DNA from: Gammaproteobacteria bacterium LSUCC0096
GTDB lineage: Bacteria; Pseudomonadota; Gammaproteobacteria; Pseudomonadales; Litorivicinaceae
DNA: 64,000 nt
Reading direction: 5' to 3'
Assembly: GCA_008087055.1 (NCBI GenBank)
Contig: VIEA01000001.1
Location: 198,514-262,513 of the forward strand
Made by a program: the position numbers and the translations under genes. Below are positions 1 to 64,000 of the stretch, piece after piece; the first letter of the stretch is position 1; each line of letters starts with the position of its first letter. The notes under the pieces are model-generated. The model had not been told where the DNA came from. It worked only from the letters and a program-made list of their open reading frames with translations, and searched no databases.

Positions 1-137
<137 letters not shown>

Positions 138-155
138 TTCTATTTCTATGTGATT

Positions 156-180
156 AAAGGGGGATGCGTCCCCCTTTTTT
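156..180 (+). terminator. Intrinsic terminator/attenuator between dctP and dctQ
   Basis: Perfect 9-bp stem (AAAGGGGGA / TCCCCCTTT) with a TGCG loop followed by a T run to 180. It lies 18 bases after the dctP stop and 21 bases before dctQ. Placed inside the operon, it probably lets the binding protein be made in excess over the membrane subunits through partial read-through. Confidence 0.8.
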
Positions 181-201
181 CTGTTTCAAGAGGGTTTCAA
201 G

Positions 202-882
202 ATGTCCGGGTATACTCCTCATCTTTTGTTACTTGGGATGGTGATACTTCTATTTATTTGGGAGCGCTTTTCACCTCAAGCAGTCGATAAACTGGAAGAC
301 AATCTACTCGTTCTTCTGATGGTTTTATTGACCGTTGTATCTTTTGGCCAGGTGATCGCGCGGTATGGTTTTAATACCGGATGGTCTGCCGCTCTTGAAT
401 TTACGATGGTGACATTTTCTTGGCTCATTCTTGTCGGGATGAGTTACGGCATCAAACGAAGCTCACATTTGGGCGTAGATATTTTAGTAAAGGCTGTCCC
501 GAAGCCGATCGCAAAATGGTTGGCGATTTTTGGCGCTGGAACCGGGTTGGTCTACGGATTAATTTTGCTTGATGCTTCATGGCTTCAGGCAGTGGGTGTT
601 GAAACCCGGTCTGGTGCAATCGAGTACTGGGCGAAAATGTACAAAATTAACATCGGTACGGAAGAGTTACGCTGGCCTGTTTGGATCCAGGAAACGTTCG
701 ATGTCAAAGACCGTGTTCAGCGTTGGTTGGTGCTGATCATTTTGCCAATCAGTTTGGCACTTTTGTCATTCCGAAGTCTTCAGGCGATGGTTCAAATTTA
801 TCGTGGTGAACGTGACATGGTGATAGCTGGTCACGAGGCTGAAGATCTTGTGAACGAAAACAAAGACGCTTTGAAGGACTAA
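202..882 (+). CDS. dctQ: TRAP transporter small permease subunit (DctQ family)
   Basis: 226 residues with four predicted membrane segments: an N-terminal one (about residues 8-20), then about 32-52, 68-80 and a cluster at 105-125 and 175-190. DctQ is the small integral membrane subunit that pairs with DctM in Na+-driven TRAP uptake. Between segments there is a longer hydrophilic insert (residues 130-170, WAKMYKINIGTEELRWP region) than in short DctQ proteins; such inserts occur in the larger DctQ subtypes. Seven bases separate it from dctM, so the two are co-transcribed and probably co-translated. Family assignment is firm; the substrate is not shown by this subunit. Confidence 0.85.
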   Translation: MSGYTPHLLLLGMVILLFIWERFSPQAVDKLEDNLLVLLMVLLTVVSFGQVIARYGFNTGWSAALEFTMVTFSWLILVGMSYGIKRSSHLGVDILVKAVPKPIAKWLAIFGAGTGLVYGLILLDASWLQAVGVETRSGAIEYWAKMYKINIGTEELRWPVWIQETFDVKDRVQRWLVLIILPISLALLSFRSLQAMVQIYRGERDMVIAGHEAEDLVNENKDALKD

Positions 883-888
883 TTCATC

Positions 889-2508
889 ATGGAAACCTTA
901 ATTCTATTTGCCATGGTCCTCGGCTTTTTGTTTGTCGGTGTCCCTGTCGGCTTATCGTTGGGTCTGTCATCGATTCTCTATGTTGCATTATTTACGACAG
1001 AATCGTTGTCGTCTGTTGCGATTTCATTGTTTGGGGTCGGCACGCACTACACGTTGCTTGCGATTCCTTTCTTCATCTTGGCCTCCAGCTTCATGTCGAC
1101 CGGTGGTGTTGCGAAACGACTGATTCGCTTTGCAATTGCCTCTGTTGGGCATTTCCGAGGCGGTCTAGCGATGGCCTCTGTTCTCGCGTGTATGATGTTT
1201 GCGGCACTGTCGGGCTCGTCACCAGCAACGGTTGTGGCAATTGGAACGATTGCTATCGCTGGTATGCGCCAGGTTGGATATTCGAAAGAGTTTGCATCAG
1301 GAATTATTGCGAACGCTGGAACGCTCGGAATTTTGATTCCTCCATCAATCGTGATGGTTGTGTATGCAGCATCTGTTGATGTGTCTGTTGGACGGATGTT
1401 CTTGGCAGGTGTCATCCCAGGTGCACTTGCAGGCTTAATGCTCATGCTCGCAATTTATGTTGTTGCTCGTTACAAAAATCTTCCAGCTGAAGAGTGGAAG
1501 GGCATGGGTGAGCTTGTGTCTGGCGGTAAAGACGCATTCTGGGGCCTATTCTTGATCGTCATCATCATGGGTGGGATCTACGGTGGTGTATTTACGCCAA
1601 CTGAAGCTGCCGCTGCCGCTGCAGTGTATTCCGCGTTCGTTGCCCTCTTTATCTACCGTGATATGGGGCCATTTAAGGAAGAGCCTTGGGTTCGAGAGAC
1701 TGATTCTGCTGATGCGGTGGTTGGGTTTAAGGCGACGGTCTACGGAGTCACCTTTCTACTCGTTTGCTTGATCCTGTCTTTCTTCGCGCTGTCGGATGTT
1801 GAAGGGGTGACTCTTGGTGCTCGATTCCAATGGTCACTGATTGCATCACTAGCGCTCATGATCTGGTATTTGACTTGGCGTGGTCAGACTTCAAGCCCTG
1901 CACGCATGTTGTCATTAACCAATCAAGGACTTGTGATTTGGGGACGTAACTTCGGCGTTATGGCGAAAGGTTTCTTCCCGGCATTGGGTGGTGAAGAAAC
2001 CAAGCGTGTCATTTTGGATGCGACTAAAACAACAGTCATGCTGATGTTCATCATCGCAAATGCGCTCTTATTCGCGCATACCTTAGCTGCAGAGCGAATT
2101 CCGCAAACAATCACAGAGTGGATGTTGGGCGCTGGCTTCAATTGGTTCACGTTCCTCATTGCGGTCAATATCTTGCTCCTACTGGGTGGTCAGTTCATGG
2201 AACCTTCAGGGCTCCTGTTAATCGTCGCGCCGGTGGTATTCCCAATCGCAATGGAGCTTGGTATCGATCCAATTCACTTGGGTATTATCATGGTTGTGAA
2301 CATGGAAATCGGGATGATCACCCCGCCCATTGGTCTCAATCTGTTTGTGACCTCGGGTATTACTGGCATGAGTCTCGCGCGAGTTGTTAAAGCTGCGGCT
2401 CCATTTGTGGCTGTATTGTTCGTGTTCCTCATTCTGGTCACCTACGTCCCTTGGCTCTCAACCTGGTTGCCAACTTTGGTGATGGGCCCAGAGATCATTT
2501 CAAAATAA
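889..2508 (+). CDS. dctM: TRAP transporter large permease subunit (DctM family), long form
   Basis: 539 residues, strongly hydrophobic, with the DctM landmarks: an early SLGLSS segment, GSSPATVVAIGTIAIAGM, GTLGILIPPSI, GGIYGGVFTPTEAAA, and a C-terminal GMITPPIGLNLFV motif. Usual DctM proteins are about 430 residues. The extra length is an insertion around residues 270-385 between the PTEAAA helix and the second half, containing two additional hydrophobic stretches. DctM carries the substrate and Na+ path in the inner membrane. The start ATG lies 6 bases after the dctQ stop. The following dehydrogenase gene suggests uptake of a tartrate/malate-like hydroxyacid (inference). Confidence 0.9.
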   Translation: METLILFAMVLGFLFVGVPVGLSLGLSSILYVALFTTESLSSVAISLFGVGTHYTLLAIPFFILASSFMSTGGVAKRLIRFAIASVGHFRGGLAMASVLACMMFAALSGSSPATVVAIGTIAIAGMRQVGYSKEFASGIIANAGTLGILIPPSIVMVVYAASVDVSVGRMFLAGVIPGALAGLMLMLAIYVVARYKNLPAEEWKGMGELVSGGKDAFWGLFLIVIIMGGIYGGVFTPTEAAAAAAVYSAFVALFIYRDMGPFKEEPWVRETDSADAVVGFKATVYGVTFLLVCLILSFFALSDVEGVTLGARFQWSLIASLALMIWYLTWRGQTSSPARMLSLTNQGLVIWGRNFGVMAKGFFPALGGEETKRVILDATKTTVMLMFIIANALLFAHTLAAERIPQTITEWMLGAGFNWFTFLIAVNILLLLGGQFMEPSGLLLIVAPVVFPIAMELGIDPIHLGIIMVVNMEIGMITPPIGLNLFVTSGITGMSLARVVKAAAPFVAVLFVFLILVTYVPWLSTWLPTLVMGPEIISK

Positions 2509-2518
2509 GGTCCCTGAT

Positions 2519-2550
2519 CGGAGCCGGTGTGATTTATCATGCCGGTTCCG
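2519..2550 (+). other. Intercistronic hairpin between dctM and the dehydrogenase gene
   Basis: A 14-bp inverted repeat (arms 2519-2532 and 2537-2550) around a TTTA loop; the two non-Watson-Crick positions would be G-U pairs in RNA, which supports folding as RNA. There is no T tract after it, so it is more likely an mRNA processing or stability element than a terminator. Confidence 0.55.
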
Positions 2551-2568
2551 TTATCAATGAGGTGATCT

Positions 2569-3633
2569 ATGAGTTCATATCGAATTGCTGTTTTAGCTGG
2601 TGATGGCATTGGCAAGGAAGTCATGCCTGAAGGAATCCGCGTATTGGATGCCGTTGCACGGAAACATCAACTGGATCTGACATTCGATCACTTCGATTTT
2701 GCATCCTGCGATTACTATCTCGAACATGGTCAGATGATGCCGGACAACTGGAAAGAGATCATGATGGATTACGACGCGATCTATTATGGTGCTGTTGGTT
2801 GGCCTGAGACTGTTCCTGACCACATTTCGCTATGGGGTTCGCTGATTCAATTCCGTCGTCAGTTTGAACAGTATGTGTGTTTGCGTCCTGTAAAACTGAT
2901 GCCAGGTGTTCCGTCACCATTAGCAAATCGCCAGGTTGGCGACATTGATTTTTATGTCGTGCGTGAAAACAGTGAGGGCGAGTACTCAAGCGTCGGCGGA
3001 ATTATGAATGAAGGCACCGACCACGAATTCGCTTTGCAGGAATCTGTATTTACCCGCCGTGGCGTTGATCGCATCATGAAGTATGCTTTTGAGCTCGCCA
3101 AAACACGTGACAAAAAGCATGTGACGTCAGCAACAAAATCCAATGGAATCTCGATTTCGATGCCCTATTGGGATCGTCGTTTTGCAGAGATTTCCAAACA
3201 GTATCCAGAGTGCACAACAGACAAATACCACATCGATATTTTGACCGCGCATTTTGTGATGAACCCAGATCGCTTTGATGTCGTTGTGGCGTCCAATCTC
3301 TTTGGAGATATCTTGTCTGACTTAGGTCCTGCGTGTACTGGAACCATTGGTATCGCGCCGTCAGCTAACATCAATCCAGAGCGCAACTTCCCATCACTCT
3401 TTGAGCCTGTACATGGCTCGGCTCCAGACATCTACGGTAAAAATATCGCAAACCCGATCGGTATGATTTGGAGTGGCGCGATGATGCTTGATCATTTGGG
3501 TGAGGTTGCGGCTGCTGCCGATATCATGACAGCGATTGAGGGCGTATTAGAGACAGGCCCGCGCACACCGGATATGAAAGGCTCAGCCAATACACAAGAA
3601 GTCGGACAAGCGATTGCAGAGGCAATCGCTTAA
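2569..3633 (+). CDS. Tartrate dehydrogenase / D-malate dehydrogenase family protein
   Basis: 354 residues of the isocitrate/isopropylmalate dehydrogenase fold. Visible landmarks: N-terminal GDGIGKEVMPEG, substrate-loop RRQFEQYVCLRPVKL, YVVRENSEGEYSSVGG, the metal-binding SNLFGDILSDL, and the NAD-site FEPVHGSAPDIYGKNIANP. The RENSEGEYSSVGG and PSPL features fit the tartrate dehydrogenase/decarboxylase (TtuC/DmlA) branch rather than LeuB. These are NAD- and Mn-dependent enzymes acting on tartrate, D-malate and related 2-hydroxyacids. It lies 60 bases behind dctM, so it likely metabolises what the TRAP system imports. Exact substrate is uncertain. Confidence 0.85.
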   Translation: MSSYRIAVLAGDGIGKEVMPEGIRVLDAVARKHQLDLTFDHFDFASCDYYLEHGQMMPDNWKEIMMDYDAIYYGAVGWPETVPDHISLWGSLIQFRRQFEQYVCLRPVKLMPGVPSPLANRQVGDIDFYVVRENSEGEYSSVGGIMNEGTDHEFALQESVFTRRGVDRIMKYAFELAKTRDKKHVTSATKSNGISISMPYWDRRFAEISKQYPECTTDKYHIDILTAHFVMNPDRFDVVVASNLFGDILSDLGPACTGTIGIAPSANINPERNFPSLFEPVHGSAPDIYGKNIANPIGMIWSGAMMLDHLGEVAAAADIMTAIEGVLETGPRTPDMKGSANTQEVGQAIAEAIA

Positions 3634-3636
3634 TCG

Positions 3637-4263
3637 TCAGTCCGGTAGATACTCATCCTTCCAACGAAGCACGACATTGAAGCTCACTGAAATGCGTGTT
3701 TCGTGAGAGAGATTTGGATGCACTAGGTGATGCAGAAATGCAGGCCATAGAAGAAGCTGACCTGGTGTCGGCTTTACCCGATGTTCCGGATCAATTTGTC
3801 CGTCCCCTCGAATGGCATTCATATTGGCTTGCGGTCTTGGATCGTAAAAGCTGATGCAGTTCGGTGTCCGGTCATCTCGGCCAGAAGGCAGCGTATCGTG
3901 TTCTGGAACCGCAACATAATAGGTCCCGCTGAGCCAGGCATGCGGGTGGTTATGTAGATTATGATAATCCCCCATCCGGTTCACGTTCGCCCACGCCTGG
4001 ATCGCAAAGTCGAGGCTGTAGTCGATCCCCAAGTTTTGCGCATAATCGACAACAGCACGTTGCACTGACTGTTTGAGCCACTGAATCACCGGGTGCTGTT
4101 CATTGAATAAATTATCGCTCAGATAATCTGTCGTCATTTGAGCCTTCTGAATATCGAGTTTTTCGATGTGATCAGCCAAGATCGGATTGGCTTGGTCGTG
4201 GCCGGGCAGGGTGATTTCCATCAATTGCGTTGGCCAGAGATTCTTGAAGGTTGGTGTCGTCAT
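3637..4263 (-). CDS. Putative 2OG-Fe(II) oxygenase family protein (TIGR02466-like)
   Basis: 208 residues. The segment HNLHNHPHAWLSGTYYVAVP, followed by ISFYDPRP, GQLLLWPAFLHHLVHPN and ETRISVSFNVVL, matches the jelly-roll core of small 2OG-Fe(II) oxygenase-like proteins annotated as TIGR02466. Candidate Fe ligands are a His in the HNHPH cluster and the His of HLVHPN, with the Arg of TRISVSF as the 2OG contact. Function of the family is not established. Convergent with the dehydrogenase (3 bases between stops) and divergent from the Bfd-like gene across a 16-bp palindrome. Confidence 0.65.
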   Translation of the reverse strand: MTTPTFKNLWPTQLMEITLPGHDQANPILADHIEKLDIQKAQMTTDYLSDNLFNEQHPVIQWLKQSVQRAVVDYAQNLGIDYSLDFAIQAWANVNRMGDYHNLHNHPHAWLSGTYYVAVPEHDTLPSGRDDRTPNCISFYDPRPQANMNAIRGDGQIDPEHRVKPTPGQLLLWPAFLHHLVHPNLSHETRISVSFNVVLRWKDEYLPD

Positions 4264-4283
4264 TTCGATTTTCTCAGTAGCAT

Positions 4284-4299
4284 TGACCCTCGAGGGTCA
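4284..4299. promoter_or_regulatory. Perfect 16-bp palindrome, candidate operator between divergent genes
   Basis: TGACCCTCGAGGGTCA is fully self-complementary. It sits 21 bases upstream of the minus-strand oxygenase-like gene (start 4263) and 32 bases upstream of the plus-strand Bfd-like gene (start 4331). Such placement suits a dimeric repressor controlling both. The cognate regulator is not identified. Confidence 0.5.
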
Positions 4300-4330
4300 C
4301 ATTTTGGTTTTCGGTTAGAGGGTGGATGTC

Positions 4331-4495
4331 ATGATCGTTTGTCTTTGTCGGTTAATCGACTCAGATGACTTCGAATCTGATGAAGCGCTGAAAGAGCGCA
4401 TACTGGAAGATGACTTCCAGTGTGGCCAATGTCAGATTCAGTATCTGATGCAGCAACGCTCATCCAACGAAAACTCTTCCGATCCAGATAATTAA
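4331..4495 (+). CDS. Small bacterioferritin-associated-ferredoxin-like [2Fe-2S] protein
   Basis: 54 residues starting MIVCLCRLIDSDDF with CGQC at residues 31-34. The CxC (residues 4 and 6) and CxxC spacing matches the four cysteine ligands of the BFD-like [2Fe-2S] domain, in which bacterioferritin-associated ferredoxin has CxC about 30 residues before CxxC. The C-terminal tail (QQRSSNENSSDPDN) is hydrophilic and unlike classical Bfd. Its TAA stop overlaps that of the aldo/keto reductase gene on the other strand (shared TTAA at 4492-4495). No bacterioferritin gene is in the window, so an iron-release role is only possible, not shown. A weak GGTGG precedes the ATG. Confidence 0.6.
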   Translation: MIVCLCRLIDSDDFESDEALKERILEDDFQCGQCQIQYLMQQRSSNENSSDPDN

Positions 4496-5493
4496 CAGTA
4501 CTTCTCTGGCCCAAGCCAGTTGGCATCTGAATACCGGTCGCCATGACACCAACCCACTTCTAAAATGTCTTCGCACTGTTGAATTTGTTGTTCAGTCAGC
4601 GGTTCATTCGCAGCACGGATGTGAGCCTCCAAGTGCTCAACAGATCGTGTGCCAGGAATCGTGATGATGTTTTCGCTTTTTGAAAGCACCCAGCTCACTG
4701 CAAGCTGCGCTGTCGTTTTGCCCAGAGACTTGGCGTATTCGCGTAGTGGATCGACGGCTTCGATATTGAATTCAAGGTTTGGACTTAAGAATCTCGGATT
4801 GGTCTTGAGCCATGGAAGATTTGGGACCTCGTGGGGCAGTCGTGGCTTATCAGTCAGTATGCTTCGTCCGACTGGGGAGAACGCAACAAACGTTGTTCCG
4901 AGTCGTTGGCAACGCGAAAGGAGGCCTAATTCAGGGCTCCTTGTGGCCAGTGAATATTCCGACTGAACGGCCGTGACAGGTCCAACGGACCATGCGCGCT
5001 CAAGGGTAGTTGGTGCGATTTCAGAGAGTCCAATATTTTTGATGAGCCCCTCTTCTTTGAAACGCATGAGCGTTTCCATCACTTGCTCGATTGAATGCTC
5101 ACGATCTCGCCTGTGGATGTAGAAAAGATCGACATGGTCGACGCCGAGGCGATCTAAACTTTTTTCAAGTTCACCGCGAAGATAGCTTGGCTCATTGCTA
5201 AAGAAACGCTCTTTGGTCTCTGGTTTCGATCCGATGCCTGCTTTGGTCGCGATGAAAAATTCGGCACGAGCACCCGGATGAGCCTTTAAATAGTTTCCAA
5301 TAAAGGTTTCGGAATTTCCTCGCCCGTAGATATTTGCCGTATCAATGTGATTGATACCCGAGGCGCGCGCTTTGTCTAGAATCGCGTGCGCTTGCTCTTC
5401 AGTGACTGGGCCATAAAAATCTGCGAAGGACATAGCGCCAATACCCACGGCGCTGAGTTTGGTTTGTGCTTGTGAAATATATCGGCGTTGCAT
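4492..5493 (-). CDS. Aldo/keto reductase
   Basis: 333 residues. The (beta/alpha)8 aldo/keto reductase catalytic tetrad is visible: Asp and Tyr in HIDTANIYGRGNSE, Lys in FIATKAG, and His in FYIHRRD. NADPH-site elements near the C terminus (IITIPGTRSVEHLEAHIRAA) are also present. Reduces an aldehyde or ketone with NADPH; the substrate cannot be read from sequence. Monocistronic or first of a run with the downstream genes on the minus strand; it converges on and overlaps the Bfd-like gene by four bases. Confidence 0.85.
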   Translation of the reverse strand: MQRRYISQAQTKLSAVGIGAMSFADFYGPVTEEQAHAILDKARASGINHIDTANIYGRGNSETFIGNYLKAHPGARAEFFIATKAGIGSKPETKERFFSNEPSYLRGELEKSLDRLGVDHVDLFYIHRRDREHSIEQVMETLMRFKEEGLIKNIGLSEIAPTTLERAWSVGPVTAVQSEYSLATRSPELGLLSRCQRLGTTFVAFSPVGRSILTDKPRLPHEVPNLPWLKTNPRFLSPNLEFNIEAVDPLREYAKSLGKTTAQLAVSWVLSKSENIITIPGTRSVEHLEAHIRAANEPLTEQQIQQCEDILEVGWCHGDRYSDANWLGPEKYC

Positions 5494-5565
5494 CGCGATC
5501 CCTGATTTTTGTTATTTACACGAAGTTTCATTGAGATCGCTCAGGCACGCAAGTATCGACAACGC

Positions 5566-5913
5566 TCAACTTCCTCGATAAGTGGAAAAGCCGTATGGGC
5601 TAAGTAACAGCGGAACGTGGTAATGGGAATCGTCAGAAATACCAAATCGAATTGGGATAACATCCAAAAATGGATACTCGGGTAATTCGGTGCCTTGTTC
5701 TCTTAAATAGTCACCAGCATGGAATATAATTTCGTAAGCTCCGAATTGAGCGTCGTCATCTGAGAGTAATTTTTCAGATACCCGTCCGTCACCATTGGTC
5801 GTAAAAATGCCCAAGTCTTTAGGATTTGGTTCAAGGCGCTTGAGAGAAATTCGTAACCCTTGGGCAGGTGTTCCTTTTGCTGTATCGAGTACGTGAGTTG
5901 AGAGTGTAGTCAT
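5566..5913 (-). CDS. hiuH: 5-hydroxyisourate hydrolase (transthyretin-like)
   Basis: 115 residues, usual for the family. Begins [19 protein letters not shown] and ends with the diagnostic YRGS tetrapeptide after [16 protein letters not shown]. The N-terminal His, the Arg of LRISLKRLE, and the His of HYHVPLL are the expected active-site residues. The enzyme hydrolyses 5-hydroxyisourate, the product of urate oxidation, to OHCU. No N-terminal signal is seen, so it is cytoplasmic. It is the last gene of a puuD-lysR-hiuH minus-strand operon, 7 bases after the LysR gene. Confidence 0.95.
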
Positions 5914-5920
5914 GCGAACC

Positions 5921-6844
5921 TCAGCTTAAATAATCTTGGATAAGTTGGTTTGTCGGATGCGTTTTGAGATGTTCCGCGAGATAGTCGAGGAGTAGTTCAA
6001 CTTTGAGTACTCGACCTTTGCGTTCAGGCATCAAAGCCCGAATCCCGAGGTTTTGTGGTTCAAACTTTCTTAAAACAGGTATCAACAAGTCGTCGCGTAA
6101 TGCATCAGCACAGGTCCAAATGGATTGCTGGACGAGACCCTTTCCACTAATGCCCCAGTCGGTCAAAACTTCACTGGATGAGGCGTCAAGGCCACCTGAA
6201 ATTGCAACGGATTCGAGTTTTCCATTGATTAAGAATTGCCAGCGAAAGCGAGTTGATCCAGGGAATCGAAGGATTAAACACGAATGATTTTTAAGATCGT
6301 ATGGCGTTTTTAATTCGCTTGCTTGGTCTAGATAATCACGGCTGCCGGCAGTAATTCTGTGATCAGGAACGAGCGGACGCATAACCCAAGAGGAGTCAGG
6401 TAGGTAGCCTTGGCGCAGTGCGAGGTCGACTTTTTCTTCAACTAAATTCACTGCGCGGTCGGTTACATCGAGACGAATATCGATACTTGGATATTCAATT
6501 TTGAATTGTCCCAAAATTGGAGCGATAACGGAGCGCCCCAATGCATAGGGTGCTGAGATTTTAATTACGCCCTCTGGCGCTGCCTTCATTCGATCCAGTT
6601 CGTTTTGACAATCAGCAAACTGGTTCAGCACCGATTGGCAGGTGCTGTAATAAAGCTCTCCCGCTTCGGTTGGTTTGACTGATCGAGTCGTCCGATGTAA
6701 TAGCCGAACCCCGAGCTTTTGTTCGAGCTTAAGTATGCGTGAGCTGACTACAGCGGTTGAAATTCTGAGGTCACGACCAGCGGCCGAAAAACTCTCGAGG
6801 TCGACGACACGACAAAATACTGTAATGTCATCGATCTCATACAT
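5921..6844 (-). CDS. LysR family transcriptional regulator of the urate cluster
   Basis: 307 residues. N-terminal winged helix-turn-helix (about residues 3-62: [20 protein letters not shown] then [17 protein letters not shown]) followed by a LysR effector-binding domain. Lies between puuD and hiuH with only one base separating it from puuD, so it is co-transcribed with the genes it probably controls. The divergent puuD-puuE spacer carries two inverted repeats that could be its sites. The ligand may be urate or a breakdown product (inference from position). Confidence 0.9.
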
Positions 6845-6845
6845 G

Positions 6846-8027
6846 TCAGTTGTTCTCCAGCCAATACCCGAGCATGGCGCGCTCCTCGGGTTTCATTTGT
6901 GTCATGTTACCTAACGGCATGGCTTGAGATGCAACTGATTGTGCATGCACTTGTGCTTTATATTTCTGCACGTCCACAAGCGTCTCGAGAATGACACCTT
7001 TGGGTGGCGTCGTGAATCCAGCCATTGTTGGTTGGGCTGCATGACATCCCGCGCAGTGCGTCGTAACGATGGTTTGTATCGCATCATCAGTGACAATTTG
7101 GTTTGTATTGAGCGTGACCGTTTCAGGCTTTGCCCAGATTGCGAGAACGATGATTAAGATCGAAGCAATTGGCCACTGCCATCTCACTCGAAGCCCTGTC
7201 GCTCCAGCATGCCCTGCATTGAAGTAATCTCGAATAATTGCACCAATGAGGACGATGAGACCTACCAATATCCACAGATCATCGCCAACGAATGTCATTG
7301 GATAGTGGTTCGAGAGCATCATGAATAACACTGGGAGCGTAAGGTAGTTGTTATGCGTCGAGCGCTGTTTTGCTTGCTGTCCAAGCGCCGGATCAGGTGC
7401 TTCTCCGCGTTGAAGTGATGCGACCACTTTTTTCTGGTTAGGGATGATTATGAAAAAGACGTTACCGGTCATCCAAGTCGCGACCATAGCACCAACATGC
7501 AAAAGTGCCGCGCGAGAACTGAATATCTCGCTGTAAGAGTAGGCCGCTAAAACCACAACAACATAAACAATGAATCCGAGTATCAATAAGTTCTTACCAA
7601 TCGGGGTCTTGCAAATGAGGTCATATACGATCCACCCAAGTGCCAGTGAGGCGAGAGATAGACCGACTGCTTGCATGACTGTTATGTCAGCAACAGACGA
7701 GTCGATAAGAAACGCCTTTGCACCCCAATAGTAGGTGACTGCTAATAGTGAGAATCCGCTAATCCACGTGAAATAACTTTCATATTTGAACCAGTGGAGT
7801 TCTTTTGGCATTGAGCCAGGAGCAACGAGGTATTTTTGCACATGATAAAAACCACCTCCGTGGACACTCCATGATTCACCATGCACGCCTTCAGGTAGAT
7901 GTGCCGCTTTACGTAATGATAAATCGAGCCATACAAAATAAAACGAGCTTCCAATCCATGCGATCGCAGTGATCACGTGAAGCCATCGTAATAATAAGCT
8001 TGCCCAGTCCATCCAGTATTCAGCCAT
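6846..8027 (-). CDS. puuD: Membrane urate oxidase / urate hydroxylase PuuD with cytochrome c domain
   Basis: 393 residues: about eight membrane helices in residues 1-320, then a cytochrome c domain with CAGCH at 325-329 and a likely Met axial ligand in AMPLGNM near 370. The N-terminal part has WLHVITAIAWIGSSFYFVWLD, typical of the PuuD (DUF989) urate hydroxylase family. The enzyme oxidises urate to 5-hydroxyisourate and passes electrons through its haem domain to the respiratory chain, so no H2O2-forming uricase is needed. It is the first gene of the minus-strand operon puuD-lysR-hiuH and is divergent from puuE. Confidence 0.93.
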   Translation of the reverse strand: MAEYWMDWASLLLRWLHVITAIAWIGSSFYFVWLDLSLRKAAHLPEGVHGESWSVHGGGFYHVQKYLVAPGSMPKELHWFKYESYFTWISGFSLLAVTYYWGAKAFLIDSSVADITVMQAVGLSLASLALGWIVYDLICKTPIGKNLLILGFIVYVVVVLAAYSYSEIFSSRAALLHVGAMVATWMTGNVFFIIIPNQKKVVASLQRGEAPDPALGQQAKQRSTHNNYLTLPVLFMMLSNHYPMTFVGDDLWILVGLIVLIGAIIRDYFNAGHAGATGLRVRWQWPIASILIIVLAIWAKPETVTLNTNQIVTDDAIQTIVTTHCAGCHAAQPTMAGFTTPPKGVILETLVDVQKYKAQVHAQSVASQAMPLGNMTQMKPEERAMLGYWLENN

Positions 8028-8111
8028 GATGCGTCCTCAGGTCGGTGCGTTTTATGTTTGGCAGAGTCTAAAGGCCGTCGTTTTGAATAATTACACTTAA
8101 TTTTCGCTCAT

Positions 8112-8155
8112 ATTATCAAAAAAATATTGATAATCTCGAGCAAGATATTCGAGAT
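8112..8155. promoter_or_regulatory. Two inverted repeats in the puuD/puuE divergent promoter region
   Basis: First repeat: ATTATCAA (8112-8119) and TTGATAAT (8127-8134), a perfect 8-bp pair with a 7-bp gap. Second: ATCTCGA (8133-8139) and TCGAGAT (8149-8155), a perfect 7-bp pair with a 9-bp gap. Dyads of this kind with the T-N11-A pattern are usual for LysR regulators; the LysR gene of the cluster is the natural candidate. The 156-bp spacer must hold both promoters. Confidence 0.55.
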
Positions 8156-8183
8156 AATGCATTCTCGTTCGAGGAGATGATCA

Positions 8184-9104
8184 TTGAAATCACAGTATCC
8201 ACGCGATTTACAGGGATATAGCGGTCGCCCGCCACATGCAAACTGGCCAGGCAACGCTCGTGTCGCTGTGCAATTTGTTTTGAATTATGAGGAAGGTGCG
8301 GAGAACTGCGTCCTTCATGGCGATCATGCGAGTGAGATTTTCCTTTCCGAAATCATTGGTGCGCAACCTTTCGTAGGGCGTCGTCATTTATCGATGGAAT
8401 CGATTTATGAGTACGGATCTCGAGCGGGGGTCTGGCGTATTCTGGAACTATTTCGATCGCGCCAAGTGCCTCTAACAGTTTTTGGGGTGGCAATGGCAAT
8501 GGAGCGCCATCCAGAGGTTGTTGATACGATGTTGGCTGATGGCCATGAAATTGCGAGTCACGGATATCGATGGATTAATTACGACGGCTTTTCTGAAGCG
8601 CTTGAGCGCGAACAGATGGAGAGAGCGATAGAGATTCATGAGCGATTGACTGGGGCGAAGCCTGTGGGATGGTATACCGGCCGAACTAGTGAGTTCACTC
8701 GTGGCTTGGTTTCTCAGTACGACCACTTTGAATATGATGCTGATGATTACTCTGATGACCTGCCGTTTTGGAGTCGAGTCGAGAAGACACGTCCGCATCT
8801 CGTTGTCCCATATACGTTAGATACAAACGACATGCGATTCGCGACTCCGCAAGGATTCCATAGCGGAGAGCAATTTTTGCAATATCTCAAAGACGCGTTT
8901 GACGTCCTGTACGCCGAAGGGGCATCAGTCCCGAAAATGATGTCGGTTGGGTTGCACTGTCGTTTGATTGGTCGACCTGCGCGTTTTAAAGCACTGCAGC
9001 AGTTTTTGGATTATGTATTAAGTCACGATCAGGTTTGGGTTCCGCGTCGTATCGATATCGCGCGGCATTGGGCTCAAGAGCACCCTTACAAGGAGGACAT
9101 GTGA
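8184..9104 (+). CDS. puuE: Allantoinase PuuE (polysaccharide-deacetylase fold)
   Basis: 306 residues. NodB-like fold with the PuuE signatures YPRDLQGYSGRPPHANWPGNAR at the N terminus, RAGVWRILELF, GHEIASHGYRW, and a C-terminal GLHCRLIGRPARF. This is the allantoinase type that hydrolyses allantoin to allantoate and is unrelated to the amidohydrolase AllB. A TTG start at 8184 is supported by GAGGAG at 8171-8176, seven bases upstream; the ATG at 8177 is out of frame. First gene of the plus-strand operon puuE-uraD-alc-allA. Confidence 0.93.
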   Translation: MKSQYPRDLQGYSGRPPHANWPGNARVAVQFVLNYEEGAENCVLHGDHASEIFLSEIIGAQPFVGRRHLSMESIYEYGSRAGVWRILELFRSRQVPLTVFGVAMAMERHPEVVDTMLADGHEIASHGYRWINYDGFSEALEREQMERAIEIHERLTGAKPVGWYTGRTSEFTRGLVSQYDHFEYDADDYSDDLPFWSRVEKTRPHLVVPYTLDTNDMRFATPQGFHSGEQFLQYLKDAFDVLYAEGASVPKMMSVGLHCRLIGRPARFKALQQFLDYVLSHDQVWVPRRIDIARHWAQEHPYKEDM

Positions 9105-9613
9105 GTCAAACTCCCTATCCAAAGCAGCTCAATGAGACTCAGTTTATTGAAGCATTCGGCAGTATTTATGAGCACTCGCCTTGGGTTGCTGAGGCCGTTT
9201 ACACATCAATGACGCCAGGAATTGATGTGCGCGTAATGGCAGAGGCAATGCAATCGGTAGTTGATGAGGCGTCTGATGTGTTGAAGTTAGAACTGCTGTG
9301 CGCTCACCCTGATTTGGCAGGACGATTGAGTTTGGCAGAGCTCACTGAATCATCACGCTCAGAGCAAACAGGCGCAGGCCTTGATCAGTGTACTCCTGCT
9401 GAATTGGCGGAGTTTCAGGAATTAAATAACGCATACCTCGAAAAATTTGGGTTTCCATTTATATTCGCCGTGAAGGGTTTTCATCGAGCAGATATTTTGG
9501 AGGCGTTCCGCGTCAGAGTGCATCATTCGCGCGAAGAAGAATTTAACACTGCAATTGAACAAGTCCATCGGATCGCTCGGTTGCGTTTGGAGACTATAGC
9601 AAATGAGTTTTGA
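9101..9613 (+). CDS. uraD: OHCU decarboxylase
   Basis: 170 residues from a GTG at 9101 whose bases overlap the puuE stop (GTGA); AGGAGG at 9091-9096 decides this start over upstream in-frame codons inside puuE. Family signatures: LCAHPDLAG with the catalytic His, SRSEQTGAGL, and FGFPFIFAVKG. The enzyme decarboxylates 2-oxo-4-hydroxy-4-carboxy-5-ureidoimidazoline to S-allantoin, completing the HiuH step. Cytoplasmic. Overlaps the next gene, alc, by 11 bases. Confidence 0.94.
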   Translation: MSQTPYPKQLNETQFIEAFGSIYEHSPWVAEAVYTSMTPGIDVRVMAEAMQSVVDEASDVLKLELLCAHPDLAGRLSLAELTESSRSEQTGAGLDQCTPAELAEFQELNNAYLEKFGFPFIFAVKGFHRADILEAFRVRVHHSREEEFNTAIEQVHRIARLRLETIANEF

Positions 9614-10589
9614 ATCAAATTTACCCAAATTCGCTTTAGATACAGTGAATTTAGCGAGCGAGAAGCTTGGCGCTATTGCTGTCGATTGTAGCGATGATTT
9701 CTTTGCTGATAAGCAGCGGTTGTTGTCTGACTCAGAGCCTGAATTTCATAAAGGCCATTTCGACGCCAATGGCCAATACATGGATGGTTGGGAGTCTCGC
9801 CGTCGTCGAAGCGGCGGGTTTGATTGGTGTCTCATTCAGTTAGCGGTCCCGGGGATGATTGCTGGGTTTGATATCAATACGGCACACTTCACAGGTAACT
9901 ATCCGCCGGGAGCATCGATCCAAGGGTCAGTGAGTGTAGACCGACCATCTGACAATCAGTGGATTGATTTGTTAGATGAGGTGAGCCTTCAGGGCAACTC
10001 TCATCATTTCTTTGACGCGAATCCTCATGATCAACCGATTCGTTGGGTTCGTTTAAACATTTATCCTGATGGTGGCGTAGCCAGACTCAAAGTGTATGGG
10101 CAACCGGTTGCTGATGAGATGGAACCAGGGGCTGAACTCGAATTGTCTGCCCTCAAACTTGGTGGAAAAGTTGTTGCCTACTCGGATGCGCACTATGGGA
10201 ATCCAGAAGTGATTTTGACCCCGGGTCGGGGCGTGAATATGGGTGATGGCTGGGAAACGGCTCGCCGCCGTGTTCCGGGCAATGAATGGATTATTGTGAA
10301 GTTAGGTGTTCCAGGGATTATAGAGCGTATTGAAGTTGACACTGCGCACTACAAGGGCAATTTCCCGGCGGGATGTTCCCTGCAAGCTGCTCAAATGCCT
10401 AATCTAGGAAAAGATGCCATAGTTACTCAAGCGATGTTCTGGGATGAAGTCTTGGCATACCAGGCTTTGACCGCTGACTCGATTCATGCGTACGAAGTTA
10501 ATTCGAAAGAACCGGTAACCCATGTGAAACTCAATACCTACCCAGACGGCGGTATATCACGACTTCGAATTTTTGGGACGTCGGTCTAA
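9603..10589 (+). CDS. alc: Allantoicase
   Basis: 328 residues made of two homologous jelly-roll repeats (about residues 15-170 and 180-328). Each contains a GWE(S/T)xRRR motif, a VPG(M/I)I turn, D(I/V)(N/D)TAH(F/Y)xGN(F/Y)P, and a closing NxYPDGG(V/I)(A/S)RL strand. Allantoicase converts allantoate to ureidoglycolate plus urea. Its presence, rather than an allantoate amidohydrolase, means the pathway releases urea, which explains the urease operon next door. Start ATG at 9603 lies inside the end of uraD; its stop shares a base with the allA start. Confidence 0.95.
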   Translation: MSFESNLPKFALDTVNLASEKLGAIAVDCSDDFFADKQRLLSDSEPEFHKGHFDANGQYMDGWESRRRRSGGFDWCLIQLAVPGMIAGFDINTAHFTGNYPPGASIQGSVSVDRPSDNQWIDLLDEVSLQGNSHHFFDANPHDQPIRWVRLNIYPDGGVARLKVYGQPVADEMEPGAELELSALKLGGKVVAYSDAHYGNPEVILTPGRGVNMGDGWETARRRVPGNEWIIVKLGVPGIIERIEVDTAHYKGNFPAGCSLQAAQMPNLGKDAIVTQAMFWDEVLAYQALTADSIHAYEVNSKEPVTHVKLNTYPDGGISRLRIFGTSV

Positions 10590-11065
10590 TGCGTACTATT
10601 AAGCCTGAGCCGTTAACAAGAGAGGTATTTGCACCTTTCGGGGACGTGATTCAAATCGAAGGATCAGAGCAGTTTGAGATCAATTCGGGATACACGACTC
10701 GGGTTCATGATCTCATTGATATCCAGTTAGGCGGTGAAAATGCCAAAGCGCAATTCAGTTTTTTCTTAGGAAGGCCGCGTCCGCTCGAAATCAGGATGCT
10801 CGAAAAGCATCCGTTCGGTAGCCAAGCATTTTATCCAATCGATAGTGCGCGATGGCTTGTGGTTGTCGCGAAAGAACCCAAGCCAGAGTCAGTCTGCGCA
10901 TTCTGGGCGACTGGTAGACAGGGCGTAAATTATCACAGCAATGTGTGGCACCACCCATTATTGGTCCTGGAGCCTCAGCAGTTCGTCATCATTGATCGGG
11001 GTGGTGCGGGTAAAAATTGTGATGAAATGCCTTTAGATGAAACGGTTTTTTTGAATCTCGATTGA
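10589..11065 (+). CDS. allA: Ureidoglycolate lyase
   Basis: 158 residues, usual AllA length. Opens IKPEPLTREVFAPFGDVI and contains the cupin-like FYVIP-type segment (AFYPIDSARWLVVVA) and YHSNVWHHPLLVL with the conserved His residues. Cleaves ureidoglycolate to glyoxylate and a second urea. The ATG at 10589 overlaps the last base of the alc TAA (TAATG). Last gene of the allantoin operon; a candidate NtrC site begins only 12 bases after its stop. Confidence 0.93.
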   Translation: MRTIKPEPLTREVFAPFGDVIQIEGSEQFEINSGYTTRVHDLIDIQLGGENAKAQFSFFLGRPRPLEIRMLEKHPFGSQAFYPIDSARWLVVVAKEPKPESVCAFWATGRQGVNYHSNVWHHPLLVLEPQQFVIIDRGGAGKNCDEMPLDETVFLNLD

Positions 11066-11076
11066 TAATTGTGCGC

Positions 11077-11093
11077 TGCACCTAAATAGTGCT
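11077..11093. promoter_or_regulatory. Candidate NtrC binding site 1
   Basis: TGCACC-TAAAT-AGTGCT matches the NtrC consensus (TGCACY-N5-RGTGCR) at nearly every position. It lies about 118 bp upstream of a sigma-54-like promoter, a usual enhancer distance. Confidence 0.65.
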
Positions 11094-11117
11094 GGACCGG
11101 CTTAAATATCAGAAAAT

Positions 11118-11134
11118 CGCACTCTCATGGCGCT
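11118..11134. promoter_or_regulatory. Candidate NtrC binding site 2 (weaker)
   Basis: CGCACT-CTCAT-GGCGCT keeps the 6-5-6 dyad of NtrC sites with two departures from consensus. Its start is 41 bp after that of site 1, close to four helical turns, so both would face the same side of the DNA. Confidence 0.5.
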
Positions 11135-11210
11135 TGGAAGTCAATCATCGCTTCGGCATTTATTCCAAAAACATTTAAATAACAAAGCATTAGCGGCTTC
11201 CATGCCGTAT

Positions 11211-11227
11211 TGGCATGTTCTCTGCTG
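11211..11227 (+). promoter_or_regulatory. Candidate sigma-54 promoter (-24/-12)
   Basis: TGGCATGTTCTCTGCTG has the invariant GG and GC separated by exactly 10 bases, close to the consensus TGGCAC-N5-TTGCW. Predicted start of transcription would be near 11237, about 40 bases before the urtA remnant ATG (11279), which has a GGAG ribosome-binding site at 11267. Confidence 0.6.
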
Positions 11228-11278
11228 AAATCACTTTGGCGAGTCGGATCGCACGTTATTTCAACCGGAGAATTTCCT

Positions 11279-11386
11279 ATGCAAACACGAACATGGAAGC
11301 ACGTCTTCAAAAGTACCATTTTAGCCTCGACCGTTGGACTGTCAGTCTCAATTGCTCAGGCCGCGGATACGATCAAGGTAGGGTGA
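11279..11386 (+). pseudogene. urtA: 5' remnant of urea ABC transporter binding-protein gene (urtA)
   Basis: 35 codons: a good Sec signal peptide (basic MQTRTWKHVFK, hydrophobic core, AQA cleavage site) followed by ADTIKVG and then TGA. Mature UrtA proteins begin with just such an A-D-T-I-K-V-G strand and continue for about 380 residues; here it stops at once. It has its own ribosome-binding site and the candidate nitrogen-regulated promoter. Together with the urtE-like tail that begins within it and the ureD gene that follows, I read this as the left side of an internal deletion removing urtA-urtE. Assignment rests on a short stretch. Confidence 0.6.
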
Positions 11387-11448
11387 AACTTTCTGGGTAC
11401 AAAGGACGGGTGAATCAAGATGAAGTGCGCGCATTGGTGACTGTGTGA
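11371..11448 (+). pseudogene. urtE: 3' remnant of urea ABC transporter ATPase gene (urtE)
   Basis: In a different frame from the urtA remnant, 25 codons (DQGRVKLSGYKGRVNQDEVR then ALVTV and stop) look like the C-terminal tail of a branched-chain/urea ABC ATPase. In such ATPases a D/G-x-G-x-V strand is followed by an acidic helix and an EVRxxxxV end. The TGA at 11446-11448 overlaps the GTG start of ureD, the kind of coupling expected of an intact urtE-ureD junction. Bases 11371-11383 (GATCAAGGTAGGG) read sensibly in both frames, so they may be the short homology at which the deletion occurred. Confidence 0.55.
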
Positions 11449-12302
11449 ATCAGTGTTTAGTCGTTGGTCAAAACGCCTCTTGGAATGCGCGTCTAAAATG
11501 TGACTTTCATCAAGCGAGTTCAGGTCGAACTCAGTTAGCCCGCCTCTCGCATGAGGGGCCGTTACGGATTCAAAAGCTTTTTCACGATCATGACCTTGCA
11601 CATTGTTATCTTCTTCACCCTCCTGGTGGCTTGGTTTCGGGGGATAATTTGTCTTGTGAATTTAATTTTCATGCGAACTCCAAGGCCTTAATAACAACCC
11701 CCGCGTCAGGAAAGATCTACAGAGCTCGAGGAAACGGTTCCCTTCAAACAGTTGAGTCGAGAATCGAAGTAAAGCCAAAAGCTTGTTGCGTTTATGTGCC
11801 ACAAGACACGATTGTCTACGATGATGCTCATGGAGAGCTTAATACCCAGGTTTCAGTCGCCTCTGAAGCTATGTTCTTTGGATGGGAGCATCTTGTCTTT
11901 GGTCGTTTGGCCGGAGCTCAGCCGTTCTGTCGGGGACAGATTATGCAATCGTTAACAATTAAACGTGACAACCGTCTGTTGTACCGGGATCGGCTGAATA
12001 TGACTCCGCAAGTTGTAAACGAACTATGCGGATTATCTTCAAGGACTAGTTTTGCTTCTGTAACTTTAGTTACACCCGATGGTTTTGAATTTGGACAGGA
12101 TATCGTTGCCAATTGTCGCGCGATCTTGAAAGACTTTTCCGGAATCGCAGGTGTTTCTGCTATCAGAGAACATTTGATCGCTATTCGTTTACTGAGCAAT
12201 CACGCCGAAAAAACAAGAATTGCCTTAGAAACTGTATGGTTAAGTATCGGCAAGCAAATGCTTGGTCGAACAGTTCAAATTCCACGAATTTGGAGAACTT
12301 AA
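11445..12302 (+). CDS. ureD: Urease accessory protein UreD
   Basis: 285 residues. UreD family features: W-x-A-R-L-x-x-x-F at the start, GPLRIQKLF, LLHPPGGLVSGDNL, ITTPASGKIYRA and a central YDRLNM-like YRDRLNMT. UreD (UreH) is the scaffold that binds apo-urease and recruits UreF and UreG for nickel insertion. A GTG start at 11445 overlaps the stop of the presumed urtE tail, so its translation was probably coupled to the transporter; after the deletion it must rely on the remnant. Abuts ureA. Confidence 0.92.
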   Translation: MNQCLVVGQNASWNARLKCDFHQASSGRTQLARLSHEGPLRIQKLFHDHDLAHCYLLHPPGGLVSGDNLSCEFNFHANSKALITTPASGKIYRARGNGSLQTVESRIEVKPKACCVYVPQDTIVYDDAHGELNTQVSVASEAMFFGWEHLVFGRLAGAQPFCRGQIMQSLTIKRDNRLLYRDRLNMTPQVVNELCGLSSRTSFASVTLVTPDGFEFGQDIVANCRAILKDFSGIAGVSAIREHLIAIRLLSNHAEKTRIALETVWLSIGKQMLGRTVQIPRIWRT

Positions 12303-12620
12303 ATGGAACTGACTCCTCGAGAGAAAGATAAACTTTTACTTTACACGGCAGGGCTAGTTGCTGAGAGACGCCTCGCGCGCGGCCTGAGATTGAATTACCC
12401 CGAGGCTGTTGCCTTGATTAGTTTGGAAATATTGGAAGGCGCGCGCGATGGCAAGTCGGTTGCTGAGTTGATGCAATTGGGAAGATCTGTCTTAACACGA
12501 GATCAAGTGATGGGTGGTGTCGCCGAGATGGTAGATGAAGTCCAAGTAGAGGCCACTTTCCCCGATGGGACCAAGCTTGTCACAGTGCATGAACCGATTC
12601 AGGAGGTGTTTCAGTCATGA
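12303..12620 (+). CDS. ureA: Urease gamma subunit
   Basis: 105 residues; [20 protein letters not shown] and the [40 protein letters not shown] blocks are those of the small gamma subunit, which packs around UreC in the (UreABC)3 trimer. Follows ureD directly and overlaps ureB by 4 bases, so the structural genes are translationally coupled. Confidence 0.97.
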
Positions 12621-12931
12621 TTCCTGGAGAAATGTGTATTCGTGAAGGTGATGTCATTCTCAATGAAGGCCGAGAAACCCGCGTGATGGTGGTTGCCAAT
12701 ACAGGAGATCGGCCGATTCAAGTCGGGTCTCATTACCATTTCTACGAAGTCAATCCTTGTCTGGAATTCGAGCGGGTGCAAGCAAAAGGGTTTCGCTTAA
12801 ATATTGCTGCAGGGACTGCTGTTCGATTTGAGCCAGGTCAAGAAAGAACTATCGAACTTGTTGCTCTAGCAGGAGAGCTAAAGATCTACGGATTTAGAGG
12901 TTTAGTGATGGGTAGCTTGGAGGATGCGTAA
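12617..12931 (+). CDS. ureB: Urease beta subunit
   Basis: 104 residues; [19 protein letters not shown], then [13 protein letters not shown], and [11 protein letters not shown]-type ending. Separate beta subunit, as in most proteobacteria (not the Helicobacter fusion). Its stop overlaps the ureC ATG by one base. Confidence 0.97.
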
Positions 12932-14631
12932 TGAAGATTTCTAGGCAAACCTATGCCGAGCTCTACGGACCGACAGTTGGGGATGTTATTCGCTTAGGCG
13001 ATACCAATCTTTGGATAACCCCAGAGTCAGATTCGGCTGTACCAGGCGATGAAGTCACTTTTGGTGGTGGAAAAGTAATCCGTGATGGTATGGGTCAGTC
13101 ACAAAGGCTGGGCTCTGAATGCATGGATCTAGTGATTACGAACGCGATTATTTTAGATCACTGGGGCATTGTAAAAGCTGATGTGGGTATAAAAGCAGGC
13201 CGCATCGCGGCCATCGGTAAAGCCGGTAATCCTGATGTTCAGCCAGCAGTTTCGGTAGTGATTGGGCCTGGCACCGAAATCATTGCAGGTGAAGGGAAAA
13301 TTCTTACAGCCGGTGCAATCGATTCCCACATTCATTTCATCTGCCCTCAGCAGATCGATGAGGCGCTCTCATCTGGTGTGACGACAATGATAGGAGGGGG
13401 CACGGGCCCAGCAACTGGCACAAATGCAACCACCTGCACTCCGGGATCTTTCAACATGGAAATGATGATGCGGTCGGTCGAGGGTCAGCCGATGAACTTT
13501 GGCTTTTTGGGTAAGGGTAATGCGAGTCGACCAGAGCCTTTACTTGAGCAAGTCAAAGCTGGCGCTTGCGGGTTGAAGTTACACGAAGACTGGGGAACAA
13601 CTCCACAGGCTATTGATACATGTTTGTCTGTCGCTGATGAGACCGACATTCAGGTTGCTATTCACACTGATACGCTCAATGAGTCCGGCTTTGTCGAGGA
13701 GACTTTGAAGGCTATCGCAGGTAGAACGATCCACACTTACCACACAGAGGGTGCCGGTGGTGGGCATGCGCCTGACATCATTAAGGCAGCCGGCCTCTCC
13801 AATATTTTGCCCTCTTCGACAAATCCCACACGCCCATACACGATCAATACGGTTGATGAGCATTTGGACATGTTAATGGTTTGCCATCATTTATCACCAA
13901 GTATTCCAGAGGACGTAGCTTTTGCAGACAGCAGAATTCGTAAAGAGACGATCGCAGCTGAAGACATACTGCATGATAAAGGAGCCTTTAGCATGATCGC
14001 ATCCGACTCTCAGGCGATGGGTCGTGTCGGTGAGGTGATTACCAGAACTTGGCAGACCGCTCACAAGATGAAAGATCAATTGGGTTCATTGGAATCGGAT
14101 CCTGAATGGAATGATAACAATCGAGTGAAGCGTTACATTTCAAAGTACACCATTAACCCAGCAATAGCACATGGTGTTGCTCATGAAGTGGGATCGATAG
14201 AGGTTGGAAAACTGGCCGATTTGGTCTTATGGAAGCCCGCTTTTTTTGGTACGAAGCCATCACTCATTCTGAAGAGTGGATTCATTGTTGCTGCTCCAAT
14301 GGGTGATCCGAATGCCTCAATACCGACTCCGCAGCCGGTGCATTATCGAACAATGTTCGGTGCGATGGGTTCGTGTCCCGACCGATTGTCGGCGACTTTT
14401 GTGTCGAAGTTATCACTGACGCAAGATAATCATTGGATGACTGAGACGCAGCGACAATTAATAGCCGTCAAAAATATTCGGACAGTCAGTAAGGCTGACA
14501 TGATTCTCAATGATTATCAGCCATCAATCGAAGTGGACCCAGAGACATACATGGTTCGCGCAGACGGTGAACTATTGGTTTGTGAGCCAGCTATCTCGCT
14601 ACCCCTAGCCCAGAAATACTATTTGTTCTGA
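12931..14631 (+). CDS. ureC: Urease alpha (catalytic) subunit
   Basis: 566 residues, standard length. Nickel site residues are present: HIHF early in the amidohydrolase barrel, the carbamylated Lys in [22 protein letters not shown] and [15 protein letters not shown]. The mobile active-site flap carries [20 protein letters not shown] with the usual Cys and His. Hydrolyses urea to ammonia and carbamate in the cytoplasm. In this cluster it would use the two ureas released per allantoate by Alc and AllA. Confidence 0.98.
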
Positions 14632-14643
14632 GGAAAATGAAAA

Positions 14644-15090
14644 ATGTTAGAGCTGATTGAAAAACTGGAACACGCGCATCGATATGATGCAGTTATTTCC
14701 CTCGATTATGATTCTCGTAAGAGGGGAAGGTTAAAAGCGATGACAGACTCAGGAGAAGAAGCGGGTTTGTTTCTGGAAAGAGGTAACCTTTTAGTTGCTG
14801 GTGACTGCTTAAAAGCGACAGACGGACGAGTTGTTTTTATACAGGCCGCTATCGAAAGATTGAATGAGGCAATTACCCCTGATCCTTTGCTGTTTGCGAA
14901 GATCTGTTATCACTTGGGCAATAGACATACGCCGATAGAAATTGGAACGAGTTCGGTTCGATTTCAGCCTGATCACGTCTTAGCGGCAATGTGTCGAGAC
15001 TGGGGTTTATTTGTCTCTGAAATTGATGCGCCATTCAATCCTGAAAGCGGAGCTTACGGGAAACACAGTAAGCATCACCACCATGATTGA
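14644..15090 (+). CDS. ureE: Urease nickel metallochaperone UreE
   Basis: 148 residues. [16 protein letters not shown]-type N-terminal domain (here [18 protein letters not shown]) followed by the metal-binding half with [12 protein letters not shown], and a His-rich C terminus (HSKHHHHD) that can bind extra nickel. Delivers Ni to the UreDFG-urease complex. Overlaps ureF by 8 bases. Confidence 0.94.
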
Positions 15091-15736
15091 TTCAACCAGT
15101 TTCGTCCACGCCCTTCATTTGTTTTCACCGAGTCTACCAATCGGTGCTTTTGCGTTCAGCCAAGGTCTTGAGAGCGCAGTTGAGTCTGGAAATGTCTATG
15201 ATTCTGAGACGCTTCAGCGTTGGTGTGATGGCGTATTGAGATATTCGCTTTCAACACTCGATTGTCAGTGCGCGAGACGCGCGTACCAGTCTAAGACACC
15301 AGATGAGTTTAGCCAGGTCAACGCAGAGCTATTGGCTTCTCGTGAGACATATGAGCTGTTAATGGAGGATATGCTCCTTGGATCAGCGTTAAAGAAGTGG
15401 GCTGTTGAACAAGGAATAACTGTTCCTCACGAAGAGGAATACTCTGTTGTCTGTTTATACGGTTGGATTGCATCAAGCTATTCAGTTCCTGAAGACATGG
15501 TTATCGCTGGTATTCTCTGGAACTGGCTCGATAACCAAACTGTTGTTGCGGCGAAAGTAGTTCCATTAGGGCAGATTGCGCTTCAGCAAGTGTTGTCTTC
15601 ATTAAAACCAGTTATTGTGGATTGTGTAGAGCAATCTCGATTATCAGATGTTGTTGCATCTCATAGCACTGTCCCCTTTCTTTCTATACTGAGCGCTCAG
15701 CACGAGACTCAATATTCACGGCTTTTTCGTTCTTAG
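15083..15736 (+). CDS. ureF: Urease accessory protein UreF
   Basis: 217 residues from the ATG at 15083, which lies in the end of ureE; an upstream in-frame ATG at 15011 would add 24 residues inside ureE with no family counterpart. Family motifs: [20 protein letters not shown] at the start and the all-helical body with LKKWAVEQG-type and WNWLDNQ segments. UreF gates UreG GTPase activity in the activation complex. 9 bases before ureG, with AGGAG upstream of the ureG start. Confidence 0.93.
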
Positions 15737-15745
15737 GAGATACGT

Positions 15746-16381
15746 ATGCAGGCATTACGAGTTGGTATCGGTGGGCCAGTGGGCTCCGGTAAGACTGCGC
15801 TCACACTCAACTTATGCAGAGCTATGCGTGATCACTACGATATGGCAGTGGTCACGAATGACATTTATACACATGAGGATGCTCAGTTTTTGACTCGTCA
15901 TGATGCACTTTCTCAGGACAGAATTCTGGGTGTTGAGACTGGCGGATGTCCTCACACAGCGATTCGTGAAGATGCATCTATGAATCTCGCTGCGATCGAT
16001 GAATTACAAGAGAGACATCCGAATCTTGAGTTAGTCCTTGTTGAATCTGGAGGCGATAACCTCAGTGCCACTTTCTCACCCGAGTTATCTGATTTGACGA
16101 TCTACGTTATTGATGTAAGTGCAGGAGACAAAATCCCTAGAAAGGGTGGGCCTGGGATTACTAAAAGTGACTTGCTTGTGATTAATAAAGTCGATGTGGC
16201 TCCATTGGTTGGCGCGTCACTTGAGGTCATGGATAAAGACGCGAAACAAATGAGAGGTGAACGCCCGTTCGTGTTTAGCAATATGAAAGCCGGGCTAGGA
16301 CTTCAAGCGATTTTAGATTTTATTGTGGATAAAGGCATGCTAAGGCCAAGCATTATTGAAGTTTTTAAGGAGAATCTGTAA
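15746..16381 (+). CDS. ureG: Urease accessory GTPase UreG
   Basis: 211 residues. P-loop [16 protein letters not shown], the [15 protein letters not shown] metal/effector segment, [17 protein letters not shown] with the Cys-Pro-His nickel site, ESGGDNL, and [16 protein letters not shown]-class GTPase that drives nickel insertion into urease. Its TAA overlaps the start of the small membrane protein gene by one base. Confidence 0.97.
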
Positions 16382-16560
16382 TGAAAAAATTGATAATCGC
16401 ATTGTTGATGTCACCTATGGTTTTTGCGCATCCAGGGCATGATCACGAAGGAATTCTGGCTCATGGCGTTGCAAATCCTGATCTAGCAGTGATGCTGTTC
16501 GTTGTGTTTGCGGTAAGTTGCGCTTGGGGTTTGGGATTTTTGAAGCGGGTTTCCCGATAG
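16381..16560 (+). CDS. Small His-rich membrane protein of the urease operon
   Basis: 59 residues: signal-like N terminus ([16 protein letters not shown]), a His/Asp-rich stretch HPGHDHEG, then a hydrophobic segment (about residues 36-53) and a basic end. The start ATG overlaps the ureG stop (TAATG), so it is part of the urease operon. The A-HPGH opening is what HupE/UreJ metal permeases show after their signal peptide, but those proteins are about 190 residues with six helices; this is either a reduced relative or a separate small nickel-handling protein. Function unknown. Confidence 0.6.
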   Translation: MKKLIIALLMSPMVFAHPGHDHEGILAHGVANPDLAVMLFVVFAVSCAWGLGFLKRVSR

Positions 16561-16706
16561 CGTTCGACTTTAGTTGAGTGAATATTTAAAGAGCAGTTGC
16601 GTACCCTCGAATTTGGGTTGAACATCTCTGCGGAGTGCAATCCGATCTTTGCGCACTCACAACAATCATTAGCCTCCGATCGGATGAGGTTGAAGGAGAA
16701 AAGACA

Positions 16707-18041
16707 ATGGCTGTAGAAAAGCTGTCGGCAGAGGATTTGCGGGATCCGGATTCTGTGCCTCCAATGAGCCAAGCGATTCCGCTTGGGTTACAACACGTTC
16801 TTGCAATGTTTGTAAGTAATTTTACGCCTGCGATCATTATTGGTTTAGCGGCGGGGTTTAGTTTCGGATCGCCCGATCTCGTTTATCTGATTCAGATGTG
16901 TATGTTGTTTGCGGGTATCGCGACCTTATTCCAAACCGTTGGATTTGGTCCAGTTGGTGCGCGCTTACCGATCATGCAAGGAACGAGCTTTGCCTTTATT
17001 CCTGTGATGATTCCTGTTGTCAAAACAGCAGGTCTCGGCGCGTTATTTGGCGGCATCGTAATCGGTGGGCTGTTTCACGCGTTCCTCGGTACAGTGGTTG
17101 CACGGATGCGTAATCTCTTGCCGCCACTTGTCACAGGCTTAGTTGTCGTATCAATCGGATTGGCGCTTCTGCCGACTGGCATTAAGTATGCGGCTGGCGG
17201 TGTACCACTCATGGGTAAGCCAGAATTTGGTGGATTTGATCACTGGTTCTTAGCGCTAGTAGTGATCTTTGTTTCTTTGGGCCTTAAATTCTTTGCCCGC
17301 GGTATGCTGTCGACAGCCGCTATTTTACTAGGCCTTATTGCGGGTTACCTGGTTGCGATTCCTATGGGTATGGTCAACTTTGGCAATGTCGCAAAAGCTT
17401 CTTGGTTTGCATTACCGAACCCGATGAATTTTGGTTTTGAATTCAATGCGGCGGCAATTATCGGCATCATGCTGATTAGTATTGTGAGTGCGATTGAGAC
17501 TGTTGGCGATATTTCAGGTGTCACTAAAGGCGGTGCCGGTCGGGAAGCAACTGATAAAGAGTTATCAGGTGGCACGTTCGCGGATGGCTTGGGTACAGCG
17601 TTAGCTGGATTCTTCGGAGCACTTCCTAACACGTCATTTAGCCAAAACGTTGGTTTGATCGCCCTAACCGGTGTGATGAGTCGTATTGTGGTTACTTTGG
17701 GGGCGGTATTCCTGATCATTTGTGGGCTCGTTCCAAAGATCGGAGCGTTGATTTCCTCAATGCCAATTGCAGTCCTTGGTGGTGGTGTGGTTGTAATGTT
17801 CGGTATGGTCGTCTCCGCTGGTATCAACATGTTGTCGGATGTTGTTTGGACGCGCAGAAACATGGTGATTCTCGCGGTTGCTTTGTCTGTAGGTCTTGGC
17901 CTGCAAGCTGTTCCGGAAGCGCTGCAACACTTGCCATCAACAATGAAAGTCTTGTTGAGCTCTGGTTTATTACCAGTTGCATTCATCAGTATTGTATTGA
18001 ATGCGGTTCTACCTGAAGTTGATGATAAATCTGCGCTTTAA
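16707..18041 (+). CDS. NCS2 family nucleobase permease (urate/xanthine type)
   Basis: 444 residues, 12-14 membrane helices. Start at 16707 is set by AAGGAG at 16693-16698; the in-frame ATG at 16635 lacks such a site. NCS2 signatures: QGTSFAFIPV, the substrate-site segment SAIETVGDISG with its Glu, and SQNVGLIALTGVMSR (family signature Q/N-x-G-x-x-x-x-T). Belongs with bacterial xanthine/urate H+ symporters. Located directly after the urease operon in a urate-degradation region, so urate import is the likely role, though xanthine or uracil cannot be excluded from sequence. Confidence 0.85.
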   Translation: MAVEKLSAEDLRDPDSVPPMSQAIPLGLQHVLAMFVSNFTPAIIIGLAAGFSFGSPDLVYLIQMCMLFAGIATLFQTVGFGPVGARLPIMQGTSFAFIPVMIPVVKTAGLGALFGGIVIGGLFHAFLGTVVARMRNLLPPLVTGLVVVSIGLALLPTGIKYAAGGVPLMGKPEFGGFDHWFLALVVIFVSLGLKFFARGMLSTAAILLGLIAGYLVAIPMGMVNFGNVAKASWFALPNPMNFGFEFNAAAIIGIMLISIVSAIETVGDISGVTKGGAGREATDKELSGGTFADGLGTALAGFFGALPNTSFSQNVGLIALTGVMSRIVVTLGAVFLIICGLVPKIGALISSMPIAVLGGGVVVMFGMVVSAGINMLSDVVWTRRNMVILAVALSVGLGLQAVPEALQHLPSTMKVLLSSGLLPVAFISIVLNAVLPEVDDKSAL

Positions 18042-18057
18042 GCGCGTTTAAATTATG

Positions 18058-18083
18058 AAAGCCACCCCAGGGGTGGCTTTTTT
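18058..18083. terminator. Bidirectional intrinsic terminator between NCS2 permease and multicopper oxidase genes
   Basis: Inverted repeat AAAGCCACCC / GGGTGGCTTT with a very short centre, preceded by an A run and followed by T6. It separates two convergent genes (stops at 18041 and 18082) and can serve both directions. Confidence 0.85.
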
Positions 18084-19455
18084 ATGAGATCTCGATGACG
18101 GCAGCCATTCCTGCAGCATGATGCTCAAGCATGTGGCAATGGAACAACCAAAGCCCTGGGTTGTCTGCAACAAAAACGAGATTGGCTTTTTCACCACGTT
18201 CGAATAGATAGGTATCACGCTTTCCATCAAGGAAAGTTCCGTCTTCTGTCTGAATCCAGAAATGATGACCGTGCAAATGCATTGCATGCCTCCAACGCGT
18301 GTCGTTCCAGACTTCAATACTGACGACTTGGCCCCGTTCGATTTTGGCTAAGTGATCATGATGGTCCGAGATAGTTCCATTGAATGCCCAGGCTTTCTTG
18401 TAGGTCTGAGCGAGTTCGCGGATGGGATGCATCTGCCCTTTAAAACTCGCCTCACGCAAATTCCCCATGGCCCCGCCTTGCATGTGCAGTGGAATTGCGA
18501 CGTCAATCGATTGCGGGGGCGATTCGAGCGTTGGTTGCTTTAAAACGTCTTTTGGAACGAGTGGTGTCTTGAGTTCGACAACTTTCAATGTCACGGCGGG
18601 GTAGGGGCCATTATTCGATACTTCATTGATTGTGATGTCATCTTCAGCAAGATCCACAATGAAGTCAGCTCGTTGAGCAGGTGCTAGAACCACATCTTGA
18701 GATGGTTGCACTGGAACAGGATACCCATCTTCCGCAATTAAAAATGCTGTTGCTGGAATATTGAGACCAAAGATGCGGGCGTTGGCAGCGTTAATTAAGC
18801 GGATCCGAATACGTGAATTTTTTTGGACTTCAATCGTTGGGTGTGACTCACCGTTGACAGTGAGCCAATTGCCTAGACGGCCACCGTGAGCCCAGTCGTG
18901 TAATGAGCCAAATGATGCCTCATCAATTGTTCCATCGTTTGCAAGTAACCAGTCGTCGATCATCAATACGATGTCGTGATCAACGAGAGGATCGGATTCA
19001 TCTTCGACAATGAGCGGACCGTACAGTCCTCGCGCTACCTGCGACCAGGTTTTGGCATGACTGTGATACCAGTAGGTTCCAGAGTCATTGAGAGGAAATT
19101 CATAACGGAACTGACCATTCGGCATGACCTCGGGTTGCGTGAGACCAGCAACACCATCCATGGCATTGATATTTCGAATGCCATGCCAGTGAATGGAGGA
19201 GCCTTCTTCGAGCTCATTGATAAAGTCCAAAGAAATCGTGTCGCCTTTTTTAAACCGAAGCTCAGGACCTGGAACCGACCCATTAAACGCCCAAACAGTT
19301 GCATCCTGGTATTCATCGCCTGGAACGAGTCGCTTACTTGCTTTAGCTGCTTTTAGCACAAACGGGTTGGTGGTGGTTGCTAAAGTTAGGCTCGGTGTTG
19401 CAGCCAGGAGAGGTGTCGCCAGGCAAGCTTTTAAGAAAGAACGACGCGTTATCAT
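18082..19455 (-). CDS. Multicopper oxidase with Tat signal
   Basis: 457 residues. Begins with a twin-arginine signal (ITRRSFLKACLATPLLAATP). Three cupredoxin domains with all four copper motifs: HWHG near 89, WYHSHAKTW near 131, HAMHLHGHHFW near 390, and HCHMLEHHAAGM at 439-450 (T1 Cys-His with an axial Met). Periplasmic laccase/CopA-like enzyme oxidising Cu(I) or organic substrates with O2. Its ATG is 6 bases after the stop of the broken cytochrome c' gene, so the two form an operon and electron transfer between them is plausible. No Met-rich insert typical of CueO is seen. Confidence 0.9.
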   Translation of the reverse strand: MITRRSFLKACLATPLLAATPSLTLATTTNPFVLKAAKASKRLVPGDEYQDATVWAFNGSVPGPELRFKKGDTISLDFINELEEGSSIHWHGIRNINAMDGVAGLTQPEVMPNGQFRYEFPLNDSGTYWYHSHAKTWSQVARGLYGPLIVEDESDPLVDHDIVLMIDDWLLANDGTIDEASFGSLHDWAHGGRLGNWLTVNGESHPTIEVQKNSRIRIRLINAANARIFGLNIPATAFLIAEDGYPVPVQPSQDVVLAPAQRADFIVDLAEDDITINEVSNNGPYPAVTLKVVELKTPLVPKDVLKQPTLESPPQSIDVAIPLHMQGGAMGNLREASFKGQMHPIRELAQTYKKAWAFNGTISDHHDHLAKIERGQVVSIEVWNDTRWRHAMHLHGHHFWIQTEDGTFLDGKRDTYLFERGEKANLVFVADNPGLWLFHCHMLEHHAAGMAAVIEIS

Positions 19456-19461
19456 GAGGAT

Positions 19462-19890
19462 CTACTCTTTGTAATCGTTATGGCAGTCTTTACATGTTTT
19501 ACCGAGCGCTTTAAATCCATTGGTAAGCGCTCCGGCGTCGGCTCCCGACTGAGCAAGCGTTTTTAAATTCGCAGCCGCTTTTGCGTTAGCAGATGCTTTG
19601 GTTGTGAAATCATCGAAGTTTTCCTATATTGCAGGTAGTGCTTCTGATGGAGACTGGTTGGATCCCTCAGGGAAGAAGTTGACCATCTCATTGGCCCAGG
19701 CTTCGATCTCTGATGCCTTTTGGGCAATCACGGCAGCATCGCCAGTTAAGTTGCCTTTGATCGCTTTCATGGCTTCTTTATTTTCTTTAAAACGATCCAT
19801 GCGCTCTTTGATAACGCCTTCAGCCCCTTCATGTGCAAATGCATTTGCCGATAAGGTCGCGGTAATAATCGCAGTCATTACATATTTCAT
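19462..19890 (-). pseudogene. Cytochrome c' family gene interrupted by one amber codon
   Basis: One continuous minus-strand frame of 142 codons with a single in-frame TAG at 19624-19626. Residues 1-88: signal peptide and cytochrome c' helices (EGVIKERMDRFKENKEAMKA, NEMVNFFPEGS, EALPAI). After the TAG the same frame continues ENFDDFTTKASANAKAAANL to a C-terminal haem motif CKDCH and stop. Cytochrome c' proteins have Trp (IWxNxxDF) exactly where the TAG stands, so a TGG to TAG change is the simple explanation. Without read-through the product lacks its haem site. It could be a sequencing error, a recent mutation, or a suppressed codon. Confidence 0.85.
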
Positions 19891-19946
19891 AGAATAACCC
19901 TCCCGTTGCTATGACAGTTGGGTTAAATAGTGCTTTTCCAAGCGAC

Positions 19947-20444
19947 TCAATCGCCTTTTTTTAGTCGATACGCTTTGTGACATGCCACGCATTGTGCGGT
20001 GACTTCTTTAAGTGATGTGAGCACTTTCTGTGTGTCTCCGGTCACATCTGCATTTCGAAGAGTCACTACAAGATCACGCGCATTCATGTGCATTTGATGA
20101 CCAAGCTTTCGCATACCAGGTGGCATGTAGGCATGACCTGATTGTAGTCCATCTGGGCCGTGCTGATGACCGATACCAAGCCCGCGTTCGGCTACTTCGC
20201 TCGCACCGTCAAAGTCACCTGTACCAATGGCATCAATGACAGCATGCACGGCTTCTAAATGCTCTCTCATACTCTTTAACGTGTGGTCATATACAGGTGC
20301 TGGGAATACAACTTCTTGGCGCGTATCGTTTGTCGTATGCGCTTTTCCATGATGTGTGGTCTCATGCTTTGTATGACCATGACTCATCGCAAATGCAGAA
20401 ATTGAGGTTAGGGAAAGAATGAGACAACTAATTAATCGTTGCAT
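19947..20444 (-). CDS. Exported c-type cytochrome, His-rich
   Basis: 165 residues from the ATG at 20444, chosen because GGAG lies about 10 bases upstream; an ATG at 20453 is too close to it. Sec signal (MQRLISCLILSLTSISAFA), then a His-rich stretch (MSHGHTKHETTHHGKAH), a helical body, and a C-terminal haem motif CVACHKAYR near residues 152-160. The C-terminal CxxCH on a helical bundle resembles the cytochrome c'/c556 superfamily. Periplasmic electron carrier, perhaps partner of the multicopper oxidase; the His cluster could bind copper (inference). Divergent from the exported protein at 20485. Confidence 0.75.
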   Translation of the reverse strand: MQRLISCLILSLTSISAFAMSHGHTKHETTHHGKAHTTNDTRQEVVFPAPVYDHTLKSMREHLEAVHAVIDAIGTGDFDGASEVAERGLGIGHQHGPDGLQSGHAYMPPGMRKLGHQMHMNARDLVVTLRNADVTGDTQKVLTSLKEVTAQCVACHKAYRLKKGD

Positions 20445-20484
20445 CGGTTGCATGCTCCAGACAGTTCGCGGGTTCACGAAGTAT

Positions 20485-21315
20485 ATGAAGTTTTCGATTG
20501 GTGTGCTGTTTTCTTGCTTCAGTCTTTTCCCGGTGCAAGTGATTGCTGAAAGAGCGCCGATTACAATGGAGAACATCCATCTCGAGTTTAGAGAGCCATC
20601 TGAGCATCTCACATTTTTCTCTGATCAATTCAATCCCGCTAGTGTTGAATCTGAAAGAGGCGGCCCAGGTTGGCGGATGTTTCATGGTGGCGATGGCACA
20701 GAGGCACGGGTGATTTTATATAACCATTGCCGGTGCGCTCGGGTGATGGACTATCCAACATTCGCCAATGGTAAAAAGTCTAATGATGCGAAAGACACCG
20801 CACTAAAAGTACGTTGGTTTGCCGATCGTGGCGTGGCTTTTTATGCACCGCTTCGAAAAATGAGTGACAAGATTGATTCGCGCTATGGGCGGGGAGTGGA
20901 GTCGGTTGAGGTGTTCCATCATCTGACCCAGTGGGTTCGCAAACAACACGGATCCAAAGCTCAATTGTGTTATGTCGGTTATGCCGAAGGCGGCTCTGCT
21001 GCGCTGTATTCAAGTGTGTTTTTCGAAGGCCATCATGTCGCGATGTCCCCGCCTTCGAAAGCATCACCTTTTATGCTGACGGAGCGGTCGTTTACTGAGT
21101 CCCCTGAATATTACAAACGCGCAAACAATCTCACGGTGCTCTTTGGGTCAGAAGAGATCAGCGATAAAGCACAAAAACCGCGATTCGAGGCATTTCAAGC
21201 GCTTTCCGGAGTAACAACGAAAACCGTCCCCGGTGTCAAAAAAGGGCAGATGTCGTTTTCTGCGAATTTGCCCATCGTTGGTCCCGAGATTATGCGGGCC
21301 TGTGGCTTTTGGTAA
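20485..21315 (+). CDS. Exported protein of unknown function, possible alpha/beta-hydrolase-like fold
   Basis: 276 residues from the ATG at 20485, which gives a clean signal peptide (MKFSIGVLFSCFSLFPVQVIA); upstream ATGs at 20419 and 20452 would overlap the divergent cytochrome gene. Not recognised as a named family. The middle contains QLCYVGYAEGGSAALYSSVF, which resembles the nucleophile elbow of an alpha/beta hydrolase but with Glu in place of Ser, and TVLFGSEEISDKAQKPRF with a possible Asp loop. The usual active serine is therefore not visible; it may be a non-enzymatic relative. Its stop directly abuts the stop of the DUF1338 gene on the other strand. Confidence 0.5.
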   Translation: MKFSIGVLFSCFSLFPVQVIAERAPITMENIHLEFREPSEHLTFFSDQFNPASVESERGGPGWRMFHGGDGTEARVILYNHCRCARVMDYPTFANGKKSNDAKDTALKVRWFADRGVAFYAPLRKMSDKIDSRYGRGVESVEVFHHLTQWVRKQHGSKAQLCYVGYAEGGSAALYSSVFFEGHHVAMSPPSKASPFMLTERSFTESPEYYKRANNLTVLFGSEEISDKAQKPRFEAFQALSGVTTKTVPGVKKGQMSFSANLPIVGPEIMRACGFW

Positions 21316-22113
21316 CTATTGCCGGTCAGTACTTTCAAAAATTGCATTGGCGTTATTAGGAACGAACCCTTGGAAAAGTTCGCCACTGGGATCGGTAAAG
21401 CGTTGTGCGAACTCATAGAAGCAACTCGGAATCATCTCTTCGACTCCATCGGCAAATGTACATGGGATCTTGTCAGCAATCGTTGATGCTTGAACCAAGC
21501 AATCATCTGCCGTGCCTTTGAGAACACCTCCGACCGTGTTGAGAGCAAAGTGATTCGATTCGAGAAGTGCGATGACATCATCGATCGATTCAAATGATTT
21601 CAAGTGATTAATGCTGACTGTGAAATGGTTTGCTTGATATCCCATTGTTGATAACCAGCCTGCGTATTCGCTGGCATTGGCGAGTATTTGATACTGACCG
21701 GATGTTGGCTTATTAAATGGGTAGAGGCCCGTTAAGTCAGATAACGTTAATTCGCCTTCGAGCGTTGATGTGACTTCATGAATAATGGCCTGCGCATCGT
21801 GGTCTAGTTCTGAGCAGATCAGTTCACTAAAGAAAATCTTGGGTGCATCAGAATCGTTTGGAACAGCATATGCCTTGGCTCTTAAGTGCTTGTCTGGGAA
21901 CGTGTATTGATCGAATGCTTCGTAGCCAATTGTCATGAGAAGCTCTGAGGCTCTATTGAGATCGAATCCTTGAATATCAAACGTACGAAATGCGACATGA
22001 TCATTGATGACAGTTTCCCCACGACTCTGGAATAAGTTCAGGATACTTTGAGCTTGGGGTGTCACCTGAATGTATTGGTTCCACATTGAATTAAAAAACG
22101 CGTCGCGATCCAT
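21316..22113 (-). CDS. DUF1338 family protein (2-oxoadipate dioxygenase/decarboxylase-like)
   Basis: 265 residues from the ATG at 22113, with AAGGG about 8 bases upstream. DUF1338 features: INDHVAFRTFDIQGFDL near the N terminus with a likely metal-binding His, RAKAYAVP, KIFFSEL, NHFTVSIN(H) and FYEFAQRF with a probable Glu ligand near the end. Larger members (HglS/YdcJ, about 450 residues) are Fe(II) enzymes that convert 2-oxoadipate to 2-hydroxyglutarate in lysine breakdown; this is the short form, for which the substrate is not established. Confidence 0.75.
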   Translation of the reverse strand: MDRDAFFNSMWNQYIQVTPQAQSILNLFQSRGETVINDHVAFRTFDIQGFDLNRASELLMTIGYEAFDQYTFPDKHLRAKAYAVPNDSDAPKIFFSELICSELDHDAQAIIHEVTSTLEGELTLSDLTGLYPFNKPTSGQYQILANASEYAGWLSTMGYQANHFTVSINHLKSFESIDDVIALLESNHFALNTVGGVLKGTADDCLVQASTIADKIPCTFADGVEEMIPSCFYEFAQRFTDPSGELFQGFVPNNANAIFESTDRQ

Positions 22114-22229
22114 GATGAGACCCTTTTGATTCGTAAAGCAATAACGGCATGAGTGTCTCATATCTCGATGACTCCAGACTATGAGCTAAGGTGCTTTGGT
22201 TATTAAAAGAAACTCAGCTCAGAAACAGT

Positions 22230-22754
22230 TTATCGAGACGGATATTTTATCCATATCCGTGAGATCAGATTTTGCCCCTCGATGATGCTCATGACAGCAA
22301 CCCCACACAAATGAATGCCGACTAAGGCTAGGGAGAGTTCACCTGTGGCTTCATGGAGATCATTCATCCACTCATAGCCCCAAAAAGCATCTGTTTGACT
22401 TAAATAGCCCGTGATGCCAGCAATACTGAGCGTTGAGAGCAATATGATAACCATCAGTGCGCCAAGCGGATTGTGTCCGGTAGCGTGCTGGATGTTCTGA
22501 TTGATGAGGTTTCCAACATGATCTTTGATTGATCGAAGCGTAGGGACAAGATGTTTGAATCGGGAAGTTGGTGGGCCGAAGACACCCCAAATCATTCTAA
22601 AACCAATGAGGGTCAAAACCATATAACCAAACAGTTCATGGATTTTATCAGACCATTCCGCAGTCATCTGCACTCCCAAAAAGGCGAGCACGAGTGACCA
22701 ATGAAAAATTCGTGTGGGAAGATCCCACACGAATTTGATTGATTTAGTCGTCAT
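22230..22754 (-). CDS. Cytochrome b561 family membrane protein
   Basis: 174 residues from the ATG at 22754. Four membrane helices and the pattern VWDLPTRIFHWSLV, HELFGYMVLTLIGFRMIWGVFG, ATGHNPLGALMVIILL and HEATGELSLALVGIHLCGVA give the His residues for two b-type haems, as in di-haem cytochrome b/Ni-Fe hydrogenase cytochrome b-like proteins. Passes electrons across or along the inner membrane. Overlaps the end of the PepSY gene by 11 bases, so both are one transcription unit. Confidence 0.85.
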   Translation of the reverse strand: MTTKSIKFVWDLPTRIFHWSLVLAFLGVQMTAEWSDKIHELFGYMVLTLIGFRMIWGVFGPPTSRFKHLVPTLRSIKDHVGNLINQNIQHATGHNPLGALMVIILLSTLSIAGITGYLSQTDAFWGYEWMNDLHEATGELSLALVGIHLCGVAVMSIIEGQNLISRIWIKYPSR

Positions 22755-23010
22755 CACGAATGATTTCCAAAGTATTTGGGTCGACGTACGCCTCTCGACG
22801 ATTTCCTTTATTATCGATCGCGTAGATCTCATAACAGCCATGTTCATTTTTGATGCGTCTGACCTCCCAACCTAGCTGCTCAAAATGTTGTTTGACTTCC
22901 ATTTCGGTTTGGCGAGACCCTGAATCGCTGGCACAGCGAATATCATTTTCCGATGCGTAGGCCGATTGTGTAATAACGAGTGAACTGAGTACTGTAACTA
23001 ACCATTTCAT
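22744..23010 (-). CDS. Exported PepSY domain protein
   Basis: 88 residues: signal peptide (MKWLVTVLSSLVITQSAYA), then a single PepSY domain with VKQHFEQLGWEVRRIKNEHGCYEIYAIDNKG-type beta hairpins and DPNTLEIIRDDD at the end. Small PepSY proteins beside cytochrome b561 genes are common and are thought to be periplasmic partners or regulators; the exact role is unknown. One internal Cys pair (C26, C59) could form a disulfide. Confidence 0.82.
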   Translation of the reverse strand: MKWLVTVLSSLVITQSAYASENDIRCASDSGSRQTEMEVKQHFEQLGWEVRRIKNEHGCYEIYAIDNKGNRREAYVDPNTLEIIRDDD

Positions 23011-23128
23011 TGAGTGTCCTCCAGGTATTTGGTCAACACAGTGTTGGTGATTAACCGAGTTATGTCTGTAAACTCAGATGCAAGATGGGCAATCTAGACT
23101 CGCATAAACTGTGGTTTAAGGATTTCGT

Positions 23129-23641
23129 GTGAATAAAGAATTGATGGCAAAATTGACTATGCTGCTGTTGCTCGGGTGCTCTCTTTTCTTTGCAATTGAT
23201 GTCATCGTGGATGTGGTGAGTGGAGAAAGCCAAGATTCCATTGGTATCTTGCATCTTGTTGTCGAGACAATTGCGACAATTGCAATTTTGATTTCTCTGT
23301 TCATCCTCAGAGATTATGTCAAAGTGAGTCGGCGACAAGAGTCTGAGATGCGTGAATCCTTGGCTCGATTAAAACAAGGTTTAAGTGATCTAATCCTGAA
23401 TCGGGTAACGAAGCTAGAACTAACCCCGGCAGAGTCAGAAGTAGCAATTTTGACCATCAAAGGATTTTCGATTGCAGAAATCGGTGCTCTTCGAGGAACG
23501 AGTGAAGGAACCGTTAAGGCACAGCAGCATGCCGTTTATCAGAAAGCTGGTGTTTCGTCTCGGGCAGAGCTCATTCTTGAGTGTATTGAGGATGCAGTAG
23601 ATCGTTCATCCGAAGTTAAACCGCTCCGACAGCATGCGTGA
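23129..23641 (+). CDS. Membrane-anchored LuxR-type transcriptional regulator
   Basis: 170 residues. Two N-terminal membrane helices (about 7-27 and 41-62), a linker helix (VSRRQESEMRESLARLKQGL), then a LuxR/GerE helix-turn-helix (about 98-150: LTPAESEVAILTIKGFSIAE, then IGALRGTSEGTVKAQQHAVY, and KAGVSSRAELI). A GTG start at 23129 is preceded by AAGGA. No receiver domain is present, so signals would be sensed through the membrane part. Divergent from pepSY-cytochrome b561, its probable targets, and convergent with the flavoprotein gene, overlapping it by 36 bases. Confidence 0.75.
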   Translation: MNKELMAKLTMLLLLGCSLFFAIDVIVDVVSGESQDSIGILHLVVETIATIAILISLFILRDYVKVSRRQESEMRESLARLKQGLSDLILNRVTKLELTPAESEVAILTIKGFSIAEIGALRGTSEGTVKAQQHAVYQKAGVSSRAELILECIEDAVDRSSEVKPLRQHA

Positions 23642-24904
23642 TTCGGGCACGCTGTGCCCTTTGAGGAAGTTTTCCACACCCTCTAACATTGCAGGTGGAC
23701 CGCAAAGAACGAATAGCCAATCGTGCAACTGTTCCTGGGATAGATTGTTTTGCAGTAACTCCGTATCGATTACTCCTCGCGCCCCATTCCATTGTGCAGT
23801 CGGCTCGGCGATTACATAGAGAGGATCGAGCGGATCCAGTTCATCTTTGAAGGCGATTTGTGAGTCGTCACGATTGCCATAGATCAACTGCATCTGTCGT
23901 GGGTCGTTCGTTAATTGAAGCTCTCGAATTATCCCAAGCATTGGAGCGATTCCAACGCCACCTGCAATAATAACGATACCCGGTTCATTACGATTATTGA
24001 CTGTGAGGTGTCCATAGGGGCCGTTCACATAGGCGCGCGTTCCTACCTGAATGCGGCTCAGGTTGTTCGTGAAATCACCGAGTTCTTTGATAAGAAATGT
24101 CAGATGTTCTCCGTCTGCCGGTGCTGAGCTAATCGAAAATGGGTGTTCTTCCATTGAGTAAGGACCTTTTTCAATGGTCAGCCACGCGAATTGGCCTGCT
24201 TGATATTTAAGTTTCTGGTTATTCGACGGCGACACAGTCAGAGACCATTGTTTAGGGGTTACCTGTTCGATCTTGGTAACAGACCATGGGTTTTGTTGTT
24301 TGCTTAATCCACGGATGAATCGGCTATCGATAATCGATGCGAAAGCGACGATTGATCCAGCGACCCAGAGAAGCGCGATTACCTCCTGTGAACTGTAGCG
24401 TCCGGCTGTTAGCGTATGGTGCAGAACAAGTCCGACCAGAACGCAACCACCAATTGCATGAATCCAACGCCAAGTCTCATAGCGATATTCGAGCTTTGAA
24501 TGCCACATGGCGAGTAGCACAAAACTCGGTACTAGAAGAAAGGCAATAACTCCTGATGCCATCGCTTCAAATTCGGTTGTGATCGTTAGGACTCGGGTTG
24601 GATCCCAGGGGCGGTCACCGCCAGAGAGCGAACCCGTGAAAAAGAACGGATGTAAGAATACTGTGCCGAGTGCAATGATCCCCACGATTCGATGTGCACG
24701 CATGGCTTGATCGATGTTGATGAGGTTCGAAATCCAGCGCGTTCTTCCCGAGATGAGAAATGCAATGAGGATTGTCGAAAAACCAATTATGCCTAATGCA
24801 GAACCGACCTCAATCGAAAAAGCGCGATAGATATCGACACTGAGCCACGATGCAACCAGTGGCGCCAAAATGCATGCGGCGAGAATGCTGTAGAGTTGAA
24901 TCAT
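23606..24904 (-). CDS. Ferric-reductase-like transmembrane flavoprotein
   Basis: 432 residues. The N-terminal half has six membrane helices with haem-ligand His candidates (RAHRIVGIIALGTVFLHPFFF and WIHAIGGCVLVGLVLHHTL). The C-terminal half is a ferredoxin-NADP reductase module: EEHPFSISSAP for FAD, GVGIAPMLGIIREL for the nicotinamide nucleotide, and LCGPPAMLEG. Moves electrons from cytoplasmic NAD(P)H across the membrane to an acceptor such as Fe(III), O2 or a periplasmic cytochrome. Its place beside cytochromes and a multicopper oxidase suggests a periplasmic redox role. Confidence 0.8.
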   Translation of the reverse strand: MIQLYSILAACILAPLVASWLSVDIYRAFSIEVGSALGIIGFSTILIAFLISGRTRWISNLINIDQAMRAHRIVGIIALGTVFLHPFFFTGSLSGGDRPWDPTRVLTITTEFEAMASGVIAFLLVPSFVLLAMWHSKLEYRYETWRWIHAIGGCVLVGLVLHHTLTAGRYSSQEVIALLWVAGSIVAFASIIDSRFIRGLSKQQNPWSVTKIEQVTPKQWSLTVSPSNNQKLKYQAGQFAWLTIEKGPYSMEEHPFSISSAPADGEHLTFLIKELGDFTNNLSRIQVGTRAYVNGPYGHLTVNNRNEPGIVIIAGGVGIAPMLGIIRELQLTNDPRQMQLIYGNRDDSQIAFKDELDPLDPLYVIAEPTAQWNGARGVIDTELLQNNLSQEQLHDWLFVLCGPPAMLEGVENFLKGHSVPESRMLSERFNFG

Positions 24905-25022
24905 CTGTTCATCCTCTCGATTTCTGATGCAAACGGAAACCTTTATCTATAAATATTTTGGAAAGGCATTGGATGTGGTTACCATCCCTTTAGAAAATAG
25001 ACCCAGCACCGATATACACAAC

Positions 25023-25481
25023 ATGAGATCTTCATTCGCACCAACAGATCGCATTCTCAGATTGATGGCCCTAATTGCGGTGATCGTCAGTCTTGGTGGA
25101 TGCGCCCCAACCCCGATTACTCAGAAAGCAGTATCTGATTACAAGTCGGTTGCGTCTCAGATCTCTATTGGTGACGCGAGAGAGTATGTGCTCGCAATTT
25201 TACAAACCAATCAGCAGGTTATTCCATCGCATTTTAAAAGACAGCCAGAGCGATATCTTAGCTATGGTGAACAAGTCGAGATTCACTTTATACGCACCGG
25301 ACTGACGTCGGGAATAGAAAATTTGGATGACGACTTCACGCCCTACGTGTTTAAAAACGATGTGCTGATGTCTGTCGGGTGGACTTACGTCAGTAAAACA
25401 GACTTTCACGACAAAGCGCGCCAGGCGATTAGTGCAGGTGGCGTGAAGCCTGATCAAGATGTCGTGGGCGATAGAAGATAG
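25023..25481 (+). CDS. Small lipoprotein of unknown function
   Basis: 152 residues from the ATG at 25023. The N terminus (DRILRLMALIAVIVSLGGCA) is a lipoprotein signal with lipobox LGGC, so the mature protein is lipid-anchored. The remainder (SVASQISIGDAREYVLAILQ, then KRQPERYLSYGEQVEIHFIR and DDFTPYVFKNDVLMSVGW) resembles small lipoproteins annotated as DUF3192, where the FxN(D/N)xLxxxGW strand is common. No clear ribosome-binding site; an internal ATG at 25065 is an alternative start. Confidence 0.65.
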   Translation: MRSSFAPTDRILRLMALIAVIVSLGGCAPTPITQKAVSDYKSVASQISIGDAREYVLAILQTNQQVIPSHFKRQPERYLSYGEQVEIHFIRTGLTSGIENLDDDFTPYVFKNDVLMSVGWTYVSKTDFHDKARQAISAGGVKPDQDVVGDRR

Positions 25482-25650
25482 CTTTTCTGAGCATTAATCA
25501 GGCGTGTTAGGGCCGTTCATGCACTGCGTCCTTCTCGTTGCTATGAATTCGATGGATATGGATGGTTTGCTAGACTGCCAAAGACGCCAAAAATTTAGAC
25601 TTTATTTGAAATTTTAGGATCTGATTTTAAGAGACATATTCAGATGGGAA

Positions 25651-25698
25651 TGGTGGCTATGGCGGGACTTGAACCTGCGACCCCAGAATTATGAGTGC
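25651..25698 (-). repeat. Outer tRNA-Met 3' fragment (attachment-site repeat)
   Basis: 48 bases identical, apart from C to A at 25687, to the 3' part of the tRNA-Met gene at 47474-47521: CCA end, acceptor strand, T arm, variable loop and anticodon loop with CAT. The 5' half of a tRNA does not follow, so it is not a working tRNA gene. Marks the left boundary of island 1. Confidence 0.85.
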
Positions 25699-25778
25699 GC
25701 CGAACAAAAATTAAATTCTTTTAAAAACAATGCATTAATGAATAAAAATTGCTTTGTAGTATAGAAGTAGTAAAGTCA
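25699..25778. repeat. Island-end arm sequence, copy 1
   Basis: About 80 bp directly after the tRNA fragment, roughly 85% identical by hand alignment to 36912-36990. It ends in two direct GTAGTAWAG repeats (from 25756 and 25767). Position and repeat pattern suit arm-type binding sites of a tyrosine recombinase. The remainder to 25936 is non-coding and holds overlapping short palindromes around AACACAGTGTT (25825-25835). Confidence 0.6.
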
Positions 25779-25936
25779 GTTGCTTCACTAATTTTCAACT
25801 ACAGAACACAAACAGTGTGTTTGAACACAGTGTTTGGATTCCGTGTGATAAGTACGCATGTCGCAAGTGGCGTCATTCGCAGAACTACATTTAATCTGTC
25901 TGGGGTGGCAGATATGACGGTTCGGCTACCACAGTC

Positions 25937-26818
25937 CTATTTTCGATTGACTCCGAACGGGCCGCATTGTTGAGCGAGCAAGTTATGTAGCTCGGCTATT
26001 AAATTGCCTCGAGGAGAGGTTAACTTTTCGATCAACCCTATCTGTCTGTTGAGTTGAGGATTTCCAAAGGGAATCCGGACGCATTTTGCGTCGTCCGCTA
26101 TGGCCACGTGGGGTACAACCGACACGCCGAGTCCCTCACGTACACAAGTAACAATCGACGCAATTGTATCGATCTCAGCAATCGTTGTTGGGAACACTCC
26201 AAGTCTCGAAATTTCTGTATCGATGATTTGCGCAAGAGGCACTGCGCTTTTGAAGCGAATAAATGGAGCGTTGTGCAAAATCGAAACCAAGTCAGTCTCT
26301 GCATAATTCTCTGGAGCTATCAACCATAGAGGTTCCTTCAAAAAAGGGCTCCACCGGAGAGTCTGGGGGATCGCTAGATTTTCGGCGACAACTGCCGCGT
26401 CAATTCGGCCAGTTGCGACATCTGCTATGAGATTTGTTGATAGGGAAACGTGTAAGTTGATTTTGAGTTGAGGGTATTTTTTATTCATTGAGTTGATCGC
26501 TTTGGGTAGTAATTCCAAAGCGCTTGAGCGAACCGTTCCAAGGCTTAATGTTCCTGCGATTGTATTTCCATGGATCGACGCAAGCGTTTGCTCCTCGAGC
26601 TCCAGCATAGCCCTGGCCATTTCGAGTATTTGGTACCCACTTGGGGTGAGTTCTGGCGGTCTAGTCGAGCGATCGAATAAGATCACCCCGGTCTCTTCCT
26701 CCAAGGCTTTGATTTGTTGTCCAATTGCTGACGGCGTAAGGCATACAACCTCAGCTGCCTTGGCAAAGGTTTTGTGTGTAGCAATCGCTACGACTGACTT
26801 GAGCTGGCGTAGATCCAT
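25937..26818 (-). CDS. LysR family transcriptional regulator (island 1)
   Basis: 293 residues. N-terminal helix-turn-helix (THKTFAKAAEVVCLTPSAIG then QQIKALEEETGVILFDRSTR) and a periplasmic-binding-like effector domain (LSLGTVRSSALELLPKAI, REGLGVSVVPHVAI). Transcribed away from the TRAP operon across a 151-bp spacer with palindromes, the usual layout for a LysR regulator of the adjacent uptake and catabolic genes. The inducer is probably the imported acid or lactone (inference). Confidence 0.88.
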   Translation of the reverse strand: MDLRQLKSVVAIATHKTFAKAAEVVCLTPSAIGQQIKALEEETGVILFDRSTRPPELTPSGYQILEMARAMLELEEQTLASIHGNTIAGTLSLGTVRSSALELLPKAINSMNKKYPQLKINLHVSLSTNLIADVATGRIDAAVVAENLAIPQTLRWSPFLKEPLWLIAPENYAETDLVSILHNAPFIRFKSAVPLAQIIDTEISRLGVFPTTIAEIDTIASIVTCVREGLGVSVVPHVAIADDAKCVRIPFGNPQLNRQIGLIEKLTSPRGNLIAELHNLLAQQCGPFGVNRK

Positions 26819-26825
26819 AAATAAT

Positions 26826-26871
26826 AAAGAAATTCTTTGCTTAGCATTTAGAATTATTCACTTTAGTAAAG
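26826..26871. promoter_or_regulatory. Palindromes in the LysR/dctP divergent spacer
   Basis: AAAGAA-A-TTCTTT (26826-26838) and CTTTA-G-TAAAG (26861-26871) are short dyads 35 bases apart, start to start, in AT-rich DNA between the LysR gene and dctP. Plausible binding sites of the LysR protein; not confirmed. Confidence 0.35.
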
Positions 26872-26969
26872 ATTATCTTTTGTGTAAAACCATTTCATCC
26901 GAAATTTAATGCTGTCATTTGCATGGTGGCTGACGGAAAAAGCAAACAATAAAAGCCCATGGAGTGGTT

Positions 26970-27941
26970 ATGAAAATTAGAGCAATCCTGGCATCAGCTA
27001 TGATGTCTATGTCTATGTCTGTTGTTGCAGCCGAGTGGACTGCGTACACGTATTCTTCTGTCCCAACGACATCAGCCGTGAAAGGCATGACGCGCATCGT
27101 TGACCGCGCTGCATCTGAGACTGGTAGTAAGTTAAAAATCGATCTGCACTTAGGTAAAACTTTGCAGATCAAATCTTCAGATATCACGCAGGCTGTCGGT
27201 GACGGCGTCATCGACTTTGCCGCCGATTATTTCTTCTCTGGAAGCGTTCCGATTGCTCGAGTGATGAATTTGCCAATGCTCATCGAGAATGATGATGAGT
27301 GGCGTAAAGCATATGCAGCAGTTGAGCCGATGATCGTCGATGCCTTTAAGAAGCAGGGTGTTGTTCCTCTGGGTAGCTACCGTTATCCAAAGCAAATTAT
27401 TTTTACGACATTCGAGATTTCGAGTTTGGATGACCTCAAAGGCCACAAAATTCGTGTGACATCTCCTGAGCAAGGTAAGTTCGTTGAATCATTTGGCGGT
27501 TCAGCAATCACTCTGTCCGGAAGTGAGGTTCCTACCGCTCTTCAACGTGGTGTTATTGAGGGTGTTCTAACTGCAAGTGCGGGTGGTGCGAAGAAATGGG
27601 GTGAGTTTTTGCCTTATAACTATCGCTTCGCTGTGAACTACGGGAATTCAATGATTATTGCCAACGCCGATTCGTTTGCATCATTGTCTGCAGCTGATCA
27701 AAAGGCTTTACGAGCAATTGCGTCGGAAGAAGGGGAGAAAACATCGGCCGCATTTTTGGTAGATGAAGATGTTCAGATGAAAAAGCAGCAGAGTGCTGGT
27801 ATGAAAATTATTCAGCCTGCGGCGGGCGATGCAAAAGCTGCGCGGCAGAAGCTTGCACCGTATTGGGATCAGTGGGCTAAAGATAATGGTCCTGACTATG
27901 TGAAAGCCCTCGCATCTGTCCGTAAGGCAATCGGTAAATAA
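26970..27941 (+). CDS. dctP: TRAP transporter solute-binding protein (island 1)
   Basis: 323 residues from the ATG at 26970, with GGAG at 26961-26964; a GTG at 26964 would overlap that site. Signal peptide MKIRAILASAMMSMSMSVVA followed by the DctP fold: IKSSDITQAVGDGVIDFAA, LKGHKIRVTSPEQGKFVESF with the Arg that binds the ligand carboxylate, and GVIEGVLTASAGG. Periplasmic receptor for an organic acid; ligand unknown but probably a sugar-acid-type compound given the downstream SMP-30, dehydrogenase and aldolase genes. Confidence 0.9.
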   Translation: MKIRAILASAMMSMSMSVVAAEWTAYTYSSVPTTSAVKGMTRIVDRAASETGSKLKIDLHLGKTLQIKSSDITQAVGDGVIDFAADYFFSGSVPIARVMNLPMLIENDDEWRKAYAAVEPMIVDAFKKQGVVPLGSYRYPKQIIFTTFEISSLDDLKGHKIRVTSPEQGKFVESFGGSAITLSGSEVPTALQRGVIEGVLTASAGGAKKWGEFLPYNYRFAVNYGNSMIIANADSFASLSAADQKALRAIASEEGEKTSAAFLVDEDVQMKKQQSAGMKIIQPAAGDAKAARQKLAPYWDQWAKDNGPDYVKALASVRKAIGK

Positions 27942-27942
27942 C

Positions 27943-28458
27943 TTGCGTAGCCAAGTTGATAAGAAAAAGGGGCTGCAAAGCCTCTTTTTTGATGCTGCCT
28001 TCCAATTTGTCAATCAGCTGGCACGATTGGCATTGCTTTCATTGACGGGGCTTATTCTTGTCGAGGTCTGCCTTCGCTCCATGTTTGATTTGTCTCTAGG
28101 ATTTGCTGAAGAGGTTTCAGCATACCTCGTGGTTGTTCTGACAGTATTTGGGGGGGCAATCTCACTGAGGTCAGGTCATCTGTTCAGGGTTCGCGTTCTA
28201 ATAGACCGTTTTACGCTCTCGGCACGCAAGAATTTAGAAATTTTGTTTTATTTGATCGCTCTCATAACGTGCCTGATCTTGGTTTGGAAGATGGCTGGAT
28301 TCACACTGAGTTCTTTCGAAAGAGGGAAATTTGCAGCGACGGTTTTAAGAACGCCTCTTTGGATTCCGCAAACCGCTATGCCTGTGGGATTTAGCTTGAT
28401 CTCGATTTTTATTGTGGAAAAGCTACTGAAACTTCATCGCGCAGAGGACGATTCTTAG
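27943..28458 (+). CDS. dctQ: TRAP transporter small permease subunit (island 1)
   Basis: 171 residues. Four hydrophobic segments and the DctQ pattern VEVCLRSMFDLSLGFAEEVSAYLVVVLTVFGGAISLRSGHLFRVRV (residues about 40-85, given here as a position range). The frame opens at a TTG at 27943, one base after the dctP stop, and no ATG or GTG is available before the first helix. A terminator-like hairpin lies within codons 8-16, which is odd for coding sequence, so the start is uncertain. Its stop abuts the dctM ATG. Confidence 0.78.
   Translation: MRSQVDKKKGLQSLFFDAAFQFVNQLARLALLSLTGLILVEVCLRSMFDLSLGFAEEVSAYLVVVLTVFGGAISLRSGHLFRVRVLIDRFTLSARKNLEILFYLIALITCLILVWKMAGFTLSSFERGKFAATVLRTPLWIPQTAMPVGFSLISIFIVEKLLKLHRAEDDS
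27964..27990 (+). terminator. Terminator-like hairpin inside the start of dctQ (island 1)
   Basis: AAAAAGGGGCT (27964-27974), GCAA loop, AGCCTCTTTTT (27979-27989) and a further T: an 11-bp stem with one G-U pair and a U tract. It falls 22 bases after the dctP stop, within the dctQ frame, and likely reduces transcription of the membrane subunits. Confidence 0.65.
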
Positions 28459-29754
28459 ATGGATACACTGGTCGTTTTTCTGCTGTTGATCATCTTAATC
28501 GTTTGCGGCATGTGGGTGCAGTTTGCTGTCGCCTCAGCGGGGCTTGCCTACATCGTTTTTATCAAAGGATTTTCTGGCCTTAAAGCCCTAGGAATTGTGA
28601 GTTGGGGGGCGGCAAACAGTTTTACATTGGCGGCGATTCCACTTTTCATCTTTATGGCTGAAATCCTGCTCGGCGCAGGGTTAAGTAGTCGTCTCTATAG
28701 TGGTGTTGCTCCATTCGTTAGGAAGTTGCCGGGAGGACTTCTGCACACAAATATCGTGGGGAGTGGCATCTTTGCTGCGATATCCGGCGGTAGTTCTCCA
28801 ACAGCCGCTGCGATGTCGACGGTTGCATTGCCTGAGCTATCTGGTCGAGGTTACGACAAGCGCTTGGTTGCTGGCTCACTGGCCGCAGGCGGTACCCTAG
28901 GCATATTAATCCCGCCTTCGATCACGATGATCATTTATTCAACATTTACCGAGACCTCTGTTGCGCAATTATTTTCTGCAGGCATTGTCCCCGGGGTTCT
29001 CCTTGCATTGCTCTACATGGCGTTTATTGCTTTGAGGGTTAAATTGAACCCTCAGCTGGTTCCTTCTGAGACTTCAGTATGTACGGCTTCTGATTTAGCT
29101 AAAGCGCTTCTCGACATATTGCCATTTGGCGTTCTTATTTTTGTAGTCTTGGGGAGTATTTACGGGGGGGTGGCCACCCCAACTGAGGCTGGTGCAATCG
29201 GTGTATTGGGTGCATCGCTCATCGCTATGATCTACGGCAAATTTTCTTGGGCTTTGATCGATCAAGCGGTGTCCAAGACTCTCGTTATGACAGGCAATAT
29301 TTTGTTCGTCGTTTTTGCTTCGATGATTTTTGCCTATGGGACGGCACTATCTGGTGCGGGAGAGGAACTTGTTGGGTTTCTACAAGAGGCTAACGTGTCG
29401 CGCTGGGCCTTCTTGCTCGTCGTGATGCTGATGTTCGGAATCTTAGGCTGTTTTATGGAAGGTTTGGGAATGATTGCAATCATTGTTCCCGTTCTTTTCC
29501 CAGCGTTGCTTGCTCTTGGAATTGATCCAATTTGGTTCGGTATCTTCGTGGTTATTCTGATTGAGCTTGGACAGTTAACTCCTCCGCTTGGAGTCATTCT
29601 GTTTGTCGTAGCCAGCTCTTCTAAAGTTGTCAAAGTCGAAGATGTCGTGGCAGGAACTATTCCGTTTTTCTCGATGATTCTAGTGTTTTTGATCTTGATG
29701 ATAATATTCCCTGAAATTGCGCTTTTCTTGCCAGCTATAACATTTGGTGGTTAA
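28459..29754 (+). CDS. dctM: TRAP transporter large permease subunit (island 1)
   Basis: 431 residues, the standard DctM length. Landmarks: GAANSFTLAAIPLFIFMAEI, GGSSPTAAAMSTVALPEL, GTLGILIPPSITMIIY, GSIYGGVATPTEAGAIG, and GQLTPPLGVILFVV at the end. Inner-membrane Na+-coupled transport subunit. Start ATG directly follows the dctQ TAG; three bases separate its stop from the SMP-30 gene, so transport and lactone hydrolysis genes form one operon. Confidence 0.93.
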   Translation: MDTLVVFLLLIILIVCGMWVQFAVASAGLAYIVFIKGFSGLKALGIVSWGAANSFTLAAIPLFIFMAEILLGAGLSSRLYSGVAPFVRKLPGGLLHTNIVGSGIFAAISGGSSPTAAAMSTVALPELSGRGYDKRLVAGSLAAGGTLGILIPPSITMIIYSTFTETSVAQLFSAGIVPGVLLALLYMAFIALRVKLNPQLVPSETSVCTASDLAKALLDILPFGVLIFVVLGSIYGGVATPTEAGAIGVLGASLIAMIYGKFSWALIDQAVSKTLVMTGNILFVVFASMIFAYGTALSGAGEELVGFLQEANVSRWAFLLVVMLMFGILGCFMEGLGMIAIIVPVLFPALLALGIDPIWFGIFVVILIELGQLTPPLGVILFVVASSSKVVKVEDVVAGTIPFFSMILVFLILMIIFPEIALFLPAITFGG

Positions 29755-29757
29755 CCC

Positions 29758-30723
29758 ATGTTTACCTATCCGCCCCCTGAACCAGTGATCATTGATGCAG
29801 AAGTATTTACAGAGCTTCCTTCGCATTTACGTAGAACGGGCCAGTTTTCTTATTGGGCGGAAAAAAATAGGGGCGGCTCTGCGGTCGATAGTTTTATCGA
29901 AGGACCTTCGTTTGATAGGAGCGGGAATCTGTACTTCGTGGATATTCCCTTTGGTCGGGTCTTCAGGGCTGATCCAGCCGGTAATATCGAGCAAGTCGCA
30001 AATTATGATGGTCAGCCCAATGGTCTGAAAATTCATTCAGATGGCTCTATATTCTTAGCTGACTATCAAAATGGGATCATGAGATTGGACCCTGATACAG
30101 GCGATGTATCCCATGCTTTGCGCGACTGTGATACAGAAGGATTTAAGGGCTGCAATGATCTGTTTTTTGACCACAGAGGGCATCTCTACTTTACGGACCA
30201 GGGGCAAACTGGATTACATGATCCGTCGGGACGGGTATTCAGGTGGGATGGAAGCAGCCTAGATTGTCTGATTGATAAAGTTCCAAGCCCTAATGGGCTC
30301 GTTTTTGACCTCAATGAAAGAGTTCTTCTATTGGCCGTGACTCGTGCCAATGCTATTTGGCGGTTACCTATTGCGAGCTCTGGGCGCGTAAACAAGGCAG
30401 GGCTATTTATTCAGTTCTCAGGCGGTAGGGCTGGGCCTGATGGATTGGCTCTAACCGATACTAATGGTTTGGTGGTATGTCAGACTGGTATGGGGCTCGT
30501 TTGGGTTCATGATGAATTAGGTAGGGCTATCGCTGTCGTTCGCTCACCGTTGGGTTTAGGCACAACCAACTGTGCTTTTGGTGGAGAGAATTTGGATACT
30601 CTGTTTATCACTGAATCCGATACCGGAACGATCCTTAGAGCGAAATTCCCACCTCACCTGAACATTCGAGGGAAGCCGATGTTCTCCCATTCAATTAACG
30701 CATCAGTGCCACTCAGTAAATAA
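29758..30723 (+). CDS. SMP-30/gluconolactonase family lactonase
   Basis: 321 residues, six-bladed beta-propeller. Metal-site residues of the family are visible: Glu in SFIEGPSFDRSGNLYFVD, Asn in FKGCNDLFFDHRGHLYFTDQ and in PSPNGLVFDL, Asp in GPDGLALTDTNG. Such enzymes hydrolyse aldono- or other sugar lactones with a divalent metal. No signal peptide, so it acts in the cytoplasm on the imported compound or on a lactone made from it. Same operon as the TRAP genes. Confidence 0.87.
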   Translation: MFTYPPPEPVIIDAEVFTELPSHLRRTGQFSYWAEKNRGGSAVDSFIEGPSFDRSGNLYFVDIPFGRVFRADPAGNIEQVANYDGQPNGLKIHSDGSIFLADYQNGIMRLDPDTGDVSHALRDCDTEGFKGCNDLFFDHRGHLYFTDQGQTGLHDPSGRVFRWDGSSLDCLIDKVPSPNGLVFDLNERVLLLAVTRANAIWRLPIASSGRVNKAGLFIQFSGGRAGPDGLALTDTNGLVVCQTGMGLVWVHDELGRAIAVVRSPLGLGTTNCAFGGENLDTLFITESDTGTILRAKFPPHLNIRGKPMFSHSINASVPLSK

Positions 30724-30816
30724 AGATAATTTTCATTTAATAACAATAATTACTCGTTTTTGTGAAGTAATTCTCTCTGTTATAACTCATCTCAATTAAA
30801 TAAGAAGGATGAGTAC

Positions 30817-31818
30817 ATGCCACGCCAGGTATTGGTCACAGGCCCATCGCTCGATGAGGCTGCAATCGATCTTTTAGAGCAACATAATTGCTCGGTAGTT
30901 TTTGCTGGCGCGTATTCCCAGGGTTCCGATTTAGAATTACAGATATCCGAATATCGCCCAAACGCCATTATTTCCCGAATGGGGCAACTCGATAGAGATG
31001 TGATCAGCAAAGCTCTCCCTGATCTTGAAGTAATTGCTAAGCATGGTGTGGGTGTCGACAACATCGATGTCGCTGCAGCGACTGAGCATGGCGTACCTGT
31101 CTGTATATCGATGGGTGCGAACGCGATTTCAGTGGCAGAGCAAACGATGGCATTAGTTCTGGCCGTCACTAAAAAGATCTGCGTGTTGGATAGCCGCATT
31201 AGAGATGGGCATTGGGATAAGCCAAACTTTAAAGGCTATGAGCTTAATGGACGAACGCTTTGTTTGTTCGGAATGGGAGCGATAGCGCAGGCGATGGCTA
31301 ACCTAGCCAGAGCATTCGGGCTTCGGTTGGTTGGATACGATCCGTTCGCTGAAGACTCAGTATTCGACGCTTTCGGAGTTATTCGCTGCCATTCTATTAA
31401 TGAGCTCTTTACTCAGGCTGACATTATGAGTCTGCACGCTCCTCTGAATGATGCCACCCGAAATGTCGTCAATGAAAAGACGCTGGCGCTAATGCCGCAG
31501 GGTTCTCTGATTGTTAACACGGCTCGCGGCGGGTTGATTGATGAGGCCGCTCTTCTGGCATCGATAAAAATGGAACATCTCGCTGGTGCGGGGTTGGATA
31601 CGTTTGCTGTTGAGCCTATAGCCACGAATCATCCATTTCTTGATGAATCCAGAATCGTCGTATCTCCCCATGTTGGCGGAGTCACAATTGCTGCAAATAG
31701 ACGAGTAGCGCTAAGAGCCGCTCAGAATGTCATTGCCATTCTTGACGGACATCCTCTTGATACATCTTTGGTTGTTAACCACAAGCACCTCAGCGCACAA
31801 GCAGTGCAACAGCCTTAA
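30817..31818 (+). CDS. D-isomer-specific 2-hydroxyacid dehydrogenase
   Basis: 333 residues. NAD-binding Rossmann motif in LCLFGMGAIAQAMANLARAF, then the catalytic triad of the family: Arg in VNTARGGLIDEAAL, Glu in the GLDTFAVEPI region and His in SPHVGG. Closest in layout to phosphoglycerate/hydroxypyruvate reductase-like enzymes. AAGGA precedes the ATG. A 93-bp AT-rich gap from the SMP-30 gene may hold another promoter. It directly abuts the RraA-like gene, implying consecutive steps: oxidation or reduction at C2 and aldol cleavage. Confidence 0.88.
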   Translation: MPRQVLVTGPSLDEAAIDLLEQHNCSVVFAGAYSQGSDLELQISEYRPNAIISRMGQLDRDVISKALPDLEVIAKHGVGVDNIDVAAATEHGVPVCISMGANAISVAEQTMALVLAVTKKICVLDSRIRDGHWDKPNFKGYELNGRTLCLFGMGAIAQAMANLARAFGLRLVGYDPFAEDSVFDAFGVIRCHSINELFTQADIMSLHAPLNDATRNVVNEKTLALMPQGSLIVNTARGGLIDEAALLASIKMEHLAGAGLDTFAVEPIATNHPFLDESRIVVSPHVGGVTIAANRRVALRAAQNVIAILDGHPLDTSLVVNHKHLSAQAVQQP

Positions 31819-32511
31819 ATGGGGAATATTAAGTTGAATATTGGATTTCGAATTTGTGAAAGAGAGCAAAAAGTCGCCGATGACATGGTTGCTCAATTCA
31901 AAGTTTTGCCGGTCGCAAATGTATCGGACACGATGGGCCGGCTACAGGGAGGAGGTCCTCGCCTGTTACCGATGCACACATCGGGTGTCTTAGCGGGTCC
32001 AGCTCTTACGGTGAAGGTTAGGCCTGGTGATAACTTAATGCTTCATAAAGCAATTGATATGGCCATGCCAGGGGATGTCATTGTCGTCGATGGTGGAGGG
32101 CATCTTACGAATTCATTGATGGGTGAGTTAATGCTAGCCCACGCCATTAATCGCGGTATTGCTGGGTTTGTCATTTATGGAGCTATTCGCGATGCAGACG
32201 CTTTTAAGTCAGTAAACCTCCCAACCTTTGCATCTGGAATAAACCACCGAGGCCCATACAAGGATGGCCCTGGAGAAATCAATGTGAGCATCTCTCTCGA
32301 TGGCATGGTTGTAAATCCCGGTGACCTAATCTTGGGTGACTCTGATGGAGTGGTCTCAGTTCCGATTGAGATGACTAAACAAGTTCTCGCAGACACTCTT
32401 GCCAAGCAATCGGCGGAGGAGAAGCAGATGGAAGCGATTAAGGCAAAGACTAATGATCGTTCTTGGGTTGATAAAGCCCTTCATGAAAAGGGTTGTGAAT
32501 TCCCTAAATAA
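31819..32511 (+). CDS. RraA family protein (4-hydroxy-2-oxo acid aldolase-like)
   Basis: 230 residues. RraA/HMG-aldolase fold motifs: VANVSDTMGRLQ, VKVRPGDNLMLHKAIDMAMPGDV, VVDGGG, GELMLAHAINRGIAGFVIYGAIRDAD with the catalytic Arg-Asp, and PGDLILGDSDGVVSVP. Family members near catabolic genes are usually metal-dependent class II pyruvate aldolases (for 4-hydroxy-4-methyl- or 4-carboxy-4-hydroxy-2-oxo acids) or oxaloacetate decarboxylases rather than the RNase E inhibitor. Proposed to release pyruvate from the sugar-acid intermediate (inference). ATG immediately follows the dehydrogenase TAA. Confidence 0.85.
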   Translation: MGNIKLNIGFRICEREQKVADDMVAQFKVLPVANVSDTMGRLQGGGPRLLPMHTSGVLAGPALTVKVRPGDNLMLHKAIDMAMPGDVIVVDGGGHLTNSLMGELMLAHAINRGIAGFVIYGAIRDADAFKSVNLPTFASGINHRGPYKDGPGEINVSISLDGMVVNPGDLILGDSDGVVSVPIEMTKQVLADTLAKQSAEEKQMEAIKAKTNDRSWVDKALHEKGCEFPK

Positions 32512-32545
32512 AAATTAACTCAAATTAGATAATTAGGAGTGAGTT

Positions 32546-33493
32546 ATGTTTAAGAAAAAGTTGGCTATGTTTGGAGCATTGTTGCTGTCTTCAGGGATTG
32601 CATTAGCGGAGTATCCTGAAAAGCCAATCACCATCCTTGTTGGATATAAAGCAGGGGGTGGTACTGATGTAATGGCGCGTAATGTTGCTCCGTTCATCGA
32701 GAAACATTTGGGTAACGGTGCGTCTGTTGTTATTAAAAATATGCCTGGTGCGAGTGGGATGATTGCCGTCACGGAAGTGTCAAAATCAGACCCCGACGGA
32801 TATACATTAGGTACATTCAATCTACCTGGAATGATGGCGCGTACTTTGGATCGGCCAACTGAGATAGGCGCAGACAGCTTCACATATCTTGCGAATTTCG
32901 TTGATGATCCTAACGTTATTGTCACCTCAAAAAAGAGTGGTATCAAGTCATTAAAGCAGTTCGTTGAAGCGGCAAAAGAAACTCCTCGCGCGATTACGGT
33001 TGGGATGTCATCGCTTGGTGGTGACGATCACATTGCGTTAACAAAGTTTTCTGCACTCGCTGATGCGGAATACACGATTGTTCCATTTAAGGGTTCAGCC
33101 CCAGCGCGTGCAGCGATTATGGGCGGCCACGTTGCTGCAGGCATCTTGAATATTTCAGAAGTTGTGAAGTTCCGAGATGAGCTAAATGTTCTTGGTGTTG
33201 CTACTGCAGAGCGTTCGTCATTCGCTCCCGATTTAGCAACCCTAAAAGAGCAGGGGTTTAACATTGTGAACGGTTCTATGCGCGGGGTAGTTGCTCCAGC
33301 AGGATTACCTAAAAATGTTGAGGCCAAGCTGCTAGCGGCAATGGAGAAAGTGGGTAAGGATCCTGAGTTTCTGAAGAAAATGAAAGAAACGGGTAACCCG
33401 ACTTCGATTTCTGTGGGTGACGATTTCCAAACGCTGAACGGTGAACAGTTGGAGATCGCGAAGAAGATCTGGGAAAGCACTCCTTGGAAATAA
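32546..33493 (+). CDS. tctC: Tripartite tricarboxylate transporter binding protein (TctC/Bug family)
   Basis: 315 residues with a signal peptide (MFKKKLAMFGALLLSSGIALA). Bug-family core: YPEKPITILVGYKAGGGTDV, KNMPGASGMIA, DPDGYTLG, and GVVAPAGLPKNVEAKLLAAM. Periplasmic receptor of the TTT system. Strong AGGAG upstream of the ATG. A terminator hairpin follows before tctB. Island 1 therefore has two unrelated carboxylate importers on either side of one catabolic set. Confidence 0.93.
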   Translation: MFKKKLAMFGALLLSSGIALAEYPEKPITILVGYKAGGGTDVMARNVAPFIEKHLGNGASVVIKNMPGASGMIAVTEVSKSDPDGYTLGTFNLPGMMARTLDRPTEIGADSFTYLANFVDDPNVIVTSKKSGIKSLKQFVEAAKETPRAITVGMSSLGGDDHIALTKFSALADAEYTIVPFKGSAPARAAIMGGHVAAGILNISEVVKFRDELNVLGVATAERSSFAPDLATLKEQGFNIVNGSMRGVVAPAGLPKNVEAKLLAAMEKVGKDPEFLKKMKETGNPTSISVGDDFQTLNGEQLEIAKKIWESTPWK

Positions 33494-33507
33494 TCTGAGG
33501 CTGACTT

Positions 33508-33533
33508 GGGGGTGAATTTTCACCCCCTTTTTT
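33508..33533 (+). terminator. Intrinsic terminator/attenuator between tctC and tctB
   Basis: GGGGGTGAA (33508-33516) and TTCACCCCC (33519-33527), a perfect 9-bp pair, followed by T6. Lies 14 bases after the tctC stop, inside the operon. Confidence 0.85.
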
Positions 33534-33543
33534 GAGGTTTATT

Positions 33544-33969
33544 GTGAATCGACTATTACGACCCCTGACTACTGTTTGCATCGTATTGATAGGGGCATGT
33601 ATTTATTTGGGTGCTGAAGCTTGGGGATTTAAGCCTGAGTCTGCATTACTGCCTCTTACGATGATAATCAGCTTAATTTTGTTGAGTATTCTGTTGATCA
33701 TTTCTGATCAGTCTTCAGCTGATGCTGCAAAGTCTACGATTACGCTCGGCTCTGGTAATGCGTATTTGGTTATGGTCGGCTTCGTGATTTCAGTCGACTT
33801 GATTGGCTTTTACCCAACACTCGTGATTGGGTTGCCCCTGATTGCATATTTATTTGGTTACAAGAATCTCAGGATGCTTGCTGTTGCTACAGCGATTGTT
33901 TCGCTCACAATCTACGGCTTATTTGATTTTATTATGATGAAAGATTTCCCGCTTGGGATCTTTGGGTAA
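33544..33969 (+). CDS. tctB: Tripartite tricarboxylate transporter small subunit (TctB family)
   Basis: 141 residues from a GTG at 33544 with GAGG about 7 bases upstream; a TTG at 33532 would lie in the terminator T tract. Four membrane helices, low sequence conservation as usual for TctB (GACIYLGAEAWGFKPESALL, IGFYPTLVIGLPLIAYLFGY). Small integral membrane subunit paired with TctA, which starts 11 bases later. Confidence 0.85.
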   Translation: MNRLLRPLTTVCIVLIGACIYLGAEAWGFKPESALLPLTMIISLILLSILLIISDQSSADAAKSTITLGSGNAYLVMVGFVISVDLIGFYPTLVIGLPLIAYLFGYKNLRMLAVATAIVSLTIYGLFDFIMMKDFPLGIFG

Positions 33970-33980
33970 GGACGTTCGCT

Positions 33981-35465
33981 ATGTATGAAATGTTAATCAT
34001 GGCGCTTCCAGGTGTCCTTCAACCAGAAAATTTTCTAGCGATTGTCTTTGGCGTTTTAGCTGGTATCTGCGTCGGTGCAATGCCTGGACTGAGTGCAACG
34101 ATGGCAATCTCAGTTCTCATTCCATTTACCTTTGGACTTGATCCGCTCGTAGCACTTGGGTTGATGGCAGGAATATACAATGGCGCCATGTATGGCGGTG
34201 CCATTCCCGCTGTGCTGTTGAAAATACCCGGCACGCCGGCAGCTGTTGCGACCACCTTTGATGGGTTCCCGATGGCGCAGCAGGGTCGCGGTGGTGAAGC
34301 GCTTCAAGTTGCAGTCGTATCGTCGGCAATCGGTGGTATTGCGAGTGCTCTGTCTTTGATGCTTCTAGCTCCGCCGTTAGCGCAGGTCACTTTGTTGTTT
34401 GGCCCAGCTGAGATGTTTTGGATTGCAGTAGTCGGCTTATTGAGCATCGTTTTTTTGCTAGGTGGAAATTTGCTGAAAGGGCTTGTGGCCGCTTGCTTCG
34501 GAATTTTGGTTTCACTGGTGGGTACAGATACCGTAAATGGGACTGACCGATTCACCTTTGGATTTTATGAATTATTAGATGGGATTCATATCGTAGTTCT
34601 TCTGGTCGGGCTATATGCGATGCCACCAGTTGTTGACCTTTTACAAACGCAGTTGGACACAACGCAATTTAAATACAACAAGGATCAGACGAAATCTATT
34701 TGGGTGGCCATCCCGAAGATGTTCCGGTTTTGGAAGACCTGGATTAAGTCTAGTTTGATAGGTATTTGGATTGGAATCCTTCCTGGTGCTGGCGGGTCCA
34801 TGGCTGCATTCTTGTCGTATAACGAAGCGAAGAGGAATAGTAAAAATCCCGATGACTGGGGCAAGGGCGAGCCAGAAGGGGTTGCCGCTGCCGAGACTTC
34901 GAATAATGCAGATACAGCGGCTGCCTTGATACCAGCGTTGACGCTTGGGATCCCAGGCACAGCGGTTGCTGCAATTATGTTGGGTGGTCTTTTAATCCAT
35001 GGTCTACAGCCGGGTCCTATGCTGTTCAGAGAAAGCCCCGACATTGTGTTTGGATTCATGTGGCAATTTCTCTTCGGCGCCATTCTTCTTATCTTTTTGG
35101 GTGGATCATTAGCGACAAATAGTTTTGCTCAGCTTTTAAAGCTTCCCAGGCCATTGCTTGGTAGCTTAATAGTTGTGTTGATGTTTATCGGGGTCTACTC
35201 CATTAATGAACGCATGTTTGATGTTTATCTGATGTTAATATTTGGGGCGATAGGTATTGCCTTTGATAAGCTTAAATTTCCATTGCCACCCGTGGTTTTA
35301 GGTTTGATTCTTGGCTCATTTGCCGAAGAGAATTTAAGACTTGCACTCACGATTGGGTTGGGCGATTGGGGTATTTTGACTAAGAGTAATACGAGTCTAG
35401 TGCTTATCAGTTTGGTTGTTCTTGTAGTCATGACACCGTTAATTAAGAAGGTCCGAAACTCTTGA
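33981..35465 (+). CDS. tctA: Tripartite tricarboxylate transporter large subunit (TctA family)
   Basis: 494 residues, about 12 helices. TctA signatures: GVLAGICVGAMPGLSATMAI, YNGAMYGGAIPAVLLKIPGT, GIWIGILPGAGGSMAAFLSY, and EGVAAAETSNNADTAAALIP with IPALTLGIPGTAVAAIMLGG. Main transport subunit for di/tricarboxylates in the inner membrane. Follows tctB within the same unit. A large open frame on the opposite strand within it is a shadow. Confidence 0.95.
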   Translation: MYEMLIMALPGVLQPENFLAIVFGVLAGICVGAMPGLSATMAISVLIPFTFGLDPLVALGLMAGIYNGAMYGGAIPAVLLKIPGTPAAVATTFDGFPMAQQGRGGEALQVAVVSSAIGGIASALSLMLLAPPLAQVTLLFGPAEMFWIAVVGLLSIVFLLGGNLLKGLVAACFGILVSLVGTDTVNGTDRFTFGFYELLDGIHIVVLLVGLYAMPPVVDLLQTQLDTTQFKYNKDQTKSIWVAIPKMFRFWKTWIKSSLIGIWIGILPGAGGSMAAFLSYNEAKRNSKNPDDWGKGEPEGVAAAETSNNADTAAALIPALTLGIPGTAVAAIMLGGLLIHGLQPGPMLFRESPDIVFGFMWQFLFGAILLIFLGGSLATNSFAQLLKLPRPLLGSLIVVLMFIGVYSINERMFDVYLMLIFGAIGIAFDKLKFPLPPVVLGLILGSFAEENLRLALTIGLGDWGILTKSNTSLVLISLVVLVVMTPLIKKVRNS

Positions 35466-35493
35466 AATAGCGGTCCATCGAGGCGCGTACACA

Positions 35494-36684
35494 TTGATTT
35501 TTGGATTTGATCTTTTCCTTGAACGCGCTTACGGCCGCTATTGGATTTCTGGCTTTCTAGCCAACATCGGCTGGATGATTTATTGGGTCGTTTCAACCTG
35601 GCTTATGGTTGAAATTGACGGTCGTCCGGAGATGGTGGCGTTGGTACAAACGTGCCTGTCAATTCCGGTCCTTTTCTTTGCGATTCCTGCCGGTGCAGTC
35701 GCCGATTTATACGGTCGTCGCGCTGTGATTTTTCCTTCGCAGCTGTTGGTCTTATCAGGTTTTTGCGCTGTCGCCATATTGATATGGATTGGCTCTTTGA
35801 CACCATTATCCATTCTCGCTGTTAGTGCAGTTATTGGTTTTGGTAGAGCGTGCTTAAATCCCTGTTGGCAAAGCTATACGGCGCTTATCGCACCTAAAGA
35901 TCAACTGAAACAAGCTGTGGCGTTTAATAGTGTTGGATTTAACTTGGCTCGGTCTATTGGTCCGGCGGTAGGCGGTATCATGCTAGCTATGTCCAGCCCC
36001 TTGATTGCGCTCTTGTCGAGTATTCTCGCGAATCTGGGACTTCTTTTATTCGCTCGTACGATGCCTGAGCCGCCTGAAAGTCTGAAATCCGGAGGCAGGA
36101 TCCTCGGGTTGATTGCTGACGGGTTTGTTTATGTGTCGTCAAATACAAGGTTGTTGTGGATCTATTTTTCCGCGGGCTTGTTTAATATTTCCGCGGTTAT
36201 CGTTTTGGCACTTCTTCCTTTGCTTGCAGTTGAGCTGTTTGACACTGGTGCAATGGGTTACGGCTTTTTACTTTCTCTTTTTGGGATCGGGGCCATCGTG
36301 GGTGCTCTTTTGCAATCCTTATTCGTCAGTAAAGTCGGTTATGCGCGATATCTGCGTTGGACGTTTAGAGTGTTCGCTATCGCCTTATTTATGTTGTTTC
36401 TATCCGAATTCCCTTTGGTATCTGAGTTAGCCATATGTATTTGCGGTGCTTGTTGGCTGATGGTGCTGTCTTCACTGAGCGCTTCTATTCAGCTCATTAG
36501 CGAGAATGAGTATCGCAGTCGAGCGCAGGCTCTCTTCCACGTTGTTATTTATGGGGCAAATGGGGTCGGCGCTTTTCTATGGGGTGTGCTAGCGGGCTTG
36601 ACCAGTCTTACAGTTGCCTTCGCCATAGCGGGCGGGGTGGTTTTAAGTAGTTCGTATCTCGTCCGTATTCCCGATGAAAAGTAA
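35494..36684 (+). CDS. MFS transporter (EntS-like MFS_3 family)
   Basis: 396 residues, 12 hydrophobic segments. Typical opening of MFS_3 exporters (RYWISGFLANIGWMIYWVVS) and the A-motif-like loop GAVADLYGRRAVIFPSQLLV, with SFNLARSIGPAVGG-type helix 5 (here NSVGFNLARSIGPAVGGIML). Proton-driven efflux of an unknown small molecule. A TTG at 35494 is the first start in frame; no ATG or GTG occurs before helix 1. Last gene of island 1, 28 bases after tctA and 180 bases before the next tRNA fragment. Confidence 0.82.
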   Translation: MIFGFDLFLERAYGRYWISGFLANIGWMIYWVVSTWLMVEIDGRPEMVALVQTCLSIPVLFFAIPAGAVADLYGRRAVIFPSQLLVLSGFCAVAILIWIGSLTPLSILAVSAVIGFGRACLNPCWQSYTALIAPKDQLKQAVAFNSVGFNLARSIGPAVGGIMLAMSSPLIALLSSILANLGLLLFARTMPEPPESLKSGGRILGLIADGFVYVSSNTRLLWIYFSAGLFNISAVIVLALLPLLAVELFDTGAMGYGFLLSLFGIGAIVGALLQSLFVSKVGYARYLRWTFRVFAIALFMLFLSEFPLVSELAICICGACWLMVLSSLSASIQLISENEYRSRAQALFHVVIYGANGVGAFLWGVLAGLTSLTVAFAIAGGVVLSSSYLVRIPDEK

Positions 36685-36790
36685 TTAAGAGATTATTTTT
36701 CACTCTAGAATCGGCAACTTGATCTTTGGTTAAACCGCTAATTACTGGGACTCTAGATTAGGACGGATAAGCGCGATTTACAGCCAAATT

Positions 36791-36814
36791 GTAGTATAGT
36801 TTTCACTATACTAC
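36791..36814. repeat. Inverted repeat of the island arm motif
   Basis: GTAGTATAG (36791-36799) and CTATACTAC (36806-36814), a perfect 9-bp inverted pair with a 6-bp gap. The same 9-mer occurs in the arm sequences at 25756 and 36968. It lies at the right end of island 1, where recombinase sites would be expected. The rest of the 36685-37028 gap holds the tRNA fragment and arm copy 2 and no gene. Confidence 0.6.
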
Positions 36815-36863
36815 TGATTTAAAGAGAGAAATTTTCTATCTATCTGATATTTTTCAAGAAAAG

Positions 36864-36911
36864 TGGTGGCTATGGCGGGACTTGAACCTGCGACCCCAGC
36901 ATTATGAGTGC
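36864..36911 (-). repeat. Middle tRNA-Met 3' fragment (attachment-site repeat)
   Basis: 48 bases identical to 47474-47521 of the intact tRNA-Met gene, from the CCA end through the anticodon loop. The sequence then diverges into island DNA, so it is not a functional tRNA. It is the junction between islands 1 and 2. Confidence 0.88.
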
Positions 36912-36990
36912 GCTGGACCAAAAATAAATCCTTTTAAAACAGTGTATTAATGACTAAAAAGTGGCTTGTAGTATAGAAGTAGTAAAGTCA
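36912..36990. repeat. Island-end arm sequence, copy 2
   Basis: Counterpart of 25699-25778. The last 23 bases, containing GTAGTATAG (36968) and GTAGTAAAG (36979), are identical in the two copies, while the first 55 differ at about ten positions and one gap. Conservation of the end suggests it is under selection as a protein-binding site. Confidence 0.6.
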
Positions 36991-37028
36991 TTGGTGGATG
37001 TTTTTGGTGCTCCCGAGGTTGGACGGAA

Positions 37029-37982
37029 TTAGTTTTTGTAGTGCAGGAAATTCTGGTGATTTTTGCCAGAAATATATTCGCCAGCTTTGACGGGTGGTAG
37101 TACGCGCTTGGTTCGGAATGTCTGAAAATCTTGCGGATCTATCCAGGCATCGCTGTTTGGATCAAAAAAAACTGGAATCGATAATCTTTCTTTCCCTGAA
37201 GTGTTGAGAACTCGATGCGTCGTTGACTTTAGTCGTCCATTGGTCCAGCGCTCCAGAAGATCACCAACGTTGCAAATTAAAGATCCTTCAATCGGCAGTA
37301 AATCAATCCATTCACCGTTTTGATGTTTTGCCTGAAGCCCTCCAAGGGAATCCTGTAAAAGGATAGTGAGAACACCAAAATCTGTATGAGGCGCAGCACT
37401 GTATGAATTGCACGCTAGATCATCAGCAGAGATCGGTGGGTAATAGACTAACTGCCCGCGTCCCAGAGGCTTTGTGTATTTCTGGCGAAATATTTCAGGG
37501 TTTTGATCGAGTCCATGAGCGATACATTCAAGTAATAGCGCTCCCAATTTCATGACTTCTTGATAATAGTTGAGGATATTTTTCTTAAAATCTGGAAGAG
37601 AGCGTTCTGGCCATTGATTCGGGGCAACTAAAGGCAGTTTTTGAAGGACATCTGGATCATTTTCTGCGACCTCTCGTCCCCAGAAAAAAACTTCTTTGAT
37701 GTCAGCACTTGCTGAGCCCTCGAGGCGTGCAAGCCCTTTGCGCATCCATCCGCGTTGGGATTGATTCACAGCGATTGTTTGTTTTTGATCTTCAGTAAGG
37801 CTGAAAAATTCTCGAGCACTATCAAAAGCGTTTTTCATTAGCTTTGGATCGATACTGTGACCAACAACATAGAAAAACCCGATAGTTTCGACTGATGCGA
37901 CTAGTTGTTTCCCAATCGCTTTGCGGCCCGCTGGTGAGGAGGCACTACTTAAATCGGTGATGGGCAACCCATCATCGATCAT
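37029..37982 (-). CDS. Isopenicillin N synthase-like 2OG-Fe(II) oxygenase
   Basis: 317 residues. DIOX_N-type N terminus (IGFFYVVGHSIDPKLMKNAF) and catalytic jelly roll with HTDFGVLTILLQDSLGGLQ (Fe ligands His and Asp), TTHRVLN (third Fe ligand His) and ERLSIPVFFDP (Arg-x-Ser for 2-oxoglutarate). Cytoplasmic hydroxylase or desaturase of a small molecule. Its ATG overlaps the dctM stop by four bases (ATGA), so it is the last gene of the TRAP operon of island 2 and may act on the imported compound. Substrate unknown. Confidence 0.85.
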   Translation of the reverse strand: MIDDGLPITDLSSASSPAGRKAIGKQLVASVETIGFFYVVGHSIDPKLMKNAFDSAREFFSLTEDQKQTIAVNQSQRGWMRKGLARLEGSASADIKEVFFWGREVAENDPDVLQKLPLVAPNQWPERSLPDFKKNILNYYQEVMKLGALLLECIAHGLDQNPEIFRQKYTKPLGRGQLVYYPPISADDLACNSYSAAPHTDFGVLTILLQDSLGGLQAKHQNGEWIDLLPIEGSLICNVGDLLERWTNGRLKSTTHRVLNTSGKERLSIPVFFDPNSDAWIDPQDFQTFRTKRVLPPVKAGEYISGKNHQNFLHYKN

Positions 37983-39277
37983 TTCGTATTCTCGGGAAGC
38001 CAGGTTGCCAGCTCAGGCCAAACGACCAGCACCCCCACCATCAGCAGCATAAGCCCAACCATAGGTAGCGCAGTTTTAGCGATGTAGCCAATCTCGTGTT
38101 TGGTCATTCCCTGGAGAACGAACAAGTTGAATCCGATCGGTGGAGTTACTTGGGCCATTTCAACAACGACAACAATGAATATCCCAAACCAGATCACATC
38201 AATACCTGCTTGGCGGATCATTGGCTCAACTATCGCCATTGTTAGAACAACTGAAGAGATCCCATCTAGAAACATACCAAGAATAATGTAGAACACGGTC
38301 AGTGCTGCAATGAGAACGAGTGGTGACAGATTTTGCTCACCTATCCACCCTGCAAGCGCACGCGGTAATCCGGTAAAGCCCATCGAAAGTGATAAGAATG
38401 CAGCGCCCATCAAGATCAGTGCCACCATTGCTGAAGTTCGGGTTGCTCCCATGAGACTCTGAGTAAATGTGCTCCAGTTAAGCGAACCTTGTGCAGTTGC
38501 TAAAACCAATGCTCCAACTACACCAACCGAGGCGGCTTCGGTTGCGGTTGCCCATCCAAAGTACATTGACCCAATAACAGCGATGACAAGACCAATGACG
38601 GGGAGCAAGAATCGACTCTCATAAAGCATGTGCTTCAGCGTCATAGCCGGTGAGGGTTCAGGACGCTGATCTTTTTTGACGTAATACCAACCAACAATGT
38701 AGGTCATAAATAGACCTGCTAAGACCAGGCCCGGGATGACACCGGCCATAAATAATTTGGTGATCGATTCATTGATCGTGACACCGTAAACAATTAGCGT
38801 GAGAGAGGGTGGAATCATTAAACCGAGCGTGGCGGCTCCAGCTAACGTCCCAATGATCATATATTCTGGATAACCTCTCCGACGCAATTCAGGGATCGAC
38901 ATTTTTCCCACGGTCGTTAGGGTCGCTGCCGATGAGCCGCTAACCGCAGCGAAAAGGGTACAGCCCGCGATGTTCGTGTGAAGGAGACCTCCAGGTAGCC
39001 CGCGCATCCATGGCGATAATCCTCGAAACATATCTTCTGACAGTCTCGTTCGGTAAAGTATTTCACCCATCCATATAAATAAAGGAAGTGCGGTCAGTGT
39101 CCAACTGGATGCGCCTGTCCATATTGTTGTAATCATCGCATCTCCCGGAGGGCGCGATGTGAAAAGAGTCATGCCGACCCAGGCAACTCCGACAAGTGCC
39201 AGGCCTACCCACACTGAACTTCCTAGCAATGCAAATAAAACAAAAAGGAAAATAATCGTCGCGTAGAGTTCTGTCAT
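37979..39277 (-). CDS. dctM: TRAP transporter large permease subunit (island 2)
   Basis: 432 residues from the ATG at 39277, which overlaps the dctQ stop (ATGA); an upstream start would lie within dctQ. DctM motifs: GASSWTLTALPLFIWMGEIL, SGSSAATLTTVGKMSIPEL, ATLGLMIPPSLTLIVY, GSMYFGWATATEAASVG and AQVTPPIGFNLFVLQG. Large transport subunit of the island 2 TRAP system. Confidence 0.93.
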   Translation of the reverse strand: MTELYATIIFLFVLFALLGSSVWVGLALVGVAWVGMTLFTSRPPGDAMITTIWTGASSWTLTALPLFIWMGEILYRTRLSEDMFRGLSPWMRGLPGGLLHTNIAGCTLFAAVSGSSAATLTTVGKMSIPELRRRGYPEYMIIGTLAGAATLGLMIPPSLTLIVYGVTINESITKLFMAGVIPGLVLAGLFMTYIVGWYYVKKDQRPEPSPAMTLKHMLYESRFLLPVIGLVIAVIGSMYFGWATATEAASVGVVGALVLATAQGSLNWSTFTQSLMGATRTSAMVALILMGAAFLSLSMGFTGLPRALAGWIGEQNLSPLVLIAALTVFYIILGMFLDGISSVVLTMAIVEPMIRQAGIDVIWFGIFIVVVVEMAQVTPPIGFNLFVLQGMTKHEIGYIAKTALPMVGLMLLMVGVLVVWPELATWLPENTK

Positions 39278-39987
39278 TCGAGGACTTCCTGCTTGATTTG
39301 GCTCGTCTTGGTAGCAACGAGACGAATTAAATGATCCCAAAGGCAGATAGCCAGCAAAATGGTTCCGATAGACATGGTCAGTTGAGGAACCCACATCGGT
39401 GTGTAAATCATTTCGCCTGTCGCCTTATCCATAAGAGCGCCCCATTTATCCGGCGCTGTTCCCAGGAGCTGGAGGAATTGGGCAACATAGTCGGGGATTT
39501 GATCCTGTCCTTGCGTCCTGTCGTTCAACATCGCTGACATCTTGTTCGTCTTTACAGCGAACCGTGCGAAGTAGGTTGCAACGATAGCTGAGAGCGCAAG
39601 TGCGAAAACATTAAGCCAATACTTGGTCCAATTATTAAGATTTAAAAAAACAGAAACGCGGATATGGGAGCCATGCGATAGTGCATGCGCTAACGCAAAG
39701 AAAGACGTAGCAGCCATCGCGTACCCCGCGAATTCAGTAGATCCCTCAAAGGTGATGCCGAGCCATCGAGATCCCATTTGACCAATCGTGATCAGTAAAA
39801 TGATACACATGAAAAAAGCGGCTAGATAGCCAGCAACGGTGTACGTGCGATCTAAAATTGACCAAATAGGCTTGAGATGATCAGTGACCCAAATTGGTCT
39901 AACTGCCGCGAGTAGCGCGAGAGATAAAGGTAATCCAAAAATCCACACCCACAGTGGGATTCCGATGATGTCCGGCCAGTTATTCAT
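39274..39987 (-). CDS. dctQ: TRAP transporter small permease subunit (island 2), long form
   Basis: 237 residues from the ATG at 39987 (AAGAAGAA just upstream). Four main hydrophobic segments; DctQ core EGSTEFAGYAMAATSFFALAHALSHGSHIRVSV at about residues 80-112. A hydrophilic insert (about 150-200, NKMSAMLNDRTQGQDQIPDY) precedes the last helix, WVPQLTMSIGTILLAICLW. An in-frame ATG at 40029 would start inside the terminator hairpin and is unlikely. Confidence 0.85.
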   Translation of the reverse strand: MNNWPDIIGIPLWVWIFGLPLSLALLAAVRPIWVTDHLKPIWSILDRTYTVAGYLAAFFMCIILLITIGQMGSRWLGITFEGSTEFAGYAMAATSFFALAHALSHGSHIRVSVFLNLNNWTKYWLNVFALALSAIVATYFARFAVKTNKMSAMLNDRTQGQDQIPDYVAQFLQLLGTAPDKWGALMDKATGEMIYTPMWVPQLTMSIGTILLAICLWDHLIRLVATKTSQIKQEVLE

Positions 39988-39998
39988 TGTTCTTCTTA

Positions 39999-40029
39999 TA
40001 AAATAAAGTGCCCCAGAAAACTGGGGCAC
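39999..40029 (-). terminator. Intrinsic terminator/attenuator between dctP and dctQ (island 2)
   Basis: On the minus strand GTGCCCCAG, TTTT loop, CTGGGGCAC (40029 to 40008 by position) followed by TTTATTTTAT. Perfect 9-bp stem, 9 bases after the dctP stop. Confidence 0.82.
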
Positions 40030-40038
40030 GGTGGTGAC

Positions 40039-41010
40039 TTACATTTTGTTATAAGCGTCCAAGATAGCTTGGCCATCAGGTCCAGCAGACTTCAACCAGT
40101 CTGCCTGCATGATTTTGCCAATTTCTTTGAGCTTTTTAAGGAAAGCTGGGCTTGCGTCTTCAACCTTCATGCCGTTTGCTTGAAGTTGTTCGAAGTACCA
40201 GTTCGCAAGTTCTGCAGATTTTGCCGCACAAGCCGCACCAGTTTCGTCGGCAGCTTTCTGGATAGCTGCTTTTGTTCCACCATCAAGGCTGTCCCAAATA
40301 CCTTTGTTAACCATTACATAGTTACGTGGGTGCCAAGCGTTTACTTTGTAATAGTGAGAGAGATGTTCCCACACTTTACGGTCATAACCAGTAGAGCCAG
40401 AGGAGATAAACGACTCAGCTACACCTGTCGCGAGCGCTTGGCTCAGTTCTGCAGCCTCAACCTGAACTGGAATCATGCCAAGCTCTTTGGCAAACGTCGC
40501 CGTTGCTGAGTTATACGAGCGGAACTTGACGCCTTGAGTGTCAGCTTCTGAATTAACAGCTTTGTTAAAATAGAAACCTTGTCCAGGCCAAGGGCATGTG
40601 TACAGGGTCACAAGATTCTGATCTGCAAGTTGGGCGTTAACTTTGTCTTTAGCGACTTGCCACAACTTTTCATTTGTTTCATAGGTCGTCGCCAGGAACG
40701 GTAAGTTATCCCAACCCAATAGAGGTGCTTCGTTAGCGTGCGCTGACATAAAGCGCTCGCCGATCGGAGCTTGCCCGGTTTGAACAGCCCGCTTAATTTC
40801 GCCACCTTTGAACAGTGAGCCGCCTGGATGGACAGTAATGTCGATTTCACCTTTGGTGTAATCGCGCACTTTGTCAGCAAACACAACACCCATTTCGGAA
40901 TGGAAGTTAGTAGCCGCGTATGCCATTGGCATGTCCCATTTTTCAGCGAGTGCAGTCGCAGACATCGCAGTCGCAGTAATCGCAGCTGCAAAAGTGGTGA
41001 GTTTTCTCAT
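40039..41010 (-). CDS. dctP: TRAP transporter solute-binding protein (island 2)
   Basis: 323 residues from the ATG at 41010, nine bases after GGAG; an ATG at 41019 is too close to that site. Signal peptide MRKLTTFAAAITATAMSATA ending ALA. DctP features: EMGVVFADKVRDYTKGEIDI, GGSLFKGGEIKRAVQTGQAP, GVKFRSYNSATATFAKELGM with the ligand Arg, and VAESFISSGSTGYD. Two Cys (TLYTCPWPG and GAACAAK) may form a disulfide. Receptor for an organic or amino acid; context points to an amino-acid-like ligand. Confidence 0.9.
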   Translation of the reverse strand: MRKLTTFAAAITATAMSATALAEKWDMPMAYAATNFHSEMGVVFADKVRDYTKGEIDITVHPGGSLFKGGEIKRAVQTGQAPIGERFMSAHANEAPLLGWDNLPFLATTYETNEKLWQVAKDKVNAQLADQNLVTLYTCPWPGQGFYFNKAVNSEADTQGVKFRSYNSATATFAKELGMIPVQVEAAELSQALATGVAESFISSGSTGYDRKVWEHLSHYYKVNAWHPRNYVMVNKGIWDSLDGGTKAAIQKAADETGAACAAKSAELANWYFEQLQANGMKVEDASPAFLKKLKEIGKIMQADWLKSAGPDGQAILDAYNKM

Positions 41011-41041
41011 GAGAAACATCTCCTAGTTATCGTTTATTTTT

Positions 41042-42280
41042 TTATGAATGGAACCGAGCTGGATCGAACGGTGACATATTGAGGTCGGGTGTTCGGCCTT
41101 GAATCAATTCAGCCATGATTCGGCCTGTTTTTGCTCCGCCTGTCAACCCTACGTGTTGATGCCCGAAACCGAGCCAGCAGTTGCTGACCTGCGGCAATTT
41201 ACCTATTAATGGTAATGAATCAGCAGGTGCTGGGCGGTGTCCGAGCCATGAATCTATGCGTTCAAACGCGACATCTGGGAGTAAGGCTTGAACTTGAGAT
41301 TTGAGTAGTTCGATTGGTTCGTCGTTCTCTGGCAGTTCAAGTCCGCCAAACTCTACAATTCCAGCAGCTCGAATACGCCCTGTTAGAGGTGTAATAACGA
41401 ATTTACCTGAAGCAACCATCATTGAGTTAACAGGCTCTTTTGAAGGGTTGATCAGCTCAATGTGATATCCGCGCTCGGTTTCGAAAGGAATCCTTAAGCC
41501 TACTGTCCTTACAATGTCCCGGGACCAGGCGCCAGTCGATACCACCAAAATTTCAGGAGTGACTACTTGGTTCTTGATTTCGTATCCCATCCCGTTTTTG
41601 GTTTTTACCAACCGTGTAATTTCGTCGACGCGTATTTGGCCTCCATTTTTTACAAAATCACTAGCAAGAGTCTTTATGTACTCGCCAGGATCAGCAATAC
41701 GGCCATGGTCATGACATAAGACGACTTTCTTGAATTGATCTGGGAATAGAGGGTCAATGGCTCCGTACTCTTTTCCATCGACAATATCGAATCGAATTCC
41801 AAGTTGAGCGCGCAAGTCCCACCATTTTGAATCATTTTCGAAGGCCTCAAGGGAGTGATATCCAAACGCGTAGGGATGCTCCGAAATAAATGATTCAGCA
41901 CCAGTGCCAGAAGCGAGTTCTCGATGTTGAGCGAGTGTGTCACTCAAGAGCGGTGTCATGGAGCGTGCATAGTGTTCAACATGTTTGTTAGTGCAGTGGC
42001 TCAAATAATTCGCTAGGAAAGGAATCATTTTGGGAAGATATGGCCACCGTATAAAGAGCGGAGATGCTTTATCTAAAAGCATCCCAAGCGCATTTTTGGG
42101 AAGTGCTGGTGTTGTGATCGGGATAATTGAACCGGCCGCCAGAACCCCTGCATTACCGTAACTTGCGCCACCGGCGGGTCCGACCCTATCGATGACTGTG
42201 ACATTAAATCCTGCTCGCTGAAGCCAGATGGCTGTAGATATACCGACCATGCCGGCACCTAGAATATGAACTTCCTGCAC
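41042..42280 (-). CDS. FAD-dependent D-amino-acid dehydrogenase-like oxidoreductase (DadA family)
   Basis: 412 residues. N-terminal FAD-binding motif HILGAGMVGISTAIWLQRAGFNVTVID (positions 5-31), GGASYGNAGVLAAGSIIPI typical of DadA, and a C-terminal GHRPAPADSLPLIG followed by GFGHQHVGLTGGAKTGR. Oxidises a D-amino or imino acid to the imine, passing electrons to the respiratory chain. It sits 31 bases upstream of dctP on the same strand, so it is likely the first gene of the operon dadA-like/dctP/dctQ/dctM/oxygenase. Substrate not determined. Confidence 0.87.
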   Translation of the reverse strand: MQEVHILGAGMVGISTAIWLQRAGFNVTVIDRVGPAGGASYGNAGVLAAGSIIPITTPALPKNALGMLLDKASPLFIRWPYLPKMIPFLANYLSHCTNKHVEHYARSMTPLLSDTLAQHRELASGTGAESFISEHPYAFGYHSLEAFENDSKWWDLRAQLGIRFDIVDGKEYGAIDPLFPDQFKKVVLCHDHGRIADPGEYIKTLASDFVKNGGQIRVDEITRLVKTKNGMGYEIKNQVVTPEILVVSTGAWSRDIVRTVGLRIPFETERGYHIELINPSKEPVNSMMVASGKFVITPLTGRIRAAGIVEFGGLELPENDEPIELLKSQVQALLPDVAFERIDSWLGHRPAPADSLPLIGKLPQVSNCWLGFGHQHVGLTGGAKTGRIMAELIQGRTPDLNMSPFDPARFHS

Positions 42281-42363
42281 TCGGATTCCTTTTAATTATT
42301 TGACAGCGGTTGATAGTAGGTGGTTCTTTGAACGCTGTGAAGAAGGGTTAGCGAGACAAATTT

Positions 42364-43260
42364 TTGCGCGACAGTCGAATAATAATTGCAGTCTGCCTGG
42401 GAATACTTGGCTCCATGATTTGGGGTGCGCATTCATCTGTATCGGTTTCTGGATTGCGTGCGGGTTTTGATAGTTTTGATATCGCCGCTGCCCGCGTTCT
42501 AGGAGCGGTACTGGGGGTTCTTCCAATTGTGTTGATTCGCGGTAAAACCGTTCTACCTCCTACTCCACAGATCTTGTGGTTAACACTGGGCGCCGGAGTC
42601 CCTTTTGGTCTTTTGAATGTCGCCGGTCTTCAATTTGCGCCGATTAGTCATACCGGTGCAATTTCTCTGGGTTGTGTTCCTTTGATTACTGCTTTTGTTG
42701 CAAATCGTTTCTTCGGCGATCGAATTTCACTAAGCCATTTAATAGCACTAGGAATTCTTCTCTTGGCTTTAGCGGTTATTTGGAGCGCACATCCATTTGA
42801 ATGGATTCATCTTCTTGGTGACTTGTGCTTCTTCGGCAGTGCGTGTTTGTGGGCGAGCTATGGGCTGAATCTACGTCGTTGGAAATTGAAGTCAATGCAA
42901 GGAGTGATTGCGATTACCCTGGGATCTCTACCATATTTAGTTTGGTACTTTTTTGCCCGCGAACGGACATTTTTGAGTGATCTTGATCAAGGGATACTAC
43001 AAGTGATGTATCAGGGATTTATCGTGGGTGTATTAGCCGTATTGGTTTACGGTAAGGTGCTCGAACTCATTGGCCCAATGATGGGTACGATGTTTCTGGC
43101 TTTTTCCCCATTCTTGATCCCATTTATGGCATTTCTCATTTTAGGTGACCCGATCGATATCGGAGATGTCACGGGGCTTGCACTCGTGGTTGTCTCGATG
43201 ATTATCGCTTTCTGGAAGCCATTTGATCAGCGAAAAGGAGTCGTTGATGAGGGTCTCTGA
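42364..43260 (+). CDS. EamA family (DMT) transporter
   Basis: 298 residues, ten membrane helices in two EamA repeats (about 8-135 and 150-290): GILGSMIWGAHSSVSVSGLR, FAPISHTGAISLGCVPLITA, and in the second half ACLWASYGLNLR, FLILGDPIDIGDVTGLALVV. Drug/metabolite superfamily exporter. A TTG at 42364 is the first start in frame; an ATG at 42415 would remove part of helix 1. Divergent from the DadA-like gene. Overlaps the racemase-like gene by 14 bases, so it heads the plus-strand operon of island 2. Confidence 0.85.
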   Translation: MRDSRIIIAVCLGILGSMIWGAHSSVSVSGLRAGFDSFDIAAARVLGAVLGVLPIVLIRGKTVLPPTPQILWLTLGAGVPFGLLNVAGLQFAPISHTGAISLGCVPLITAFVANRFFGDRISLSHLIALGILLLALAVIWSAHPFEWIHLLGDLCFFGSACLWASYGLNLRRWKLKSMQGVIAITLGSLPYLVWYFFARERTFLSDLDQGILQVMYQGFIVGVLAVLVYGKVLELIGPMMGTMFLAFSPFLIPFMAFLILGDPIDIGDVTGLALVVVSMIIAFWKPFDQRKGVVDEGL

Positions 43261-43933
43261 TTGCACTGTCGGTGTTATACAGTTGAATACCAATTTTCCG
43301 AGACCAATCGGTGATATTGGGAACCCTAAAACCCTTTTTTCTAAAGCGATTATTCGGAGATTAGATCTGGCGTCTGTTGCCGATGTGGTCTCTGTTGACG
43401 TCATTTCTGGAGATCGACTGGATGAAATGGTGAGCGTTGCTCGCGAACTAGAAAATCAGGGTTGTGATCTCATCACTACAAGCTGTGGATTTCTGGGGCC
43501 TGTTCAGGCACATGTTCAGCAACATCTTAAAATTCCTTTTGTGAGTACGTCGCTTTTGATGTTGCCATTCCTTAGAACTGTATACCCAAATGAAGCCGAC
43601 ATCGGAGTCTTAACCTTCGATTCCCGAGCATTGCGACCTCATCATTTTGTTGACCATGATATCCGCGGAGTGAAAATTATCGGCCTAGAGACTGACACAG
43701 AGCTTTACCGGGTCATATCAAAAGATGAATCTCAACTTGATACTGATAAGGCAGCCAGTGAAGTCGTGGATCGGGTGAAAAAATTAGTTGATCAATATGG
43801 TGTGAGAAGTGTGATTTTTGAGTGCACTAATTTATCGCCCTATAAGTCAAAAGTCCGCTCCGAAACTGGAGTTGCAGTTTTTGATTTGGTGGATTTAGTG
43901 TCTTTCCACATAAACGCGTTGAATGGTGGGTAA
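43247..43933 (+). CDS. Aspartate/glutamate racemase superfamily protein
   Basis: 228 residues from the ATG at 43247, with AAAGGAG just upstream; earlier in-frame ATG at 43223 lacks a site. Two-domain racemase fold with both catalytic cysteines visible: DLITTSCGFLGPVQ (first half) and VIFECTNLSPY (second half). Cofactor-independent; members racemise Asp, Glu or hydantoins, and some are maleate isomerase or decarboxylase-like. In this operon it could interconvert stereoisomers before the DadA-like or oxoprolinase steps (inference). Confidence 0.75.
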   Translation: MRVSDCTVGVIQLNTNFPRPIGDIGNPKTLFSKAIIRRLDLASVADVVSVDVISGDRLDEMVSVARELENQGCDLITTSCGFLGPVQAHVQQHLKIPFVSTSLLMLPFLRTVYPNEADIGVLTFDSRALRPHHFVDHDIRGVKIIGLETDTELYRVISKDESQLDTDKAASEVVDRVKKLVDQYGVRSVIFECTNLSPYKSKVRSETGVAVFDLVDLVSFHINALNGG

Positions 43934-43938
43934 GATCG

Positions 43939-44670
43939 ATGAGTCGGATTCTAATCGCAGGTGCTTCTCGGGGAATTGGTAAAGCGCTTACCGAAGCTTT
44001 TGCAGCAGATGGCCATTCAGTTACAGCGCTAGCCCGCAATCGAAATCAACTCGATGGAATACGTGATGATTTGCAGCGAAGGGGCGGAGAGGTCAGCGTG
44101 GCTCCGATCGATTTGATAGATCGACAGGCTGTAGCAGATTTTTTTGAATCTCGAAAAGATCCGTTCGATGCGATGATTGTTACCGCTGGAATAGCGAGGC
44201 ATCGCAGGCTACCTGAGATCTTGGACCAAGATCTGGATGACACCCTCCAAATGAATATTGCCGTCCCAATTATTTGTACGCGCGGTTTTACTCGGCTGGC
44301 GATTGCACATGACACCCCTGGCTCGATCGTTTTATTTTCGTCGCAGTTGGCCCACGTAGGAGCTCCTGATCGCAGTGTCTACTGTGCAAGTAAAGCTGCT
44401 GTAGATGGTTTTGTGCGAGGTGCGGTCGCAGACCTAAGCCAATACAAGATTCGTATTAATAGCATTTGTCCGACATTCACTGAAACAGAGATGACGCGAG
44501 CCGCGTTAGCAGATCCAGTATTTCGTCATTCCGTCGAAGCAAAAATCCCGCTTGGTCGTCTTGGTCAGCCTGATGACTGTATTGGTGTTTGTAAGTTGCT
44601 GATCTCGGATGAAGCATCAATGATAACGGGCGCATCAATTCGTGTAGACGGTGGTTGGACGGCACTGTGA
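43939..44670 (+). CDS. Short-chain dehydrogenase/reductase
   Basis: 243 residues. Rossmann motif AGASRGIGKALTEAF, SSQLAHVGAPDRSVYCASKAA with catalytic Ser, Tyr and Lys, and the classical end ITGASIRVDGGWTAL. NAD(P)-dependent oxidoreductase, FabG-like. The stop overlaps the GTG of pxpB (GTGA), so it is translated with the oxoprolinase genes. Substrate unknown; may oxidise or reduce a hydroxy intermediate made by the oxygenase. Confidence 0.9.
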   Translation: MSRILIAGASRGIGKALTEAFAADGHSVTALARNRNQLDGIRDDLQRRGGEVSVAPIDLIDRQAVADFFESRKDPFDAMIVTAGIARHRRLPEILDQDLDDTLQMNIAVPIICTRGFTRLAIAHDTPGSIVLFSSQLAHVGAPDRSVYCASKAAVDGFVRGAVADLSQYKIRINSICPTFTETEMTRAALADPVFRHSVEAKIPLGRLGQPDDCIGVCKLLISDEASMITGASIRVDGGWTAL

Positions 44671-45371
44671 ATCTTGGTGAGCGCATTCAATGGATTTCGG
44701 AAGATACGCTTGAGGTACAACTTGGTGAGCCTATTGCTAAAACCACTCTTTCGAGCGTTGAGAAAATTTCAGATTGGATTCGTTCGGTAAAGCCAGAGTG
44801 GCTTATTGATCACTGTTACGGATTTGGTGTTTTAAGCCTCATTGTACGCCCAGAACTGGTCACAACGTCATTGGTGTTGGATGAACTCAATGGAGTTTTA
44901 AATAGAGCGACTTCAGAATTCAGTGACGTCGATTCAAAATTTATAGAGATTCCTGTGTGTTATGCGCCTGAATTTGGACTGGACCTCCAATCGATTAGCG
45001 AAACAACTCAGTTGTCATTACCTGAAATAATCGATCTGCATAGCGGGCGAGAGTATCTCGTCTTGGCGACTGGCTTTGTTCCAGGATTTGCTTATCTTGG
45101 GGAAACTGATGATCGAATCCATCTCCCTAGGCGTGATACGCCGCGCACCCGGATCCCTGCTGGCTCAGTTGCAATTGCCGAAAATCAGACAGTCGTATAT
45201 CCGCGAGAAACACCTGGTGGCTGGCACATTGTCGGTCGTATGCCTGGATCGATTGTTTCCTCCACGAAAAATTCAATCGATGCCAAGTTAACAATGGGCT
45301 CGTTGGTTCGCTTTAAGCCAATCTCGCTTGATGAGTTCAGAATTATTGAGGAGAGTCATGCTTCGGATTAG
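44667..45371 (+). CDS. pxpB: 5-oxoprolinase subunit B (KipI family)
   Basis: 234 residues from a GTG at 44667 overlapping the SDR stop. KipI/allophanate-hydrolase subunit 1 domain: KPEWLIDHCYGFGVLSLIVRP-like N half and the conserved GFVPGFAYLGETDDRIHLPR, RTRIPAGSVAIAENQTVVYP, ETPGGWHIVGRMP. With PxpC and PxpA it forms the ATP-dependent bacterial 5-oxoprolinase that opens pyroglutamate to glutamate. Gene order B-C-A with overlaps is usual. Confidence 0.9.
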   Translation: MNLGERIQWISEDTLEVQLGEPIAKTTLSSVEKISDWIRSVKPEWLIDHCYGFGVLSLIVRPELVTTSLVLDELNGVLNRATSEFSDVDSKFIEIPVCYAPEFGLDLQSISETTQLSLPEIIDLHSGREYLVLATGFVPGFAYLGETDDRIHLPRRDTPRTRIPAGSVAIAENQTVVYPRETPGGWHIVGRMPGSIVSSTKNSIDAKLTMGSLVRFKPISLDEFRIIEESHASD

Positions 45372-46278
45372 GCAAGCCAGTCCAATGCATACCATACAGG
45401 ACCTTGGCCGCTACGGCTTTGCTAGCCAAGGGGTGGCGCAAGCAGGTCCGATGGATAGCATCGCTTCTTGTTGGGCTAATTCTCTTTTGAAAAATTCAGT
45501 AAACCATTCTTTTATTGAGATTGGGGGAGGTGGATTTGTGGCTGAATTTACTCGGGCTACAAATTTTGCTGTTACAGGAGCTTGGGGTGACTTTACTCTT
45601 GAAGGAGAGCGTTTAATTGGACCGGGTTGTTACCCAGCGCAAGCTGGTTCGGTTTTAAAGATAGGTCGATTAAATAGTGGCTTGTTTACCTATTTAGCAG
45701 TTGATGGTGGGTTTGATATTGAGCCCGTTCTCGGCAGTGTAGCTTCTTGTCGCCGTGATTTTTTGGGTGGGCCTAGTGGGTCCGGGAACCCCTTAAGTAT
45801 TGGTGATGAGCTACCATACAAGGCGAGCCAGTTAGCACCGCTCAAGTTGATACCTCGGCGATATCTTGATTCCTATCAGATCCCTTTGGTCTGTGAAGTG
45901 ATCATGCGTAATTCAGATAATTTTGATTCGACTGCGACTGATCGATTCTTGAGCCAGAGCTATACGGTTGCAAAAGAGCAAAGTCGTATGGGGTATCGAC
46001 TCGAGGGACAATTAACGATTGAAACGAACAAGCCTCGTTATTCTGTTCCAATACCGCTCGGTGGTATTCAGATCCCGCCCTCAGGTCAGCCGATTGTGCT
46101 GATGCGCGACCATCAGTCATTGGGCGGTTATCCAATGATCGGAACCTTGACTAGGCGATCTCTGAGTCTCCTTGCACAGAGATCTTCTGGAAAAGTTGTG
46201 TCTTTTAAACCAGTAAAGCATGACGATGCAAAGGCTGAGTTTTTAAAGTACCAAGAGTTTTTTGGTGGCTTTCGATAA
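45358..46278 (+). CDS. pxpC: 5-oxoprolinase subunit C (KipA family)
   Basis: 306 residues from the ATG at 45358, preceded by GAGGAGAG; overlaps pxpB by 14 bases. KipA/biotin-dependent carboxyltransferase-like domain: HTIQDLGRYGFASQGVAQAG, SFIEIGGGGFVAEF, GSVASCRRDFLGGPSG, and QSRMGYRLEGQL followed by PIPLGGIQIPPSGQPIVLM. Partner of PxpB in phosphorylation of the lactam carbonyl. Confidence 0.9.
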   Translation: MLRIRQASPMHTIQDLGRYGFASQGVAQAGPMDSIASCWANSLLKNSVNHSFIEIGGGGFVAEFTRATNFAVTGAWGDFTLEGERLIGPGCYPAQAGSVLKIGRLNSGLFTYLAVDGGFDIEPVLGSVASCRRDFLGGPSGSGNPLSIGDELPYKASQLAPLKLIPRRYLDSYQIPLVCEVIMRNSDNFDSTATDRFLSQSYTVAKEQSRMGYRLEGQLTIETNKPRYSVPIPLGGIQIPPSGQPIVLMRDHQSLGGYPMIGTLTRRSLSLLAQRSSGKVVSFKPVKHDDAKAEFLKYQEFFGGFR

Positions 46279-46301
46279 TTTTAATAACGAAGAGGGTAGG
46301 C

Positions 46302-47027
46302 ATGAAATTGAATGCAGACGTTGGTGAGGGTTTTGGTGTTTGGTCGATGGGAGATGATGCTGCACTCATGCCGCATATCGATATGGCCAATGTTGCATGC
46401 GGTGGTCACGCGTCGGATCCATTAACCATGCGAGCGACGGTACGTCTTGCCAAGCAGTGCGGTGTAGTTGTTGGCGCGCATCCAAGTTATCCAGATCTGC
46501 TAGGGTTTGGCCGCAGACCTTTGCCGATGCTGCATTCTGAAGCTGCTCTGCACATGCTCGCTCAGGTGGGCGCTTTGCAAGCTATCGCCTCGGCAGAGGG
46601 TGTTGAGGTTGCATACGTTAAACCACATGGCGCACTTTATAATTGCATGATGGATGATGTTGGTCTCATGGCGGAGTTGATGAAGGCATTGTCTGATTCA
46701 CAATTCGATATCCCATTGATGATTCTCGGAACAGCGGATCATGAAGAGCATTCAGCGATGGCAGAAAAAATCGGTGTCTCATTACTCTTCGAGGCTTTTG
46801 CAGACCGAAGATATACACCCGAAGGTCGACTTCAATCTCGATCAATTGAGGGCTCGGTCTATCACGAATCCAATCAAATTTTGGATCAAGCAGAGCGAAT
46901 TATTCGAGAGGGCTCAATCATTTCAAGTGATGGGTCTACCCTTCGAATTCCAGTGGATGCCTTGTGTGTCCACGGCGATAACGAGGAATCAATCAGTACA
47001 GTGAAGGAATTTCGGAAATTCCTTTAA
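46302..47027 (+). CDS. pxpA: 5-oxoprolinase subunit A (LamB/YcsF family)
   Basis: 241 residues. LNADVGEGFGVWSMGDDAAL, ANVACGGHASDP, GAHPSYPDLLGFGRR and KPHGALYN are the LamB/YcsF signatures with the acidic and His active-site residues. Hydrolytic subunit of 5-oxoprolinase. 23 bases after pxpC with AGAGGG upstream. Together B, C and A would convert 5-oxoproline, or a related lactam, to an open-chain amino acid. Confidence 0.92.
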   Translation: MKLNADVGEGFGVWSMGDDAALMPHIDMANVACGGHASDPLTMRATVRLAKQCGVVVGAHPSYPDLLGFGRRPLPMLHSEAALHMLAQVGALQAIASAEGVEVAYVKPHGALYNCMMDDVGLMAELMKALSDSQFDIPLMILGTADHEEHSAMAEKIGVSLLFEAFADRRYTPEGRLQSRSIEGSVYHESNQILDQAERIIREGSIISSDGSTLRIPVDALCVHGDNEESISTVKEFRKFL

Positions 47028-47078
47028 ATTTTATTTCTAGTGCTACTAAGAGTGCGTTGAAAAAGAGAGTTCTTAAAA

Positions 47079-47429
47079 ATGGGTAATGACATCCAGCGAT
47101 TTGAAACCGGCCGAAGAATGAGTAAAGCCGTTGTCCATGGGAATACAGTTTATCTATGTGGCCAGGTAGGTATCCGAGGTCAGTCCATCGAGGAGCAAAC
47201 TCAAGAAGCCTTAAATCGAGTGCAGACGCTCTTAGAGTCAGTTGGCAGTGATAAATCTCGGATGCTTCAAGTCATTATCTGGTTGAAATCGATGGAGCAT
47301 TTCGATGCCATGAATAGAATCTGGGAAGACTGGCTTCCGGAAGGTGCGGCACCGGCGAGAGCATGCGGACAGTCAGCGCTAGCAAGTGATGAGCTACTGG
47401 TTGAATTCACTGTTACAGCGGCGTTGTAG
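47079..47429 (+). CDS. RidA family enamine/imine deaminase
   Basis: 116 residues, Rid/YjgF fold: SKAVVHGNTVYLCGQVG, QTQEALNRVQTLLESVGSD, and PARACGQSALASDELLVEFT with the substrate-binding Arg and the Glu used in RidA. Hydrolyses reactive imines/enamines to keto acids and ammonia. Imines are what a DadA-like oxidase produces, so it fits the island 2 pathway. Last gene of the island, 44 bases before the tRNA-Met 3' end. Confidence 0.88.
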   Translation: MGNDIQRFETGRRMSKAVVHGNTVYLCGQVGIRGQSIEEQTQEALNRVQTLLESVGSDKSRMLQVIIWLKSMEHFDAMNRIWEDWLPEGAAPARACGQSALASDELLVEFTVTAAL

Positions 47430-47473
47430 TCTGTATCAATTCTGGAGCATTTTCGATCTGAGGTTTGGGGGAA

Positions 47474-47550
47474 TGGTGGCTATGGCGGGACTTGAACCTG
47501 CGACCCCAGCATTATGAGTGCTGTGCTCTAACCAGCTGAGCTACATAGCC
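47474..47550 (-). tRNA. tRNA-Met (CAT), elongator type
   Basis: 77 bases including encoded CCA. Acceptor GGCTATG pairs with CATAGCC; D arm GCTC-AGCTGGTTA-GAGC; anticodon loop CTCATAA in the stem CAGCA/TGCTG; T arm CGCAGGTTCAAGTCCCG-type. Closely resembles enterobacterial elongator tRNA-Met; a tRNA-Ile2 with modified C34 is less likely. Its 3' 48 bases are duplicated at 25651 and 36864, marking it as the integration site of both islands. Confidence 0.95.
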
Positions 47551-47557
47551 ATTCAGA

Positions 47558-47591
47558 AGAGGCGCGAAAGATACTGAAATTTCGCACCTCT
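47558..47591 (-). other. Inverted repeat between ychF and tRNA-Met
   Basis: Arms 47558-47569 (AGAGGCGCGAAA) and 47580-47591 (TTTCGCACCTCT) pair except one position. It follows the ychF stop on the minus strand. The T run after it is poor, so it is a weak terminator or a processing element. Confidence 0.5.
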
Positions 47592-47599
47592 GTCAAAGT

Positions 47600-48691
47600 T
47601 TAGACGTTGAATCTGAAGTGAATTACATCGCCATCTTTGACGATGTATTCCTTGCCTTCTAAACGCCACTTACCCGCATCTTTCGCGGCTTGCTCGCCAC
47701 CGAGGCTGACAAAATCATCAAACGCGATGACTTCGGCACGGATAAAACCTTTTTCGAAGTCGGTATGGATTTTTCCTGCAGCCTGAGGTGCAGTTGAGCC
47801 AACAGGAATAGTCCATGCCCGAACTTCTTTAACACCAGCTGTGAAGTACGTTTGTAAGCCGAGGAGGCCATATCCTGCCCGGATGACACGATCGAGTCCT
47901 GCTTCAGCAAGCCCAAGCTCTTCAAGAAACTCAGCCTTCTCATCGTCATCGAGCTCCGCAATTTCTGATTCGATTTTGTTGCAGATTGGAACCACTTGAG
48001 CATTTTCGCCGGCTGCTATTTCACGTACTTTCTCAAGCCAAGGATTATTTTCAAATCCATCTTCTGCAACATTCGCGATGTAGAGGGTTGGCTTAATCGT
48101 GAGAAGATGCAGCGTCCTGATGACGGCGAGTTCATCATCTGACAAATCAACAGAGCGGACGGGCTTGCCTTCATTTAGGACAGGGAGGATTTTTTCGCAC
48201 ACTGTCATCAATGCTTTCGCGTCTTTGTCACCGCCTTTGGCTTGCTTTTGCGCTTTGTGCATCTGCTTTTCAACAGATTCGAGATCAGCAAGTGCGAGTT
48301 CAGTGTTAATGACTTCGATATCAGATTCTGGATCGACTTTACCGGCGACGTGAACAATATTCTCATCGTCAAAACAGCGAACAACGTGAGCAATTGCGTC
48401 CGTTTCTCGGATGTTAGCTAAGAATTGGTTGCCAAGACCCTCACCTTTGGATGCGCCCGCGACAAGTCCTGCGATATCGACAAATTCCATCGTTGTTGGC
48501 ACAACACGCTCAGGTTTAACGATCTCAGATAATTGATCTTGGCGCGGATCTGGAATTGGAACAACGCCAGCATTTGGCTCAATCGTGCAGAAAGGGAAGT
48601 TTTGGGCTTCAATTCCAGCCTTTGTTAATGCATTGAAAAGAGTGGATTTACCGACGTTTGGTAAGCCAACGATTCCACATTTGAAACCCAT
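47600..48691 (-). CDS. ychF: Ribosome-binding ATPase YchF (Obg-like)
   Basis: 363 residues, usual length. P-loop [21 protein letters not shown]3 [20 protein letters not shown], and the altered G4 motif CNKIESE that favours ATP over GTP; C-terminal TGS-like domain with [20 protein letters not shown] and [11 protein letters not shown]. Associates with ribosomes and stress response. Downstream of pth, 10 bases apart. Confidence 0.97.
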
Positions 48692-48701
48692 GCTATCTCC
48701 T

Positions 48702-49274
48702 TTAGCGCTGATGCAGGGCGTTCATGGCTTGATCCCAAGTGCCTTGAACGATGTCTGTCATAAATTTAAGAGTGTGGTCGATCGCGTCCTCAATCTGATC
48801 GCGCTGTTCGACTGTTGCCTTTCCCAAAACGTATCCATGAACCTTAGATTTGTGTCCTGGATGACCGATGCCGACGCGGATTCTCGCATACTCCGGTCCA
48901 AAGACACGATGTAGATCTCTAAGCCCATTGTGGCCACCATGGCCTCCGCCTTGTTTGAGACGGATTTGTCCAGGCTCAATATCAAGCTCATCATGTACGA
49001 CAAGAATTTCTTCGGGTTCAATTTTATAAAACTGAGCCAGTGCGAGAGCACTTTGCCCCGAGCGATTCATAAATGTCATCGGCTTTAATAGATGGACCGA
49101 TTGTGGACCGATCAAGCCTTTTCCGGCTACGCCAAAAAATTTTGATTCTGTTGCGAACGAGGTTGATATTTGGTTTGCGAGGGCGTCTAACAGCCAAAAC
49201 CCGGCATTGTGCCGGGTTTCTGCGTATTCGGGCCCGGGGTTTCCGAGCCCAATGAGGAGCTTGTATGTGCTCAC
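48702..49274 (-). CDS. pth: Peptidyl-tRNA hydrolase
   Basis: 190 residues. [20 protein letters not shown] with the catalytic His, [31 protein letters not shown] with the Asp, and [13 protein letters not shown]. Releases tRNA from peptidyl-tRNA dropped by ribosomes. Starts within the end of rplY (4-base overlap), the common rplY-pth-ychF order of gammaproteobacteria. Confidence 0.97.
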
Positions 49275-49900
49275 TCGCCGCCTTCAGACTCACCTTCTGC
49301 TGCTGGTTCAGCATCAGCAGATGCACCCTTCGCCTTGTGAATGCTCACAACTGGAAGGTCTGAATCGTGTGAAAGCGCAACAAAGGTAACGCCCTTCGGT
49401 GCTTTGATGTCTGATAGGTGTATGACCTGATCAAGCTCCACGTCAGCCAAATCAACTTCGATATATTCAGGAAGATCTTTTGGTGAGCATGAGACTTCGA
49501 TTTCCACTGCATCGTGATGGATTACACCACCTTGCATCTTGACACCCTTACATGTGGTTTCATTCAAGAAGTGCACAGGTACGTTAACTTTCAAAACGGT
49601 ATCTGCTGAAGCACGCTGGAAGTCAGCATGCAATACAACAGGCTTCGCTGGGTGGCGTTGAAGTGCTTTCAAGATCACCGGCTCTTCTTTACCGTCAATC
49701 TCAAGGGTGATAATTGAAGAATAGAAAGACTCTTCTTCCAGTGCACGCTTCAGATCTTTATGAGCCAATTGAATCGACTTCGGCTCGTTCTTTCCACCGT
49801 AAACGATGGCAGGAACTAGGCCTTCTAGTCGACGCAGGCGGCGGCTCGAACCTTTCCCTGCTTCTTCGCGCGACTGCGCGGACAAGCGATAATCAGACAT
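49271..49900 (-). CDS. rplY: 50S ribosomal protein L25/general stress protein Ctc
   Basis: 209 residues: an L25 domain (about 5-95: LSAQSREEAGKGSSRRLRRL, VYGGKNEPKSI) binding 5S rRNA and a TL5/CTC beta domain (about 100-190: VPVHFLNETTCKGVKMQGGV, LPEYIEVDLADVELDQVIHL). Ends in an acidic Ala/Glu-rich tail. Between prs and pth. Confidence 0.95.
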   Translation of the reverse strand: MSDYRLSAQSREEAGKGSSRRLRRLEGLVPAIVYGGKNEPKSIQLAHKDLKRALEEESFYSSIITLEIDGKEEPVILKALQRHPAKPVVLHADFQRASADTVLKVNVPVHFLNETTCKGVKMQGGVIHHDAVEIEVSCSPKDLPEYIEVDLADVELDQVIHLSDIKAPKGVTFVALSHDSDLPVVSIHKAKGASADAEPAAEGESEGGE

Positions 49901-49920
49901 TGCATTCTCCTAAATGTCTT

Positions 49921-49944
49921 CGTTTTACTTCGACCAGTAAAACG
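49921..49944 (-). other. Hairpin in the prs-rplY spacer
   Basis: Perfect 9-bp inverted repeat CGTTTTACT (49921-49929) and AGTAAAACG (49936-49944) with a 6-base loop, no T tract in the minus direction. Likely an mRNA stability or processing element. AGGAG for rplY lies just beyond it. Confidence 0.5.
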
Positions 49945-49959
49945 TTCTTCAACCCTCAG

Positions 49960-50901
49960 TTAGCGAAACATCGCGCTGATGGATTCTTCATTACTGACGC
50001 GGCGTACAGCCTCGCCAAGTAGTTCTGCAATCGTGATGATACGGACGCGTCCGGTATCCATGATTGCAGCGGGGACCGGGATACTATCAGTAACTACCAA
50101 TTCGTCAAGCGCGCTGTCCTTTAAATTCTCAAGAGCGCGGCCTGACAGTACGGGGTGCGTACAATAAGCAACGACTTCCTTCGCGCCCTGTTCTTTCAGT
50201 GCTTTTGCCGCATTACACAACGTGCCTGCAGTATCAACGATATCGTCAACAATCAAACATGTACGACCAGAGACTTCACCGATGATATTCATGACCTCAG
50301 CTTGGTTGGCCGCAGGACGACGCTTATCGATGATCGCGAGATCACTCTCGAGTTGCTTTGCCATGGCTCGCGCGCGCACAACGCCGCCAATATCTGGTGA
50401 TACGACCACTGCATCTTTAGGTTGATTGCGCTGGATGTCATCGAGCATTACAGGAGTTGCGTAGATGTTATCTACTGCGACATCAAAGAATCCCTGGATT
50501 TGGTCTGCGTGCAAATCGACTGTTAATACACGATCAATTCCGACGCCAACCATGATGTCCGCAACCACCTTCGCTGTGATTGGTACCCGCGCTGAGCGTG
50601 GACGACGATCTTGGCGTGCGTACCCGAAATAAGGCACGACTGCAGTGATCCGCGATGCTGATGCGCGACGTAACGCGTCGCACATAACGACCAATTCCAT
50701 CAAATTATCGTTGGTCGGTGCGCAGGTTGATTGCAAGACAAAGACGTCTTGTCCGCGCACGTTTTCCACGATTTCAACGGCAATTTCACCATCAGAAAAG
50801 CGACCAACGCTGGCATTGCCAAGTGGGACTGCGAGGTAATCAGAAACTTTTTTAGATAACTCTGGTGTGGCGTTACCGGAGAACAACATCAGTTGGGCCA
50901 C
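49960..50901 (-). CDS. prs: Ribose-phosphate pyrophosphokinase
   Basis: 313 residues. [40 protein letters not shown], the metal/ribose segment [21 protein letters not shown], and the PRPP loop [13 protein letters not shown]. Makes PRPP from ribose 5-phosphate and ATP for purine, pyrimidine, His, Trp and NAD synthesis. Downstream of tRNA-Gln and ispE, the usual gammaproteobacterial order. Confidence 0.97.
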
Positions 50902-50934
50902 AGGTGACTCCTTGAGCGTCGAGCGGTTTGAAAA

Positions 50935-51010
50935 TGGCTGGGGTGGTAGGATTCGAACCTACGAATGGCGGGATCAAAACCCGCTGCCTTAACCACTTGG
51001 CCACACCCCA
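50935..51010 (-). tRNA. tRNA-Gln (TTG)
   Basis: 76 bases with encoded CCA. Acceptor TGGGGTG/CACCCCA-type pairing (first pair U-A, as in bacterial tRNA-Gln), anticodon loop TTTTGAT within GCGGG/CCCGC, and T arm GTAGGTTCGAATCCTAC. Lies between ispE and prs as in many gammaproteobacteria. No copies of its 3' end are seen elsewhere in the window. Confidence 0.95.
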
Positions 51011-51011
51011 G

Positions 51012-51881
51012 TTACGCGTTAGCGCCGCAAGTATACAACATTGATTGATTGCTCAGGAGGCTAACTTTCGCGTCAGCAAGATCTCCAATGATCTCATCTG
51101 CTGACTGGTTGTTAACCGGATCGACCACAAACACGCATCCGCCTGTTCCGGTGAGTCTCGGCTCTCCAAATACCTGCATTTGATTGATTAGCCGATCAAT
51201 AGCCGGGTGAATCTCTCGAACAAGTATTTCGCAATCGTTGTGCGTTGTATCCAACTGCGAGGCGCGGATTCTGCAAGATGGGGTATCTCGTGTCAACTTT
51301 GGATGTTGGAAAATAGCTTGAGTCGATACATGAATATTTGGATTGGCAATTAAAACGTGTTTGCCAGGCCAATCGATTTGCTCAAACTCTTCGCCAACTC
51401 CTGATGCGAAACAACTTCTGCCATAGATAAAGACGGGAATATCTGCGCCAAGACCCAATCCGAGTGCTTGTAGCTGCTCGCTTGTGTGATCCAGCTTAAA
51501 AATTTCGTTGAGTGCGACAAGTGTTGTGGCGGCATCAGAGGAGCCACCACCGAGCCCCCCTCCGGTCGGTAGATTTTTTTCGATCAAAATCTCGACGCCA
51601 TACTGCGTCGAATGAAGTAGTTGAGAGGCTGCTTGATAAACTAAGTTGTCGACTCCCAGCATCATCGGGTCTTCAAGAATCTGGATGCCCGGGGTGTCTG
51701 TAATTCGAAAGTGGATCCAGTCACACCAATCCACGAATTGAAAACCTGTTTCAAGCAAATGGTAGCCATCTTCACGGCGACCAACGATGTGCAGGAAACG
51801 ATTGATCTTTGCAGGAGCTGCGGCTCGGTAACCGCCCTCAAGTACATCCGAGGGATGAATTACTGAACGATTGCCTGCCAT
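51012..51881 (-). CDS. ispE: 4-diphosphocytidyl-2-C-methyl-D-erythritol kinase
   Basis: 289 residues. GHMP kinase motifs: AAPAKINRFLHIVGRREDGY near the start, the ATP loop PTGGGLGGGSSDAATTLVAL, and RLTGTGGCVFVV near the end. Phosphorylates CDP-ME in the MEP isoprenoid pathway. Overlaps lolB by 22 bases. Confidence 0.96.
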   Translation of the reverse strand: MAGNRSVIHPSDVLEGGYRAAAPAKINRFLHIVGRREDGYHLLETGFQFVDWCDWIHFRITDTPGIQILEDPMMLGVDNLVYQAASQLLHSTQYGVEILIEKNLPTGGGLGGGSSDAATTLVALNEIFKLDHTSEQLQALGLGLGADIPVFIYGRSCFASGVGEEFEQIDWPGKHVLIANPNIHVSTQAIFQHPKLTRDTPSCRIRASQLDTTHNDCEILVREIHPAIDRLINQMQVFGEPRLTGTGGCVFVVDPVNNQSADEIIGDLADAKVSLLSNQSMLYTCGANA

Positions 51882-52462
51882 TCCGTACTGGCCCAGCGGA
51901 TTTCAATTTCGCCACGAGTTGCTGTTAGGCGACGCGGAACTTCGAAGCGATGCGAGCCCGATTCGATTGAGATGTTACCGTTGTAGGCGAGTTTCCAGCC
52001 GTCTTGAGACAGTTCTGTGATACGGCCTTCACCGTCTTTTTCGACGGACTCAAGCGGGAGATCTGGGGCATCAAGACCTCGCACCCAAAATCTGAGCGCA
52101 TTGACCGGGAGTGAAATATCCATGACGTCTTTGAATAAAGTGTCAGCGTCTTTGGCGACGGTTTCTCGATCGTCGGTTTTCAGTCGTGCTTCGGAATCCG
52201 TCATGGTGAGTTGTGCAACAACCGATCCTGTTGGAGAAAGAACGTCAAGTCGCTCTTCATCTGGATTTAAAATCCAGCGAATACTTCCTGATTCGGTGCC
52301 ATCTTTGCTTGATACAGAAAACTTTGCGGTGAGATCCCACTGAGTCAACTGATCGGCTGGCAAAAACGTCAAAACCTCAGCATCGTCATCAGACGACCAA
52401 GGCATTAATGAGCAGCCGGCCAAAGTAAGGCTTAAGGATAGAGTGAGTAAAAAATGCTTCAC
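51860..52462 (-). CDS. lolB: Outer membrane lipoprotein receptor LolB
   Basis: 200 residues with lipoprotein signal ending LTLAGCSLMP. The body is the LolB open barrel (QWDLTAKFSVSSKDGTESGSIRWI, PLNALRFWVRG-type segment here LPVNALRFWVRGLDAP). Anchors incoming lipoproteins in the outer membrane. Overlaps the TPR gene by 4 bases and ispE by 22. Confidence 0.93.
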   Translation of the reverse strand: MKHFLLTLSLSLTLAGCSLMPWSSDDDAEVLTFLPADQLTQWDLTAKFSVSSKDGTESGSIRWILNPDEERLDVLSPTGSVVAQLTMTDSEARLKTDDRETVAKDADTLFKDVMDISLPVNALRFWVRGLDAPDLPLESVEKDGEGRITELSQDGWKLAYNGNISIESGSHRFEVPRRLTATRGEIEIRWASTEWQAIVQ

Positions 52463-54177
52463 GAGTGAGTTAACCGTTGTATCGTGGCGCGAATCTTGTC
52501 ACTTTCTGGGTTGGATTCATAGCCCACCTCCCAAATTTCTCGCGCCTCTTGCTGCCTTCCCAACAACCAAAGCAGTTCTCCGTAATGGGCCGCTATTTCA
52601 TGGTCCTTGCTTTTTTCCCAGGCCTTTATGAAGTAGGGTTCAGCATCTTCAAAGCGGCCGAGTTTTAAAAGGACCCAGCCCATAGAATCGAGAATGGCTG
52701 CTGATTCTGGCTTTTGCTCCAGCGCTTTTTCGATCAAAACCAATGCTTCCTGATACCGATCTGTTCGGTCGGCCAACGTGTATCCGAGCGCATTCATCGC
52801 ATCGGGGTCATTGGGTTTTAAATCCAGAATTTTCCGCAGATCGATTTCGGCATCATCAATATCGCCCAGTTGCTCGAACGCGAGTGCGCGGGTGTATAAA
52901 ATCTCAATATTTTCGGGTTCTCTCGAGAGTGCTTCTGTCAGCACAGGAATGGCGTTACTCGCCATATTATTTGCGGTCTGAAATTGTGCTTCTGCGAGAT
53001 ACAGCTGGTGCTTGAATTCGGGGAATAACAGTCGCGCTTCTGAAAACCAACGGTGGGCTTGATCGGGGTTATTTTGGCCCATTGCGAGATTCGCAAGTTG
53101 CTTTCTTGCCTCGACTACAAGCTCGCCACGTTCAACGCGTAAAAAACGGTCGATAGCGAGATCGATTTGGTTTCTTTGAACAGCGACCTCGCCCAAATGA
53201 TAATACGCATTGGAGCGATACTGCTCTGACGCTAAGAGCGACTTAAGCTGCGCTTCCGCTGCATCAAAATTGTCAGACTGCATCTCAATAAGGCCAAGCG
53301 TTAGCAGATCTTGATAACGGGTTTGATCCTCGTTGATGACAGCGCGAAGGATACTTAGCGCTTTATCGTTATCGCCCTCAAGCCCATGCCATCGTGCGAG
53401 CTGAGCACGAATATTCAGGTCACTTGCGACCTCCGGAAATTGATCAATAAACCGAATCGCTGCTGGTCGATCAGGAAGTTCAAGGCGCGCCCTAAATAGA
53501 ACCACGTTAGCAGTGGGCTGATTGCTGCTTAACCAAAGATCGAGCCATTCCGTTCCAGATGGTTCATCCGTGCGGTTTTTCGCTTCGGTCACCACCATTG
53601 CGAGCGAGCCATTATCGAAGCGACTCGCAACGCGTGTGAGTACATTAAGAAAATCGTTTTGTTGCTCCGATGACAAACCCGCCCAAAAACTTGCAAACCA
53701 ATGGGCGCGGTATTCAGGCTCTAACGTCAGAAGCTGCGTGAGCGAGCTTTCAAGGGCCTCAAGGCGACTTTTCTCTGCGGCGAAGATGAGGGAGGCTTCA
53801 AGCGCTCCGCGTGATTCTGGATCCACAAGACTCCAGCGTGTGAGTGCATCTTCAATTTGTTGGTCCGATCCAACTTGTCGCGCTAAAAATGCGGCACGTT
53901 CAGCGACTTCAATATTTGCACTCTGTTGTGATGCTTTGAGATAGAGCGTTAAGGCAGCCTCTGCGTTGCCACGGGTGAGTTCGGCCTCTGCAAGTAAGAT
54001 CAGTCCTGAGGGGGTTTGGATGTCACGTTGAGGCCGTTCGACGATGGTTTCGTTCGAATCCGATGTCGGATCTTTTGAAATCAGGGTGCCAGCCGGTTGG
54101 CACCCTGCTAGCGTAAGTAAGACCAAGAGAGCGCAAGCTCTGCTACAATCCGGCCACTGTTTTGATTTGGGTTTCAT
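52459..54177 (-). CDS. Large TPR-repeat lipoprotein
   Basis: 572 residues. Signal with lipobox LLTLAGC. Many tetratricopeptide units, clearest from about residue 300 to 560 (for example YYHLGEVAVQRNQIDLAIDR, NALGYTLADRTDRYQEALVL, DSMGWVLLKLGRFEDAEPYF). Such proteins upstream of lolB are common in gammaproteobacteria and are thought to act as outer-membrane assembly scaffolds; no enzyme activity is expected. Divergent from hemA with only 10 bases between starts. Confidence 0.85.
   Translation of the reverse strand: MKPKSKQWPDCSRACALLVLLTLAGCQPAGTLISKDPTSDSNETIVERPQRDIQTPSGLILLAEAELTRGNAEAALTLYLKASQQSANIEVAERAAFLARQVGSDQQIEDALTRWSLVDPESRGALEASLIFAAEKSRLEALESSLTQLLTLEPEYRAHWFASFWAGLSSEQQNDFLNVLTRVASRFDNGSLAMVVTEAKNRTDEPSGTEWLDLWLSSNQPTANVVLFRARLELPDRPAAIRFIDQFPEVASDLNIRAQLARWHGLEGDNDKALSILRAVINEDQTRYQDLLTLGLIEMQSDNFDAAEAQLKSLLASEQYRSNAYYHLGEVAVQRNQIDLAIDRFLRVERGELVVEARKQLANLAMGQNNPDQAHRWFSEARLLFPEFKHQLYLAEAQFQTANNMASNAIPVLTEALSREPENIEILYTRALAFEQLGDIDDAEIDLRKILDLKPNDPDAMNALGYTLADRTDRYQEALVLIEKALEQKPESAAILDSMGWVLLKLGRFEDAEPYFIKAWEKSKDHEIAAHYGELLWLLGRQQEAREIWEVGYESNPESDKIRATIQRLTHS
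54141..54149 (+). promoter_or_regulatory. Candidate extended -10 promoter of hemA
   Basis: TGCTACAAT has the TGn extension directly before TACAAT, placing a start near 54156 and a leader of about 32 bases before the hemA ATG. It lies inside the 5' coding part of the divergent TPR gene. No good -35 is seen, as expected of extended -10 promoters. Confidence 0.45.
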
Positions 54178-54187
54178 CTGTTTCTAA

Positions 54188-55459
54188 ATGGCTCTTCTAA
54201 CTCTTGGGCTTAACCATACCACGGCGCCAGTGGAACTGCGTGAGCAGGTTGCATTTGATGCGTCGCGCCTGCCTGATGCGTTGGCGCAGTTGACGCAGCA
54301 ATTTCCTGGTGTCCGGGAGGGTGCGATCTTATCGACATGCAATCGGACAGAGCTATTTTTAGCCATTGATGGCGACGATGAACCTGATATCGTGCGCTGG
54401 CTTGCGGGCTTTCATGCAGTTGATGCTGATGCGCTTGCTCCACATATCTATGCGTTTAAAGATCTAAAAGCTGCCCAACACATGATGCGAGTGGCATCTG
54501 GCCTTGATTCGTTGGTATTGGGTGAACCGCAAATTCTCGGGCAGTTTAAGGATGCGATTCGCACGGCTCGTGATGCGCTCACATGCGGTACTGAACTCGA
54601 ACAGGCATTCTCTAGAGTGTTGTCTACCGCAAAACGTGTGCGCACTGAGACAGCGATTGGTCGTAATCCGGTTTCAGTTGCCTATGCCTCAGTTAATTTG
54701 GCGAGCCGTATATTTTCTGATCTTTCCTCATGCAAAGTCGTATTGGTCGGGGCTGGAGAAACGATTCAGCTTGTTGCAGAACACCTGAATGGCCAGGGTG
54801 TTCACGGGATTGATGTAGTGAACCGCACGCTTGCCAATGCCGAAATTTTGGCTGCGTCCATTGATGGGTTTGCTTGGCCACTGACCGAATTAGGCGAACG
54901 AATTCAGCATGCCGATATTGTGATCGCATCAACTGGGGCTCCGGTGCATGTGCTGGGTAAGGGAATGGTTGAGCGTGCACAAAAAGTGAGACGTCAAAAA
55001 CCGATGTTCATGGTGGATCTGGCCGTGCCGCGAGATATTGAGCCAGAGGTCGGTGAGATCGACTCGGTGTATTTGTACACGGTTGACGATTTGCAAGCGG
55101 TAGTCGAAGAGGGGCTTGAACAGCGTCAAGAAGCTGCGCGTCAAGCGGAGCAATTGATCAAAGATGCGCTTGATGATTGGCAGCGTGAGATCAGAGGGTA
55201 CCGCGCAGTTGACACGATTAAGCAATTGAGAGACAGCACGCAGGAGTTGTCTGAACACGAATTGGCTAGGGCTATCAAAGCGCTTGAGTCTGGTAAGCCA
55301 GCTGATGAAGTACTTCAGCAACTGAGCCGTAATTTAACCAATAAGTTTTTGCATGCGCCGACTGTGGCCTTGCGAAGTGCTGCAGAGCAGGGTGATTTAT
55401 CGCTGATTGAAGCAACCCATCGGCTCTTTACGATAGATGATATTGAGGATTTGGATTGA
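54188..55459 (+). CDS. hemA: Glutamyl-tRNA reductase
   Basis: 423 residues. Catalytic Cys51 in [24 protein letters not shown] at the start, [25 protein letters not shown]-domain [17 protein letters not shown], and the C-terminal dimerisation helices. First step of tetrapyrrole synthesis from Glu-tRNA. The operon hemA-prfA-prmC-moeB is classical. Confidence 0.97.
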
Positions 55460-56544
55460 AACCATCCCTGTTGAATCGATTGGACCAATTGGTTGATCGA
55501 CATGAAGAACTTGCAGCTTTGTTATCTGATCCAGAAGTGATCGGTAATCAGACCCAGTTTGTCGCGTTTTCTCAGGAATACAGTGATATTGAGCCGGTTG
55601 TTCAATTGGTTCAAAAACGTCGGTTACTGAGTGCAGATCTCGTTGAGCTTGAAAGCTATCTCAGTGGTGATGATGCGGATATGAAAGAGCTCGCTGAGAG
55701 CGAGTTACCGAATATTCGCGAAGAATTAGAATCTCTCGAATCTCAATTACAAGTCGCGCTTATCCCCAAAGATCCAGCTGATTCTCGCAGTGCATTTGTT
55801 GAAGTTCGAGCAGGGACTGGCGGTGATGAAGCAGCGCTTTTTGCGGGTGATTTGGCACGGATGTATCTGAAATTTGCTGAAACACAAGGGTGGAAAACAG
55901 AGGTCCTGTCTGAATCCAAAGCGGAGCTGGGCGGCTATAAAGAAATCATCATAAAAGTTGCTGGTGATCGGGTGTATGGTCGTTTGAAGTTTGAATCAGG
56001 CGCGCATCGCGTGCAGCGTGTCCCGGCGACAGAGTCTCAAGGACGCATCCATACTTCAGCATGCACTGTCGCTGTCATGGCTGAAGCTGATCCGATGGCA
56101 GATACCACCATTGATACCAAAGACCTGCGTATCGATACCTTCCGTGCCAGCGGAGCTGGTGGTCAGCACGTGAACAAAACAGACTCTGCGATCCGTATTA
56201 CCCATATCCCGACCGGCGTTGTGGTGGAGTGTCAGGATGAACGCTCACAGCACAAAAATAAAGCGCGTGCGTTAAGTCTGTTGCAGGCTCGACTAGAAGA
56301 CGCAGCGCGCCAAGAACAACAGGCAAAAGAAGCGAGTGAGCGGAAGTCGCTGGTTGGATCCGGCGACCGTTCTGAACGTATTCGAACCTATAACTTCCCA
56401 CAAGGGCGTGTCACGGATCATCGGATTAACCTCACGTTGTATCGATTGGATGAGATGATGGATGGTGCCTGTCAGATGATCATTGATCCGCTTGTTCAGG
56501 AATATCAAGCCGAGCTCTTGGCGGGCCTTGATACGGGCGCATGA
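55456..56544 (+). CDS. prfA: Peptide chain release factor 1
   Basis: 362 residues from a TTG at 55456 overlapping the hemA TGA (TTGA). RF1 tripeptide PAT in [15 protein letters not shown] for UAG/UAA recognition and the catalytic GGQ in [20 protein letters not shown]. The TTG start is unusual for prfA but the alignment of the N terminus ([20 protein letters not shown]) leaves no other choice. RF1 would also compete at the amber codon in the cytochrome c' gene. Confidence 0.96.
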
Positions 56545-57359
56545 CGCTCGCAGAATTACTCCGCTCAGAACGCGTTCGTTTGGCCAAATGGACCCATAGC
56601 GAGCAACAGTTGGTCTGCTCTGAGGTGCTTGGCTTATCACTCACCCAGCAAATTCTCTCGGCAGAAACCCCGATTGCTGATCATGTAGTCGAGCAGATTT
56701 TCGATGTTGCGCAACGATCGGCCGCCGGTGAGCCTTTGGCTTACATTCTTGGGGTGAGTTATTTCGATGGATTAAGGCTCACAATTGATTCCCAAGTCCT
56801 GATACCGAGACCTGACACCGAAACTCTGGTCGAGGTTGCTTCGGCGTTGATTTCAGATGGCGGTATACAATTGATTCACGATCTCTGCACGGGCTCTGGT
56901 GCTGTGGCTCTTGCGATTAAAGCTCGGCATCCTCAGTGCACAGTGACCTCAAGTGATCTGTCAGACCATGCGGTTCGTTGTGCAGTCCATAATGCAACTG
57001 CCCTGCAGTTGGACGTGGAGTGCACACAGGCTGACCTATTTGAGGGACTCTCTGTTTTTCAGTTGGTAACCGCAAATCCACCTTATATTGCCCATGATGA
57101 TCCGGAAGTGGATGCTGATGTGGTGTCTCATGAACCAGCAATGGCGCTTTTTGCAGAGAATAGCGGTTTGTCTTTGATTGAGCGGATCTTAACGGATGCT
57201 CCGGCGCATTTGGTTGACGGTGGCGTGCTGTGCCTTGAGCATGGTCATCGTCAGGCCCATGATGTGAGAAAGCTTGCGATCGATATGGGTTGGCAGTCAG
57301 TTCAGACACACCAAGATCTTGCAGGCAGAGATCGCGTGACGAGGATGCAAAGACCATGA
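56541..57359 (+). CDS. prmC: Release factor glutamine methyltransferase
   Basis: 272 residues. SAM-binding [20 protein letters not shown] and the Asn-Pro-Pro-Tyr active site in [21 protein letters not shown]-terminal helical domain with [20 protein letters not shown]. Methylates the GGQ glutamine of RF1 and RF2. ATG overlaps the prfA stop (ATGA). Confidence 0.96.
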
Positions 57360-58105
57360 TGATAGATTCAGAACTACTGCATTACGCGAGACAGATTCTC
57401 CTGTCGGATGTCGATGTGGATGGTCAGGAGCGGTTGAAACAATCTCATGTTGTGGTTCTCGGTCTCGGCGGTCTCGGGAGTCCGTTAGCGTTGTATCTTG
57501 GAGCTGCTGGCGTCGGTCGATTAACACTTGTTGATGGTGATACGGTCGATGAAACCAATCTGCATCGTCAGGTCATCCATAGTCAAAAGAGCCTTGGCCA
57601 ATTGAAAGTGGACTCTGCAAAAGAACGAATCCTTGGAATCAACCCTTGGATCGAGATCGATGTCATTGGCGCGCACGCAGATGATCAGAATGTCGATGAT
57701 GCAGTCTCAGGCGCCCAATGTATCGCTGATTGCACCGACCGGTTTGCGACTCGGTTTTTAGCCAATCGTTTGGCTCTAAAGCATCAGGTGCCGACAGTCT
57801 CTGCGGCAGCATTGGGAGTTGAGGGGCAGCTCACAACGATCGATCCTCGTGATTCGGGTAATCCGTGTTATGCCTGCCTGATACCAGATGTTCCAGAAGT
57901 CGAACCGACTTGCGCAGAAACAGGAGTCTTGGGTCCTGTGGTCGGAACGTTAGGCACGTTACAAGCTATTGAGGTGTTGGGTGTTTTGCTTGGATGGTCT
58001 GATCGCTTAGTCGGTCGACTGACGCGGTTTAATGCAAAGACGATGGAATGGAAGTCCTTCCGTTACCGGAAGGACCCCGCTTGCCCAGTGTGCGGATCAG
58101 CCTGA
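57356..58105 (+). CDS. moeB: MoeB/ThiF/HesA family sulfur-carrier adenylyltransferase
   Basis: 249 residues from the ATG at 57356 overlapping the prmC stop; a start at 57290 would lie in prmC. Adenylylation core [37 protein letters not shown], and two zinc CxxC pairs in CYACLIPD and CPVCGSA. Activates the C-terminal Gly-Gly of MoaD (or ThiS). Position after prmC favours MoeB. Convergent with gatB, overlapping by 9 bases. Confidence 0.9.
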
Positions 58106-59539
58106 GAGCTTTGTGCTCAAAATTTGATTCACAGCCTGGGGGTTCGCTTTTCCCTGTGACTTTTTCATGACTTGGCCTACAAAGAATCCAAGCATCTTGC
58201 CCTGTTTATCTTCTGGGGCTGCACGGTAGTTGGCGACTTGATCTGGATTCTCGGCAATCACCTCGTCGACGATTGCCTCAATTGCTCCGGTGTCAGTGAC
58301 TTGAACGAGTCCTTTAGACTCGATGATTACATCCACCTCACCTTCGTTGGCTAACAACGCCTCAAAGACAGTTTTTGCTGTCTTTGAATTGAGTGTATTG
58401 TCTTTAATTCGAGCGATGAGCTCGGACAATTGTTTTGCCGTCACTGCAAAGTCAGTGATTGAGTCGCCTGTTTGATTGAGTTCGGCTAACACGCTGCCCA
58501 TGACCCAATTGGCAGCAAGCTTGCCTTCTCCAGATGTATTCGCAACTTCAGCAAAGTAATCAGCAACGTCACGATCAGCAACTAATACCCCGGCGTCATA
58601 GTCAGTGATTCCATATTCACTGATATATCGCGCTTTTCGTGCCGCAGGAAGCTCTGGTAGTGCATCACGACATGCACTGATGAAACTGTCATCTAGGACG
58701 ACGGGCAACAAGTCAGGATCCGGGAAGTAACGATAGTCGTTGGCTTCTTCTTTTGAACGCATCGAGCGTGTTTCGTCTTTATCTGGATCATAGAGACGAG
58801 TTTCTTGGACCACTCGACCGCCATCTTCCAAAATTTCAATCTGACGATTGATCTCAGTATTGATCGCTTTTTCCACAAAACGGAACGAGTTCACATTCTT
58901 GATTTCTGTGCGAGTGCCGAGTGTGTCAGATCCTTTCGGTCGAATTGAGACGTTACAGTCACAGCGCATCGACCCTTCGGCCATGTTGCCATCAGAGATG
59001 TCGAGATAGCGGATGATTGAGTGAATCACCTTGAGATAGGCAACAGCTTCTTTTGCTGAGCGCAATTCAGGCTCAGAGACGATTTCTAAAAGAGGCGTGC
59101 CAGCTCGGTTGAGGTCGACACCAGTCATCCCATCAAAAGCATCATGAACACTTTTGCCAGCATCTTCTTCAAGGTGCGCACGCGTGACATTGATTGTTTT
59201 TGTGGTGCCGTCGTCGAGACTGATCGTCACGCGACCAGGGCCTACAATCGGTTTTTCAAATTGACTGATTTGGTAACCCTTCGGAAGGTCTGGGTAAAAG
59301 TAGTTCTTCCGGTCGAAAATCGATTCCTGTCCAATTTCCGCGTCGATCGCGAGACCAAATTTAACGGCCATTTCAAATGCTTTCGCATTAGGAACAGGTA
59401 GTACGCCAGGCATCCCCAGATCAATAAGCGATGCCTGAGTGTTTGGTTCGGCACCAAAGTGTGTCGATGATCCAGAGAAGATTTTAGACTCTGTCGAGAG
59501 TTGAACGTGAACTTCGAGTCCAATCACTGCTTCATACAT
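58097..59539 (-). CDS. gatB: Asp-tRNA(Asn)/Glu-tRNA(Gln) amidotransferase subunit B
   Basis: 480 residues from the ATG at 59539, nine bases after GGAGG; an upstream GTG is closer to that site but less likely. [51 protein letters not shown] with zinc-type cysteines, and a C-terminal YqeY-like tail. Binds the misacylated tRNA and ammonia channel. The tRNA-Gln gene in this window would be charged via this route if GlnRS is absent; that cannot be judged here. Confidence 0.96.
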
Positions 59540-59540
59540 G

Positions 59541-61001
59541 TTACACACCCTCCGGACGCAACGTATGCCAATCAGTTACCGTTTGAACTTGGTGCGCCGC
59601 ATTCAAAATCACGTTTTCACCAAAAGCTCGCCCTGTGAGCTGATATCCCGTCGGTAGACCATTAATCAGTGGCGCTTGGAACGATCCGCCAGGTAATCCA
59701 GCCATATTAGTCGCAACTGTATAAATATCTTCGAGATACATGGCGACTGGATCTGCTGTTTTTTCACCAAGCACAAATGCTGTGGATGGGGTTGTAGGAC
59801 CAAACAGCAGATCACAGGTGCCCAGGGCGCGATTGAAATCATCGCGTATGAGTCGTCGGATCTGCTGTGCTTTTTTGTAATAGGCATCGTAGTAGCCTTC
59901 AGACAATGCATAGGTCCCAATCAAAATCCGACGCTTCACTTCACTGCCGAATCCGTCTCCGCGGGATCGCTCATAGAGATCCATCAAGTCACTCGGGCTG
60001 TCTGCACGATAACCAAAACGCACGCCATCAAATCGAGATAAGTTCGAACTCGCTTCCGCTGGGGCGATGACGTAGTAGGCTGGAATCGATTCAGCGACAT
60101 GCTCGAGAGACACCTCGGTTGTAGTTGCGCCGAGAGACTTCAGTACGTCGAGAACTTCATTCATCGCTTGGCGCATTGCGCTATCCAAGCGGTCATCAAA
60201 GAACTGTTTTGGAATCCCAATGACTTTACCTTTGAGTGAGTCATTGAGTGTTTGAGTGTAATCAGGAACTGGCTGATCTGCTGATGTTGAATCACGTGAG
60301 TCATGGCCTGCTATCAATCCAAGTCCGTGTGCAATGTCTTCAGCAGTGTGTGCGATCAGCCCGCCCTGGTCTAAGCTTGATGCGTAAGCAATCATGCCAA
60401 AACGACTGACGCGCCCATAGGTTGGCTTCAGTCCGGATGTTCCTGTAAAGGCTGCCGGCTGACGAATCGAGCCGCCGGTATCAGTCGCTGTTGCCAGTGG
60501 TGTTAAATTTGCAGCCACAGCAGCTGCAGAGCCGCCTGAGCTGCCGCCTGGAACGCGGGCCGTATCCCATGGATTTTTCACCGGGCCGTAATATGAATTT
60601 TCATTTGATGAACCCATCGCAAACTCGTCCATATTGAGCTTGCCAAGTGAGACGAGTCCCGCGTTTTTGCACTGACTGACGACTTGTGCGTCATAGGGAG
60701 CGACAAAGTTTGATAAAATTTTTGAACCGCACGTGGTTAATGTGCCATCTGTGCAGAACAAATCCTTGTGCGCGATCGGAAGCCCCGTGTATGGAGTTCC
60801 TGATCCCTTACTAATCAAAGCGTCAGCATCTTTTGCAGCTTGCATGGCTTCATCATGCGTGATGGTAATGAACGCATTCAATGTTGGATTCAATGCGTCG
60901 ATACGATCAAGAAATGCGCTGGTGATTTCAATACTCGACAATGAGCGCTCGTCGAGCGCCTTCTTAAGCTCAGAAAACGACAGGTCGGTAATATGACTCA
61001 T
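59541..61001 (-). CDS. gatA: Asp-tRNA(Asn)/Glu-tRNA(Gln) amidotransferase subunit A
   Basis: 486 residues, amidase signature family. Ser-cisSer-Lys triad: Lys in [14 protein letters not shown], and the two Ser in [13 protein letters not shown] and [16 protein letters not shown]. Hydrolyses glutamine to supply ammonia. One base separates its stop from the gatB ATG, and it overlaps the gatC end by 4 bases. Confidence 0.97.
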
Positions 61002-61285
61002 TCCACAACCCTCGGCACGAGATAGAGGCCAGCCTCGGCTTGAGGTGCGATGGCCTGAAACTTATCGCGTTGGTTGTTTTCAGTCACAGCGTCAGCGCGC
61101 AAGGTTTGCTTTAATTCCAAAGGATGGGCGAGAGGCGCAACGCCATTTGTATCGATTTGTTGCATTTGATCAACTAATCCAAGGATTGAATTAAGTTGCG
61201 TCAGAGTCTCGGTTGTTTCGGCCTCTGTGAGCCCTAATCGCGCGAGTTTAGCCGCGCGTTTGACGTCATCGCTGGTCAGCGACAT
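60998..61285 (-). CDS. gatC: Asp-tRNA(Asn)/Glu-tRNA(Gln) amidotransferase subunit C
   Basis: 95 residues from the ATG at 61285, chosen because GGAG lies six bases upstream; an ATG at 61300 precedes that site. [41 protein letters not shown] and [12 protein letters not shown] are GatC hallmarks. Small stabilising belt around GatAB. Divergent from mreB across about 120 bases, in which no certain promoter is recognised. Confidence 0.94.
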
Positions 61286-61392
61286 AGGTTTCTCCGTCAT
61301 TGAAAGTCATATTTAAAAGAGCGCATGCTAGCATAAGGCTTCAGTATAGAGGTCGGGTCAGCTAAACTCCCATTTTTATTGCGCACGCCTAA

Positions 61393-62445
<1,053 letters not shown>

Positions 62446-62456
62446 GAGTTAACGGC

Positions 62457-63284
62457 ATGCGGCCGCTGTTCTCTGAAACCAGTGTCGCAGCGGTCCGCCT
62501 GATTGTCGCGGTCACTTTTTCTGTGGCCACCATCTTTATTGATTCTCGATTTGATGCGCTGACTATGGTGCGTCAGGCCATCAAAACAGCTCTCTGGCCT
62601 GTCGAACAAATCGCGTATTTTCCAGGTCGGGTGTCTTCAGAAATTGCGATCTGGGTGCAATCGCATGATCTCATCTCAGAAAGGCTTGAAACGATTGCGC
62701 TTGAAAATGAGCGATTGCGAACAGAACAGTTAAAGTTACAGACACTGCGTGCCGAAAACGCCGAGCTTCGTCGACTACTCGGTGTTAAAGAGCGTGTAAA
62801 CGAACGGTTGTTGCAGGCTCAGATCGAGCGTTTATCCAATGATCCATTTGTCCATCGCGTAACCATCAACCGAGGTTTGCTTGCTGGTGTGACCGAGGGT
62901 CGCCCAGTGATCTCAGCGGATGGATTAGTGGGGCAAGTCGTTGTTTCCTATCCACACGCTGCGGATGTATTGCTCATGACTGATGCAACACATCATCTCC
63001 CTGTCCAGGTGACTCGCACACGTGAGCGAGCCATTGCTGTGGGAGTTGGTCGGATGGATCGGATCGAACTACGTAATCTCCCTGATACTGTTGATATTGT
63101 TCCAGGTGATTTGCTTGAAACCTCGGGCCTTGGTGATCGTTTTCAGCCAGGTATTCCGGTTGCCGAAGTCAAAGAAGTGATTCGTGCGCCGGGTCAGCCA
63201 TTTGCCCGAGTTATTGCAGCTCCTCTGACACCGATGGCCCGGTTGTCGTTAGTGATGGTTGATCTTGCGGAGGGTGATTCGTGA
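62457..63284 (+). CDS. mreC: Rod shape-determining protein MreC
   Basis: 275 residues: one N-terminal membrane helix (about 10-30), a coiled coil (about 75-110, ENERLRTEQLKLQTLRAENA), and a periplasmic beta domain (VTINRGLLAGVTEGRPVISA, DGLVGQVV). Scaffold between cytoplasmic MreB and periplasmic synthases. The stop overlaps the mreD GTG. Confidence 0.95.
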   Translation: MRPLFSETSVAAVRLIVAVTFSVATIFIDSRFDALTMVRQAIKTALWPVEQIAYFPGRVSSEIAIWVQSHDLISERLETIALENERLRTEQLKLQTLRAENAELRRLLGVKERVNERLLQAQIERLSNDPFVHRVTINRGLLAGVTEGRPVISADGLVGQVVVSYPHAADVLLMTDATHHLPVQVTRTRERAIAVGVGRMDRIELRNLPDTVDIVPGDLLETSGLGDRFQPGIPVAEVKEVIRAPGQPFARVIAAPLTPMARLSLVMVDLAEGDS

Positions 63285-63757
63285 TTTTCTTGGCGACATG
63301 GCTTGTGACGCTGCTGCTGATCGCGCTGCCTTATCCTGCATGGATGATGCTCGTGCTGCCTCATTTCGGTTTTTTGTTTGTCACCTGGTGGGGCTTGATG
63401 AGGAACTACCAGCTCTCAATGACCTTGCTTCTAATTTCCTCACTTCCGATTGATGTATTGTATGGAACAAGCTTGGGTTTGCATGGATTGCTATTTGCCC
63501 TGATCGCGTATGCCTTGACCTTGCTGGGTCCCTCAGTCCGACAAGTTAACTGGGTGCGCCAGTCGTTAGCAGTTTTTGTGGTTTTGCTGATTGCTTCGGC
63601 CGTTTCTTACTGGGCAAGAACACTCACAGGTCAATCCCCTGAATTTTTGATTTTGGTTCTTCAAGCTGTTGTTTCTGCACTTGTCTGGTCGCCACTTCGC
63701 TGGCTATATGACAGCTTGGCCGATTCCGTTCAGGGGCTTGGGACTCAACGCCAATGA
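63281..63757 (+). CDS. mreD: Rod shape-determining protein MreD
   Basis: 158 residues, GTG start at 63281 (GTGA overlap with mreC). Five to six membrane helices; LPHFGFLFVTWWGL and ISSLPIDVLYGTSLGLHGLL are typical of MreD. Overlaps maf by 4 bases. Confidence 0.92.
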   Translation: MIFLATWLVTLLLIALPYPAWMMLVLPHFGFLFVTWWGLMRNYQLSMTLLLISSLPIDVLYGTSLGLHGLLFALIAYALTLLGPSVRQVNWVRQSLAVFVVLLIASAVSYWARTLTGQSPEFLILVLQAVVSALVWSPLRWLYDSLADSVQGLGTQRQ

Positions 63758-64000
63758 TTCTTGCCAGTCAGTCGCCGAGGCGACGTGACTTACTCGAACT
63801 AATCACCCCAGATTTTCGAGTGATTCCAGCAGACGTCGACGAATCAGTTCAAGAGAGCGAACAGCCTGATCATTTTGTTGCTCGATTAGCGGAGGCAAAA
63901 GCACGCGCGGTTGCATCACACGCCAATCAAGGTGAACTCATTATCGGTTCAGATACCACGGTATCGGCAGGTGGTGTGATTTTAAATAAGCCATCCGATC
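63754..64000 (+). CDS. maf: Maf family nucleotide pyrophosphatase (partial)
   Basis: First 82 residues; the gene runs off the window. MILASQSPRRRDLLELI and LIIGSDTTVSAGG are the Maf nucleotide-binding and catalytic motifs (the SxSPRRxxLL loop and the catalytic Asp). Hydrolyses dTTP/UTP or related nucleotides. ATG overlaps the mreD stop (ATGA), completing the common mreBCD-maf unit. Confidence 0.94.
   Translation, partial: MILASQSPRRRDLLELITPDFRVIPADVDESVQESEQPDHFVARLAEAKARAVASHANQGELIIGSDTTVSAGGVILNKPSD

Follow-up and report, generated by a model that had tools for sequence, protein, structure and literature searches.

What once lay between the ureidoglycolate lyase gene (10589–11065) and ureD (11445–12302) in LSUCC0096, and what a urease operon serves in that position, are the questions raised by positions 11279–11448 of the window, the 64,000-nt stretch of DNA analysed here. 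We consider it very probable (about 0.94) that this region is the scar of a urtABCDE deletion within a probably nitrogen-regulated operon, by which the urease operon would have come to lie behind the urt promoter and would now serve purine-derived urea. LSUCC0096 is an isolate belonging to ‘Candidatus Halomarinus pommedorensis’ of the OM252 clade (PMC8269220). The 1,935,310-base genome was assembled into 4 contigs of up to 1,442,657 bases and scored 99.4% for completeness.

Remnants of urtA and urtE and the upstream control region

A urtA 5′ remnant was located on the forward strand at 11279–11386, comprising 35 codons with a signal peptide and the residues ADTIKVG (MQTRTWKHVFKSTILASTVGLSVSIAQAADTIKVG; ATG at 11279) and a stop codon (TGA, 11384–11386). 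The urtA ribosome-binding site GGAG (11267–11270, + strand) was recognised from the sequence, GGAGAA being aligned in relatives. In a tblastn search, residues 1–35 of a same-genus UrtA (genome G012) matched positions 11279–11383 with 77% identity (E 4e-11), and the codon alignment was in frame and gapless. At the DNA level, the promoter and urtA head matched genome G001 over 11167–11385 (E 4e-38), the match stopping at the junction. The preliminary description had read here a urtA-like start (ribosome-binding site, signal peptide, ADTIKVG) running into a stop, and had expected its first 35 codons to align with urtA of relatives keeping the transporter; the former was present and the latter was obtained.

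The urtE 3′ remnant (11371–11448, + strand) contains the last 25 codons and the stop of the gene. It reads DQGRVKLSGYKGRVNQDEVRALVTV followed by the stop, with the same length and frame as in four relatives, to which it aligned without gaps and with 12–15 identical residues. Its score of 66.75 compared with 22.25 for the runner-up among the 127,852 six-frame stretches of the window, and was reached by none of 200,000 shuffles. Since the stop (TGA, 11446–11448) overlaps the ureD start (GTG, 11445–11447), the proposal of a urtE-like tail ending over the ureD start was borne out, as was its predicted alignment with relatives. An NCBIfam scan of both remnants gave no match; such models need longer sequences, and direct comparison with relatives was therefore used instead.

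Upstream of the urtA remnant, a sigma-54-like −24/−12 promoter (TTGGCATG-TTCT-CTGCT), originally that of urtA, was found at 11210–11226 on the + strand. This element (TTGGCATGTTCTCTGCT) has GG/GC at the correct spacing and was conserved at the corresponding position in G001, G012, G014 and G017. Two candidate NtrC-binding-like sites, called by consensus match only, were also located on the + strand: a palindrome (TGCACCtaaatAGTGCT, 11077–11093) agreeing at 10 of 12 consensus positions, which was the joint best in the window and was matched by similar palindromes at the corresponding position of relatives, and a weaker second site (CGCACTctcatGGCGCT, 11118–11134) agreeing at 8 of 12. Both rpoN and ntrC were found over cut-off in the genome. 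These features suggest that the operon is probably under sigma-54/NtrC nitrogen control. The cut would have removed the urea importer while sparing the promoter, the NtrC-like sites, the urtA ribosome-binding site and the urtE end overlapping ureD. Because the control region and both operon ends were spared, the complete urease operon should still be transcribable, directly behind the former urt promoter. Enough of the cut survives in the scar to show that promoter, ribosome-binding site and ureD start escaped it, and the earlier claim that the operon ends had been retained held, as the urtA start with its promoter region and the urtE end overlapping ureD are still in place.

Comparison with relatives indicated what had been lost. 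In G014, an intact urtABCDE-ureD cluster occupies the same place as the scar, and in G012 and G017 an inserted block separates urtABCDE, preceded by the lyase gene, from ureD. G001, the nearest urt-bearing relative, has its urt region split over two contigs, one carrying allantoicase, lyase, urtA and urtB and another starting with the urtE end and ureD; in G001, G012 and G017 the lyase gene adjoins urtA. The window resembles these four arrangements in the position of the remnants and in the urtA start with promoter and ribosome-binding site, and resembles G014 and G001 in the urtE end overlapping ureD; unlike them, it has lost urtB, urtC and urtD and all but 35 codons of urtA and 25 of urtE. 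The ancestral order would have been allantoicase, ureidoglycolate lyase, sigma-54-like promoter, urtABCDE and ureDABCEFG, and a deletion of about 5.3 kb would have fused codon 35 of urtA to the 25th-from-last codon of urtE. The positions corresponding to the two fusion points lie 5,323, 5,321 and 5,315 bases apart in G012, G017 and G014, respectively, such that about 5.32 kb, containing most of all five urt genes, is missing. Models for UrtA, UrtB and UrtE had no match over cut-off anywhere else in the genome (scored as 99.4% complete), in agreement with the earlier estimate of about five lost genes.

The junction and competing explanations

At the junction, 13 bases (GATCAAGGTAGGG, 11371–11383) are readable in both the urtA and the urtE frames and set an upper bound for the shared repeat; the fusion point would be a short stretch, of at most 13 bases, common to the two genes. 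Read in the urtE frame the junction gives DQG, whereas all four relatives have DRG. As this reading needs Q at a conserved R, the true repeat may have had fewer than 13 bases, and the CAA at the junction may derive from urtA alone. In the relatives, the two corresponding sites were identical at 6–8 of the 13 positions, which in two of the three genomes placed them among the best 0.7% of registers. Thus, the 13 bases do make sense in both frames, as the preliminary description had noted, but as the length of an exact repeat they are only an upper bound. The proposal that exactly 13 bases recombined was softened in view of the 6–8 shared positions. The same partial identity makes slippage or annealing between short similar sequences a plausible route, and RecA-independent slippage or single-strand annealing would be the likely one. 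RecA-independent deletions between short direct repeats are known in E. coli (PMC5426353). As in the deletions described there, an intervening stretch was lost between two short similar sequences, with one copy at the junction; the difference is that for the scar both the mechanism and the length of the repeat, 13 bases at the most, are deduced. The event is a gene loss of an already known kind.

Compared with the relatives, both remnants were far more diverged at third codon positions than at first and second positions, so that most of the divergence arose while they were still coding, and the deletion is recent relative to the split from these relatives. The loss looks like one clean cut, although several successive deletions would look the same.

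A possible addition to the scar reading is that the junction has since been retained for a new use, as a two-step translational relay. A possible 21-codon ORF (11383–11448, + strand), whose function as a relay is putative, begins at a GTG overlapping the stop of the truncated urtA ORF (GTGA) and ends with a stop overlapping the ureD start (again GTGA); AAGG at 11375–11378 sits 4 nt before its GTG. Passing from the urtA remnant through this ORF to ureD, ribosomes would couple ureD to the urtA ribosome-binding site, and coding-like codon-position patterns do persist in both remnants. However, a recent deletion would account for these patterns just as well, and about one third of in-silico junctions with such a tail, constructed on G014, gave the GTGA overlap by chance, so the overlap in itself is no evidence of selection. 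In addition, RNA around the ureD start was less structured than shuffles (z 2.47), and being unusually open it may allow ureD to start independently. We therefore regard the relay as doubtful. Equally tentative is the broader proposal that, along with this double GTGA relay, the operon was converted to a urease operon driven directly from the urt promoter, and that such a change towards a urease for purine urea only took place independently at least four times in the genus. RNA structure at the junction was considered separately as a candidate feature and rejected, the stretch folding less than shuffles. It was also observed that GGTGAC just 5′ of the ureD start (window 11436–11448) is common to the window, G001 and G014, in all of which the urtE end lies beside ureD, and is altered in G012 and G017, where ureD lies elsewhere. 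These bases could belong to a weak ureD ribosome-binding site.

The 35-codon urtA remnant might instead be a functional small exported peptide or a leader, its start, ribosome-binding site and signal peptide being intact. We consider this very improbable, as the short form was found in one genome only and descent from urtA fully accounts for the similarity. Less probable again is an assembly artefact, in which reads from the urtA start and the urtE end were wrongly fused over a short sequence that can be read from either side, the five genes still being in the genome. A 13-base repeat is far below the read length and the word lengths of assemblers of the type used, and the missing genes were on no other contig. 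With so short a shared stretch, and with an isolate sequenced on MiSeq with 250-base paired reads at 30x and assembled with A5 (PMC8269220), collapse during assembly is very unlikely. Finally, although the interval between lyase and ureD varies among members of the genus, it is hardly credible that urt was never at this locus and was gained in relatives by insertion there, since an empty ancestral site would carry neither remnant, and the window has the urtA 5′ end and the urtE 3′ end in the right order, together with the urtA promoter and the overlap of urtE with ureD.

Loss of urtABCDE in other members of the genus

Complete urtABCDE was reported in 10 of 25 OM252/‘Ca. Halomarinus’ genomes, and urease in LSUCC0096 and HIMB30 (PMC8269220). 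Our comparison agrees with that picture of variable urt and urease content; that paper mentions no scar in its passages on urea, and its main text does not contain the words purine, allanto- or uric. A decayed urtE 3′ part was found between lyase and upp in G007 (locus L052, approximately 1646–1920), matching UrtE residues 150–230 with 59% identity (E 1.5e-21) and having more sequence with a frameshift upstream; it appears to be an independent second urt deletion scar with a different upstream breakpoint. In G004 (L048, 2138–2300), the sequence tracks the urt upstream region of G017 to TATTTCCTTT and then passes into the last urtE codons (AACCGTGTAA), such that the breakpoint lies upstream of the promoter and the sigma-54 promoter was lost. 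In G008 (HIMB30; L050), G015 (L136) and G019 (L138), lyase abuts upp almost directly and no urt remnant was found between them, which represents a further, clean loss. The breakpoints in G007, in G004 and in the group of G008, G015 and G019 all differ from that in the window. In rpoB and operon trees, in which some forks were weak, G004 grouped with the urt-bearing G017, and the window stood apart from both. By gene order and breakpoints, urtABCDE has disappeared from at least three further lineages of the genus, in which allantoicase and ureidoglycolate lyase were retained.

Detection of ureD in the genome contigs was by an alignment-based scan, a single-sequence UreD scan having given no match. 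Among the 12 ureD-bearing genomes, those without UrtB over cut-off were G000, G004, G006, G007, G008, G015 and G020. Ureidoglycolate lyase was present in all seven of these genomes lacking the UrtB permease, the numbers being small and several of the genomes incomplete. The recurrence of the loss in the genus adds to the interest of the scar.

Two further observations concern the neighbourhood of urt in these genomes. Between urtE, or lyase, and ureD, many members of the genus carry upp, four polyamine-importer-like ABC transporter genes and a racemase-like gene, named by eye, as one block (L044, 6592–12180, and L045), which may take up a compound derived from purines or pyrimidines. A divergent second UrtA-like gene is interrupted by one or two in-frame stops (TGA, TAA) in G011 (C91), G018 (C15), G019 (C11) and G021 (C16), which suggests decay of another urt-like transporter.

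Urease and purine-degradation genes

The region at 5566–18041 holds genes for hydroxyisourate hydrolase, urate oxidase (PuuD type), PuuE allantoinase, OHCU decarboxylase, allantoicase, ureidoglycolate lyase and ureDABCEFG, together with a xanthine/uracil-type permease. Allantoinase PuuE, OHCU decarboxylase and allantoicase (8184–10589, + strand) were identified by NCBIfam TIGR03212, TIGR03164 and TIGR02961, respectively, all over cut-off, and yield allantoate and subsequently urea within the cell; ureidoglycolate lyase (+ strand), the last allantoin-degrading gene before the scar, was identified by NF009932 (175.8 bits; cut-off 160). The first intact gene of the urease operon is ureD (+ strand), assigned by Pfam PF01774 (147 bits) and by alignment to nine same-genus UreD. 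It is followed on the same strand by intact ureA, ureB and ureC for the urease subunits gamma, beta and alpha (12303–14631; NCBIfam, over cut-offs) and by the intact maturation genes ureE, ureF and ureG (14644–16381; Pfam UreE_N/UreE_C, UreF and CobW/HypB/UreG).

Two steps of purine breakdown, those of allantoicase and ureidoglycolate lyase, each yield one molecule of urea in the cytoplasm, so that urease has an internal substrate. From this gene content, the urease would act on cytoplasmic urea freed by these two enzymes during purine breakdown. Because the importer was lost, the adjoining urease was kept and several relatives likewise lack the importer, the urease of this cell is probably fed by internally made, purine-derived urea. 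It could also be that an unrecognised urea carrier compensates for the loss of the importer. A search for the urea channel with PF03253 gave no match, and the controls likewise went undetected, so that this result is no proof of absence.

The clade of LSUCC0096 appears to subsist on ammonia or urea, according to PMC8269220. Marine urease genes are often taken as a sign of the use of dissolved urea, and the urease described here need not imply urea uptake. With the importer gone and at least four lineages of the genus, that of the window included, having lost it at different breakpoints, the genus offers a testable case for a urease handling internal purine urea. It was also noticed, as another direct connection of purine breakdown with urease, that in two related genomes (L073, 8967–10834, and L074, 2894–4760) a PuuE-like allantoinase gene directly abuts or overlaps ureD, with no urt between them.
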